Positions 1 through 41,137 of a stretch of DNA of 41,137 nucleotides are shown piece by piece. Each line of letters begins with the position of its first letter. Position 1 is the first letter of the stretch. Location of the stretch: positions 1 through 41,137 of the IMG/VR virus record IMGVR_UViG_3300023179_007167; one strand, 5' to 3'. A program made the translations under genes and the position numbers. This stretch comes from a virus. The notes under the pieces were generated by a model, which saw nothing but the letters and a program-made list of their open reading frames with translations, was not told the origin of the DNA and made no database searches.

Positions 1-1006
1 GGGCTCAGCATCGCCTGCACACGGGCACTAAAGTTTGAAAGGTTGATGGTATGCACTGGGTCGGCCGATTGTGCGTCGCCGCCGCGGGGTTGCGGCGTAA
101 TAACGCGGAACGGCACAACGTAATCCAGCGCAATAGCCTCGTTGTACCTATGCAGAATCTGATAATACCACGCCTGCCTGAAATTCGTCAGAATGCGTGA
201 AATACCCCACCCACGATTGCGCATACCCGACAGCGCATCTTCTTTGAGATGATAAATAACGCCTTTGTCGAACATGAGATTCTGTTCGTTTTTAATCGCC
301 TGAATAACTTCCCAGCTTGCGCGCTCTAGGTGGTGCAAATGCCCAGCTTTGATCAGCGCGCGATAGTCCTGTGGAATTTTCCAGACATACGAGCACTCGT
401 TGGTGTACGGGTCCCAGATATATCAATCTCGTGCGGGCTCCAGCGCTTAACGTTAATCTTATCTGCGTCCCCGCTGCGTCGGTCAATGTGCTTCCACGGA
501 CCGACGTGTTTGCACTTCGGGCAAGTTGCGTGAAACTCAAAGTCGGACCATTTGAACGCGCACTGGTCTGAGTTGTACACGCGGTCCAGCGGCATCTCCA
601 GCCCGCATTTTTTACAAGACAGATAACGCCGAAACGGCACAATCAAACTAGTGAAAGAGTTGCCGTACGCCATGTAGTCCATAGCGACAGAATGCAAAAC
701 GTTTTTAATGCTGATAGTGTCTTCTAAAAAGACGCGAAACTTTTCTTTCTCTTCGCGGCCGATTGTGTTCTCGCCAATGTCGTATATTTCGACGTCCGTA
801 ATAAAGTAAGAGATAACACGATCGACGGCCTGCCGGTACGGGCCGTTTGCATTCATGACATACTCGGTCCAACGCAACGCCGTCTGAATGCTTTCCGGCA
901 TCGAGAGGCTGGCAATGTCGCAGAACGGGTCCGGAAAGCGCTCGTCTGCTGTGACGCCTTTGCCAAGAGAGTTATAGCCAGCCTGCGCGGTAGGAATGAG
1001 CGTCAT
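1..1006 (-). CDS. Portal protein, N-terminal part, interrupted by an apparent frameshift; runs off the left end
   Basis: Probable portal protein, the ring at the capsid vertex through which DNA is packaged and to which the tail attaches. Reading from ATG at 1006, frame 0 is open to a stop at 353. The portal-like sequence leaves that frame near position 419 and continues without a stop in the -1 frame to position 1, through a Trp-Asp-Pro-Tyr stretch and a region rich in Trp/Tyr and helices (GISRILTNFRQAWYYQ) that is typical of portal cores. Residues 131-165 carry two CxxC pairs (Cys131/134, Cys162/165) that look like a zinc ribbon inserted in the portal. I see no canonical slippery heptamer at the shift, so a one-base assembly error is the simplest explanation; a true mutation or recoding remains possible. 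The call rests on remembered similarity to T4-like portals and on the genomic setting. Confidence 0.6.
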
Positions 1007-1016
1007 GCGATGGTCC

Positions 1017-1175
1017 CTACTTTAAACGCGCGGTTTTAACAACTGTTTCTGCGGCTCGTTTACGAAAATCGCTGTCTAATTCGGCGATTTTGTCCGAAGC
1101 GTGTTTTTCAGTTTTTAATTTGCCGGGTTTTTCGTCGGGCGTTCTTCCGGGCTCTATTACGGCGCGCTTTTCCAT
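1017..1175 (-). CDS. Small basic hypothetical protein (52 aa)
   Basis: A short gene with ATG at 1175, preceded by a good ribosome binding site (TAGGAGAG, 5-6 bases upstream), and stop TAG at 1017-1019. It fits exactly between the end of the upstream gene (1177) and the portal start (1006). The product is highly charged (many Lys, Arg, Glu), has no Cys or membrane segment, and looks helical in its second half. Function unknown. Its place directly before the portal suggests a head-assembly accessory role, which is only inference. Confidence 0.6.
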   Translation of the reverse strand: MEKRAVIEPGRTPDEKPGKLKTEKHASDKIAELDSDFRKRAAETVVKTARLK

Positions 1176-1176
1176 A

Positions 1177-2091
1177 CTACTCTCCTACGGCTATAACAGC
1201 GCGCTCTACCGACAAAACACAGTATTCGCGGTTATCATAAACATACTGAAAACCGGTCGTATGCACAAGGTATAAACGGTTGTCATCGTTAATTTTAACC
1301 GCCCACGGACGCCCATACGGGTCATTTGACGGCGGAAACCAGCGCGCAGCGTTTTGTTCAAAGCGCAAGTCGTAAACAAGCACCATAAAACCCGACTCTT
1401 CAAACCTGTCGTCATCGTCGATCGGCGTTACAGCGACGATAACGTCATGGAAAAAAGCCGGAACAGTCCCAATGCCCTCTTTTTCGAAATAAACGAGTTT
1501 TTGCGGCGGACCTGCACTTGGCGCGGTAGTTTTCCCGTATCCTGCCGGCAAAACGTTTTGTTTTCTTTTCAATCCCATTTCCGCCAACGGACTATACGTC
1601 CTATCGACTTTTTCAATGGGCGGTTGTTTTACTTCGGTTTCAAGTTCGGCAATAATGTTTTGCTCTTCTTGCATTTCTTCTTCTGCGGCTGCTTGCTGAA
1701 CGGCAACCCTTTTTGCGACAGATTTAGACGGCACACGCTGCACACTTGAATTAGCAGACTTTGCAATCTCTTCAAATACCATAGCCGCACGCTCCCTTAT
1801 AGATTCGATGTCGTCTCCGGGAATCGCGGCGTTTGCGGCGCTAAGGGCGCCCAACACCCGATCCCTTGTCATTTGATCCATCGTAAAATCGCGCAGCGTC
1901 GCGCCATTTTGATCGACAATATTTATCTTGGTTTTTGACATGTCGTGGGGGTCGAAATTTACAGGCGTACCCCCGGGCGTAGCTTTGCCGACAATTACAC
2001 CGCGAAGACCGCGCGGGCCGCCGCGCATGTAATCGGCCATCGTGCGGCCGTTTTCCATCCGTATCTCGTTCGGGTCTTTGTAGTCAGCCAT
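1177..2091 (-). CDS. Hypothetical protein next to the portal (304 aa)
   Basis: Unrecognised protein. I chose the ATG at 2091 (MADYKDPNEI) because the longer frame would run back through the intrinsic terminator at 2108-2141 and into the upstream gene. The N-terminal third is Gly-rich. Residues about 90-130 look helical, residues 140-170 are Ala/Glu-rich and probably coiled coil, and the C-terminal half (from about 190) is a mixed beta-rich region with many aromatic residues. It is the first gene after the terminator, so it and the two genes to its left may form a separate structural transcription unit. Function unknown. Confidence 0.6.
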   Translation of the reverse strand: MADYKDPNEIRMENGRTMADYMRGGPRGLRGVIVGKATPGGTPVNFDPHDMSKTKINIVDQNGATLRDFTMDQMTRDRVLGALSAANAAIPGDDIESIRERAAMVFEEIAKSANSSVQRVPSKSVAKRVAVQQAAAEEEMQEEQNIIAELETEVKQPPIEKVDRTYSPLAEMGLKRKQNVLPAGYGKTTAPSAGPPQKLVYFEKEGIGTVPAFFHDVIVAVTPIDDDDRFEESGFMVLVYDLRFEQNAARWFPPSNDPYGRPWAVKINDDNRLYLVHTTGFQYVYDNREYCVLSVERAVIAVGE

Positions 2092-2107
2092 AAAACCTCT
2101 GATAGCT

Positions 2108-2141
2108 AAAAAAAGGGGGCGCGCTACGTAGCGCTGCCCCC
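2108..2141 (-). terminator. Strong rho-independent terminator
   Basis: On the minus strand this is a long GC-rich hairpin (GGGGGC with one bulged A, then GCGC, around a TACGTA centre, then GCGC and GCCCCC) followed directly by seven T. The stop codon of the gene at 2124-2417 lies inside the stem. It should stop transcripts coming from the right before the genes next to the portal, separating the two units. Confidence 0.85.
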
Positions 2142-2417
2142 AAAATCTTCCGGTTCTAAATCGTCGCAGACGCTGTACAACAGTTTCTTTGGAATCTGAA
2201 AGTACAGTCGCCCAAGTGGCAAACCGCCGCCGCATGCTTCCCGAACATGCGCTGGCGTCGGAATTACTTCCGCGAAGACCTTACCCGAAAGCAAATGCGC
2301 TACAACCAAACCATATCGGTCTTCCTCCGGGAACACGGGGAGGACGTGCGGCTGTTCGTCGTGGCTTAAAAGCCACGGCAGAACGTCGGTATCTGATTTG
2401 AGGAAGTAGCGCGTCAT
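2124..2417 (-). CDS. Hypothetical protein (97 aa)
   Basis: Unrecognised small acidic protein with no motif I can name. It starts with ATG at 2417, two bases past the stop of the upstream gene (2420), so the two are probably translationally coupled. Its last codons form one side of the terminator stem at 2108-2141, making it the last gene of its transcription unit. Confidence 0.6.
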   Translation of the reverse strand: MTRYFLKSDTDVLPWLLSHDEQPHVLPVFPEEDRYGLVVAHLLSGKVFAEVIPTPAHVREACGGGLPLGRLYFQIPKKLLYSVCDDLEPEDFGGSAT

Positions 2418-2419
2418 TG

Positions 2420-3436
2420 TTAATTTTTGTCGCTGAACGTAGCCGGCGCTGGGCTCCAGTTTACGGGCGCCAACACAGTACCAGCATAACTCTCCGGCAA
2501 ATCTTGTACAGTTTCAACCGGAAAGATTTGCACGGCCGAAAAGCGGCTGATTTTTACAGGCTGATGCGGGTTCTTAACTGCCTGTAACAAATCGTTGTAA
2601 CCCACCTCCAGTTTGTACTTTGGCGGCAACTCGTTACGGACGGCTTCAACAGCAGACTGCGGGTCAGACATCACAACATTCGAAAGCGGGATCGCGAACG
2701 TAAAGAACGACGCGTCGGGATCAGCAATTGCCTTGAGCACGTCATGAACGTCGATGTCAAACTCGGGAAACTCGGCGCGGAACTCCAGCATGATTTGTTC
2801 GATCTGCTGCGGTGTCGCGTACGCCTTATCCGTGACGCCATGGCGCGCAAGAATCTTTGCCGCCGGATTGTACCGCTGCAGGTTTACAGCCTTAAGCGTT
2901 TTCGCCGGATTCGGTATCGACAGTCCAAGAACCGGAGTGTAATCCTCAAAAATGGTTCCGTTGGCGTCGCAGACGACTTCGGGGAAAACAACCGGCGACA
3001 ACTCAACGTTTTTTCCGAACGATACGTCTCTGGCGTAGTTAACTAACGCGTTCAACAAATCGTTAGCGCGTCGCGCAAGAACGATGTTGTTTGCCGGCAA
3101 CGTTCTTCCGCCGCCGCGCGGGGCATACGGAATGTCAACGTCGTACGCAAAAATCGGGTTGAACACGAGCTTGTCGTCGCGAAGCCGGCTGATAGCGCCG
3201 GTGAAGTTTAGCGCGTTGTCCAAAACCTCAAGCGTCAAAAACACTGGTCGCCGTCCAGACACGCTCCGAACAGGATTATCGAACGTGCTGTTGATGCCGG
3301 GCATCCAAAGGCCCGCGACCACACCACCCAGATAGTGCCGCAGTGGCTCCAAGCGCTTGAGGAGCCGCCGCTGTTGCGCAATCGCGCTCTGGACGTTGCG
3401 GGCCAACCCGTTTTCATTTTGTACTGCAATAGTCAT
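2420..3436 (-). CDS. Hypothetical protein (338 aa)
   Basis: Unrecognised. I chose the ATG at 3436 (MTIAVQNENG) because the frame to its right overlaps most of the next gene and has an unlike, Arg/Leu-rich composition. The protein starts with a helical Gln/Arg/Leu-rich segment, has a Gly-rich stretch near 110-115 and a Pro/Val-rich end. There are no membrane segments or Cys pairs. It lies between short hypothetical genes in the structural-gene side of the window, so a virion or assembly role is possible but not shown. Confidence 0.6.
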   Translation of the reverse strand: MTIAVQNENGLARNVQSAIAQQRRLLKRLEPLRHYLGGVVAGLWMPGINSTFDNPVRSVSGRRPVFLTLEVLDNALNFTGAISRLRDDKLVFNPIFAYDVDIPYAPRGGGRTLPANNIVLARRANDLLNALVNYARDVSFGKNVELSPVVFPEVVCDANGTIFEDYTPVLGLSIPNPAKTLKAVNLQRYNPAAKILARHGVTDKAYATPQQIEQIMLEFRAEFPEFDIDVHDVLKAIADPDASFFTFAIPLSNVVMSDPQSAVEAVRNELPPKYKLEVGYNDLLQAVKNPHQPVKISRFSAVQIFPVETVQDLPESYAGTVLAPVNWSPAPATFSDKN

Positions 3437-3450
3437 GTTTGTCTTTCTTC

Positions 3451-3636
3451 TTAGAGACTGCGCACAATGTCGCAGCGTTTGACAGTGTTGTCGTAATACA
3501 AGTTCTTTTTGCCGGCTTCCCACTCTGCCGGAGATACGACCACGGCTGGCCTGTTATAGAAGACCAGAAGAATTTTTTCGTCGCTCAGCTTGCGCTGGCG
3601 CTTTACTGCATGTCCCTCAAACGTGATTACGCGCAT
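3451..3636 (-). CDS. Small hypothetical protein (61 aa)
   Basis: Short basic protein with ATG at 3636, ending 15 bases before the next start. It reads as a compact beta-rich domain (MRVITFEGHAV, then LLVFYNRPAVVV). The ribosome binding site is weak. Support comes from the fit between neighbours and protein-like composition. Function unknown. Confidence 0.45.
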   Translation of the reverse strand: MRVITFEGHAVKRQRKLSDEKILLVFYNRPAVVVSPAEWEAGKKNLYYDNTVKRCDIVRSL

Positions 3637-3673
3637 CTAATGTTTGCTTTTCATTTTAGTCCTATAGCGTATG

Positions 3674-3693
3674 CGTCTCTGACCGCAGAGACG
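3674..3693 (-). other. Perfect 7-bp hairpin in the leader of the 61-aa gene
   Basis: CGTCTCT and AGAGACG pair perfectly around a six-base loop (GCGGTC on the minus strand) in the 91-base gap between the genes at 3451 and 3728. No T-run follows on either strand, so it is not a standard intrinsic terminator. It may be a processing or regulatory hairpin. Confidence 0.4.
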
Positions 3694-3727
3694 GGAGCAT
3701 TAAATATGCCACGTTATGACTAAAAAT

Positions 3728-4153
3728 TTAGGCGTCCGGATCGGGGAGTGCGTCGTCAAAAATGTTGCGAATTTCGTTTGTGTCGTCGGAGAAAAACTCG
3801 TCCGGCTGTGTGATTTGCGCCGGCGGAGTTTGCAGCGGCGCCGGGTCTTCTAAATGCGCCGGGTCTACGCCAAGATATCCTGTATCGTCCGGTTCGGGCG
3901 TTTCCGGAACGGCGTATAGCGCAATGTTTTCGTCTGGCGTCATAAGATATCTATACGGCGGTTTTGATATCTGAAGTCGGTCGCCAGAAAAGCAATAAAC
4001 AGAGACGTCACGGTCTATGAGTTCTTTGAGCCGCGTCGCCAAATCGCCGGCTGACTCGAAGGTTTCGACTACAAAGTCCCCGGTCGGCAAAAGGATGGCG
4101 GCGTGATATCCGCGCGTGAACAAAATTTGCCGGTCTTCTTTTTTGGCAGCCAT
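3728..4153 (-). CDS. Hypothetical protein with acidic, Pro-rich tail (141 aa)
   Basis: Unrecognised. The N-terminal half (residues 1-80) looks like a small mixed alpha/beta domain. The second half is strongly acidic and Pro-rich (PETPEPDD, DDTNEIRNIFDDALPDPDA) and probably disordered. Its ATG at 4153 directly abuts the stop of the upstream gene (4154-4156), so translation is likely coupled. Confidence 0.6.
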   Translation of the reverse strand: MAAKKEDRQILFTRGYHAAILLPTGDFVVETFESAGDLATRLKELIDRDVSVYCFSGDRLQISKPPYRYLMTPDENIALYAVPETPEPDDTGYLGVDPAHLEDPAPLQTPPAQITQPDEFFSDDTNEIRNIFDDALPDPDA

Positions 4154-4795
4154 TTAGTCCCTCATCTTTAATGGGTCGTCTTCAGTGAATGACGACAATA
4201 AACCCTTTTGCCGCAAGAAACTGACTGATGCAGACGCTGACGACATATCAATGCGCCTAGCCTGCGGCGGTTTCATGCCCCGCTCTTCTAGAAACACAAC
4301 GAAAGAGTTGGAGACAACGCCAAATATCTTTACCTGCAACCACTGTCGAGAAAACGAGGTGGGATCGGGGATAGACGTGTCGTACGAAAAAACGCTGGCA
4401 AACATACCAGTTTTAGGATTAGAGAACGCGATGCCACCAATAAATGAAAAACACTCTTCGGCGCGCGAGGCGTCTATGCAATACAGGCGTTTATCCCACG
4501 CAACCGGCTTGGCGAAACCCGGCAGCGCAACACGACCAAGGCCGCGAAAAAAAAACTCTTCTTCGCGCTGCAGTTCGGTGTAAAACGGTTTGAGGTCTGG
4601 GGATTCGGCCGGGAACCGCGCATTAAATTCAAACGCCGGATCGCGGTCAAATCCCCCGTGTGTGATCAGCAACGCCGGCGTAAACAAGGCTAACGGCTTT
4701 TCACGCGCGTTGAGCACATCCGATAGCGACCGCCGCAAAATCGGCTCGGCATCTCGTATGTCGTCGATCTGTTTAAACGAGTCCGGCCGGTTCAT
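4154..4795 (-). CDS. Hypothetical protein (213 aa)
   Basis: Unrecognised. Mixed composition with many Phe; no Cys pairs, membrane segments or nucleotide-binding motifs. It lies four bases downstream of the RuvC-like gene (stop at 4800) and abuts the next gene with no gap, so it belongs to one operon with both. A link to DNA branch processing is possible from position only. Confidence 0.55.
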   Translation of the reverse strand: MNRPDSFKQIDDIRDAEPILRRSLSDVLNAREKPLALFTPALLITHGGFDRDPAFEFNARFPAESPDLKPFYTELQREEEFFFRGLGRVALPGFAKPVAWDKRLYCIDASRAEECFSFIGGIAFSNPKTGMFASVFSYDTSIPDPTSFSRQWLQVKIFGVVSNSFVVFLEERGMKPPQARRIDMSSASASVSFLRQKGLLSSFTEDDPLKMRD

Positions 4796-4799
4796 GGAA

Positions 4800-5432
4800 T
4801 TACTTCTGCGGAGTGCCTAACTCGACCTGCTTGAGCGCCAATAGCAAAATGAAGGCAGCATCAACCACGTTGTCTATTCCGGTGTTTTTGTATTTGCTGG
4901 CGTCAAAAGCGGCACCAAGCCACTTATTGGCCGCGGCGATCATGTCCTCTTTGCTAGCCTTGCCGTTACCGGTGGCATACTTTTTAATTGTAGCGATAGC
5001 AAACCCATTCGAGATAAGCCCGGCTTCTTCAGCCCACGTCGCTACAGTGACTTTCATACCGCCGATAACTTCTGCCGCGGTAGAAACGCGCGACAAAATA
5101 GCCGGTATGCCGAATTTCTTGTTGACAAAAAATCCTTTGGGAGGCGAATACTTGACGTCTTCATAGGCGATTACTTCTGGATTAGTTACGCCTAGAAAAG
5201 CGCGCAGGCGCACGAATCTAGCAGCACCAGATTCGAGGCCGCGCGTAGACAAATCCCACTGAAACAGCTTTAGCTTTGCCTGCAGCAGTTTTTCACCGGG
5301 TACGAGGTCGTACACAGCGACGCCGCAGTTGCTGCCCAAATCTAAACCTAGATATCTAGTCGCCCCCTTCGGGCACTTGCCTACTTTGGAAGCAAACGCA
5401 TCCGGGTCTTTGTATAGCCGATATTTGGGCAC
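4800..5432 (-). CDS. RuvC-like Holliday junction resolvase
   Basis: Predicted structure-specific endonuclease that cuts four-way junctions and other branches made during phage replication and recombination, clearing DNA for packaging. The RNase H-like RuvC core is visible: the first strand GLDLGSNCGVAVYD with catalytic Asp31, a second acidic strand VIAYEDV with Glu91, a TGNGKASKEDMI segment at 154-165 that is characteristic of RuvC, and the closing helix IDNVVDAAFILLLAL with Asp187 and Asp191. Length (210 aa) is slightly above cellular RuvC. No RuvA or RuvB partner is seen, as is usual for phages. The start at 5432 leaves about 24 residues before the first core strand. Confidence 0.8.
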   Translation of the reverse strand: MPKYRLYKDPDAFASKVGKCPKGATRYLGLDLGSNCGVAVYDLVPGEKLLQAKLKLFQWDLSTRGLESGAARFVRLRAFLGVTNPEVIAYEDVKYSPPKGFFVNKKFGIPAILSRVSTAAEVIGGMKVTVATWAEEAGLISNGFAIATIKKYATGNGKASKEDMIAAANKWLGAAFDASKYKNTGIDNVVDAAFILLLALKQVELGTPQK

Positions 5433-5442
5433 CGATATCTCC

Positions 5443-6108
5443 TTATTTAGTTAAGCCGCATAATGCATCCCGAACCCAAGATAAAAAAGTCTGTTGGTGT
5501 TCGGGTGCTTTTTTGAGTTTATTCAACTGATCTATTGCGTCGTAATACGCTGTCTTGTATTTGCCGGCTTCTTCTATTGCATCATTAAGTCGGCCCTGCA
5601 GTATTCGCGCCTGCGCGGCCCGATACTCAGCCACATAGTTGACGTCTGACACAGGAAGATCGGCGCCGGCAGCGAATTTGCGCACCTCAGCGGTAAAACG
5701 TGCCATATCAACCGCGGCAGGTGATTCTTCGTGCACAATAGATACTTCACGAATCGCTTTGAACCACGCGGCACAAAACACTTCGCCCATCGTAGCAAAC
5801 AGATACTGACGAATTTCGTATCTGAAGTCAAAGAAGCCGTGCCGCTCCAGCGCAGCTTCAAAACTTTTTACAGGGTCTGCTGAGTTTACAAAATCATTTT
5901 GAGCTTTAGCCAGCGCCTCTGTGAGTTTAATAATCTCCGCTTGCTGTACGTTGTGTTCAAGCCGCCATTGCGCCCGCTCTGGCGGTTCACGCGCCTCCAA
6001 TTTTTCAATGGCAATGCGCATAAGCGTTGGCGTGATGTATGCGTAATCACGCTCGGGGTTGTATAGCGGCGTCCCGTCGCCCTTGCGCCGATAACCTATG
6101 TCAGCCAT
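5443..6108 (-). CDS. Hypothetical helical protein (221 aa)
   Basis: Unrecognised, Ala/Glu-rich and mostly helical by composition. Stretches at about 45-75 and 170-200 could form coiled coils. The upstream sequence has an AAGGAG ribosome binding site before the ATG at 6108. It sits 10 bases before the RuvC-like gene. No function can be assigned. Confidence 0.6.
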   Translation of the reverse strand: MADIGYRRKGDGTPLYNPERDYAYITPTLMRIAIEKLEAREPPERAQWRLEHNVQQAEIIKLTEALAKAQNDFVNSADPVKSFEAALERHGFFDFRYEIRQYLFATMGEVFCAAWFKAIREVSIVHEESPAAVDMARFTAEVRKFAAGADLPVSDVNYVAEYRAAQARILQGRLNDAIEEAGKYKTAYYDAIDQLNKLKKAPEHQQTFLSWVRDALCGLTK

Positions 6109-6124
6109 GACTTCTCCTTGTTAT

Positions 6125-6973
6125 CTATGACGAAACACAATTTGTCCGTTGCTGGCAGTTAATGCACATAACCGCCGGCTCGGCCGGATTGAAAAACGAA
6201 ATCTTATCGCATGTGCGGCAATGTTGCTCAATGAACGTCTTCGGGTGTAGTGCGTAACTGCACTCTTCGTAACCTTTAGGGCAGTTGGCGCACGAAATCT
6301 CATACCCCAGCGGGCACGGTTTGGTTCGGCATCTTACTTCTATCAGTTCTTTGTTTGCTCGCAACATGCCGCTGCTGATACTAATCGTGCGAAACCGCGG
6401 ACGGTCTGTGCTGCGGGCTGCTTCAACGTTCGCAAAGAACATGAGGTTCACAAAATGCTGCGCGACGCCGCCGTACTGGTGCAAACCCCACGGCGTATTT
6501 GAAAAACCGACAACGCGCGATAACACGTTGCAACTTCTAGCCGACATAAACTGAGAAAACAACATCGGGCACGGCGAGCCAGCCAACGCGCGACATTGAA
6601 ACATAAAACCGAACTCGTTTTTGCGGCGCGTCGGTTGTACGCTCTCTACGCGTACGGGCACGCTTTCGTCGTGTAGCTGTCGTGTCCACGGTGTAACAGT
6701 TTCGCCGGCCACGAGCTTGTCTACGTTGCCGGCAATCCGCCACGCGAATTCGTTAATCGCTCGGCGGTCCATTTTTGTACCAGCCAATAACCGTACAGTA
6801 TCAAAAACCGCTGTAGTTGAAATTGTTGCCGGCAGAATTTTTAACAACTCGTTTGTAATGTCGTAAAGCGCGTCTCCGACAAGAGGCACGTCTACGTATC
6901 TTTCTAAAAGAAACGCCGCGATATTGTTGCGGCGTTTCTTGATGCTTGAAAAATTGAATTTTTTCTTTGCCAT
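6125..6973 (-). CDS. Cys-rich, probably zinc-binding protein (282 aa)
   Basis: The C-terminal third has ten Cys in a regular pattern (215, 220, 228, 231, 238, 252, 255, 270, 273, 279) with CANCPKGYEEC, a HPKT segment and two CxxC pairs, which implies at least two zinc sites. From memory, this C..CP.GY..C..HP.T..C..C pattern recurs in unnamed proteins of other large phages, but I cannot verify that here. The N-terminal two thirds is helical with a basic start (MAKKKFNFSSIKKRR), compatible with nucleic-acid binding. It starts one base after the upstream stop. Function unknown. Confidence 0.6.
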   Translation of the reverse strand: MAKKKFNFSSIKKRRNNIAAFLLERYVDVPLVGDALYDITNELLKILPATISTTAVFDTVRLLAGTKMDRRAINEFAWRIAGNVDKLVAGETVTPWTRQLHDESVPVRVESVQPTRRKNEFGFMFQCRALAGSPCPMLFSQFMSARSCNVLSRVVGFSNTPWGLHQYGGVAQHFVNLMFFANVEAARSTDRPRFRTISISSGMLRANKELIEVRCRTKPCPLGYEISCANCPKGYEECSYALHPKTFIEQHCRTCDKISFFNPAEPAVMCINCQQRTNCVSS

Positions 6974-6974
6974 G

Positions 6975-7577
6975 CTACGTAGTAGCCGGCTCCGGTGTTG
7001 GTTCCTGAGCCGGCGTTTCAGGTGTGAACTCTTGAATCTTCTTGTCTTTGTTCGCCTCTTCCCAAGACTTGCGGGCTTTTTCTACCTGCTCTTTAGTCTT
7101 GCCGATAATGTCCAAAACAGCGGCGCTCTCTTGCTGCAAAAACATAATGATTGAGCCAAGCTCTGTCGAGATCAGGCCCGAAATGTCGCCGACGCTGGAG
7201 ATATACCGAATATCCGCAGTCACAGGCTCTGACGGCTTTCCGTCCTCAACGGTGCGGAAAACGATTTGAATTTTTTCAATCTTCAACGTATCCGGAATTT
7301 GATCTGACAACAGTCGACCGTTGAGTTGCTTGCCAAGGATTTTTAACTTGTCATAAGACTCGTACAGTTCAAGCATGCGCGCGCTGGCTTCGCTCATAAA
7401 CTTTGCTGGGTTTACAGTTGTAGTCGTCGTTTGGGGCATGTTTGCGCCAATAATGCTTTGCAACGCCTTCGCCAAACCGGACGTGTCAATCTTGGCTTTT
7501 GTAGTCTCTGTGTTTTCAACAGCCCCGTCGACAACTTTGCACGCATTTGTTTGACAAGTCTTGTTTTGCAGAGCCAT
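6975..7577 (-). CDS. Hypothetical protein with helical C-terminus (200 aa)
   Basis: Unrecognised. The ATG at 7577 (MALQNKTC) is chosen because AAGGAG lies seven bases upstream; the longer frame starts inside the previous gene. There is a Thr run at about 49-53, a helical middle, a beta-rich central part and a Lys/Glu-rich helix that ends in a Pro/Thr/Glu tail (TPAQEPTPEPATT). No catalytic motif is visible. Confidence 0.6.
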   Translation of the reverse strand: MALQNKTCQTNACKVVDGAVENTETTKAKIDTSGLAKALQSIIGANMPQTTTTTVNPAKFMSEASARMLELYESYDKLKILGKQLNGRLLSDQIPDTLKIEKIQIVFRTVEDGKPSEPVTADIRYISSVGDISGLISTELGSIIMFLQQESAAVLDIIGKTKEQVEKARKSWEEANKDKKIQEFTPETPAQEPTPEPATT

Positions 7578-7578
7578 T

Positions 7579-7986
7579 TTATTCTCCTTGTAAATACGCC
7601 AATCCAAACCAATACTGAATACCGACAGGTTTTGTTATACCGTCTTCGTATAAAAGGTCAACAGGGAAACCCGTGACAATATGCAATTTATTCACTGTTT
7701 TAGGCGTATGTCCGGCGCATGACAAACCCAGTTGCAAAATGTAAGCAAACGCTAAATCTGCGTCTGGGCTTAAGGCGTAAGAGAACAACGGAATCCGGAT
7801 ATACGGGTCTTGGTATGACTCTGATAGCTCCTGCGGCAGGCCGGGAACCAATGGCGCAGAAACCACCAACCAACGTTCAACAGTTTCTGTCGGGCGCTTG
7901 TAGACGTAAGCGGGCTCAAATGCTGCGCCGGTCGGCCACGACTTTTTGGTGCGCGCCAAATCGATGCGAGATAGTTTTAACTGCAT
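7579..7986 (-). CDS. Hypothetical protein (135 aa)
   Basis: Unrecognised compact protein with many aromatic and Pro residues; no membrane segment or Cys pair. Its ATG at 7986 overlaps the end of the upstream glycosyltransferase-like gene by one base, so the two are probably co-translated and may act together. Confidence 0.55.
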   Translation of the reverse strand: MQLKLSRIDLARTKKSWPTGAAFEPAYVYKRPTETVERWLVVSAPLVPGLPQELSESYQDPYIRIPLFSYALSPDADLAFAYILQLGLSCAGHTPKTVNKLHIVTGFPVDLLYEDGITKPVGIQYWFGLAYLQGE

Positions 7987-8678
7987 TACACGATAGTCCG
8001 CGCTTCGGGGCTTTCTACGCCGGCATCATTCACGTTAATACGCAAACCGTCGCGAAAGTGGCACAAGTGGAGGTTTTGCTGGCGAAACAACTCGCCCAGC
8101 AAAATATCGCCGCCCTTCTGCTGTAACGTATTAGGCGGCCAATCATATTTTTGAAGTACAGGGGTGTTGATTGCCCACCAGCTTCCGCTTACGTGCTGCA
8201 CATAATGCGAAACGTTGTCTTTTGTTTTCCACGGCTGCGCAGCCAACCAGCTTTCGTGCTCCGCCCCGAGTCGACTTAAATGCACAGAACCGATAAGATC
8301 GCAAGCTGAGAGTTGCCGTGTAACTCTTTCCAACCAAGAATCAATGTCTGTTTCGGGATCGATGTAGGAGTCGTGATCGAACCACACCGTAATCGGCGCG
8401 GTGATCGGCGCGCAGTTGAACATACGCCGCATCATCGGATACTTGAACAGATTGGATATCTGCTCGACGACCACTGCCGACCGAAAGTGGTCTGCAATCT
8501 GTTGCTGCAAGAAGTTACGCGTACCGTTGCCGACAGCATTGCAGCCGAAACGGAATTCAATATTCCGTTCGGCCAGCAACCGCATCGGCCTGTTTAAAAC
8601 GCGTTGCGCAAGCTGCAGATATTTATCGCCTGATCCGTAAAACAGTATACAGATACAAGCGGCGGCTCCGTCCGCCAT
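7986..8678 (-). CDS. Possible GT-A-type glycosyltransferase
   Basis: Probably a nucleotide-sugar-dependent glycosyltransferase. An opening beta-strand and loop (CICILFYGSGDKYL) resembles the start of family 2-like GT-A enzymes. A strand ending in WFDHDSYID at 99-107 gives a DxD metal-binding motif. GSWWAI at 165-170 and GGDILLGELFRQ at 189-200 match the acceptor and ED-type catalytic region of this fold, followed by a typical closing strand (HLCHFRDGLRIN). Length 230 aa is short, consistent with a single GT-A domain. The substrate is unknown: phage DNA bases, a virion protein or a host surface sugar are all possible. No base hydroxymethylase is seen in the window. The fold call is from motif order only. 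Confidence 0.5.
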   Translation of the reverse strand: MADGAAACICILFYGSGDKYLQLAQRVLNRPMRLLAERNIEFRFGCNAVGNGTRNFLQQQIADHFRSAVVVEQISNLFKYPMMRRMFNCAPITAPITVWFDHDSYIDPETDIDSWLERVTRQLSACDLIGSVHLSRLGAEHESWLAAQPWKTKDNVSHYVQHVSGSWWAINTPVLQKYDWPPNTLQQKGGDILLGELFRQQNLHLCHFRDGLRINVNDAGVESPEARTIV

Positions 8679-8702
8679 ACACGACTCCGTTCTATTATCA
8701 GA

Positions 8703-9251
8703 CTATATTTTCACCTGTTTACGGCTGCTTTTAGCTACGGCAACAGGTAACACAACGGGTTCGCTGCGCGCTCTCGACAGAATATTAAAGGCTGTCGCAA
8801 TTTCACGCTGCGACGGTTCTTTCTTCTGTGTCAGCGAAGAAATAATTCCGTCTACGCAACGCATAAACTCATCACGGGATTCTTTTGTGCTGAAGAAATA
8901 GCGGATAGAAAATTGTTTGATCGTTTTTCCAGCGTGCTCGTCTGCAACATCTCGTTTCTCCCAAGACCTTTTGGCGCTGTCCCGCGTGTAAACGTGCTGT
9001 ATGCGCCCGAGAACATCGTAAACCACAAGAGCTAACGATTCTTCGGGGTTCTGCGCTAGCGAAAACACATGTGGGCGCTGAACAGACGGAATAAACGGTA
9101 AAATCTGCGCTACCTTTTCGTCTAGGTTTACGCGAAAAAGTTGCACAGGAAAAGACCGTGCTTTGCCGTGGCGCTCCACGGCAAAGAATTCCGCCTCGAT
9201 AGCTTCGACGCCCGGTTCAATAACAATCGGAACGTTTTGAATTTGAAACAT
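8703..9251 (-). CDS. Hypothetical protein (182 aa)
   Basis: Unrecognised. The first 80 residues look beta-rich (FQIQNVPIVIEPGVEAIEAEFFAV), then comes a mixed region, and it ends in a basic tail (SSRKQVKI). It ends 25 bases before the glycosyltransferase-like gene and starts 10 bases after the DUF1016-like gene. No function can be assigned. Confidence 0.55.
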   Translation of the reverse strand: MFQIQNVPIVIEPGVEAIEAEFFAVERHGKARSFPVQLFRVNLDEKVAQILPFIPSVQRPHVFSLAQNPEESLALVVYDVLGRIQHVYTRDSAKRSWEKRDVADEHAGKTIKQFSIRYFFSTKESRDEFMRCVDGIISSLTQKKEPSQREIATAFNILSRARSEPVVLPVAVAKSSRKQVKI

Positions 9252-9260
9252 ATGTATACC

Positions 9261-10169
9261 TTAACGGGTGATGTCAGATTGCCGACGTCGCGGCGTATTT
9301 GTTGTCTCTTCTTCGTCCTCCGTGCTGTCGTCCTGCGAAAGCTGATCAATAACTTCTTCCTGAACTTTAGCGCATCTGGAAACGTGTTCCGCTACGATAT
9401 CGGACATGCGCGTGAAGTTATCGCGCATTTCGGCGAAGTACGCCAAAATTGTTGTGTCTAACTTCTCGGGCGGAGCGTTGGCGATATCGTCATAAATATC
9501 TGTATCGTCCTCGACCAGCCACAGTTTCTCAGACCGGGCAATAAACCGCCGCTGATGCTGAAGCAAATCAAGAACTTGCTGCTTTAAACCCTTGGGCGCC
9601 CGATGCGTCCGGCCACCGTTTTTCTGTTTGCCGCGCAACTCCTGAAGCTCTAGCGCAAGATTACGTGCGGTGTAGCCGTCTTCGGCGCATTTGTCCTCAA
9701 GAACCGTGCGCTGGTCGTCGTCCGGAACCTGAGCCAATAATTGAACGTGCGAAACGGTCATACGCCACCGCGGTCGTTCTGGGCACCGCAGATTTAACAA
9801 CCGTGTCACTTCACCTTCACTAGGATATTTCTCAAAAAATGACACAGCGCTACGCAACTGATCTGCCGTATAAACTGGCGCAAAAATACTAATCAACAAA
9901 GAAGCGCCGTCAATATTGTTATTAATCTGCTCTTGCGTCAAATAAATTTCGGGGTTGTTTCTCACGTCGGTAATGATACGCCCGACGCGCCAAAACGCAG
10001 TTAAACTGGCTACCTGAACGTCGCCGAAAATTTGATCGATTTCAGATATGACGCCCTGCAGGTCTTCCGTCAGCGTCTCTGTAATCTCGTAACGTTGGTT
10101 TGCGGCGGCCGGGTGGTCGCCGACAAAATCCGCCTGAATAACAGACATTGCTTTGGATTTCCGTCCCAT
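9261..10169 (-). CDS. Possible DUF1016-N (YhcG-like) domain protein
   Basis: 302-aa protein whose middle resembles the N-terminal DUF1016/YhcG domain: a helix LTAFWRVGRII at 56-66, then TVSHVQLLAQV at 138-148 and a following DGYTARNLALELQEL at 164-178. In YhcG-type proteins, corresponding helices precede a PD-(D/E)XK nuclease domain. No such nuclease motif is visible here. The C-terminus is a long charged helical region ending in an acidic run (DDSTEDEEE) and a basic tip. A good ribosome binding site (AGGAGA) precedes the ATG at 10169. A winged-helix or ParB-like DNA-binding role is an alternative. The family call is tentative. Confidence 0.4.
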   Translation of the reverse strand: MGRKSKAMSVIQADFVGDHPAAANQRYEITETLTEDLQGVISEIDQIFGDVQVASLTAFWRVGRIITDVRNNPEIYLTQEQINNNIDGASLLISIFAPVYTADQLRSAVSFFEKYPSEGEVTRLLNLRCPERPRWRMTVSHVQLLAQVPDDDQRTVLEDKCAEDGYTARNLALELQELRGKQKNGGRTHRAPKGLKQQVLDLLQHQRRFIARSEKLWLVEDDTDIYDDIANAPPEKLDTTILAYFAEMRDNFTRMSDIVAEHVSRCAKVQEEVIDQLSQDDSTEDEEETTNTPRRRQSDITR

Positions 10170-10178
10170 AACTTTCTC

Positions 10179-11336
10179 CTATTTATTGGCCAACAGCAAA
10201 TCCATTGCTACGTTTTGCAACAGATCGCGTGTTGTGCGGTATTGGTTACGCGAGTAGCGCAACATAGAACAAAACAAATCGTACAAGTTTTTTGCCGCCA
10301 TAGCTTCTTTCGTGTATACGTCAGTCGGGTCGCGCTGGTCGAGGTCGGCCCCGACGGCGGCGGCGTTTCTACATATCTGTCTGGCTTCCTCTTTCGAGAC
10401 GCGGAAGCGAGACAGATATCCAATCCAGTTATTTATTGCAGCATCCAGCGCCGACTTGGAAGGCGAAAAGCCTAAAGACTTGCGCGTCATGTGCTGCACG
10501 CAACTGGCTATTAGGTTCATGTCTAAATTTTGATCCGCGACGCGGCTGATAAGCAGCGCAGCCCGGCCAGTGAGGTCGGCGCCCGTGTGCCGCAGATTAG
10601 ACTTTTTTTTGCCGGAGTCAACCGCGGCGCCGAATTTTGTCAGCAGGCAAACAGCCGCCCGCATAGCAACGCCGGTATCCTCTCGATTAGCAAAATACCA
10701 GCCGCCGGCAAACGTGTGACGAGGATCAACATAGATATCATTGCGCTTGTTTTTCGTGTCAGCGTAGAACAAGCGCAACTCACGGCCAATGATTTCGGCG
10801 CGGTAGAACTCCGCTCCAAACTGTTTCACGGCTATCTCATCCGCCACCATGTTTAAAAAAGCCGTGTTGTCGAGCAGCTTGTGATCGAGCCCAAGAAAGC
10901 CTTCTATGGTTTTGTCTTTGTGATTTACAAGCAGCGTACGCTCCCGCAACGAGTCAAAACGCGCGCGCATCGTCATGTTGTAAATGCTGATAGCTGCGGC
11001 AAGGTCGCGATTGGCCGCTGAAGAAAGAACGCGATAGCGCGTTTCGCCGGCCAACTCGTTAAATACGCTATTCAGCCCAATTACCAAAGCGCTTGCTACG
11101 GCGTTAAACCCGATAGCGTTAAACCGATATCCGGTTTCTGCGACGCTGCCGTCAGCGGCTAAAAACAATTGTTGCTCGTCAACAATTGGTACTGTTTCTG
11201 TGTTCTCGCTGCGCTGGGTTAAAAACTCTTTGCAAGCAGATAATTGCGCGGCATTAAAAGTGGCAGTATGGACTGGCGCAAAGACGCTTCGCATCCGTTG
11301 CGCAGGAGCCAGATGAAAGACGTCCTTGCCGCTCAC
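10179..11336 (-). CDS. Hypothetical protein, faint DUF932 resemblance (385 aa)
   Basis: Long soluble protein. Residues about 210-260, with AGGWYFANREDTGVAMRAA followed by SNLRHTGADLTG, recall the DUF932 phage/plasmid family, in which a G...SNSE.G strand is followed by an RHTG segment. The match is partial. The C-terminal quarter is helical. Genes of the DUF932 group often lie in phage and plasmid accessory regions and have no known biochemical role. It is flanked by genes at spacings of 6 and 9 bases in the same operon. Confidence 0.5.
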   Translation of the reverse strand: MSGKDVFHLAPAQRMRSVFAPVHTATFNAAQLSACKEFLTQRSENTETVPIVDEQQLFLAADGSVAETGYRFNAIGFNAVASALVIGLNSVFNELAGETRYRVLSSAANRDLAAAISIYNMTMRARFDSLRERTLLVNHKDKTIEGFLGLDHKLLDNTAFLNMVADEIAVKQFGAEFYRAEIIGRELRLFYADTKNKRNDIYVDPRHTFAGGWYFANREDTGVAMRAAVCLLTKFGAAVDSGKKKSNLRHTGADLTGRAALLISRVADQNLDMNLIASCVQHMTRKSLGFSPSKSALDAAINNWIGYLSRFRVSKEEARQICRNAAAVGADLDQRDPTDVYTKEAMAAKNLYDLFCSMLRYSRNQYRTTRDLLQNVAMDLLLANK

Positions 11337-11342
11337 GTGACG

Positions 11343-11915
11343 TTACTCTTCGTACCAATCGTTCCCTATCGCCCTAAAAACAGATTCTGTAGGCTCGACA
11401 ATGAGTTTCGACCGTTGGTGCGTAAACGCCCACTGCACGTGCACCTCAGACTCGTAGCGATCGAGGCGTTCAAGATTATGCGCACAGAACATCTTTTTGA
11501 CAAGAGGGAACACAAACACAAACGGGCAGCCGGCGTCTACGCTCATACTGGCAAGCGCGTCAGACACGGCACGAACCAGCAAATTTTTCTCCGGGCGTAA
11601 AACATCGCGCAACGTTAACTGATACAGACTCACTCGCTGCCGACCGTTTGCGTCCACACGAGTGCCGCAATATCCGATGCGCTTGCCACATAAACGCGCC
11701 GGAAAATTGCTGAAAAACTGATTGAACCAGTCAAAGCTGAAAAAAGGTTGTCCTGTGTTGTCTCGGCATAAATTGACAAGTTTACCCCAACTGCGCGGTT
11801 TAATACCGCACTCGCCGATAACGCGTTTTACTACACGGTTTTCGTAAGCTAGCTGACGTGAAAAATCGTCTTGGCGAAACACAGAACCGAAAAAGTCATC
11901 TCTATTGTCGCTCAT
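11343..11915 (-). CDS. Hypothetical protein (190 aa)
   Basis: Unrecognised. Rich in Phe, Arg and Cys without a regular zinc pattern; soluble. Its ATG at 11915 lies inside the end of the upstream gene (overlap of 14 bases), which points to coupled translation. It ends six bases before the next start. Confidence 0.55.
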   Translation of the reverse strand: MSDNRDDFFGSVFRQDDFSRQLAYENRVVKRVIGECGIKPRSWGKLVNLCRDNTGQPFFSFDWFNQFFSNFPARLCGKRIGYCGTRVDANGRQRVSLYQLTLRDVLRPEKNLLVRAVSDALASMSVDAGCPFVFVFPLVKKMFCAHNLERLDRYESEVHVQWAFTHQRSKLIVEPTESVFRAIGNDWYEE

Positions 11916-12216
11916 ACCCCAAAGCTTTCTGCGCTAATTTTTGGCAGGCTTCGCGGCAGTAGTTGTACGTGCCGTCTGGTCTCGCGCCCACTGCGATAAG
12001 CTGCAACACAGGCTCGTATTCTGCCGCCCGCATAGCCAAATCAAGTAAATCCTTTTTAAGCTTTTCGTTTTCAAGCGCGTACGCAGTAATCGCGTCAACG
12101 CCGGCGTCGCTCAACCTATCTAACTCGTCTGCCGCCGCAATGAGCAGGGCTGACCTGTCAATAGCACGCGCTTGCGTGGCTGACTGCCTCAACTCTACGG
12201 CCAAAGGATGTGTCAT
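11902..12216 (-). CDS. Small helical hypothetical protein (104 aa)
   Basis: Ala/Leu-rich and almost fully helical, with heptad-like stretches (about 45-70) that could dimerise. From memory, the LLIAAADELDRL segment is of a type common in short phage proteins of unknown function. It overlaps the upstream gene by the 4-base ATGA arrangement and the downstream gene by 14 bases. Confidence 0.55.
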   Translation of the reverse strand: MTHPLAVELRQSATQARAIDRSALLIAAADELDRLSDAGVDAITAYALENEKLKKDLLDLAMRAAEYEPVLQLIAVGARPDGTYNYCREACQKLAQKALGYERQ

Positions 12217-12542
12217 ATGATTTCTAGAAAACGCGGCCGATATGCTTCCATGGCAGCCGCAGTTTGTGGTTCGTACGGTTTTACGATATCAATCGCTTTT
12301 TGATACCGAGACCAAAGAATATTGGCTTCGGCACGCAGCGCTTTAAAATCTCGATCTTTTTCTGCCATCGTGTCGTGAAGTTGCATGTTGGCCGCGTCAA
12401 TCTCAAAAAGCTGCTTTTCAGCGTTCCCCAAAATTTCTGCGGCGTGACGTAAATACGGCCCGTACGCAGGCGGAAAACCTTTCATTTCAAGTTCAGTCGC
12501 CAGCATTAATAGCCACTTATCAGTTGCTACAATTTCCGACAT
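12213..12542 (-). CDS. Small helical hypothetical protein (109 aa)
   Basis: Helical, charged protein with a possible coiled coil at about 40-85. The start at 12542 overlaps the stop of the RecA-like gene by one base and its own stop overlaps the next start (ATGA), so three consecutive genes are translationally linked. Function unknown; its position makes a recombination accessory role conceivable. Confidence 0.55.
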   Translation of the reverse strand: MSEIVATDKWLLMLATELEMKGFPPAYGPYLRHAAEILGNAEKQLFEIDAANMQLHDTMAEKDRDFKALRAEANILWSRYQKAIDIVKPYEPQTAAAMEAYRPRFLEII

Positions 12543-13918
12543 TAGTCCACCTGCCCAAGCGGGTCAAAATCTTCGGGGATAATGCTCGCACCAGAAATGC
12601 TGGACGCCGCCATAAGTTCCGGCACGTCCGTCATCTGGTTCTTCTTCAACTCTTCCATAACCTGCTTGCGATACTGCCGAGCCGGGTCACAGATGGCGTA
12701 CTCGTTGACGCCGAGCAGCCCGTGAAGGACGCCGAGCACTTTTTTGTTATCTTCAAGGATGACCGACGCTTCCACTTCGGAGACGGCGTCCTGTTTCGAG
12801 ATACCGAGAGCCGAAGAGTATACGAGCGGGACATCGGCGTTTTTCGTGCCGTGCTTGTATTCGAGATCGCAAACTTGTCTGACAAGTTCGGGGAGCTTAG
12901 GGTCAACGCCGGGCTGTGGCTTTTTGTCGGCAGCCTGCAAATCCATAAGCAAGCGGATCGTAGCCGTGTGCCAATCCCAGTAATGATATTGCTGGTTTCT
13001 GTAGGAGTCATTTCCTTCTGCGTCCTTTATAGAAACGATGTCGTTGTACCACATGAGGTTTACAACGATTCGCCGGCCGGGAGCGCCAAGATTGTTCTTG
13101 GTCGCGATAAACCGGACGGCTTGGCCCTCAGCGCGGCCAGACACGATGTTCTTCGACGACGCTTTTTGCATGTCGATAATAAGCGTCGGGTAGTAGTCGA
13201 GACTGGCGCCGCCCGGGGCGTACTTTTTCGGCGGGCCAAAGCCCATCGAATTAATCTCTTCCTTCAAGTGATTCGTGGCAACCAGCGCGATTGGATAGTG
13301 CCGCAGCGTCGGCACGAGCGCTGTGCGCATAAAGTCAGACAGGTTGCGCGCCAAGTACGGGTGACCGGCGGCAGCGTGTCCTTCTTCTGCCACCTTCTCC
13401 ACGCGACGATCGACTTCGACGGCCGAGATAGAGTCGACGCCGATGCAAATCGGGATCACGCGGTCCGGAGCGTTAGCGGCATCGATCTGCGCGTGGATAG
13501 CCTTGCAGAAACCCATGTACTTGCTCTGCCACTCTTCGACGCTGGCGGCCGTCGTAACCTTGGTGCGGGCAATGTGCTGCGGGTTATGTCCGAGCATGCC
13601 CTTAAGCATCGTTTCGGAGCCTTTGTTCTCCGTATCTATCAAAATCGCGCCGCCGCCGTAGACGTGAAACCAGCGCATAATCTCCAGCAACATCGCGGAC
13701 TTGCCGGCGCTAAACTCTCCGCGAAGTTGCGTAAAACGCGACAGCGGGAAAATGTTCGCCTGCAGGAGATACCGCGCCGACAACGTCGGCAACGGCAAAC
13801 CGATTAGCGGGTCGCTATCCTCGGCCGACGCTTTCAACACCTCCGTGATAACGGGGTGCTCGCCGTCGGGGCTAAACGCGCTGAAACCTTCATCCGTGTT
13901 TTTCTTTTTGCGCCCCAT
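12542..13918 (-). CDS. RecA/UvsX-like recombinase
   Basis: Predicted ATP-dependent strand-exchange protein that coats ssDNA and drives homologous pairing for repair and recombination-dependent replication. Seen: Walker A GEFSAGKS at 67-74, a following AILIDTEN strand at 91-98 with the conserved acidic residue, Walker B PICIGVDSIS with Asp162, ALVATNHLKEEI at 211-222 at the position of the RecA L2/Gln region, PGGASLDYY at 235-243 (compare GG.AL.Y in RecA) and FIATKNNLGAP at 270-280 (RecA VKNK.APP). The 458 residues exceed RecA or UvsX because of a C-terminal extension of about 120 residues. I chose ATG 13918 (MGRKKKNTDE) since the longer frame runs into the DUF262 gene. It lies five bases downstream of that gene. 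Confidence 0.85.
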   Translation of the reverse strand: MGRKKKNTDEGFSAFSPDGEHPVITEVLKASAEDSDPLIGLPLPTLSARYLLQANIFPLSRFTQLRGEFSAGKSAMLLEIMRWFHVYGGGAILIDTENKGSETMLKGMLGHNPQHIARTKVTTAASVEEWQSKYMGFCKAIHAQIDAANAPDRVIPICIGVDSISAVEVDRRVEKVAEEGHAAAGHPYLARNLSDFMRTALVPTLRHYPIALVATNHLKEEINSMGFGPPKKYAPGGASLDYYPTLIIDMQKASSKNIVSGRAEGQAVRFIATKNNLGAPGRRIVVNLMWYNDIVSIKDAEGNDSYRNQQYHYWDWHTATIRLLMDLQAADKKPQPGVDPKLPELVRQVCDLEYKHGTKNADVPLVYSSALGISKQDAVSEVEASVILEDNKKVLGVLHGLLGVNEYAICDPARQYRKQVMEELKKNQMTDVPELMAASSISGASIIPEDFDPLGQVD

Positions 13919-13922
13919 ATTG

Positions 13923-15251
13923 TTATGCACTCTTTTCTTCGTTAAAAGGAAACTCTGTTTGTGTTGGCGCAACCTGCGCAGTCGCACCAAAAAGAGCAAC
14001 TACTTCGGCTTCGGTCATGGCATTTGCGCCGCGAGACAAATTGGTCAACGCGTCTTCAATTACAGTTTTTGTCCCGCCCTCTACGGCCGGCGTAGTGTGA
14101 CTCATGTGGCAACCTTTTTTTCCCCGCGCACCCTCAACTTTTGGTTTCTTCTTGCGGCGAGGAATATGCACGCCAAACGGCGCAATGGGTTCGCGTATCC
14201 AGTACAAATTATGCTGCGACATGCGGCATTCTTCTTTGTCGTTGGAGCCGACTGCGGCTGGAATATCAAACCGCGAATCCCACTTAGAGTAACCGTCAGC
14301 GTGATCTAGATACCACGTTACGCACGCCTCCAACGCCGAAGCGGGCACGTCGTCGCGCAAATGAATAAAAACAGCAGCATTAAATATTGCGCGAACAGAT
14401 TGAATTTCCCATATTTTATGCGTGTTATTGAACGAGGCGTTGCGCGCAATTACCAACCGCTCAACCAATGCCGCCGCATTTTCTAAATAGGTATAAAACC
14501 TATGAACTTCTCGTTCTACATCTGCGTTTGTCCAATTGTTTGCTTTTATTAGCTGCGCAACTAAAACTTCTGGTTGTTTCTTTTTCGTAATTGTGTCGTG
14601 TGTGAGAATTTCTGTAACGGTTGGTTTTTTTGCAGCCCACATATAAAACAACGCAAGTGCGCCGCGATTTAACTGCCCATTGCGTTTTCGACCGTCTGTC
14701 CCAAGTTCGGTCGACATGTCTGCTGTTTTCAGTACGTCGACGCCGGCTAACCGGGCGGTCACGTGCACAACAGCAGTGCAAACACGATCATATAACCGTT
14801 TGCCAACGTCTGTCGCCGTAAGTTCCCCGCGCCACAAATCGTACGGAAGAAGTCCAGTACCTTTGTTTAAATTCTGAAAAGACAACATAGCCTCGTCATG
14901 CGTGGCGTGCTGTCGGTGCATGATATGCACGTTGATTTGCTTTAAAATTTCTACTTCACGCTGTGTTAAACCAAAAGTTTTTGGGTTTTCTATCGCGCGC
15001 TTTAACGTAGTGAGCCGCTGCCGGCCGTCTTTCAAAAACAAAGTCATGCTGCCAGCAACGCAATACGTGTGAATCGGCGCTTCAAGCTGCAATATAGACA
15101 ACGTATATTGAATGAATTCGCGTTGCTTTTTTTCTGACCACACGAATTCTCGTTGAAAAAACGGATGTATTAGCTGATGTTCTTCTATTTCGCGCAAAAG
15201 GTTCCTAACGTAAAGATCGCGCGCTGCGGAATGCGGTAATGAAACGTCCAT
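13923..15251 (-). CDS. DUF262 (GmrSD N-terminal-like, ParB-fold) protein
   Basis: 442-aa protein with the DUF262 signature: IHPFFQREFVW at 28-38 (consensus fQR.yvW) followed by helices and LFLKDGRQRLTTL at 71-83 (consensus DGqQRl.tl). In GmrSD-type modification-dependent restriction enzymes this ParB-like domain binds and hydrolyses NTP and couples to an HNH nuclease. No HNH motif is visible here, so it may be a regulator, an NTPase or a nickase on its own. The middle is helical and the C-terminus has a basic PRRKKKPKVEG segment. ATG 15251 is chosen because AAAGGAGA precedes it. It follows a terminator and precedes the RecA-like gene by four bases. Confidence 0.75.
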   Translation of the reverse strand: MDVSLPHSAARDLYVRNLLREIEEHQLIHPFFQREFVWSEKKQREFIQYTLSILQLEAPIHTYCVAGSMTLFLKDGRQRLTTLKRAIENPKTFGLTQREVEILKQINVHIMHRQHATHDEAMLSFQNLNKGTGLLPYDLWRGELTATDVGKRLYDRVCTAVVHVTARLAGVDVLKTADMSTELGTDGRKRNGQLNRGALALFYMWAAKKPTVTEILTHDTITKKKQPEVLVAQLIKANNWTNADVEREVHRFYTYLENAAALVERLVIARNASFNNTHKIWEIQSVRAIFNAAVFIHLRDDVPASALEACVTWYLDHADGYSKWDSRFDIPAAVGSNDKEECRMSQHNLYWIREPIAPFGVHIPRRKKKPKVEGARGKKGCHMSHTTPAVEGGTKTVIEDALTNLSRGANAMTEAEVVALFGATAQVAPTQTEFPFNEEKSA

Positions 15252-15270
15252 GCCGTCTCCTTTCAGGTAT

Positions 15271-15326
15271 AAAAATGTCAACCCCGGCACGCACGCGGCG
15301 AACGAACAACGCGGTGCCGGGGTTGA
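15271..15326 (-). terminator. Probable intrinsic terminator between the 452-aa gene and the DUF262 gene
   Basis: A perfect 13-bp inverted repeat (TCAACCCCGGCAC at 15278-15290 and its complement at 15314-15326) with a 23-base loop, followed on the minus strand by CATTTTTAT. It lies just past the stop at 15335. The long loop makes it weaker than the terminator at 2108. It could instead be an operator or an mRNA-stabilising hairpin controlling the DUF262 and RecA-like genes. Confidence 0.6.
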
Positions 15327-15334
15327 GTTAAAAT

Positions 15335-16693
15335 TTACTTGCCGGCGAGACGAGACTTAGCGCGAGCTAAAATATCAGCCGCGTTAAGCTTGCCGGTAGA
15401 TGCAGCCGCTGGCTTAGCCGCCGGCGGTGCAGATGAAAACATGTCAGCAACGCCCGCGGCCTCTTCTTCGGAGATTTCGGCTTCGGGGATATTGCTGGCC
15501 ACATGCGCAGCGGGCTTCACAGGCGCTGCCACAGACTTCTGCGGCGCAACGCGAGCAGGCTTTACAAACGCCTGCATAGTTTCCGCGTCTTCTTCGTCGT
15601 GCATTTCCTCGACAGCCGCAGCCGTCGGTGACGACGATCGGCGGCCAAGAGCCCGAAGATATTCCGGGTGCTCCTGCCACGCGAACTCAAGCGCTTCGCG
15701 CGGGAACGCCGGCGCAAGCAGTTCGGCCTGTTCCTCGTAAGACATGATGTTTAAATGCGTGTCCCACGTACCGGCTTCCTGCGCCACACGCTCCGCATAC
15801 GGCTCAAGCGAAACGCTCTGTCCGTTGTAGGTGTCGTGGATCACAGCGAAGTGCGTAAACGCGCTGCGGCGATCCGGCGGCGGGTAGCCGACAATGTACT
15901 GCGCCTTCGCGTTGCCGCGAGCGTACTTCGGGCAGAAGAACGTCTCGGGACCGTCGGCGCCCACGCCCATCACTTTTTGCTGGCCGCTTGAAAACGACTC
16001 AGGCATGATGGTAAGCAGCTTGGCGTCACCCATGTCGAGCATATCGCCGCTCAAATATTCGTTGGTGTCGGGATCGCGCACCTTGAGCGCCGAAAGCAGC
16101 GATTGAAGCGCGCTGAACTTGAGCCCAATAACTCGTGCGTTCTTCTTCGGGTCGTCAGAAAACGCGCTCAGAGAAATCTGCCCGCGGTCATCAAGACCGA
16201 CGATGCTGGCAGAAATAAACAACATCTTTTCGGGCTTCGTGAGCGAGCCGACAGAAGACTGTAAAACCTTGGGCTTCTGCAGCAGTTCGCTGAACAGCCG
16301 GCCGATGCCCGGGGTTTCCTTGTTCTTCCACGCGACGTTGTACAGGAGGTTGTACGGATTCTCGCGGATGTCGAGGCTGGGGTTGCCGTCGTGCGCAATA
16401 AAGCACACGCCCGGGTTGCCGACCCAGTGCGCAACAGTCATTAAACGGCACCAGTCGCCCATGGCGATGCCGTCAGCGCCGTCACGAAAACTGGCAAAGG
16501 TTGCGCCGTTATCTTCGTAAATCGGCAACAGGCGCAAACAAAGGCCGTTGGCCATCAACTCGTTACCCGCGGCAATCAAAACGTTTTTGCCGTAGGTGTA
16601 GCGGGTATTCTTTTTGGGCCCGCTATCAAGATTGTGCTGCTTGCGAAACTCGGGGTCAATTGCAGCAAGATTCTGGGCGTCGTAACGTGGCAT
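15335..16693 (-). CDS. Replication-module protein, possibly ssDNA-binding (452 aa)
   Basis: Not firmly recognised. It stands alone between the polymerase and the recombinase, with its own leader and a following terminator, which is the usual setting and dosage pattern of a phage single-stranded DNA-binding protein. The first 300 residues look like a beta-rich domain with many aromatics (NTRYTYGKN, GDWCRLMTVAHWVG, FFCPKYARG). Residues 350-450 are a low-complexity Ala/Pro/Glu linker with acidic patches, ending in a short conserved-looking helix (LNAADILARAKSRLAGK). Classic SSB tails end in acidic residues, and this one ends basic. ATG 16693 has AAGG seven bases upstream. Alternatives include a replication clamp or scaffold protein. 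Confidence 0.5.
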   Translation of the reverse strand: MPRYDAQNLAAIDPEFRKQHNLDSGPKKNTRYTYGKNVLIAAGNELMANGLCLRLLPIYEDNGATFASFRDGADGIAMGDWCRLMTVAHWVGNPGVCFIAHDGNPSLDIRENPYNLLYNVAWKNKETPGIGRLFSELLQKPKVLQSSVGSLTKPEKMLFISASIVGLDDRGQISLSAFSDDPKKNARVIGLKFSALQSLLSALKVRDPDTNEYLSGDMLDMGDAKLLTIMPESFSSGQQKVMGVGADGPETFFCPKYARGNAKAQYIVGYPPPDRRSAFTHFAVIHDTYNGQSVSLEPYAERVAQEAGTWDTHLNIMSYEEQAELLAPAFPREALEFAWQEHPEYLRALGRRSSSPTAAAVEEMHDEEDAETMQAFVKPARVAPQKSVAAPVKPAAHVASNIPEAEISEEEAAGVADMFSSAPPAAKPAAASTGKLNAADILARAKSRLAGK

Positions 16694-16812
16694 AACTACC
16701 TTCTCTTTCTAGTTGTGCAAGGGATTTATACCCCTGCGTCGATTGTGAGTACGGGGTTTTGTCCCCGCGTTGTTGCCTGCAGTTTAGCAGACGAAAACGA
16801 AAAGTCTAGCCC
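16694..16812 (-). promoter_or_regulatory. Leader of the 452-aa gene with a hairpin and TATAAAT box
   Basis: This 119-base gap between the polymerase stop and the next start holds a short GC hairpin (CGGGG/CCCCG, 16752-16767) and, closer to the gene, TATAAAT at 16724-16730 flanked by AGGGG and CCCT. The box resembles a -10 or T4-type late element. No good -35 is seen upstream, so the promoter reading is weak. Confidence 0.3.
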
Positions 16813-19800
16813 CTATTCTTCGGCCAAAAAGTGCAGTCCGAGAGATTTTGCCTCTTCGGGTTTGAGCACTTCGCCCCAATGGACGAATACTTCCCGAGAC
16901 GAACCAAACTTGTATGGACCGGCGTCGATGAGCGTGCCGTCCAAACGGCGCGGATAAAACGGGACCTGCTCCACCATGCACAACGGAACTACTTCTTTGT
17001 ACACCTGTTCAGCGTGCGCAATCGGCACCATTAGGACGATAGCGTCGTGAATTTGGAGAACGATCTTGTAGTCGATCTCTGGATGGGTTTCTCGGTAATA
17101 ATAGAAATTGGCAAGCGCAATAGACACAGCATCGGCAACGCCGCCCTGAATAGGGAAGTTCTGCGCCTGCCGTTCTTGCTCGCCGCGGATGGCTTTGTCG
17201 TTACCCGGCATGAAACGCCGAAAACGACCGTATGGCCCGACAATCCAGCCGGGGTTCTGCGACCGTTCGCGGCACTCGGCCAAGAAGTGTTTAGTGTTCG
17301 GGTATGACGAAAAGTATGACTCGATCATCGCTTGGCATTCTTCTGCCGTAACAGTCACACCCTCTTCTTTGCACTGCCGCGAAATGGCCTCAGCGCCGCG
17401 GCCGTAAGGAATACCGAAGTTCACGTTTTTGGCTGCAACACGCAAACCCTTTTTCCCGGCAGCTTTCATGCCCTTAGACGTGGGTTCGACGCCCGTGATG
17501 TTAAACGTCTTAATAGCCTGTCGCGAATGAATGTCGTAGTGATCTGGGTGCGTGTCCGGCAGCAAGTTGCGCCGAATATGATCAATCATCGCTTGGTCTT
17601 GTGACAACCACGCGAGGACCGCCAATTCCGCACCAGTGAGGTCTGTTTCGATGCCGACGTAACCCTCGGGCACACGCAGGATCGATCGCACTGGGTGCTT
17701 GTAACGGTCTTCGCCGATGATTCGCCCGTAATCGTCTTCGCGGCGCGACGAAAGATTTTGGAGGGGAGGTCGAGAAGAAGAGGCGCGGCCAGTTTCTTTT
17801 GTCTGAAAGAAGTGAGTGCGGACTTTACCGTCGGCATGCACACATCCGACAAGACCTTTTTCATATGTGAAATTGCCGTTTTCATCGACTTCTACATCTC
17901 CGTCATCCGTGAGGTTTGGTTTCCGCAACACCGACTGCAGCACCTGACTAATAAACTTGTAGTCACGAATCTTGGCTGCCGTCGGATTGACGTAACCGAG
18001 AATACCCAGACTTTCCTTGTCTGTGCTTGGCGTCGCTGTTTTAGCGTCGATGCCGCGCCACGACAACTCTGTCCACAGCACCGGCCTTTTTCCTGTTGTC
18101 TTTACAGGACGCAAGTTCAAAAGTTGCGCGTCTTCTGGGATCGCCGGCGCGTTCGTAAATCTATCCAAAAACTTACGACCAAAAAGCGCGACAGCCAACT
18201 GGGGTTGAGACTTCGGGTTGAAATCGGGCCAGTTTAATTCTTCCCGCACTTCGGCAAGCAACCGTTCCTGCGTATTCATGAACAGTGTTGTAAGCTCGTC
18301 TGCCCGGCAACGATCGATGACGAGCCCTGTCAGTTCCATCTCCAAAAACGCCAGAGAGGCGCGATGGGCAGTCCAGTATGCCAACCAGCAATCGTGACCG
18401 TGTTGATCGTGCGCCAGTTTTCCATCTGTGCCGTCTGTGCCGTAAAACCGCATCATAATTCGGCGCGTTACGTCGACGTCATACGAGCCGTATGGGTGTA
18501 ATACGTGAGCCGGGCATTCGCCGTAGCCGGCCATCTCACTGGCTTTGATTTTGTTATCTGCACGATACTTTTTACGCCAATCGTCTAACTGTTCCCAATA
18601 AATCGGGGCTGTAGTGAACCGCATCGAGCACGCATCGAGACCGTATTTGGCGCACTCGTTTACGGCGTGGTACATGAGGCTGGTATCCCAGCCACCGCGG
18701 GTACGATCATCCGGGTCTTCTGCTGGGGCGTATTCCGGGCGTACATCCACACCAAAATCAATAAGCCATGGCAAGTCAGCACGGAAAAAGTGACCGCCAA
18801 CGCGTACGTGGCGTTCTGGTGTACTTTTGAGCAGTCTCGTGAGTTGCGTCCGGGCCGCGGCCAAATCTGGTTTGAACGCTTCCGCTCCTCCTTGATAACG
18901 TAAAACAATTGTGCGTGCCCATTTTTCTTTGTTGGATATCTGAATCGTGCGCAAATAAGCGTCAGGCTCTGTCGGATGGTCGCCGTGCCACTCGCAGTCG
19001 ATGGCGATGATGTTGGCGTTCGGGTCTGGGTCGGCAATCATTTCGTCAACAAGTTCTGCTAACGCTTCTTCTGTGTAAATGTCGGCGTGATCGATTACTT
19101 CGGCCGTGTTGTTTCTGTTGTCAATGACATCTTTAAAACGCTGAATCTGCCCGGCAAAATCTTCGAACAGTTCTGGTTTTCTGACTACCAAAGCCGGGTG
19201 CATTACGGGCATGACTTTTATTACACGCTCATTGCCGTTGGCGTCATACGACTTGCGGTCTACAACGCGACCAACAAAATCAGACACGCTGCTGTTCGTA
19301 GCCAACACTGCTTTTGTTGCCTCGTTGCCGAGACACAAAATGTAGTCAGGCTGCACGATTCGTATTTCTTGCTCTAACAACAACGCGCAATCTTTAATCC
19401 ACGCGGCCGGGACGGCGGGCGTGTCGGGAGTTGGTGATCCGAATTTGCAGGCGAATGTGGCGTACCAATCCATATACTCGTCGTCGCTAATGTCGCACTC
19501 GTCAAACGCGCGAAACAACGGCTCCATCATCGGTCCAACGACGCCACTTTGATCAGCCAGTTCGGCTTGACCGGGGATTTTGCTGACGATCATTACGCGG
19601 GCCGGCTTCGGCCCAAATACGGGGTTTTTGCCCCAACCATACTTGATTAAATGTCCGGGCAAAAACTGTACAAGTTCCTGCCCCTTTTTGACGAGAACGG
19701 GCAACGTAAACGTCGGGCTATACAGCGCCGCGCGATACAGTTCGACGAGCTTTTCGCCAATCGGTATCTTCTTTTTCTTTTTGATATCCAGCAGGTCCGA

Positions 19801-19965
19801 AGCGTCGCCTAGCGCGATCGCGTGGGCGATAAAATTTGCTCCAGCCGGCGGCATACCAATCGAGTCGAGCGGCAACAGCGGCCTGAGAGCCGCCGTGAGT
19901 TCTACACTCTCGGGGTCGTACAACGCCCGCACGTGCCGATGGTCGAGTGAAACGGCCGAAGCCAT
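16813..19965 (-). CDS. Family A DNA polymerase with N-terminal uracil-DNA-glycosylase-like domain
   Basis: Phage replicative polymerase, 1050 aa. Residues about 120-280 form a UDG superfamily domain: MIVSKIPGQAE (family 4/5 GEAPG position), TFACKFGSPTPDTP and MPVMHPALVVR (HPSALLR-like). Next is a DEDDy 3'-5' exonuclease: AIDCEW with Asp323 and Glu325, HFFRADLPW with Asp397, and YGSYD with Tyr492 and Asp496. The polymerase core has motif A ETDLTGAELAVLA (Asp775, Glu780), motif B with Arg842, Lys846, Phe850 and Tyr854, and motif C QIHDA (His973, Asp974). Motif C has Ala where Pol I has Glu. The fused UDG-like part is also known from the SPO1 polymerase. There is no 5'-3' exonuclease domain. The gene lies two bases downstream of the primase gene. 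Confidence 0.93.
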   Translation of the reverse strand: MASAVSLDHRHVRALYDPESVELTAALRPLLPLDSIGMPPAGANFIAHAIALGDASDLLDIKKKKKIPIGEKLVELYRAALYSPTFTLPVLVKKGQELVQFLPGHLIKYGWGKNPVFGPKPARVMIVSKIPGQAELADQSGVVGPMMEPLFRAFDECDISDDEYMDWYATFACKFGSPTPDTPAVPAAWIKDCALLLEQEIRIVQPDYILCLGNEATKAVLATNSSVSDFVGRVVDRKSYDANGNERVIKVMPVMHPALVVRKPELFEDFAGQIQRFKDVIDNRNNTAEVIDHADIYTEEALAELVDEMIADPDPNANIIAIDCEWHGDHPTEPDAYLRTIQISNKEKWARTIVLRYQGGAEAFKPDLAAARTQLTRLLKSTPERHVRVGGHFFRADLPWLIDFGVDVRPEYAPAEDPDDRTRGGWDTSLMYHAVNECAKYGLDACSMRFTTAPIYWEQLDDWRKKYRADNKIKASEMAGYGECPAHVLHPYGSYDVDVTRRIMMRFYGTDGTDGKLAHDQHGHDCWLAYWTAHRASLAFLEMELTGLVIDRCRADELTTLFMNTQERLLAEVREELNWPDFNPKSQPQLAVALFGRKFLDRFTNAPAIPEDAQLLNLRPVKTTGKRPVLWTELSWRGIDAKTATPSTDKESLGILGYVNPTAAKIRDYKFISQVLQSVLRKPNLTDDGDVEVDENGNFTYEKGLVGCVHADGKVRTHFFQTKETGRASSSRPPLQNLSSRREDDYGRIIGEDRYKHPVRSILRVPEGYVGIETDLTGAELAVLAWLSQDQAMIDHIRRNLLPDTHPDHYDIHSRQAIKTFNITGVEPTSKGMKAAGKKGLRVAAKNVNFGIPYGRGAEAISRQCKEEGVTVTAEECQAMIESYFSSYPNTKHFLAECRERSQNPGWIVGPYGRFRRFMPGNDKAIRGEQERQAQNFPIQGGVADAVSIALANFYYYRETHPEIDYKIVLQIHDAIVLMVPIAHAEQVYKEVVPLCMVEQVPFYPRRLDGTLIDAGPYKFGSSREVFVHWGEVLKPEEAKSLGLHFLAEE

Positions 19966-19967
19966 GT

Positions 19968-21041
19968 TTACCTCAAAAATGACTGGTCTATAGAAACGCC
20001 TACGGAATCCGCCGCAGACAACAAAAGTTCGCGCAAATCGGCGCGCGAGTAATCAGCCGGGTCGCGTTCGTCAGGCATGAGGACCGGCACAACCTGTAAG
20101 TTATGCCGGCACAGTTGCGCTGTTGCCTTTTCAATCGCGTCTTCTTCTCCGTGGTCTAACACAATAAAGACGGGCTTTCCAGCCCACGTCGTAGCGATCG
20201 TATTTTCTTGCCAAAACGACAACGTCTTGCCAAACAGACTGACACCGACAGCGCCTAACCGCCAAACGCTCGGCGCGCCCTCGACAATCACTACGCAATC
20301 TTGGCGCGATGCTAAGTCGTAGTTGTACAGCGCGCGGCTCTTTGTGCCGGCAGTGTAATACTTCATATCGACTTTTTGCGTGGTCGGTACGCGTCCTTGC
20401 CACGCAATAAGCTGCTGGTTGAAATACGAGGGAATGTAAATACGCCCGCGCATCATTCGGTATTGCGGCAGCGGTTCCACGCAAACACCGACGCCAAACA
20501 CGTTAGACAAAATATCTATATCAAAGTTGCGACCCAACAAGTATTCCACTGCCGGCGAACTATCTGGCAATTCCAGTAAGTTCAAAATCTTTCCGGGCGG
20601 CGAGATTTGCTTGGTGTCGTATGACACGCTTCCTTGCTGTATCGGAATCTTTTGCAACAAACGCTTACCGGGTCCAAATATCAAATCTTCAAGCTGCTGG
20701 CGGCGTTCATACGAAGACAGACAGTTGTTTTTATAGCAAATCACAAGATGTGTATCTGTGCGGCGGCCGGTTCGCGGATTGAGGTCAGCGCCATAGGTGT
20801 GATTAATCCACAGCTTATTGCCAACGTCATTGCAAAACGGACAGCAAACACAGTAGTACTCACCCCACGTCTGTGCCTGCGTAATTACACGATCTGGATT
20901 TAACGGGTCCCGAATGCGCTGCACAGCCGCCGCGGAACCCTGATTTGCAATTCTGACATCGCCGAACTTGTGCTCTAGAAAAGAGAACAAAGTTGGATTG
21001 AGCGGGTTTACGCTCGGCCGTGACGCGTGCGTCATCGCCAT
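19968..21041 (-). CDS. DNA primase with zinc-binding and TOPRIM domains
   Basis: Predicted primase making RNA primers for the polymerase encoded next to it. The N-terminus has a zinc-binding region (Cys64, 66, 67, 70, then Cys102 and Cys107) of the kind that recognises priming sites. The TOPRIM core is seen at VVIVEGAPSVWRLG (Glu254) and FIVLDHGEED (Asp296, Asp301), the catalytic acidic residues. No helicase domain is fused; the helicase is the separate gene immediately upstream, an arrangement like cellular DnaG with DnaB rather than T7 gp4. Length 357 aa is short for DnaG because the C-terminal helicase-binding domain is small or absent. Confidence 0.85.
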   Translation of the reverse strand: MAMTHASRPSVNPLNPTLFSFLEHKFGDVRIANQGSAAAVQRIRDPLNPDRVITQAQTWGEYYCVCCPFCNDVGNKLWINHTYGADLNPRTGRRTDTHLVICYKNNCLSSYERRQQLEDLIFGPGKRLLQKIPIQQGSVSYDTKQISPPGKILNLLELPDSSPAVEYLLGRNFDIDILSNVFGVGVCVEPLPQYRMMRGRIYIPSYFNQQLIAWQGRVPTTQKVDMKYYTAGTKSRALYNYDLASRQDCVVIVEGAPSVWRLGAVGVSLFGKTLSFWQENTIATTWAGKPVFIVLDHGEEDAIEKATAQLCRHNLQVVPVLMPDERDPADYSRADLRELLLSAADSVGVSIDQSFLR

Positions 21042-21049
21042 GTTTACTC

Positions 21050-22789
21050 CTAGGATAAAAAGCCGGCGTCTACGTCAGGTTGTGTGCGCACAGGCGCGTC
21101 TGGATTCATAATCCGACGCCCGGGACGACCACTTGTTCGAACCGCCGCCGGATCGGCAACGGCATCCATTTCACCCCGACGCATAATCTTTCGCGACACG
21201 TCGTTGATGTAGTAATCGTCGTCCGCCTGCCATACGTCCACAACATTCTCGTCAATCTTTACCAAACCGTATGGTCCGCCTGTCGGCCGGTCGAAACGAA
21301 TCTTCGACCAGTGAATCGTGCTGACGTACGTTTCCGGGTCAGGCTTGTTAAGACACAGACACGCATGAACGTTCTCGCCGAACGCTTTTGAGCCCTGCGC
21401 GTCAGCGTGGGAGACATAACGAAACGGCGGGATGTTTTTGATATCACCTTGCGCCAACTGATGCGCGACAAACACTGTTGTGTTGAACGGCACCGCGACA
21501 TGCGTTTTAAGCTCATCTGGCGCGCTTTGAATTTGTCGCCATATCTGCTCCATGTGCTTCGTATTGACGCCCTGCGCCAGAAAACGGTTAAGCATCAGAG
21601 ACAGATAGTCCAACAGCACAACGCCAATGTCAGCCCCCAGCCGATCCCGAAGATTTTCAAGCGTCGCCACAATCTCCAACACGCCGCCGTTGCCGCGATA
21701 GTTGGTTTCAGCGTTTGCCGAAAAATCCAAAAACGTAAAATGCTGGTTAAACCACCGCTGAGCCAAATCCCACCGTTCACGTTCGCACAACAACACCTCG
21801 CCGTTTCTGTTCTCAGCAAGTTGGCGTTCGTACGGGTAAAGATTTTCTCTGTCGGAGAGTTCGTTCCAGAATTCGTCTGAGTTGACTTTGTTTTTGAACC
21901 TGTCGCGATGAATATGCGCCGCGGCCGAATAGAACGACCAGTTCATCTTTGCCGCACCGTCCTCGTAACAGATATAGACAGCTATCTTTTTCTTTCTCTG
22001 CCCGCCGTGCTGTGCGTACTCAGCGGCGTATTGTCGCGCCATGCGCACGCCGATCGTGCTCAACATCGTAGTCTTGCCGCCGGCGTACGGACCAAGTAGT
22101 CCAATCACGTCGCCGGCGCGAAAACCACCGATATAGTTATCAATCCACGAAATCGTCGTAGGCGTGGCAATTGGCGGCAGAATAATCGATTTGCCGCGCT
22201 CGGGCATTTCGGCTGCGTTTTCTGCTTCATGGCCGACGAACTTGATGGCCTGAGCCCGCTTACGAAAATTGTCCAGCAACGTCGCCATCTCAGCCGGCGC
22301 GGCGTTGTCGGGCGTGCTGATCAACAAATTCTTGAGATCAGTATTGACCAGCCGGGCGTTCAAAAACCGCCGCACAATACTCTGCACATACGCCCGATCG
22401 GCATTTGCTTCTTCTGTGTTTGCAGGCGGACCGACAAATGCCAGCGCAATCAAACCGCTTTCGCCGTCGTCGCCAAAAAGCACAGCGCGATCGGCGTTGT
22501 TGAGCGCTACAGTGTTGTTGCTCAAAAGCGCACGCAAATGCGTCGTGAACATGTTCTTTGTCACGGAGCCGTGCTCGCGTTGCAACGGACCATACGCTGT
22601 CATAAACACGTATAACGCATGCTCACCAAGCCCGTTAAACATCGCTGGGTTTATACCCACCTGTACCGCCGATTTATAAACCGTCGGGTACGAAATGAAT
22701 CCGCAAATCATTGCGGAAAGCTCGTCAAAAGTTAACGGCGTGTCAGCAACTATTTGCTGCCGCCCGTTCTGCCAGTGCTGGTTATCCAC
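21050..22789 (-). CDS. DnaB-like replicative helicase
   Basis: Predicted hexameric 5'-3' replicative helicase of the RecA/DnaB (SF4) family. N-terminal helical domain to about 190, then Walker A LLGPYAGGKTT at 231-241, an acidic strand VYICYEDG at 271-278, Walker B IGVVLLDYLSLML with Asp394, a VFVAHQLAQGD segment as in DnaB motif H4, and a later basic IRFDRPTGG loop. The C-terminus is Pro/Arg-rich. It lies directly upstream of the primase gene (8-base gap) and its ATG overlaps the end of the upstream gene by 8 bases, so helicase, primase and polymerase are probably made from one message. Confidence 0.88.
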   Translation of the reverse strand: MDNQHWQNGRQQIVADTPLTFDELSAMICGFISYPTVYKSAVQVGINPAMFNGLGEHALYVFMTAYGPLQREHGSVTKNMFTTHLRALLSNNTVALNNADRAVLFGDDGESGLIALAFVGPPANTEEANADRAYVQSIVRRFLNARLVNTDLKNLLISTPDNAAPAEMATLLDNFRKRAQAIKFVGHEAENAAEMPERGKSIILPPIATPTTISWIDNYIGGFRAGDVIGLLGPYAGGKTTMLSTIGVRMARQYAAEYAQHGGQRKKKIAVYICYEDGAAKMNWSFYSAAAHIHRDRFKNKVNSDEFWNELSDRENLYPYERQLAENRNGEVLLCERERWDLAQRWFNQHFTFLDFSANAETNYRGNGGVLEIVATLENLRDRLGADIGVVLLDYLSLMLNRFLAQGVNTKHMEQIWRQIQSAPDELKTHVAVPFNTTVFVAHQLAQGDIKNIPPFRYVSHADAQGSKAFGENVHACLCLNKPDPETYVSTIHWSKIRFDRPTGGPYGLVKIDENVVDVWQADDDYYINDVSRKIMRRGEMDAVADPAAVRTSGRPGRRIMNPDAPVRTQPDVDAGFLS

Positions 22790-23546
22790 GATATCGCCTC
22801 CAATACTTCCGTTTATCGGCTACGACTTGTTTTAATTCAGGCGATATCCACCACCAGTTTTCGGGGCGAAGCGCTAATTCGTCGTAAAGCTGTTGATTGA
22901 TGTCGTACTCTAATGCGGCGGCGGCAATGTATTTGTCAATTGCGCGCCGGCAGTTCACTTCTTCTTGAGCAGCAAATGCGTGCCGGAAAAAAGGCGTAGC
23001 ATTTACGTTGGTTTTATCCGCAACTACGTACAGAACCAAATCATCGTAGTTTTGAATAACGTTTTCCAACATCGCCATTTGCGTGCCGATAGAAAAATCA
23101 GCGGCAGCGCAAAGTCGCGTCGTTATTGCGTCAAAAGACGCGATGTATTGTTTGTAAACATCTAACGACAAACCGCTGCACAAAAGTTCTGGTCGACTGC
23201 CAATATAGCCTTTGCTCTCCGCGGCGCGAACGGCATGAAACGCCGCGGAGAAATGTGCTGCCACCCACGTACCGGGAACAGCTTTTGCCGATTTAATAGC
23301 GGCAGCTATTTTTGTCCAAATACGTTTGTGGGTATGGCCGTACTGATTCGTACCGCCATCCCAGTTGACTCGCCGCGCGGTATGCACCGGCGCTTCAACG
23401 TCGTATTCATGCTCGCGCAGCGCGACAAACAAATAGCGTATGTACGCTTCAAGCTGCGCAGGCGTTAATTGGCGATACCAGTCGTAGGATAAGTATTCGT
23501 CATCATGGACTGGTTTCGCGATTGCGCCAACTCCTTGCGGCTTCAT
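22782..23546 (-). CDS. Hypothetical protein in the replication operon (254 aa)
   Basis: Unrecognised, mostly helical, with many Tyr, Trp and His. It overlaps the SF2 helicase gene by 44 bases at its start and the DnaB-like gene by 8 bases at its end. Being wedged between two helicase genes, it could be a helicase loader or adaptor, but it has no Walker motif and no visible similarity to known loaders, so this is inference from position. Confidence 0.6.
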   Translation of the reverse strand: MKPQGVGAIAKPVHDDEYLSYDWYRQLTPAQLEAYIRYLFVALREHEYDVEAPVHTARRVNWDGGTNQYGHTHKRIWTKIAAAIKSAKAVPGTWVAAHFSAAFHAVRAAESKGYIGSRPELLCSGLSLDVYKQYIASFDAITTRLCAAADFSIGTQMAMLENVIQNYDDLVLYVVADKTNVNATPFFRHAFAAQEEVNCRRAIDKYIAAAALEYDINQQLYDELALRPENWWWISPELKQVVADKRKYWRRYRG

Positions 23547-25041
23547 TCCAGTTTTGCTCCCAACCTAATAACTTGTAGCTGTCGCGACGACCCGCGCTCT
23601 TTCGATAGAATGTCGGGTCAAACGTGTCCATGCAATCAATCACTTCGCCAAATTCTTTCACGGTGCCGTCCGGCGCGGTATACGTGCGGCTCACGCGGCC
23701 CGGACCTTGAACGTCGACGATATCGCTGTCGCGGTCGTCGGCCCGTACAAGGACGTTTAACTGTTCAAAGTCGACGCCCGTGGCCCACACGTCTGTAGCA
23801 ATAACACGCCGAAGCGTGCCTGTCTCAAACTGCCCGCGCATATCGTGCTTCTGGATATCAGAAAGCGGTCTGTAATCGGCCGGCAGAAGTTTGGCCCGTT
23901 TATACGCTGCACAATCGTACGGGGCCATCTGCGAATACATCAACGTAAATTCCGGCAGCAAAGACCCAAGGTGTACGGCGTGCTCGATAGTTTCGACGAG
24001 GATCAAAATCTGATAGTCCTCGGGATACTCGCGCACGGCGGCGGCGATCATAGAGTTTCGGGCGTGATTTGTCCAGATGCCGTGCCGCTTGCGGGCAACG
24101 CGATGCCGAAAGCGTTCTGCAGGGTTGTGCGAGAGACGAATAGGCAGCCACGTCACCTTGACCGGCACAACCAGCCCAAGCTCAACAGCTTCTTGGTACG
24201 GCAGATCAAACACCATCGGGCCAAACAGTGGCTCAAGAACAGCGTGCGCATTATCCATGCGCGCGTACGGCGTAGCACTCATGCCGAAGTTTCGCGAATT
24301 GCGATAACGTGCAGCAAGCGCAGTAGAGAAGTTAACCGTGGCTAACTGGTGAACTTCGTCGGCAAACATGAAGTCGGCGTCGCCGTCAGCATGCTGCAAG
24401 CTGCCGGCTGTAATCACGGTTACGCGTTCGCGATGTTTAAAGCCGTCGCCGATCATTCCGACCTTTGGCACAAAGCGCTTCAAGCTGCGCACAATGCGTT
24501 CTGCAACGTCGACGCTTTTTGTAATTACGTCAATGCGGGCTTCAGGAAACAAGATAGCCGCGGCACCAAGACATGTGGTTTTGCCGAAACCCGTCACTGC
24601 TTTAACAATTCCACATGGCATGCGAGAAATAAGCCGCATTAATTCTTCTTGCCGCGGCCGAAACTCAATTTTGCCGGCCAACCGCTCCCACTGCGGAACG
24701 TAACAATTTGGACGTTTTCGCGTGGGGGACGTGTCGACAAGCGTCAAATCGCATTGCAGTTTTCGCAGCCGATTGATCATCCGCGCCATGTAACCAGAAA
24801 GCAATACAACGTGCCCGTTCTCTACGCGGTACAGTTTGTATTCACGCGTCTGGAAAAACAGCCGCTGGCCCGTAACCGGATTTTTGCGCGACTGCCCGTG
24901 CAATTGCTCGACGTGCGAGTATTGCAAGTCGGACGTCAAGCGTTTGATAAGTTCCGGATTCAGGGCGGTGTTTCCCTGTCCTGTAATTCGCAAGACGTTG
25001 TTGGTCTTGTTTATAACCACCGGGTAACCAGCAAAAGCCAT
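23503..25041 (-). CDS. SF2 DNA helicase, UvsW-like
   Basis: Predicted ATP-dependent DNA helicase or translocase that remodels forks and D-loops, like T4 UvsW. Seen in order: FRPRQEEL at 127-134 (Q-type motif), Walker A AVTGFGKTT at 148-156, ADEVHQL (DEVH at 228-231, motif II), MSATP at 254-258 (motif III), a second RecA fold with ILILVETIEHAVHL, and motif VI QGPGRVSRTY at 445-454. Residues 1-120 form a separate N-terminal DNA-binding-type domain, as in UvsW. ATG 25041 is chosen because the longer frame enters the preceding gene and its extra residues are Arg/Ser-rich. Its stop lies inside the next gene (44-base overlap). Confidence 0.85.
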   Translation of the reverse strand: MAFAGYPVVINKTNNVLRITGQGNTALNPELIKRLTSDLQYSHVEQLHGQSRKNPVTGQRLFFQTREYKLYRVENGHVVLLSGYMARMINRLRKLQCDLTLVDTSPTRKRPNCYVPQWERLAGKIEFRPRQEELMRLISRMPCGIVKAVTGFGKTTCLGAAAILFPEARIDVITKSVDVAERIVRSLKRFVPKVGMIGDGFKHRERVTVITAGSLQHADGDADFMFADEVHQLATVNFSTALAARYRNSRNFGMSATPYARMDNAHAVLEPLFGPMVFDLPYQEAVELGLVVPVKVTWLPIRLSHNPAERFRHRVARKRHGIWTNHARNSMIAAAVREYPEDYQILILVETIEHAVHLGSLLPEFTLMYSQMAPYDCAAYKRAKLLPADYRPLSDIQKHDMRGQFETGTLRRVIATDVWATGVDFEQLNVLVRADDRDSDIVDVQGPGRVSRTYTAPDGTVKEFGEVIDCMDTFDPTFYRKSAGRRDSYKLLGWEQNWNEAARSWRNRETSP

Positions 25042-25042
25042 G

Positions 25043-25534
25043 TTAGTCGCCCCCGGGTCCGGCGACTGGTTCGAGCGAGATGACCTCAAATGTTCCATAT
25101 TTCTCTTGCGCGTTGTTGAACGGTGAAAACCCGCGGTACTTGCCAACGAGCGTCAGCAGATGATTAAAGTCATCTAACGGTATCTCATCGGGAAGTACAG
25201 CGGAAATAACAACAGTATCGCCGGGCCGGAAAGCCTCGTGCAGGGCATAGTGACTGCGCATGCCGTTTTCGTTTGGCGTCAGAATAGTGCGTCGCCAGTC
25301 TTTGCGGGGCTCACCAACAATGACAGGACACCAATCTATTTTTTTAACTTCGGCGTGGTGGCGATTAGATAACTTCGCGGCGTACCGCATGCAACTGAGC
25401 CACGCAGAAGACATAAACATCACGCGGTCGCCGGGGTCGCGTTCAAAGCAAAAAATTACTTGCCCGTTGCGTCTCTTTTTTGCCGCGCCGAGACAGACGC
25501 GATTAAAACGCAGGGTAACCGTGATTTCTTGCAT
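25043..25534 (-). CDS. Hypothetical protein (163 aa)
   Basis: Unrecognised, beta-rich basic protein. Its end (VGKYRGFSPFNNAQEKYGTF) looks like a compact conserved domain seen, as I recall, in unnamed proteins of other large phages. The stop is two bases before the helicase start and the ATG three bases after the upstream stop, so it belongs to the recombination operon. Function unknown. Confidence 0.55.
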   Translation of the reverse strand: MQEITVTLRFNRVCLGAAKKRRNGQVIFCFERDPGDRVMFMSSAWLSCMRYAAKLSNRHHAEVKKIDWCPVIVGEPRKDWRRTILTPNENGMRSHYALHEAFRPGDTVVISAVLPDEIPLDDFNHLLTLVGKYRGFSPFNNAQEKYGTFEVISLEPVAGPGGD

Positions 25535-25536
25535 GA

Positions 25537-26478
25537 TTACTTGTGGCTTTTCTGCATGTGGTTGGCGTAAGCTTCGCGCTGTTCTTTGGTTTTGAAAAAC
25601 AACTCTGGCGCAAACAGACCGTCGCGTACGCCGCTTCGTTTTTCTAAGCCAGCAAGCCAGTTGTAGTGCAGGTAGCGCAAAAACGCCTGTGACGCGCGCA
25701 GGTCGCCCTTGGGACCGCCGCCATTAGCTTTCCAGATATCGTACAAAAAGTTAGCCGGGTTGTCAGGATCGATTTCCTCGTATGTTTTAGTTTTCCATGC
25801 GTCGAGAATCGTTGCACAACGAAACTCACGCGATTTTTTAAGCAGGCATGTTTTGTTAGAAACTTTGCTTTGTATCGCCGGCGTTAAACCATTAAACAAC
25901 TCCAGTTTTTTCATTCGTTCTGGTTTACGCCTGTCAATGTACCAACGCGGATCGATAATGTTGACGAGCATGCGTGATGCGGCTTCTTTATCGAGCGTCG
26001 GTATAAACGTCAGTGCTTTGTGCGCAGGATGCAAGTTAAAATACGTATCTGTCGTGTCGTCAAATACAGAATTTGTGCGCAGCATTCTGGCAAGCATCGC
26101 ATATGTAGGATAATCGTGAAGAGTTAACGTATGCCAGCCACCGCACGCCGCGGACACCATGGAAGAACGCATGCGTAAAATAACTAAAGACGGCTCTGCA
26201 AGCTCTTCCCGGCGGTCTAGTACGTTTGGGCCGGCGAGTTGCACAGTTTTTACTTCGCCTTTGTAGTGGCGCAAATACAGCGCACAAATTAACTCTGCGT
26301 TCTGCGGAACGCCAAGAAGTCGAAACAGCAATCCCATGCCGTTGGCGTGGGAAGACAACAAAAAGCTGTCAACTATTTGGCCAGAGTTTTTAGGCGCGTT
26401 AATTCCCTTGGCGTACCAAACATGTCCGTTATCGTCAGTGTGCAACTTAATAGTTGTTTCATCCTGCGGTCCGTACAT
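25537..26478 (-). CDS. Hypothetical protein in the recombination operon (313 aa)
   Basis: Unrecognised, mixed alpha/beta, soluble, with a basic C-terminal third. The start overlaps the end of the SbcC-like gene by 20 bases. No Walker, nuclease or zinc motifs are visible. Its fixed place between SbcC-like and UvsW-like genes suggests a role in end processing or replication, but nothing in the sequence proves it. Confidence 0.6.
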   Translation of the reverse strand: MYGPQDETTIKLHTDDNGHVWYAKGINAPKNSGQIVDSFLLSSHANGMGLLFRLLGVPQNAELICALYLRHYKGEVKTVQLAGPNVLDRREELAEPSLVILRMRSSMVSAACGGWHTLTLHDYPTYAMLARMLRTNSVFDDTTDTYFNLHPAHKALTFIPTLDKEAASRMLVNIIDPRWYIDRRKPERMKKLELFNGLTPAIQSKVSNKTCLLKKSREFRCATILDAWKTKTYEEIDPDNPANFLYDIWKANGGGPKGDLRASQAFLRYLHYNWLAGLEKRSGVRDGLFAPELFFKTKEQREAYANHMQKSHK

Positions 26479-28615
26479 GGCGTAGCTCCGGCGGTGCTAA
26501 TTCAATAGTTGACTCAAACAAGTGCGAAAGACTTGTAGCGTGGGTAACTAATAGACATTGTAACCCCTTCGCTGTCGATAAGTCTCGCAGCTTTTCCAGT
26601 ACGGGAGCCAACGCTTGAATGCGCGGAGCGTCCAAAGACGCCGTAGGTTCGTCGAGCGCGAGTAAACCAATCTCTTCTGCAAACTGCGCGTTTACAGCGA
26701 CACGAAACGCCAACGCAAGAACAGTTTTTTGCCCAATAGACAACCGCTGCGCGACTTGCCGGCGGCCGTCGTAAAATTCCGCAATAAACGTCGGCGTGCC
26801 GTCGCCTGCGACGCGGACTAAAAAGTTCACGCTGAATATCTGCAGCAACTCGTTGATCGCCGTTTCGAGACGTTGCAAATTACGTTGCGCGACCAAACGC
26901 GGCGCATTCTTAAGCGCATCACGCGCGCGCTCGGCTATGGAAGCCCACTGCCTTATTTTGACAGCGTCTTGTTCTTTCTTTTGCGCGGCTACGCGCTGCT
27001 CGTCACGTTGCGAAATTTCCGCGACTATCGTGGCTCTATTTTGCTCCAGTATTTGTCGCTGCTGACACTTCTTTCGCAATTCGTCTAAGCCAACCTTGGC
27101 TAAATGAGCATCAGCCGCGGTGACGGTAATACTTTTAATCTCTTCCAGCAGCTTTTCGCGTCTGGCCGCGTTCGCAGCCAGCAAACCCTTGTGCTGAGCA
27201 ATCTCTTCCCGCGCTGTCTGAATTAACGGTTGCAATTCATACAGCGCGGCTGAGAAATCTTCATAATCAGACACAGCCTGCTGTAGTTCTTCCTCAGCGA
27301 TGTCTGGTTCTTTAACAGCCAACAACTCTTGTTCCGACGCCGTCAGTTGCTGTTCTTGAATCTCGCGAATTTTGCACCGCCGCTCCCACGTGTCCCACTC
27401 GCGCTCCAAATTGGCCTGCCGCGTTGCTTTAAGCCGTAAGTCGGCTAATTCTTTGCGCAAATCGTCGAGGTCTTTTGTGTACTGTTCCATCTGCGCGGCA
27501 AGCTGCGTTGACGGAGTGTGGCATGTCGGGCACTCGGCTACGCCCTCTTTCGAAAAAAGCTCTATAAAACGCTCAGCCTCTTTAACCCGTAGTTCCAGCG
27601 CCGGCTCGTCACGCCGAATTGTTTCTGAAGAAACATCGCCGGGTTTTTCTGGCTGCGGGTCTTTGTCTCGCGCAGTTTTAATGGCGGCACGCTGTGACTG
27701 AAAGTTTTCTTTAACCTTCGCTATGTTCTTGTAGTTCTCCCAGTGACCCAGCGCGATCTTGGCCTGACGGTGCGACTCAGCCTTGCCGTTTGTAGCTTCG
27801 ACAAATGCTGCAAAATCTTTTTCGTATTGCTCACACGTAGCAGTGGCGTCGTCAAGCGCCTGCTTGTGCTCTGCTGCTTCTACCTCAAGCTGCTGCAATT
27901 CTACGCCGGCTTTTTCTCTGGCATCCCACCGCGCAATCAGTTTTTGATCGCGTTCTTGTGCGCGCAGAAAAGCGTCTAGACTCGGCAACTCATTTATCTG
28001 CGCGTCAAGTGCCGCACATTCTTTTTCTAAATCGGCGATCTCCAGTGCTAACTGCGAACTCGGTTTAAGCACTTCCGGCACGGCTACCTTAAGCAGAGAC
28101 TTGCCGATGATATCTTGGCACTTGTCCGCTTTGGCCGTGTTAAACAACCGCTGAAAAAACTTGTCGGTATCTGTCTGGTTGTCGTCGATAAAAGAAAATA
28201 TCTCAGTTTGCGATACGATGATAAACCGACTAATGAATTTGGCGTCGACGCCAAGGAGCTTTTCTACGCCGGCCGTCACCATCTTGTCGCCGCGGGCGAC
28301 TTCTTTGCCGTCCACCGTCAACGTCGCCTGCTCTTTCTCTGGAAGCAAGTGCCGCGTTACGGTAGCGAAATGCCCGTTGTGCTCAAACTCTAGCGTCGCA
28401 TACGCCGGCTCGCCGTCTTTAGCGTACTGCGAAATGTTGTCGGCTTTAACGCCGTAGTTTGGATTTTCGCCAGTAAGCAACCAGCGAATAGCCCCAAACA
28501 GGCTGCTCTTTCCAGAACCGTTTTCACCCAAAATAGCAACCAGACCGCGTGTAAACTCACACGTCTGATATCTGTGGTGTACCCAGTTCCTCACTTCCAA
28601 TTTCAGAAGCTGCAT
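26459..28615 (-). CDS. SbcC/Rad50-like ATPase (T4 gp46-like)
   Basis: Predicted SMC-type ATPase subunit of an SbcCD/gp46-gp47 nuclease complex that resects DNA ends for recombination and repair. Walker A ILGENGSGKSS at 28-38, then Q-loop region IIVSQTEIF at 132-140, two long coiled-coil arms (about 190-355 and 375-600), and between them the zinc hook CPTC at 362-365, which joins two molecules. The C-terminus holds the ABC signature LSIGQKT, Walker B GLLALDEPTASLD and the H-loop LLVTHATSL. At 718 aa it is shorter than bacterial SbcC and close to the phage type. It overlaps the partner gene by 59 bases, which supports co-translation of the complex. Confidence 0.92.
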   Translation of the reverse strand: MQLLKLEVRNWVHHRYQTCEFTRGLVAILGENGSGKSSLFGAIRWLLTGENPNYGVKADNISQYAKDGEPAYATLEFEHNGHFATVTRHLLPEKEQATLTVDGKEVARGDKMVTAGVEKLLGVDAKFISRFIIVSQTEIFSFIDDNQTDTDKFFQRLFNTAKADKCQDIIGKSLLKVAVPEVLKPSSQLALEIADLEKECAALDAQINELPSLDAFLRAQERDQKLIARWDAREKAGVELQQLEVEAAEHKQALDDATATCEQYEKDFAAFVEATNGKAESHRQAKIALGHWENYKNIAKVKENFQSQRAAIKTARDKDPQPEKPGDVSSETIRRDEPALELRVKEAERFIELFSKEGVAECPTCHTPSTQLAAQMEQYTKDLDDLRKELADLRLKATRQANLEREWDTWERRCKIREIQEQQLTASEQELLAVKEPDIAEEELQQAVSDYEDFSAALYELQPLIQTAREEIAQHKGLLAANAARREKLLEEIKSITVTAADAHLAKVGLDELRKKCQQRQILEQNRATIVAEISQRDEQRVAAQKKEQDAVKIRQWASIAERARDALKNAPRLVAQRNLQRLETAINELLQIFSVNFLVRVAGDGTPTFIAEFYDGRRQVAQRLSIGQKTVLALAFRVAVNAQFAEEIGLLALDEPTASLDAPRIQALAPVLEKLRDLSTAKGLQCLLVTHATSLSHLFESTIELAPPELRHVRTAG

Positions 28616-29735
28616 CTGGTTCCTCGTTCATGTATTTTTGAAACAACGCATCAATCTCTCGGGCAGGGTCTTCGGCCGCCAACAACGCAGCGGCAAGCTT
28701 GTACGCGTCATTGGTGTCACCCAATAAGTCTCCGACGGCTGCAACCAAATCGTTTTTAACAGCGTCTCTAGCAGCGATTGTCCGCGGCTGCGCTTTCTCA
28801 GCAATTGCCTCACAAAACAAATGCGCCTGCTCGCCGACGCACGTTACCACGCGCAAATACGCGTCAGGAATGTTTTTATCGAACTTGACGCGCACAAGCG
28901 GTTTTTGAATGTGTTCCGGAACACCGTCGTTTTTTGCCGCTTCGATGCATGCTTGAATCTCTGTTTGCAGTTTGCCAGCGCACAGTTCATCAAGCAAGTT
29001 TTGCGTTTCAACGCGGTGCGAAATGAGGCGGCGCGTCTTGAGCGGTTTTTGTTCAAACACAATCCTGTCGCCGTCGGCGCATATAACAAAGAAAAACTTT
29101 TCTGGTGCTTCGCCCATGTCCTGCATGGCTGTAGAACCCGGCGACAACATTTCAATCCGCTGGCCTTGCGCGTTCACGCTTTCCACTGTTTTGGTTACGT
29201 GGAAATCGCCCGCAAGGACTGTCTGTACGTAATGCACATCGGTAAGCTCGCACTCTGTGCGGCCGAGTGTGCCCATAAAATCTTTCCACACCTGATGTGT
29301 GATCAAGATATCTGTATCCGCCGGCACTTGTTTAAGCGCTTCCTGAATTTCGCCGCGTGGTAACCAATCAAGGCCCCACACGCCGACACACGCGCCGCCA
29401 AATTGCACGCCTGTATCGTGCATGTGAATAGGCCACGGGTGTACGCTCAACCACGGAGCGTTGCGATCATATTCGTGATTGCCCTGAATATAGTAGACGC
29501 GCACGTTAGCCGCTTGCATACGGGACAAACCGTCGCAGAGCTTCGCAATTGGGCGAGCCAAGTTTTGCTTTTTTTCCAAAACATCGCCGCCCAGTATCAG
29601 TGGCAAGTTGTGGGCAATGCAGTAATCGACTATCTGATCAAAACTGTAATAAGCGTCCCCGTAAATGCCGGGGCGTGTCGTCCACGCGCCGTCCTCTAAA
29701 TGAAGATCAGCGCAGAAAACGAAAAGCGGCTCCAC
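28557..29735 (-). CDS. SbcD/Mre11-like nuclease (T4 gp47-like)
   Basis: Predicted Mn-dependent exo/endonuclease partner of the SbcC-like ATPase. Calcineurin-like phosphodiesterase motifs in order: CADLHLED near 8-15, LGGDVLEKK at about 48-56, QGNHEYD at about 84-90, DILITHQVW near 145-153 and AGDFHVTK at about 175-182. In the last motif most relatives have GH.H; here the first His is replaced by Asp. The C-terminal half is a helical capping and SbcC-binding region, ending in an acidic tail. Length 392 aa fits the family. The start (MEPLFVFCADLHLE) puts the first motif where it is expected. Confidence 0.9.
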   Translation of the reverse strand: MEPLFVFCADLHLEDGAWTTRPGIYGDAYYSFDQIVDYCIAHNLPLILGGDVLEKKQNLARPIAKLCDGLSRMQAANVRVYYIQGNHEYDRNAPWLSVHPWPIHMHDTGVQFGGACVGVWGLDWLPRGEIQEALKQVPADTDILITHQVWKDFMGTLGRTECELTDVHYVQTVLAGDFHVTKTVESVNAQGQRIEMLSPGSTAMQDMGEAPEKFFFVICADGDRIVFEQKPLKTRRLISHRVETQNLLDELCAGKLQTEIQACIEAAKNDGVPEHIQKPLVRVKFDKNIPDAYLRVVTCVGEQAHLFCEAIAEKAQPRTIAARDAVKNDLVAAVGDLLGDTNDAYKLAAALLAAEDPAREIDALFQKYMNEEPDAASEIGSEELGTPQISDV

Positions 29736-29747
29736 TTAAACCTCCAA

Positions 29748-30407
29748 TTATTCCTCGTCGTCGTCGCCAAAAAGCCAGTCAAATGGATTCTCTGGCGCGT
29801 CTATTTCGTCGTCATCGTCGTCCAATTGGTCGTCAAAAAAATCTTGTTCTGTTGGCCAGATTTTTTTACTGCCGCCAAACGGCGGCTTTTTGTTGAACGT
29901 GGCGTTGATGTGGAAAAACTTGGAAAAAATACTGAGATACTGCGACAAGATGTTTGCGGCCAAATCTGATTGCGTTGGCTTCGGCGCTTCTTTGTACGCT
30001 TTAAGACTGTTTTTCCATTCGTTGGGTTTTCCACTGAACCAACCTTCATGCGGAATCACAAATTGCGCTGGCGTGTCAGTGACGCTTGCTTTCGTAATCA
30101 ATTTGAAAAACGACAAACCGAACAGGTCGGCTAGGTCGTCTTCTGTCGGAACGGGCTTCGACTGTCTTATTGGTGTTTTATGCTTTCTGTGCAGTTTGCG
30201 CACAGCAGCGTCAAAGTCCGCGTGCAGATCACGCATTTTTATGGCTAAACGAGTTGCCGTATTGAAATCCTCGACGTTTAATTCGTCGGGGTTCATAACG
30301 TCTATGGCTGTGCGAATAGTGTCGTAATGCTTGCGCAACGCGTTGACGTATACGCGAATAAACTGCACCTCAGCAGGCGACATACCAGCAAAAGCAAATT
30401 GCGACAT
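29748..30407 (-). CDS. Hypothetical acidic-tailed protein at the head of the SbcDC operon (219 aa)
   Basis: Unrecognised. ATG 30407 (MSQFAFAGMS) is chosen because a longer frame would start inside the putative promoter. Residues 1-110 are helical and charged, 115-165 a mixed region, and the last 30 residues are very acidic (DDQLDDDDDEIDAPENPFDWLFGDDDEE contains 15 acidic residues), a DNA-mimic-like or protein-binding tail. It is the first gene of the unit that continues into SbcD, SbcC and the replication genes. Confidence 0.6.
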   Translation of the reverse strand: MSQFAFAGMSPAEVQFIRVYVNALRKHYDTIRTAIDVMNPDELNVEDFNTATRLAIKMRDLHADFDAAVRKLHRKHKTPIRQSKPVPTEDDLADLFGLSFFKLITKASVTDTPAQFVIPHEGWFSGKPNEWKNSLKAYKEAPKPTQSDLAANILSQYLSIFSKFFHINATFNKKPPFGGSKKIWPTEQDFFDDQLDDDDDEIDAPENPFDWLFGDDDEE

Positions 30408-30445
30408 AGAAACCCCGGTGTCGTAGTGGCTGGATACAAAAGCCA

Positions 30446-30473
30446 AGTATACCAATGTACCCAAAATTTTCTA
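30446..30473 (-). promoter_or_regulatory. Candidate extended -10 promoter for the SbcDC/replication operon
   Basis: On the minus strand TTGGTATACT gives an extended -10 (TG, one base, TATACT) at 30446-30451, about 40 bases before the ATG at 30407. The -35 is poor (TAGAAA at 30468-30473, 16-base spacer). It lies in one of the few real gaps (30408-30491), at the head of the replication operon. Confidence 0.45.
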
Positions 30474-30491
30474 CGGCACGCGTTGTTTTAC

Positions 30492-30707
30492 CTATGTTAA
30501 CCAACCCGCCGCTGCATCATGATTTGGTCGGTCTAGATTTACAAACGCTTTTCGTTCTTCACGGAGTGCGCCAATTTCTTGTCGCTGTGTTCTGACCTCT
30601 CGTCGCAAAGACTCGATGTAAGCAACGGCTTCCAACGCTAATTGCCCGCCCTCGGTGCGCGGTTGTTTTGCGGCCCATAGCGTTAGTCGATTAACGATGT
30701 CAGCCAT
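30492..30707 (-). CDS. Small helical hypothetical protein (71 aa)
   Basis: Charged helical protein with a likely coiled coil at about 28-52 (ESLRREVRTQRQEIGALREE). It starts two bases after the stop of the upstream gene. Short coiled-coil proteins like this are common in phages. No function can be given. Confidence 0.55.
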   Translation of the reverse strand: MADIVNRLTLWAAKQPRTEGGQLALEAVAYIESLRREVRTQRQEIGALREERKAFVNLDRPNHDAAAGWLT

Positions 30708-30709
30708 AA

Positions 30710-30916
30710 TTATTCATCCAGCAGGTGAAACGGAATCATGTTGCGAATTTCTTCAGCAAGTTTTTCTTCTGCTTCAGTTGGCTCTCCATGTTTAAGAAGA
30801 CTCCGCAGCCGCGCATCTATCTCCCAGAGTATCAAAAGCGCGTCACGGCCGCGCAAAGCGGCGTTGAAATCGCCTTGGTCGTCCGGCAGATCAAACTCTA
30901 ATGTTGCTTTGGTCAT
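30710..30916 (-). CDS. Small conserved-type phage protein (68 aa)
   Basis: Starts at ATG 30916 with an AGAGGG ribosome binding site; the longer frame reads back into the GIY-YIG gene. The pattern of a FDLPDDQGDF start followed by a helix with ILWEIDARLRSLLKHG matches a short protein type that I recall from many unrelated tailed phages (acidic LP-D/E..F.. then W.ID..LR). Its role is unknown in all cases I know of. Confidence 0.6.
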   Translation of the reverse strand: MTKATLEFDLPDDQGDFNAALRGRDALLILWEIDARLRSLLKHGEPTEAEEKLAEEIRNMIPFHLLDE

Positions 30917-30935
30917 ATGCCCTCTAGCCAGTCGT

Positions 30936-32354
30936 TTAGTTATCAGAGAAACAAAATACGCCGCCAAAATTTTCAATAATGTTTTTTGCCTCTTCACGCG
31001 AAATCGCAAAAAATTCATTATCGCGACGAGCGGCCGCGTATTCTCGATGGAGACGCGTTTCAAGCGCAACGCAATCGCCAGTCGGGATATACCCGATTAA
31101 CGCTAAACCGCCCGGAACAAAAGTAGCGCTTTCTCGTTGTCGCGCCGCAACGCTGCGGCGTGTTCTACCAATTTTAATCAAACCTTGCGACGCGTCCTGC
31201 AAAAAATAAACGTTCTCTATTGTTTCGTCGCCGATTTCGTCGTGCACCGGACAGTTGTAGCCGGTCGGCACAGAAGATAAATGCTTTGGGATTACAACAC
31301 TGCCGGCGCGTAGCTTCAACACAGGTTTTGTCCGACCCTCGCCGGTCCAATACAAAGCCATGTGCGGGTTGCGCCAGTGCGGCGACAATTCGCTTTGCCG
31401 TTGCAAATCTTTGCCAAAATTAAAACCACGCCCTTGAATTTTTGCGGCGCGCTCTTCCATCCATCGTTTTGCTGCCTCGTCTGTTTCAAGATCGTATTTT
31501 TCTTGTTCCGACGCTAATACCGCCGGCGTAATTAAATCGTTCCCAGACGCAAGCATTGATATCAACACAGTCAACTTAAAAAGAAAATACAACCGCCGCG
31601 AATACAGCGGCAAGTCAGCAACAATTTGATCCGCGGTCTCGTTGCATAATATTTGCCCAACTTTTGTTCCAGATTCAAACGCCCACAGCGACGCGCGCAA
31701 CATGTCTTCTACTGTTGCTTTGCTTTGTTCCGTCAAAACAGATTTTGGCAGTTGAATCAAAAAACGATCGTCGTCGTCGACTACTTCAAAACTACCTGCG
31801 ACAAGCAAACCAATTTCGCCGCGCGGGTTTTTTGACGTCACAAACATAGAGCAAAATTTTTGCGCCACATGTGTGTCAAAATTATCTATTTTGAGTAAAG
31901 CCGTTTTAATTCCAAGCGGTTCTTGCCCTTTTGGAAAACGAAAACACAACGTACCGGGCGCAAATTTCAACTGTGACAAAGGTAAATCAAGTTTTGTGTT
32001 TTGAACTAATTTTTCAACGATTGGATACACATTGTAAAACGGGCGATTGGCTTCAAACCAATCTAGTTCGCAAATAGTCATAATCGTATGCCGAATACCA
32101 GCCGACGCGTGAAAATAAACTTCTGCCTCCATACCGCGAATTTTTGTTGTGTCACGCGCTGGATCAAACAAGTCACTAAAAATTTCCTGTACGCTACTGC
32201 TGTATTCGTCAATTATTTTTTGAGTTTTTACGCGAAGAAACTCGATTGGCGACAAACGTTTGACGTTGCCAATCCCTTTATGGTTTCCCCGACCAGTGTT
32301 TTCTAATTGTCGTATTGTGTGCAGTTTAGACGTTATGAATTCGTGAAATTTCAT
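30936..32354 (-). CDS. Large protein with C-terminal GIY-YIG-type (T5orf172/MUG113-like) nuclease domain
   Basis: 472-aa fusion. Residues 380-460 match the GIY-YIG/T5orf172 group: NVYFLQDASQGLIKIGRT at 381-398, Arg405 and Arg407, a second strand LALIGYIPTGD, Glu432 in ETRLHREYA and the closing NEFFAISREEA. The N-terminal 330 residues are unfamiliar and rich in aromatics. They are followed by SPHWRNPHMALYWTGEG (324-340), an H-W-rich segment of a type I recall in plasmid and phage proteins of unknown function. The preceding spacer has AAGGA before ATG 32354. It may act as a homing-type or host-DNA-degrading nuclease, or as a defence or counter-defence protein. The lower GC and A/T-rich codons compared with its neighbours suggest separate origin. 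Confidence 0.7.
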   Translation of the reverse strand: MKFHEFITSKLHTIRQLENTGRGNHKGIGNVKRLSPIEFLRVKTQKIIDEYSSSVQEIFSDLFDPARDTTKIRGMEAEVYFHASAGIRHTIMTICELDWFEANRPFYNVYPIVEKLVQNTKLDLPLSQLKFAPGTLCFRFPKGQEPLGIKTALLKIDNFDTHVAQKFCSMFVTSKNPRGEIGLLVAGSFEVVDDDDRFLIQLPKSVLTEQSKATVEDMLRASLWAFESGTKVGQILCNETADQIVADLPLYSRRLYFLFKLTVLISMLASGNDLITPAVLASEQEKYDLETDEAAKRWMEERAAKIQGRGFNFGKDLQRQSELSPHWRNPHMALYWTGEGRTKPVLKLRAGSVVIPKHLSSVPTGYNCPVHDEIGDETIENVYFLQDASQGLIKIGRTRRSVAARQRESATFVPGGLALIGYIPTGDCVALETRLHREYAAARRDNEFFAISREEAKNIIENFGGVFCFSDN

Positions 32355-32383
32355 TTGTATCCTTACATCGTAAACGTAAACCA

Positions 32384-32454
32384 ATGCCCGACTAGGATTC
32401 GAACCTAGACAAAGGGAACCAAAATCCCTTGTGCTACCGTTACACCATCGGGCA
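32384..32454 (-). tRNA. tRNA-Gln (anticodon UUG)
   Basis: A full cloverleaf can be drawn on the minus strand: 7-bp acceptor stem TGCCCGA/TCGGGCA, D-arm GTGT/GCAC, anticodon stem AGGGA/TCCCT with loop TTTTGGT (anticodon TTG, reading CAA and CAG), a four-base variable loop and T-arm CTAGG/CCTAG with loop TTCGAAT. CCA is not encoded and the discriminator position is T, which is unusual for Gln. It lies 29 bases upstream of the GIY-YIG gene. Confidence 0.9.
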
Positions 32455-32622
32455 ACTGCGCTTGCGTCCTTGCGTTGACGTCTTCCGTGACGCGCTTAAA
32501 AGGAGACCATCTTGTTTGAGCGCTCACGGCTTCGGCGTTACAAACCCACGGCCGACTGGGGTGCTGGACCGCCGGTGTCTAGCAGCGGCTTTAGGACGGT
32601 GAACACGGAAACCAGCCTTCCC
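32455..32622 (-). other. 168-base non-coding stretch between the exonuclease gene and the tRNA
   Basis: I find no open frame with a plausible start, no second tRNA and no clear terminator here. It contains several short GC-rich complementary segments and may hold the tRNA promoter or a small structured RNA. Nothing firmer can be said. Confidence 0.35.
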
Positions 32623-33210
32623 TTAAAAACGAATTTGACTCGGCCACATGTCGACAAACTTTTTTGCCAACTCTATCGCCACAAGATTATCTACTTCTGC
32701 GTTGTGCATGTCTCCGGCACTTGCGTGCGGCACAAAACGATCGCGCAGCTTAGTCAGCGAGTATCCGGTATCGTGCTGCCCCACCGCGTTTAAAAACCGC
32801 GCAATCACCGCGGTGTCAAAAAACGGATACGTAAAATACTGATCCCACTCGCGGTCGTCAAGAAGGTGCGCGCGTAAAAATTGAGTGTCAAATGCGACGT
32901 TGTGACCAGCCGGCACGAAACGCTTTTTGCCGGTGATTACGCACGCACGTTGCAGATATTTTGTCAGCATGTACTTGGCGTCTGCTAGCGTGACGCCGCT
33001 AGCGTTGTGTGCAACCAAGTCAATTTTGTTCACGGAGAGCGCGCCTGCTGTAAGCGCATACTCTTCGTGCTTGATTTGCAAATACAGTCCGGGGTTGTAC
33101 GTATCGACGGGGATAATATGAAAATCCTTGTCCACCACGATGCACGACACCGTGAGCAAACTATGCTTCGGCATCAAGCCGCCGGTTTCTGTATCTACAA
33201 ACAGGTACAT
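32623..33210 (-). CDS. DnaQ-like 3'-5' exonuclease (DEDDh)
   Basis: Predicted exonuclease of the proofreading or RNase T type. ExoI FVDTETGG with Asp6 and Glu8, ExoII GHNVAFDTQFL with Asp108, and ExoIII HNAEVDNLVAIEL with His169 and Asp174, which identify the DEDDh class. It is a single 195-aa domain. The polymerase at 16813 already has its own DEDDy proofreading domain, so this protein more likely trims ends, degrades RNA or ssDNA, or helps recombination. It is last in the unit that starts at the 37.4 kb promoter, before the tRNA. Confidence 0.88.
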   Translation of the reverse strand: MYLFVDTETGGLMPKHSLLTVSCIVVDKDFHIIPVDTYNPGLYLQIKHEEYALTAGALSVNKIDLVAHNASGVTLADAKYMLTKYLQRACVITGKKRFVPAGHNVAFDTQFLRAHLLDDREWDQYFTYPFFDTAVIARFLNAVGQHDTGYSLTKLRDRFVPHASAGDMHNAEVDNLVAIELAKKFVDMWPSQIRF

Positions 33211-33220
33211 GTGAATCCTT

Positions 33221-33508
33221 TCAGGAAACTAGATCATCGTCATCGCCGCTAAACGCGCCAAACGTCTCGGTGTCCGGGTCGTTGCGAAAACTCACGAACT
33301 CGCCGCCGTCGTCGTTAAAAATGATTCCCGGCAAGCCGCCAACGTCTTCAGAAGACTTGCGCGCCATCCGCCACAGTTGTTTGTAAACCTCTCCGCCAGT
33401 GTTTTTGCCAAAATGCGTTTCTAGAAACGCGCGCACTGTCAGATAGTCGTCAAACGGGAGTTCGTCTTCCGATTCCGAATTGTAGTCCGAGAAAGAAAAG
33501 ATAGTCAT
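33221..33508 (-). CDS. Small very acidic protein (95 aa)
   Basis: Over a quarter of the residues are Asp or Glu, concentrated at both ends (DYNSESEDELPFDDYL; DDDDL at the end), with a small helical centre. Such acidic phage proteins can mimic DNA or bind basic partners, but no specific family is recognised. Its stop lies 10 bases before the exonuclease start. Confidence 0.55.
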   Translation of the reverse strand: MTIFSFSDYNSESEDELPFDDYLTVRAFLETHFGKNTGGEVYKQLWRMARKSSEDVGGLPGIIFNDDGGEFVSFRNDPDTETFGAFSGDDDDLVS

Positions 33509-33515
33509 AAATACC

Positions 33516-34661
33516 TCAGAAAATAGCCGACACAGAAACGAGTCCGTCGCTCTCTGTCGGAAAAATGTAAATGCCCTTTGTTGTAAACAACCGCGGCTTT
33601 TCGTGCCGCATGATTACCGTCTCGGTGCCGTTTTCGTTTTCGCGCACCAGTCGTGAAACACTGTATGGGCCAGACGAATCTGTGCGCGCGTCGATCACTA
33701 CTGCCATGTCGGTGTCCGGTACGGGAAACCGCACAGACGCACCAATAGGCCCAGTGGCCCCCACAACCCCTGTCAGCGCGCAGTCACGGGCAGCGCTGAA
33801 CACGTGTTCAAGCGGCTGCAAGTCTGCTGTAGACACAGTTATCTTGTGGTACGGCCCTATCAGCTTGCCTGCCAATCCGCTGTTCAGCGCCGACTCTTGT
33901 TCCTTGTTGATAGCAGAAACCATGAACAAGTTTACGCTTGCCACGGTTAGCTGCAGCAGTAAGCCGGGAGGAAACAATTTAAGATCATCCGGGTCGCGCG
34001 ATGCGGCTACAGATATCATGCCGGGCTTTATCCGCACGTACTCCCCAGTTTCGAGAAGTACGTGCGCGTCGCCAATCTTGGTGTCAAACATAATGCCGCG
34101 AGTGTCGGGTCCGAGCTTGGCGCCGGGCAACTCGCCTCTGAAATACACCATGTCGGCGTCCAGTTGCTCAAGCAACGCGGGCGTAACTTTAACCGGCGCA
34201 AACGCGCGCGCGACTAACGCGTCGGTAAAGATATCTGGCGCCTTTTTGGCTGCTGGCTTCTTGCCGCTTGTAACGTGCTCAGCAGCAACCGCGCTGACAA
34301 GGTCGAGCAGCACATCGGCGGAGATGTCTTCGTCTGGCTGTAACGCCGCCAGCAAATACATAAACGCCTTCTGCAGCACAGGAATCAAATCAGTTTTAGC
34401 GACTCCCGCGGCAAAAACGCGCTTCTCGGCTTCGGCGCCGAGCAACGTGTGAGTGACCGGAAACTGAAGACGGCCCCACGGCTCGTCGGCCAAGCTGACA
34501 AGCAAATGCCCCATCGAAAGCGCAGCAGACGGCATCGCCTGGGCAGAACGGCGCATAAGCTCGACAAGGCCCGTAGCAACCAACAGCCGATCTTTAGGCG
34601 GTAGTTCTACCGTATTAGCAAAAAACTCTGAAAAACAATCTGTGATGTTTGATTCTGGCAT
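33516..34661 (-). CDS. Hypothetical protein (381 aa)
   Basis: Unrecognised. ATG 34661 (MPESNITDCF) is chosen because the longer frame reads back into the upstream gene with an Arg-rich, unlike composition. The first 130 residues are helical, a Lys/Ala linker (GKKPAAKKAP) follows, and the C-terminal 220 residues look beta-rich with regularly spaced Gly. It lies 8 bases downstream of the HTH/DHS-like gene, so it may serve the same pathway. Function unknown. Confidence 0.6.
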   Translation of the reverse strand: MPESNITDCFSEFFANTVELPPKDRLLVATGLVELMRRSAQAMPSAALSMGHLLVSLADEPWGRLQFPVTHTLLGAEAEKRVFAAGVAKTDLIPVLQKAFMYLLAALQPDEDISADVLLDLVSAVAAEHVTSGKKPAAKKAPDIFTDALVARAFAPVKVTPALLEQLDADMVYFRGELPGAKLGPDTRGIMFDTKIGDAHVLLETGEYVRIKPGMISVAASRDPDDLKLFPPGLLLQLTVASVNLFMVSAINKEQESALNSGLAGKLIGPYHKITVSTADLQPLEHVFSAARDCALTGVVGATGPIGASVRFPVPDTDMAVVIDARTDSSGPYSVSRLVRENENGTETVIMRHEKPRLFTTKGIYIFPTESDGLVSVSAIF

Positions 34662-34669
34662 GTGTGTGT

Positions 34670-35857
34670 TTATTTTCCGGCATACGCGTCTGCGCAAGAT
34701 TGAAGCAACTGAGAAAACCCAGCCACTGTTGGTTGAGAAAGGTAGATGACGCGTCCGCCATAAGTGTGAATATCGAAGTCTAAACTTTTGTCTTGGTCTT
34801 GAAACAGAACAAACACAAAATCTCTTTGAACGTCGGTCGGGTATTTGCGCGCACGAAGTCGCGACAAAAACAACTCTACTGCGCGGCGGCAATTGCCGAC
34901 CGCAACGATAACGCCGCCGTCAAAATAATTTTGTACTTGCTCTGTAAACGCTAATAAATCTACGTATGCCGCGGCGCCGATAGCCGCGCCAAGTGTTGGC
35001 GGGCTAACAGACGGGTTTGTGTGGTTTGGAATCTCGCCAATCTCCGCTGACACATACACAGGAACGCCGGCGGCAAAAACAGACGCCATCAAACTACGAT
35101 CTCGACCAGCCTGCGACCGAAAACCAGACGCACAAATAGTCTCGCCATAGCCGGCTTGGTTCACAGCCGCCGTCATCGCCAGCGTATTGATATCTGGCCG
35201 CGGCATTTCGTCGGCATACGCAAGGTCAGCGCAGGCGCCGGCAAGAGTAACCATCAAAACACTGGCATAACGCTCTGCGAAAAACTTACGCCAGATAGCG
35301 TTGGTCGTTTCGCTAAACGCTGCAGAATCTAAAAAAAACAACACTGGTTTTGAGTTTTGCCGCGCCTGAAAAATGCTTCGGGCGGCGGCCCCGAAGCTCA
35401 TCAAATAGTTTTCATCGAGCGGCGTGACAGTGTCTGGCTGTACCGGCGGCAAAAAATACGTGCCGGGCACATCCGCAGACAAATCAGCCACGCGGTAGCA
35501 ACTTGTTATCTTTGGCAAATACTGGAAATGCTCTGTCTGACTCGAACTTGTCGTCATCGGCCCGGAACCGAACAGCAACCAGTCGGCGCTCACACCCAGC
35601 CGCTCAACAATTTGCCCGGCCATGCGAATAGTTAATTGCGAGTGGCCGATCAATACGCGGTGTAAATACCGGTAGCACACGCCTAGCGCCAGCGCCATCT
35701 CGTGGTCGTTGCCGCCAAACTGTACGTCGAGTAAGTACTGCACGCGCTCGCGCACGGGGGCGTACGCGTGCCACAACAGCCGGCGGTTCTTGCCGTACTT
35801 TTGCAACTGCTCTCTAGTTGCGCGATACTTCTTCCGCTCTTTTTGCGGCTTTGTCAT
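34670..35857 (-). CDS. XRE-type helix-turn-helix protein fused to a deoxyhypusine-synthase/Sir2-like domain
   Basis: 395 aa. Residues 35-100 read as a Cro/CI-type helix-turn-helix ending in GVSADWLLFGSGP, a hallmark of XRE regulators. Residues 150-390 follow the order of the deoxyhypusine-synthase-like (DHS-like NAD/FAD-binding) fold: PVLFFLDSAAFSETT at 171-185, a helix and LMVTLAGACADLAYA at 201-215, GVPVYVSAEIG at 264-274, NHTNPSVSPPTLGAAIG at 278-294, and GGVIVAVGNCRRAVELFL at 314-331 (compare GGV.LNVGSAV..PEVFL in bacterial DHS-like proteins, from memory). Phages have no eIF5A, so true hypusine synthesis is unlikely; NAD or polyamine sensing by a repressor is one reading. The lysine used by DHS is not evident. 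It overlaps the upstream gene by 44 bases. Confidence 0.6.
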   Translation of the reverse strand: MTKPQKERKKYRATREQLQKYGKNRRLLWHAYAPVRERVQYLLDVQFGGNDHEMALALGVCYRYLHRVLIGHSQLTIRMAGQIVERLGVSADWLLFGSGPMTTSSSQTEHFQYLPKITSCYRVADLSADVPGTYFLPPVQPDTVTPLDENYLMSFGAAARSIFQARQNSKPVLFFLDSAAFSETTNAIWRKFFAERYASVLMVTLAGACADLAYADEMPRPDINTLAMTAAVNQAGYGETICASGFRSQAGRDRSLMASVFAAGVPVYVSAEIGEIPNHTNPSVSPPTLGAAIGAAAYVDLLAFTEQVQNYFDGGVIVAVGNCRRAVELFLSRLRARKYPTDVQRDFVFVLFQDQDKSLDFDIHTYGGRVIYLSQPTVAGFSQLLQSCADAYAGK

Positions 35858-36893
35858 CTCGTGCTACTTTCTCCTGCTGCACATACTCCCGAACCAACGC
35901 AGAACCAGCCCGACGCATTTTGCCTGTGCCGCCAATCAACCGCATCCGGGCTGTAGCGTTTAAATAAACCGCTACAAGCTCGATGTCGTTGTTTAAAAGC
36001 TCGCGGGGGTATGCGTGGAACGCGATCAGCGCGCGGTAGATATCTTCGTCCTGCGTGCTGACTGTTTTGCGTTGCATCCATGTCTCGCCGCCGCGGGCGA
36101 CCGCTGTCGTATGCAGTATGCGGCGGTCGCCACGCATCGTTGGTATTGATAACTTTGTAGCGCTGGACGCAAGCAGCAGGCGCCGCGTCTGCACGCGCCA
36201 GCCGTCTTGCATGGGCACCGCGCACACGCGGTAAAGCGACGCCAGCGTATTGCGACGTGTGCTTGTGTAGTTCTGGTGTATATGGTTCTTGCACTTCTGG
36301 AGTTCGTCGCGCAACCGGATAATCGCCGCGTATCGTTCTTCTGGCTGCGCAAAACCCAAGCCGCCAATCCCGGCGCTTGTTAAAAAATGCTCGTCTGTGA
36401 CGACATGCAACGACAGCCGGGATTTTGGATCGTTTGCAATGTAGGCGTTGATCAGATATTTAAGTCGTTGCGTTTGCCGCGCAACAAGCGACGCCCAGCA
36501 GTGCGGGCAGAAGTTTGCGCGGTTGCACGGTTTGTACTCGACTGGCTTCCACTCCGCGGGCCGCGGCATGTACGCCACGCACCGCGGCCGGCAGTCAGCA
36601 TAAAGCTCAAACGCGCGCACAAGTTTGTACGGGTCTAGCTCGCTGTCAGGCACAAGCCCCCGCTGGTACAGCCATAACTCGTGCCGGCCAAGGTCCCAAA
36701 GTCTGTGAACCCATTGCCGACACATGCTGTTCACGCTCGACCGGACGTTGTACACAGAACAATCTCTGTTGATACCGTACACAGCGGCCAAAGCCACGCC
36801 GTAACTTGCCCGTTTACGCGGGGCAACAATAGCGTAGCTCCGCGTAGACCGCTTCCGGTACGCGGGCTCCAACACGTCTTGTAAAACCAGCAT
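35814..36893 (-). CDS. Cys-rich basic hypothetical protein (359 aa)
   Basis: Unrecognised. Cys101, 105, 123, 129 and 132 (CRPRC, then FCPHCW) make a probable zinc site near the middle, followed by LVARQTQRLKYLINAY. This Cys-Pro-x-Cys plus basic helix followed by a beta strand (RLSLHVVT) faintly resembles the zinc region of rolling-circle Rep proteins, but no HUH motif or catalytic Tyr is clear. The protein is very rich in Arg and ends in a charged helix, so nucleic-acid binding is likely. ATG 36893 overlaps the stop of the SEC-C gene and its own stop lies inside the HTH gene. Confidence 0.6.
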   Translation of the reverse strand: MLVLQDVLEPAYRKRSTRSYAIVAPRKRASYGVALAAVYGINRDCSVYNVRSSVNSMCRQWVHRLWDLGRHELWLYQRGLVPDSELDPYKLVRAFELYADCRPRCVAYMPRPAEWKPVEYKPCNRANFCPHCWASLVARQTQRLKYLINAYIANDPKSRLSLHVVTDEHFLTSAGIGGLGFAQPEERYAAIIRLRDELQKCKNHIHQNYTSTRRNTLASLYRVCAVPMQDGWRVQTRRLLLASSATKLSIPTMRGDRRILHTTAVARGGETWMQRKTVSTQDEDIYRALIAFHAYPRELLNNDIELVAVYLNATARMRLIGGTGKMRRAGSALVREYVQQEKVARDDKAAKRAEEVSRN

Positions 36894-37354
36894 TACGCCT
36901 GCTCCGGCTCTTCCGGTATAGGCGGCGCAGCTTCTTGCTCTTGCAACTGCTGCTGCATGTATTCGATGCGCTCTTTTACAAACGCCATGGCGTCTTCCAC
37001 GCCGTCAACTTCGATAAACGGTAGTTTTTCTTGTAGATGCTGCCACTTGGTCGCGCCTACGCCGGCAACGTTAATTTCACCGGGTTCCTGATTTTCAAAT
37101 TCGGGGAGCGTGGCAATAGCAAACGCTTCCGCGCGGTTTTTAAACACTATGATCTTTCCTTCTTTTGTCGAAAAGAATCCGGTACCGCGGGAGTTGCTGA
37201 TAACATAACGCACGGCCTCTTCGCCGCTGTCGATGTATTGCATGACGCGTTGCGGTTGCGTCATTGGAGGAATCAGGCAACAATACTTGAACTTCTTACC
37301 GCTTCCGCACCAACAACGCTCGTTGCGCTTTGGAGTTGCCTGCTTTCGCAGCAT
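36893..37354 (-). CDS. SEC-C zinc-motif protein (153 aa)
   Basis: Residues 11-26 are a textbook SEC-C motif, NERCWCGSGKKFKYCC (Cys14, Cys16, Cys25, Cys26), as found at the SecA C-terminus and in many small proteins where it binds zinc and partner proteins. The middle is a mixed alpha/beta domain and the end is a Gln/Glu/Pro-rich helix and tail. A near-perfect AAGGAGG ribosome binding site lies a few bases upstream of ATG 37354. It is the first gene after the sigma70-type promoter at 37406-37433, so it should be well expressed early. The exact role is unknown; motif certain, function not. Confidence 0.8.
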   Translation of the reverse strand: MLRKQATPKRNERCWCGSGKKFKYCCLIPPMTQPQRVMQYIDSGEEAVRYVISNSRGTGFFSTKEGKIIVFKNRAEAFAIATLPEFENQEPGEINVAGVGATKWQHLQEKLPFIEVDGVEDAMAFVKERIEYMQQQLQEQEAAPPIPEEPEQA

Positions 37355-37405
37355 ACTCGCCTCCTTGCTTATATGTGACTAGCCGTACCGTATGGAAGAA
37401 CGCGC

Positions 37406-37433
37406 AGCATACCAGACCTAAAAACGAAGTCAA
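37406..37433 (-). promoter_or_regulatory. Sigma70-type promoter for the SEC-C / Cys-rich / HTH operon
   Basis: On the minus strand TTGACT (-35) at 37428-37433, a 16-base spacer and TATGCT (-10) at 37406-37411 with an extended -10 TG (CTGGTATGCT). A transcript would start near 37399, about 45 bases before the SEC-C ATG. This is the best host-type promoter I can see in the window and suits immediate-early expression. Confidence 0.7.
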
Positions 37434-37498
37434 CCAGCGTATTTCCCGAGAAAAACCGCTTACCTATTTTTTTACCCATTTTACCACGCGCTGTAACT

Positions 37499-37540
37499 GC
37501 AATGCTGCTAAGCATTTGCAACAAAAATTTTCAGCAAATG
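37499..37540 (-). repeat. Cluster of short inverted repeats, possible operator
   Basis: Within 42 bases there is a 6-bp hairpin (AATGCT/AGCATT at 37501-37516) and an inverted pair CATTTGC/GCAAATG (37513-37519 and 37534-37540), so three related GCAAATG-like half-sites occur about 70-130 bases upstream of the promoter. They could bind the HTH protein encoded in the operon, but may be chance in an A/T-rich stretch. Confidence 0.35.
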
Positions 37541-37602
37541 TCAGAATTAGCCGAACTAGTCTCTTTACTTCGTAAAGAAAAGACTCCGTTTTCGTTTCAT
37601 TC

Positions 37603-37635
37603 GAGAAAATCGCAGGTCTGTAGAGGAACCTGCGA
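37603..37635 (-). terminator. Intrinsic terminator after the 113-aa gene
   Basis: Perfect 8-bp stem TCGCAGGT/ACCTGCGA (arms 37610-37617 and 37628-37635) with a 10-base loop, followed on the minus strand by TTTTCTC. It lies just past the stop at 37640 and isolates the next promoter from upstream transcription. Confidence 0.75.
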
Positions 37636-37639
37636 GTTT

Positions 37640-37981
37640 TCACACAGAGGCTGCTTCGCGCTCTGGTTCCTGCGGAACTTCAATTTCGGGGAGTAGGTCA
37701 AACAGACCCATCTCCATATCCAATAGGAGCCTGTCTGAGCCAGTGACCTCTCCCGACTCGTCTACGGTCGGGACAGCAATCATGCACCGCATATGGGGCT
37801 CTACAGGCTTCCCCATGATGTGCTCGTGCAAGAGCGTGAAGACGATCGGAAAACATCTGTCTTCCGGAAGCGCGTCGATCACTTCTTGAGGCAGTGACCG
37901 ATTGTATTTGATGATATCGCGCGAAATATGGTTAATGAGGTTTAAATTGTGCTTGTCAATGTACTTGTATTTATTTGCCAT
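37640..37981 (-). CDS. Hypothetical protein (113 aa)
   Basis: Unrecognised. A basic N-terminus (MANKYKYIDKHN) leads to a helical domain, followed by a mixed region and an acidic end (EIEVPQEPEREAASV). It is the last gene before the terminator at 37603. Its start is five bases past the upstream stop. Function unknown. Confidence 0.55.
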   Translation of the reverse strand: MANKYKYIDKHNLNLINHISRDIIKYNRSLPQEVIDALPEDRCFPIVFTLLHEHIMGKPVEPHMRCMIAVPTVDESGEVTGSDRLLLDMEMGLFDLLPEIEVPQEPEREAASV

Positions 37982-37986
37982 GTATT

Positions 37987-38229
37987 TTAGTTGTGGGGTT
38001 TTGGCCCCCGGTGTTTGTACATTGTGTGGGTGACGCCTTTTTTATCGGTGACGACACACAACTGGTACTGGTGCGCAACAGCGCCGGTTGTTTCTTTATT
38101 GTGCATCTCTACGAATTCTGGGCATTCACCGCCGGCCCACCGTGTGCACCACCCATCCCACGGCCCGCCAACAAATTTAACAACGGGCGATAGATTGGGT
38201 AGAATGCCGAGAGTTGCAAGCCTGTTCAT
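37987..38229 (-). CDS. Small phage protein with GGPWDG motif (80 aa)
   Basis: The segment VKFVGGPWDGWCTRW near residue 17 followed later by YQLCVV and a short Tyr/His end matches a small domain I recall from many tailed phages and actinobacterial genomes (F.GGP.DG ... Y.L......Y.). Its function is unknown. It starts four bases after the stop of the 31-aa membrane peptide gene, suggesting coupled translation. Confidence 0.6.
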   Translation of the reverse strand: MNRLATLGILPNLSPVVKFVGGPWDGWCTRWAGGECPEFVEMHNKETTGAVAHQYQLCVVTDKKGVTHTMYKHRGPKPHN

Positions 38230-38233
38230 GGCT

Positions 38234-38329
38234 TTATTCGTAATTTGGCGGAATAATCATGTGCTGCAGCAAAATAACTGCTACAGCAACAAAAAGACCG
38301 AACAAGTAGATTTGGCCGTCGTATGTCAT
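38234..38329 (-). CDS. 31-residue single-span membrane peptide
   Basis: A short frame with ATG at 38327-38329 and TAA at 38234-38236. The product has a polar start (MTYDGQ), one clear hydrophobic span of about 20 residues (IYLFGLFVAVAVILLQHMII) and a short polar end. Its stop is four bases before the next ATG. Phage micro-proteins of this kind may be holin-like, superinfection-exclusion or host-membrane effectors; nothing here decides. Weak ribosome binding site. Confidence 0.55.
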   Translation of the reverse strand: MTYDGQIYLFGLFVAVAVILLQHMIIPPNYE

Positions 38330-38357
38330 GTTAATTTTAGATAGCTAGAAGACACAG

Positions 38358-38387
38358 AATCTACCAGTTGGGGTTGGTTGCTGGCAA
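38358..38387 (-). promoter_or_regulatory. Candidate promoter before the membrane peptide gene
   Basis: TTGCCA (38382-38387), an 18-base spacer and TAGATT (38358-38363) preceded by TGG on the minus strand, inside the 64-base gap 38330-38393. It resembles the extended -10 promoters at 37406 and 30446 but is a weaker match. Confidence 0.3.
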
Positions 38388-38393
38388 GGCGCG

Positions 38394-38606
38394 CTATTCT
38401 TCGTATTTATAACGCCCGTCTTCTTCGCGGAGTTTTTTGTTGACGCTGTCAGCAACGTCTTTGTCGATAGACGCGCCGAGAATCATGAGCGCGTTGTACG
38501 TCGTCTGATTGGCGCCGTGCTCGTCTTCAAATACCGCGTTGCACAAAACTTGATACAACACGGTTAGCGGACTTTTAACGTGTTCAATCCGGCGTTGGCT
38601 GCTCAT
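38394..38606 (-). CDS. Small hypothetical protein (70 aa)
   Basis: Helical charged protein, unrecognised. Start at 38606 overlaps the end of the upstream gene by 23 bases. It is the last gene before the 64-base gap that may hold a promoter. Confidence 0.5.
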   Translation of the reverse strand: MSSQRRIEHVKSPLTVLYQVLCNAVFEDEHGANQTTYNALMILGASIDKDVADSVNKKLREEDGRYKYEE

Positions 38607-38850
38607 TGCTGGCTTTCTTTATAACGTCCCAGCCAATAAATGAAAACACGCGTTGCGTTGCCAGAAAGTCTGCGTCGTCGTCAAAGCCGGCGATGATGAG
38701 CACAAGCGTTTTGTTTTTCTTATCTATCTTGAACGTCGTGCCCGAACGTGGAATGCCCCATACGGCGTCTTGTGAGGCTGCGCGCACAAGGTTGCGACAC
38801 CACTCTAGCACGTGCTCTGGAGGTACGTTATTGGAATTGAGCGCAACCAT
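38584..38850 (-). CDS. Small hypothetical protein (88 aa)
   Basis: Unrecognised alpha/beta protein with a central hydrophobic strand (KTLVLIIAGFDDDADF). It overlaps both neighbours (one base at its start, 23 at its end), so the cluster is translationally coupled. Confidence 0.5.
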   Translation of the reverse strand: MVALNSNNVPPEHVLEWCRNLVRAASQDAVWGIPRSGTTFKIDKKNKTLVLIIAGFDDDADFLATQRVFSFIGWDVIKKASNEQPTPD

Positions 38851-39383
38851 TAAACTCTCTGGATTTGCCGGCGGGTGAATCGGTCTGTGACGGCTTGGTT
38901 GGCCTGCGATTCAGATAACTTATCCGCAATCGCTTGCGGATCACACATCTTGGCGATGTACTCAATAAACGGGCCAATCCAGCGCTCATTGGGTTCTTTT
39001 TCCCACACGGTTCCTCCGGAGTAACTGCCCGTCGCGTTGTAGCAATACACCATTCGGCCGGAATCGGCGTCTTCTTTGCACCACCAGCGAGGGCCGCTAC
39101 CGGTTCCGCCGCCAATGGACGGCAGCGCTATCTCTTTTATTTGCTGTCGTCGCGGGTCTTGGTGCGACCACGCGCATTCGCCTAACGTTTTTTTATAGTG
39201 GCGCTGCTGTACGTCATGGCGCAGCGGCACGCCGGCACATTCGGTAAAAATAGCAGGCAGGCCAGAGTCCATAAACGCTCTAATTTCACGCGCGTTTTGC
39301 GCAATGAGCGCTTGACGCGCGCGTTCGTTTTCGTTGATTTCGCGCTGCTGAAGCGCGTAGATTTTGGCAAGTGCTTCACTCAT
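38850..39383 (-). CDS. Hypothetical protein, member A of a duplicated pair (177 aa)
   Basis: Unrecognised, but clearly related to the next gene upstream (39376-39927). Both begin with a basic helix, carry F-x-D-S-G-[LI]-P at exactly residues 37-43, and later share an [W/F]-[I/V]-x-x-F-I-x-[Y/W] helix (residues 135-142 here) followed by PQ-x-[IL]-A. Between them this copy has a beta-rich part with a Gly-rich turn (SIGGGTGSGPRWW). The two genes overlap by 8 bases. Function unknown. Confidence 0.6.
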   Translation of the reverse strand: MSEALAKIYALQQREINENERARQALIAQNAREIRAFMDSGLPAIFTECAGVPLRHDVQQRHYKKTLGECAWSHQDPRRQQIKEIALPSIGGGTGSGPRWWCKEDADSGRMVYCYNATGSYSGGTVWEKEPNERWIGPFIEYIAKMCDPQAIADKLSESQANQAVTDRFTRRQIQRV

Positions 39384-39927
39384 TTTCAGCTACCTGTACA
39401 AACTTGCGGCGGCGGGGACCACACGCGGCCGACGTCGGCGGCGCTAAAAGCTCCGGGTCCATTTCTGCTAACATCTGCGGCGTGATATGCCGCGAAAGCC
39501 ACTTGATAAACGAGTCTACAAACTTTTGCTTGGCTTGCGCTTCTTCAACCATATACGAAAAGTTTTTACTTGGACTGTCGAGCCTGTAATACAGGCTTTC
39601 TTTTTCGCCGTCGCTTTCGAGTGACGCTTCGACATACCACGAGTATCGATCTTCGCCGTCGTACACTGTCAGCCCGGTTCCGGTGGCTGTTTTGTCGTCT
39701 AAAATATCTACAAGGTCGGAAAACGGTACGACTAGTCCCTCGACCTGTTCCAGCGACGGATTTCTGACTTTGATATCTTTGACAGTTTCCCACATCTCGG
39801 GGATACCGCTGTCTTTGAAATAGGCAACAGCGCGGCCAAGCGCGCGCTTGTTGTTAGTCCGAATCTTTTCTTTTTTTGCCAGCCGTGCGCGGTGCACTTC
39901 TGCAACTTTGTAAAAAACGTTGCTCAT
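39376..39927 (-). CDS. Hypothetical protein, member B of a duplicated pair (183 aa)
   Basis: Diverged copy of the gene to its left: same length, F-K-D-S-G-I-P at residues 37-43, then a beta-rich middle (RYSWYVEASL, SLYYRLDS) and FVDSFIKWLSRHITPQ at 136-151 followed by LAEMDPEL. The C-terminus is basic (RRRKFVQV). The ATG at 39927 overlaps the upstream stop by four bases (ATGA). Function unknown; the pair may form a heterodimer. Confidence 0.6.
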   Translation of the reverse strand: MSNVFYKVAEVHRARLAKKEKIRTNNKRALGRAVAYFKDSGIPEMWETVKDIKVRNPSLEQVEGLVVPFSDLVDILDDKTATGTGLTVYDGEDRYSWYVEASLESDGEKESLYYRLDSPSKNFSYMVEEAQAKQKFVDSFIKWLSRHITPQMLAEMDPELLAPPTSAACGPRRRKFVQVAENE

Positions 39928-40460
39928 GGTTGTGATGGTTGTGGTGTTTCTTGCGGCCGGTTAAAAATGCGGCGGTATGCGTCTGCGCTCCGCACCCACG
40001 CCTCAATCATGTTGCGCGGGTAGCGGCCGCCCACACCAAAATTGAAGTCAGTCCAGCGGTCTGCAGAAAAACCGCGCCACTCGATGTCGACTGTCTTCTT
40101 GTTGACTTTTTTGACAACATAGAACGCATAGCCGTCGCCGACTGGTATACGAAACAACTTCCCGGGGTGCAGACCTTCTGGGAGTGTGTCCGATCGTCCC
40201 TTGGCAATCAGATACTGCTCTTCGACGTGTGCGTAGTACTCGTTGGCTGTCGAGAGGGACGTAATCGGTATATCCGTCAGGCAGTCGAGGTTGAGGACGT
40301 AGCGTTCAGGCAGAATAGCGTCGTCAACAATGACGCAGCGTTCTTCGTTGTAATAGTCAATCGAGCTTTGCGAAAAGCGATCGACGATGCCGTAACGCCA
40401 TTTACCTGTGTGTTGTTCGTACCACTTCACCTGATACAAGTCAGGAATCGGCGTTGACAT
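39924..40460 (-). CDS. Hypothetical protein (178 aa)
   Basis: Unrecognised. ATG 40460 (MSTPIPDLYQ) is chosen over a longer frame that adds a Lys/Arg-rich stretch read inside the upstream gene. Aromatic-rich, beta-type composition with many Tyr and Arg, soluble. Overlaps both neighbours (20 bases at its start, four at its end). Confidence 0.55.
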   Translation of the reverse strand: MSTPIPDLYQVKWYEQHTGKWRYGIVDRFSQSSIDYYNEERCVIVDDAILPERYVLNLDCLTDIPITSLSTANEYYAHVEEQYLIAKGRSDTLPEGLHPGKLFRIPVGDGYAFYVVKKVNKKTVDIEWRGFSADRWTDFNFGVGGRYPRNMIEAWVRSADAYRRIFNRPQETPQPSQP

Positions 40461-40920
40461 TTTCTTTTGCTTTCTCTTTTTCCATCTCGGCGCGAATCTG
40501 TTCCATGACGACGAGGTGGTGCGCAACGTCAGTGCGGGCGAGGTCTTTAAGCAACTGCGCGTCCCAGTCGGCGATCAGCGGCAACGCGTCGGGCCACGAA
40601 GCGGATTCCTCGGCATAGCCTTCGTCGCAACCGGCTTGCACGTACATTTCTTTCTGGCACTTGAGGTACCACTTTTCGGCTTCGTCACTACTAAGCGTCG
40701 GCGGGTCGTCATCGTCGCTGGTGTTCTCGTGGCACAGCAACACGTGCCGCGCATCGACCAGCGCCCGAATAAGGCTGGCTTCAAATCCGTGTTCGTATTC
40801 AAAGCTTGCGATGAATACTTTGCGGATCGTGGCCTCTAAATCATCGGGCGCGATTTCGTCGTCTCCGCCCATCCGGCTCATCATGTAACTAATTTTGTCT
40901 AACGTTACGTCTCTGTGCAT
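40441..40920 (-). CDS. Hypothetical acidic helical protein (159 aa)
   Basis: Unrecognised. ATG 40920 (MHRDVTLDKI) is chosen because the longer frame lies within the partial gene to the right and is Arg/Cys-rich. Acidic, with a DDDD run near 87 and a Lys/Glu-rich C-terminal helix that probably forms a coiled coil. It overlaps the upstream gene by 32 bases. Confidence 0.5.
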   Translation of the reverse strand: MHRDVTLDKISYMMSRMGGDDEIAPDDLEATIRKVFIASFEYEHGFEASLIRALVDARHVLLCHENTSDDDDPPTLSSDEAEKWYLKCQKEMYVQAGCDEGYAEESASWPDALPLIADWDAQLLKDLARTDVAHHLVVMEQIRAEMEKEKAKENVNADS

Positions 40921-41137
40921 GTTTCTTTTTCTTGACAGGTTTGTCGCTATAAACGGTGAGGGGACCAAAAGTATTCGCCCACGCCGTGGCTGCCCAGCGC
41001 AGCACCATTTGTCGTTCTTGTTCGTCGTGCACGTGATGCGCACGAAGACTCCAACGGGTTTGTCCGTTGGTTGTGCCGCCCTCTAGCTCGACGCTGAAAA
41101 AACCGCAGCGGTGAATTTTTTTCAGCGTCGAGCTAGA
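40889..41137 (-). CDS. Partial hypothetical protein, C-terminal 82 residues
   Basis: An open frame runs from the right end of the window to TAG at 40889-40891. The protein-like part is RCGFFSVELEGG, then QTRWSLRAHHVHDEQ, a Leu/Ala/Trp-rich helix and a basic tail (KPVKKKKHAQRRNVRQN). The N-terminus lies outside the window. The first few codons lie in an inverted repeat (41082-41137) and may be an assembly artefact. Function unknown. Confidence 0.5.
   Translation of the reverse strand, partial: SSSTLKKIHRCGFFSVELEGGTTNGQTRWSLRAHHVHDEQERQMVLRWAATAWANTFGPLTVYSDKPVKKKKHAQRRNVRQN
41082..41137. repeat. Perfect 21-bp inverted repeat at the right end of the window
   Basis: The bases 41082-41102 (TCTAGCTCGACGCTGAAAAAA) are repeated exactly in reverse complement at 41117-41137, with a 14-base loop that itself contains CCGC/GCGG. 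The second arm ends exactly at the last base of the window. This is either a natural hairpin in the coding end of a gene or a fold-back at a contig end. Confidence 0.85.

Follow-up and report, generated by a model that had tools for sequence, protein, structure and literature searches.

It is a known principle that a helix-turn-helix (HTH) domain can be joined with a former enzyme domain to make a one-component regulator, and many Cro/C1 repressors have a C-terminal oligomerisation domain. To our knowledge, no HTH fusion with a domain of the deoxyhypusine synthase (DHS) superfamily is known, and a literature search found no report of HTH-DHS fusions. K329 is the catalytic residue of human DHS, in which spermidine is held by D243, D316, N292 and W327 (PMC7226451); when polyamine enzymes were surveyed with BLASTP, neither DHS nor SpeY homologues turned up in viruses or phages (PMC9992855). 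The protein GSU2086 was listed merely as a hypothetical protein in the study that placed its gene between hldE and gmhA and found its mutant impaired in electrode growth (PMC5585712).

The window analysed here, the whole 41,137-bp stretch of an IMG/VR virus record, carries replication genes for DNA polymerase A, a primase, a DnaB-like helicase, a UvsX-like recombinase and SbcCD-like proteins. Relatives, reached via the DNA polymerase and then by family alignment, lie on contigs of up to 198 kb (found via the polymerase) and up to 203 kb (via the fusion family described below), and in one of them the large terminase shares 29% identity with its counterpart in Salmonella phage Arash (180 kb). 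The window DNA polymerase is about 25% identical or less to those of named phages among the best-ranked matches. The window is thus part of the genome of a large tailed phage that has no close relatives in culture.

Within this window, a minus-strand open reading frame starts with ATG at 35857 and stops at 34670, and its product joins two folds:

34670–35857, minus strand: HTH-DHS-like fusion gene (open reading frame, 395 aa; AlphaFold2 model).
35558–35761, minus strand: Cro/C1-type helix-turn-helix domain, residues 33–100 (AlphaFold2 helices; PHROG repressor families; HTH structural matches).
34673–35413, minus strand: DHS-superfamily domain of the GSU2086 clade, residues 149–395 (VIA-align; hhalign to GSU2086; tree).

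The fusion was found in 13 further distinct phage proteins that are 27–43% identical to the window protein. A single-protein search of viral contigs for close relatives gave no match, nor did 50,697 INPHARED phage records when searched with the window protein, two relatives or a GSU2086 protein; a first genome scan with the phage motif returned no relatives. Plasmids yielded one weak match only (residues 54–143, mostly HTH), and the fused domain was not found among BFVD viral structure models at E below 0.001. The combination of an HTH with a DHS-superfamily domain appears to be new.

At the N-terminal end, the AlphaFold2 (AF2) model, built on an input alignment of the 14 family members (mean pLDDT 74), places five helices at residues 33–47, 51–58, 62–69, 77–87 and 91–96 with pLDDT of about 75–90, followed by a disordered linker (residues ~106–148) and a Rossmann-like domain (residues 149–392). 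The PHROG family phrog_2328, a transcriptional repressor, matches residues 35–102 (E 4.4e-5), and the nearest viral structure models to this part are HTH repressors (rmsd about 1.6–2.4 Å). Pfam HTH_3 scores 15.5 bits (E 0.019; below the gathering cut-off of 23) and weakly matches 4 of the 14 family members. From the repressor matches, the five modelled helices and the nearest viral models, residues 35–100 are predicted to form a Cro/C1-type HTH. The protein shares with Cro/C1-type phage repressors an HTH domain and a likely operator beside the operon promoter (see below), but its C-terminus, in place of a LexA-like peptidase or a short dimerisation tail, is an enzyme-derived Rossmann-like domain.

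Foldseek against the PDB with the fusion model returned P. horikoshii DHS first (7cmc, E 7.5e-5), then LOR/SDH (3c2q) and ArgZ (6juy). With VIA-align, the C-terminal domain matched the C-terminal domain of AgrE/ArgZ at Z 16.8, P. horikoshii DHS at Z 16.6 (229 residues, 3.6 Å), human DHS at Z 16.4 and archaeal LOR/SDH 3c2q at Z 16.1, with the DHS alignments spanning 229–239 residues; these DHS-type matches at 16–17 are far above the Z of 7–8 that models without relatives reach. The AgrE/ArgZ ornithine-handling domain and LOR/SDH, both among the best structural matches, are amine or amino-acid enzyme domains (AgrE was solved with NAD+ and ornithine), but they share 11–13% identity with the phage domain and have no HTH.

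The structural likeness is joined by sequence homology. The NCBIfam model GSU2086_dom (NF052581) matches the window protein with E 8.5e-12, at 45.2 bits against a curated cut-off of 250 bits, and the other phage fusion members at 25–51 bits, all under that cut-off. Profile-profile alignment (hhalign) of the 14 phage proteins with 19 GSU2086 proteins gave E 1.3e-25 (probability 99.7%) over 234 columns, which is the whole C-terminal domain; with these NCBIfam and profile-profile E-values, the similarity lies far beyond chance. The bait for the GSU2086 family was a GSU2086-like fragment (214.7 bits against NF052581) and was used only to fetch real genome members. All 14 GSU2086 proteins tested weakly match the Pfam deoxyhypusine synthase family (best 2.8e-6), and a merged phage and GSU2086 profile matches bacterial DHS at E 8e-9, whereas the window protein itself does not match PF01916 in Pfam and has no significant match to PF21570. 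The immediate family of the phage domain is GSU2086 and not DHS proper, nor probably Sir2, and GSU2086 is in turn a distant DHS relative. GSU2086 proteins stand alone (310–330 aa, without HTH), while the phage domain is fused behind one; DHS and the SpeY homospermidine synthase (PF01916) have the same fold with remote sequence similarity, and the phage protein differs from them in the HTH in front, the absence of the SWGK lysine and the lack of a PF01916 match of its own. The earlier note on this DNA, made from the letters alone, had read the gene as a Cro/CI-like domain at residues 35–100 before a DHS/Sir2-like fold. The five-helix model and the PHROG match agree with its first part, with Pfam below its gathering score, and the DHS-like fold is borne out by the structural matches and by homology via GSU2086, but no Sir2 structure is among the 50 structural matches listed.

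In a maximum-likelihood tree with DHS as outgroup, a single clade (100/100) on a long branch (2.1) holds all 14 phage domains, and within GSU2086 its neighbours are the cellular proteins of loci L157, L159, L161 and L165 (nested at 98/99); the phage domains have a single origin. The genes of these four neighbours adjoin a PfkB-type sugar kinase (Pfam-confirmed for L157, L161 and L165), and their products form a GSU2086 subfamily with an IGYDI.HE.PNCDGAA-type motif. In the L157 operon the PfkB-type kinase protein also has a cytidylyltransferase-like domain, and the surroundings of the four genes, which code for an uncharacterised DHS-like protein, resemble a nucleotide-sugar operon. The nearest cellular relatives, the GSU2086 clade, lie in sugar-kinase/heptose operons and not in polyamine operons. 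GSU2086-type domains were found in 193 of 297 genomes from the phylum holding Desulfonema and in 148 of 198 from a second phylum (centred on a Nitrospirae genome), and the family is widespread in Desulfobacterota and Nitrospirota; no HTH-fused GSU2086-type protein was among the matches listed from these 297 and 198 cellular genomes of two phyla. In the Desulfonema phylum we also noted bacterial DHS homologues (L134–L144), three of which (L137, L140, L143) have an agmatinase-like open reading frame as the next gene, a neighbourhood that suggests polyamine (homospermidine-type) synthesis.

The fusion gene stands in a row of genes with a fixed order in the relatives (SEC-C protein, zinc protein, HTH-DHS, ~380-aa protein, exonuclease):

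36893–37354, minus strand: SEC-C motif protein, 153 aa, first gene of the operon (Pfam SEC-C 1.1e-8; homologue in 15 of 16 loci).
35814–36893, minus strand: 359-aa Cys-motif protein, upstream gene (invariant C-x-P and C-x5-C-P-x-C motifs; AF2 pLDDT 86).
33516–34661, minus strand: downstream gene, 381 aa, no assigned family (directly downstream of HTH-DHS in relatives).
33221–33508, minus strand: small conserved open reading frame, 95 aa (same gene row in 14 of 16 loci).
32623–33210, minus strand: DNA polymerase exonuclease-like protein, end of the row (phrog_192, 1.9e-18; 11 of 16 loci).

The Cys-motif gene lies directly upstream of HTH-DHS in 16 of 16 relative loci and overlaps its start in nearly all of them (by 44 nt in the window); its two motifs form a probable zinc site. 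The best structural neighbours of its AF2 model included SIRV1 ORF119 (Z 7.7), Helitron (5.8) and the geminivirus and Vientovirus Rep proteins (4.3–4.6), a resemblance too weak (Z under 8; Foldseek E above 0.1) for us to name it a known Rep. On the other side, the ~380-aa family follows HTH-DHS directly in all 15 loci that extend that far; the window member has no Pfam or PDB match, and the family shows invariant E204/G206/E207 and R352/P356/R357 and a GxYxFP C-terminal motif.

Upstream of the first gene, we recorded the following elements:

37406–37433, minus strand: sigma70-like promoter TTGACT-N16-TATGCT with TG before the -10, upstream of the SEC-C gene.
37439–37456, minus strand: candidate operator GTTTTTCTCGGGAAATAC, an imperfect 18-bp palindrome (7 of 9 pairs), just upstream of the -35.
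37610–37635, minus strand: terminator-like stem between the preceding open reading frame and the operon (consensus match only).

Sigma70-like matches numbered 7 against 5.7 expected, so that a single site is not significant alone. In eight aligned loci, TTGAC and TAnnCT are invariant before the SEC-C gene, together with a conserved GGAGG. The conserved position of this promoter in relatives upholds the claim of the earlier note that the operon has its own sigma70 promoter, and the two zinc proteins that it named there, the SEC-C and Cys-motif proteins, are real and kept in relatives. Its suggestion of a defence-related pathway fared worse, as neither the fusion protein nor its two direct neighbours gave a PADLOC match; the SEC-C protein matches PADLOC E2 models via the short SEC-C motif only.

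The site GTTTTTCTCGGGAAATAC is present as a single copy in the window and is not iterated. It occurs at the same place in L026, L028, L030 and L040 and is diverged in L029; the palindrome is conserved in only 5–6 of the closer relatives and is not found in the most divergent loci, L031 and L033. It is also the best shared 18-mer of the upstream regions, with 15–18 of 18 positions against at most 13–14 in shuffles. A scan of all viral contigs with the palindrome pattern found three copies in this operon and nine others without these genes, the latter about the number expected by chance. On this sequence conservation, GTTTTTCTCGGGAAATAC is our best candidate operator, while the palindrome beside the promoter could instead be another promoter element.

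We somewhat favour the view that the fusion is a one-component autoregulator of the phage, in which the HTH acts on the palindrome of its own operon and an enzyme-derived dimerisation and ligand-sensing domain shifts DNA affinity. The Cro/C1-type HTH would bind the palindrome at 37439–37456, beside the promoter that serves its own operon. The C-terminal domain would have been acquired once from a cellular GSU2086-type (DHS-superfamily) enzyme, would have lost catalysis, and would now serve as a dimerisation and ligand-sensing module; it may bind a small molecule, with NAD(H) or the nucleotide-sugar or amine ligand of the ancestral enzyme as the likeliest candidates, and such binding would change the DNA affinity of the fusion protein. 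The replication-type genes could also be regulated by other phage proteins.

The conserved residues bear on what the C-terminal domain does. GSU2086 has 57 conserved columns; the phage family keeps 20 of these conserved, 18 of them with the same residue (hypergeometric P 4e-4), and about two thirds are lost. Apart from S255, H279 and D300, the columns conserved in both hold mainly glycines and prolines (the shared positions include G236, G238, S255, P266, G274, H279, P282, G294, D300, GGV and G321), and the glycine-rich loops GGV and G321 are kept, with the alignment to DHS being remote. The polar set of GSU2086 (GAH..K, NGA..HD.E, GTD..H.H, LPE.FLKA..RN and an R/H-rich C-terminus) is not kept: H78, H109, D110, E112, H190, D196, H201, E243, K247, R253, N254, D268, R282 and H297 are missing, and only the equivalents of H199, D216 and S175 (H279, D300 and S255) remain. 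No column of the 14 phage proteins holds a conserved lysine, and the DHS SWGK segment with the lysine of human K329 is absent in the alignment with bacterial DHS; a DHS-type enzyme, as the first reading of the sequence had entertained, thus finds no support. In its place, the phage family has invariants or near-invariants of its own (D222, Y237, E239, E275, Y298, E306 and R325), and this new set argues for a maintained function. With the fold core kept, catalysis apparently lost and new constraints gained, we infer from the sequences that the phage domain is an enzyme turned sensor. As a tentative extension, which takes in the NAD or polyamine sensing raised by the earlier note, the proteins may form a new class of transcription regulator with which a large phage tunes a replication-linked operon to the metabolic or redox state of the host, its DHS-fold domain detecting NAD(H), a polyamine or amino acid, or a sugar nucleotide.

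The same residues weigh on two further readings. It is rather doubtful that the DHS-like domain is a degenerate, ligand-free oligomerisation scaffold whose only task is to make dimers or tetramers of a plain autorepressor: the loss of most GSU2086 polar invariants and of the DHS catalytic lysine, the long branch and the frequency of C-terminal oligomerisation domains in Cro/C1 repressors all fit it, but over 14 proteins E239, E275, H279, D300 and Y298 do not vary and D222, E306 and R325 hardly do, which is more than a scaffold needs, and the fold retains its glycine loops. It is unlikely that the protein is an active enzyme that uses NAD while tethered to DNA or the transcription machinery and whose active site has new residues such as E239, E275, H279 and D300. 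All the nearest solved structures belong to enzymes or putative enzymes, of which most depend on NAD, and both the phage and the GSU2086 family conserve H279 and D300; against this, the DHS lysine is absent, the candidate catalytic residues of GSU2086 are lost, no polyamine or NAD gene was seen adjoining, and none of seven related phage records has an NAD-salvage gene of the NAPRTase/NAMPT family. About as unlikely is a replication-control or nucleoid-type DNA-binding protein working with the overlapping, maybe Rep/HUH-like, zinc protein on a replication origin, for although the gene overlap, the strict neighbourhood, the nearby exonuclease and replication genes and the weak likeness that the zinc protein bears to the Rep proteins SIRV1 ORF119, Helitron and geminivirus Rep (Z 4.3–7.7) speak for it, the Rep resemblance lies below trust level (Z under 8, Foldseek E above 0.1) and the candidate site is a single, non-iterated copy beside a promoter.

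Under the autoregulator reading, large uncultured phages would have a gene switch protein with a domain descended from bacterial DHS-type metabolic enzymes and apparently re-used as a sensor. Should its ligand be NAD(H), a polyamine or a sugar nucleotide, these phages would read a host metabolite directly at a promoter, an idea that the candidate operator makes testable, and that ligand would also hint at what GSU2086, an uncharacterised but very common bacterial protein, does.

Three other minus-strand genes of the window were noted in passing. The MUG113/T5orf172 protein at 30936–32384, present in one of 16 relative loci (L032), adjoins a tRNA-Gln gene (32384–32454), and its gene looks like a mobile insertion. 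The product of 13923–15290, a protein unusual for the replication region of a phage, contains a GmrSD N-terminal (DUF262-like) domain and gives weak PADLOC matches to NsnA and PD-T4-2_A, and that of 9261–10169 has a DUF1016 N-terminal-like domain (E 2.3e-5).
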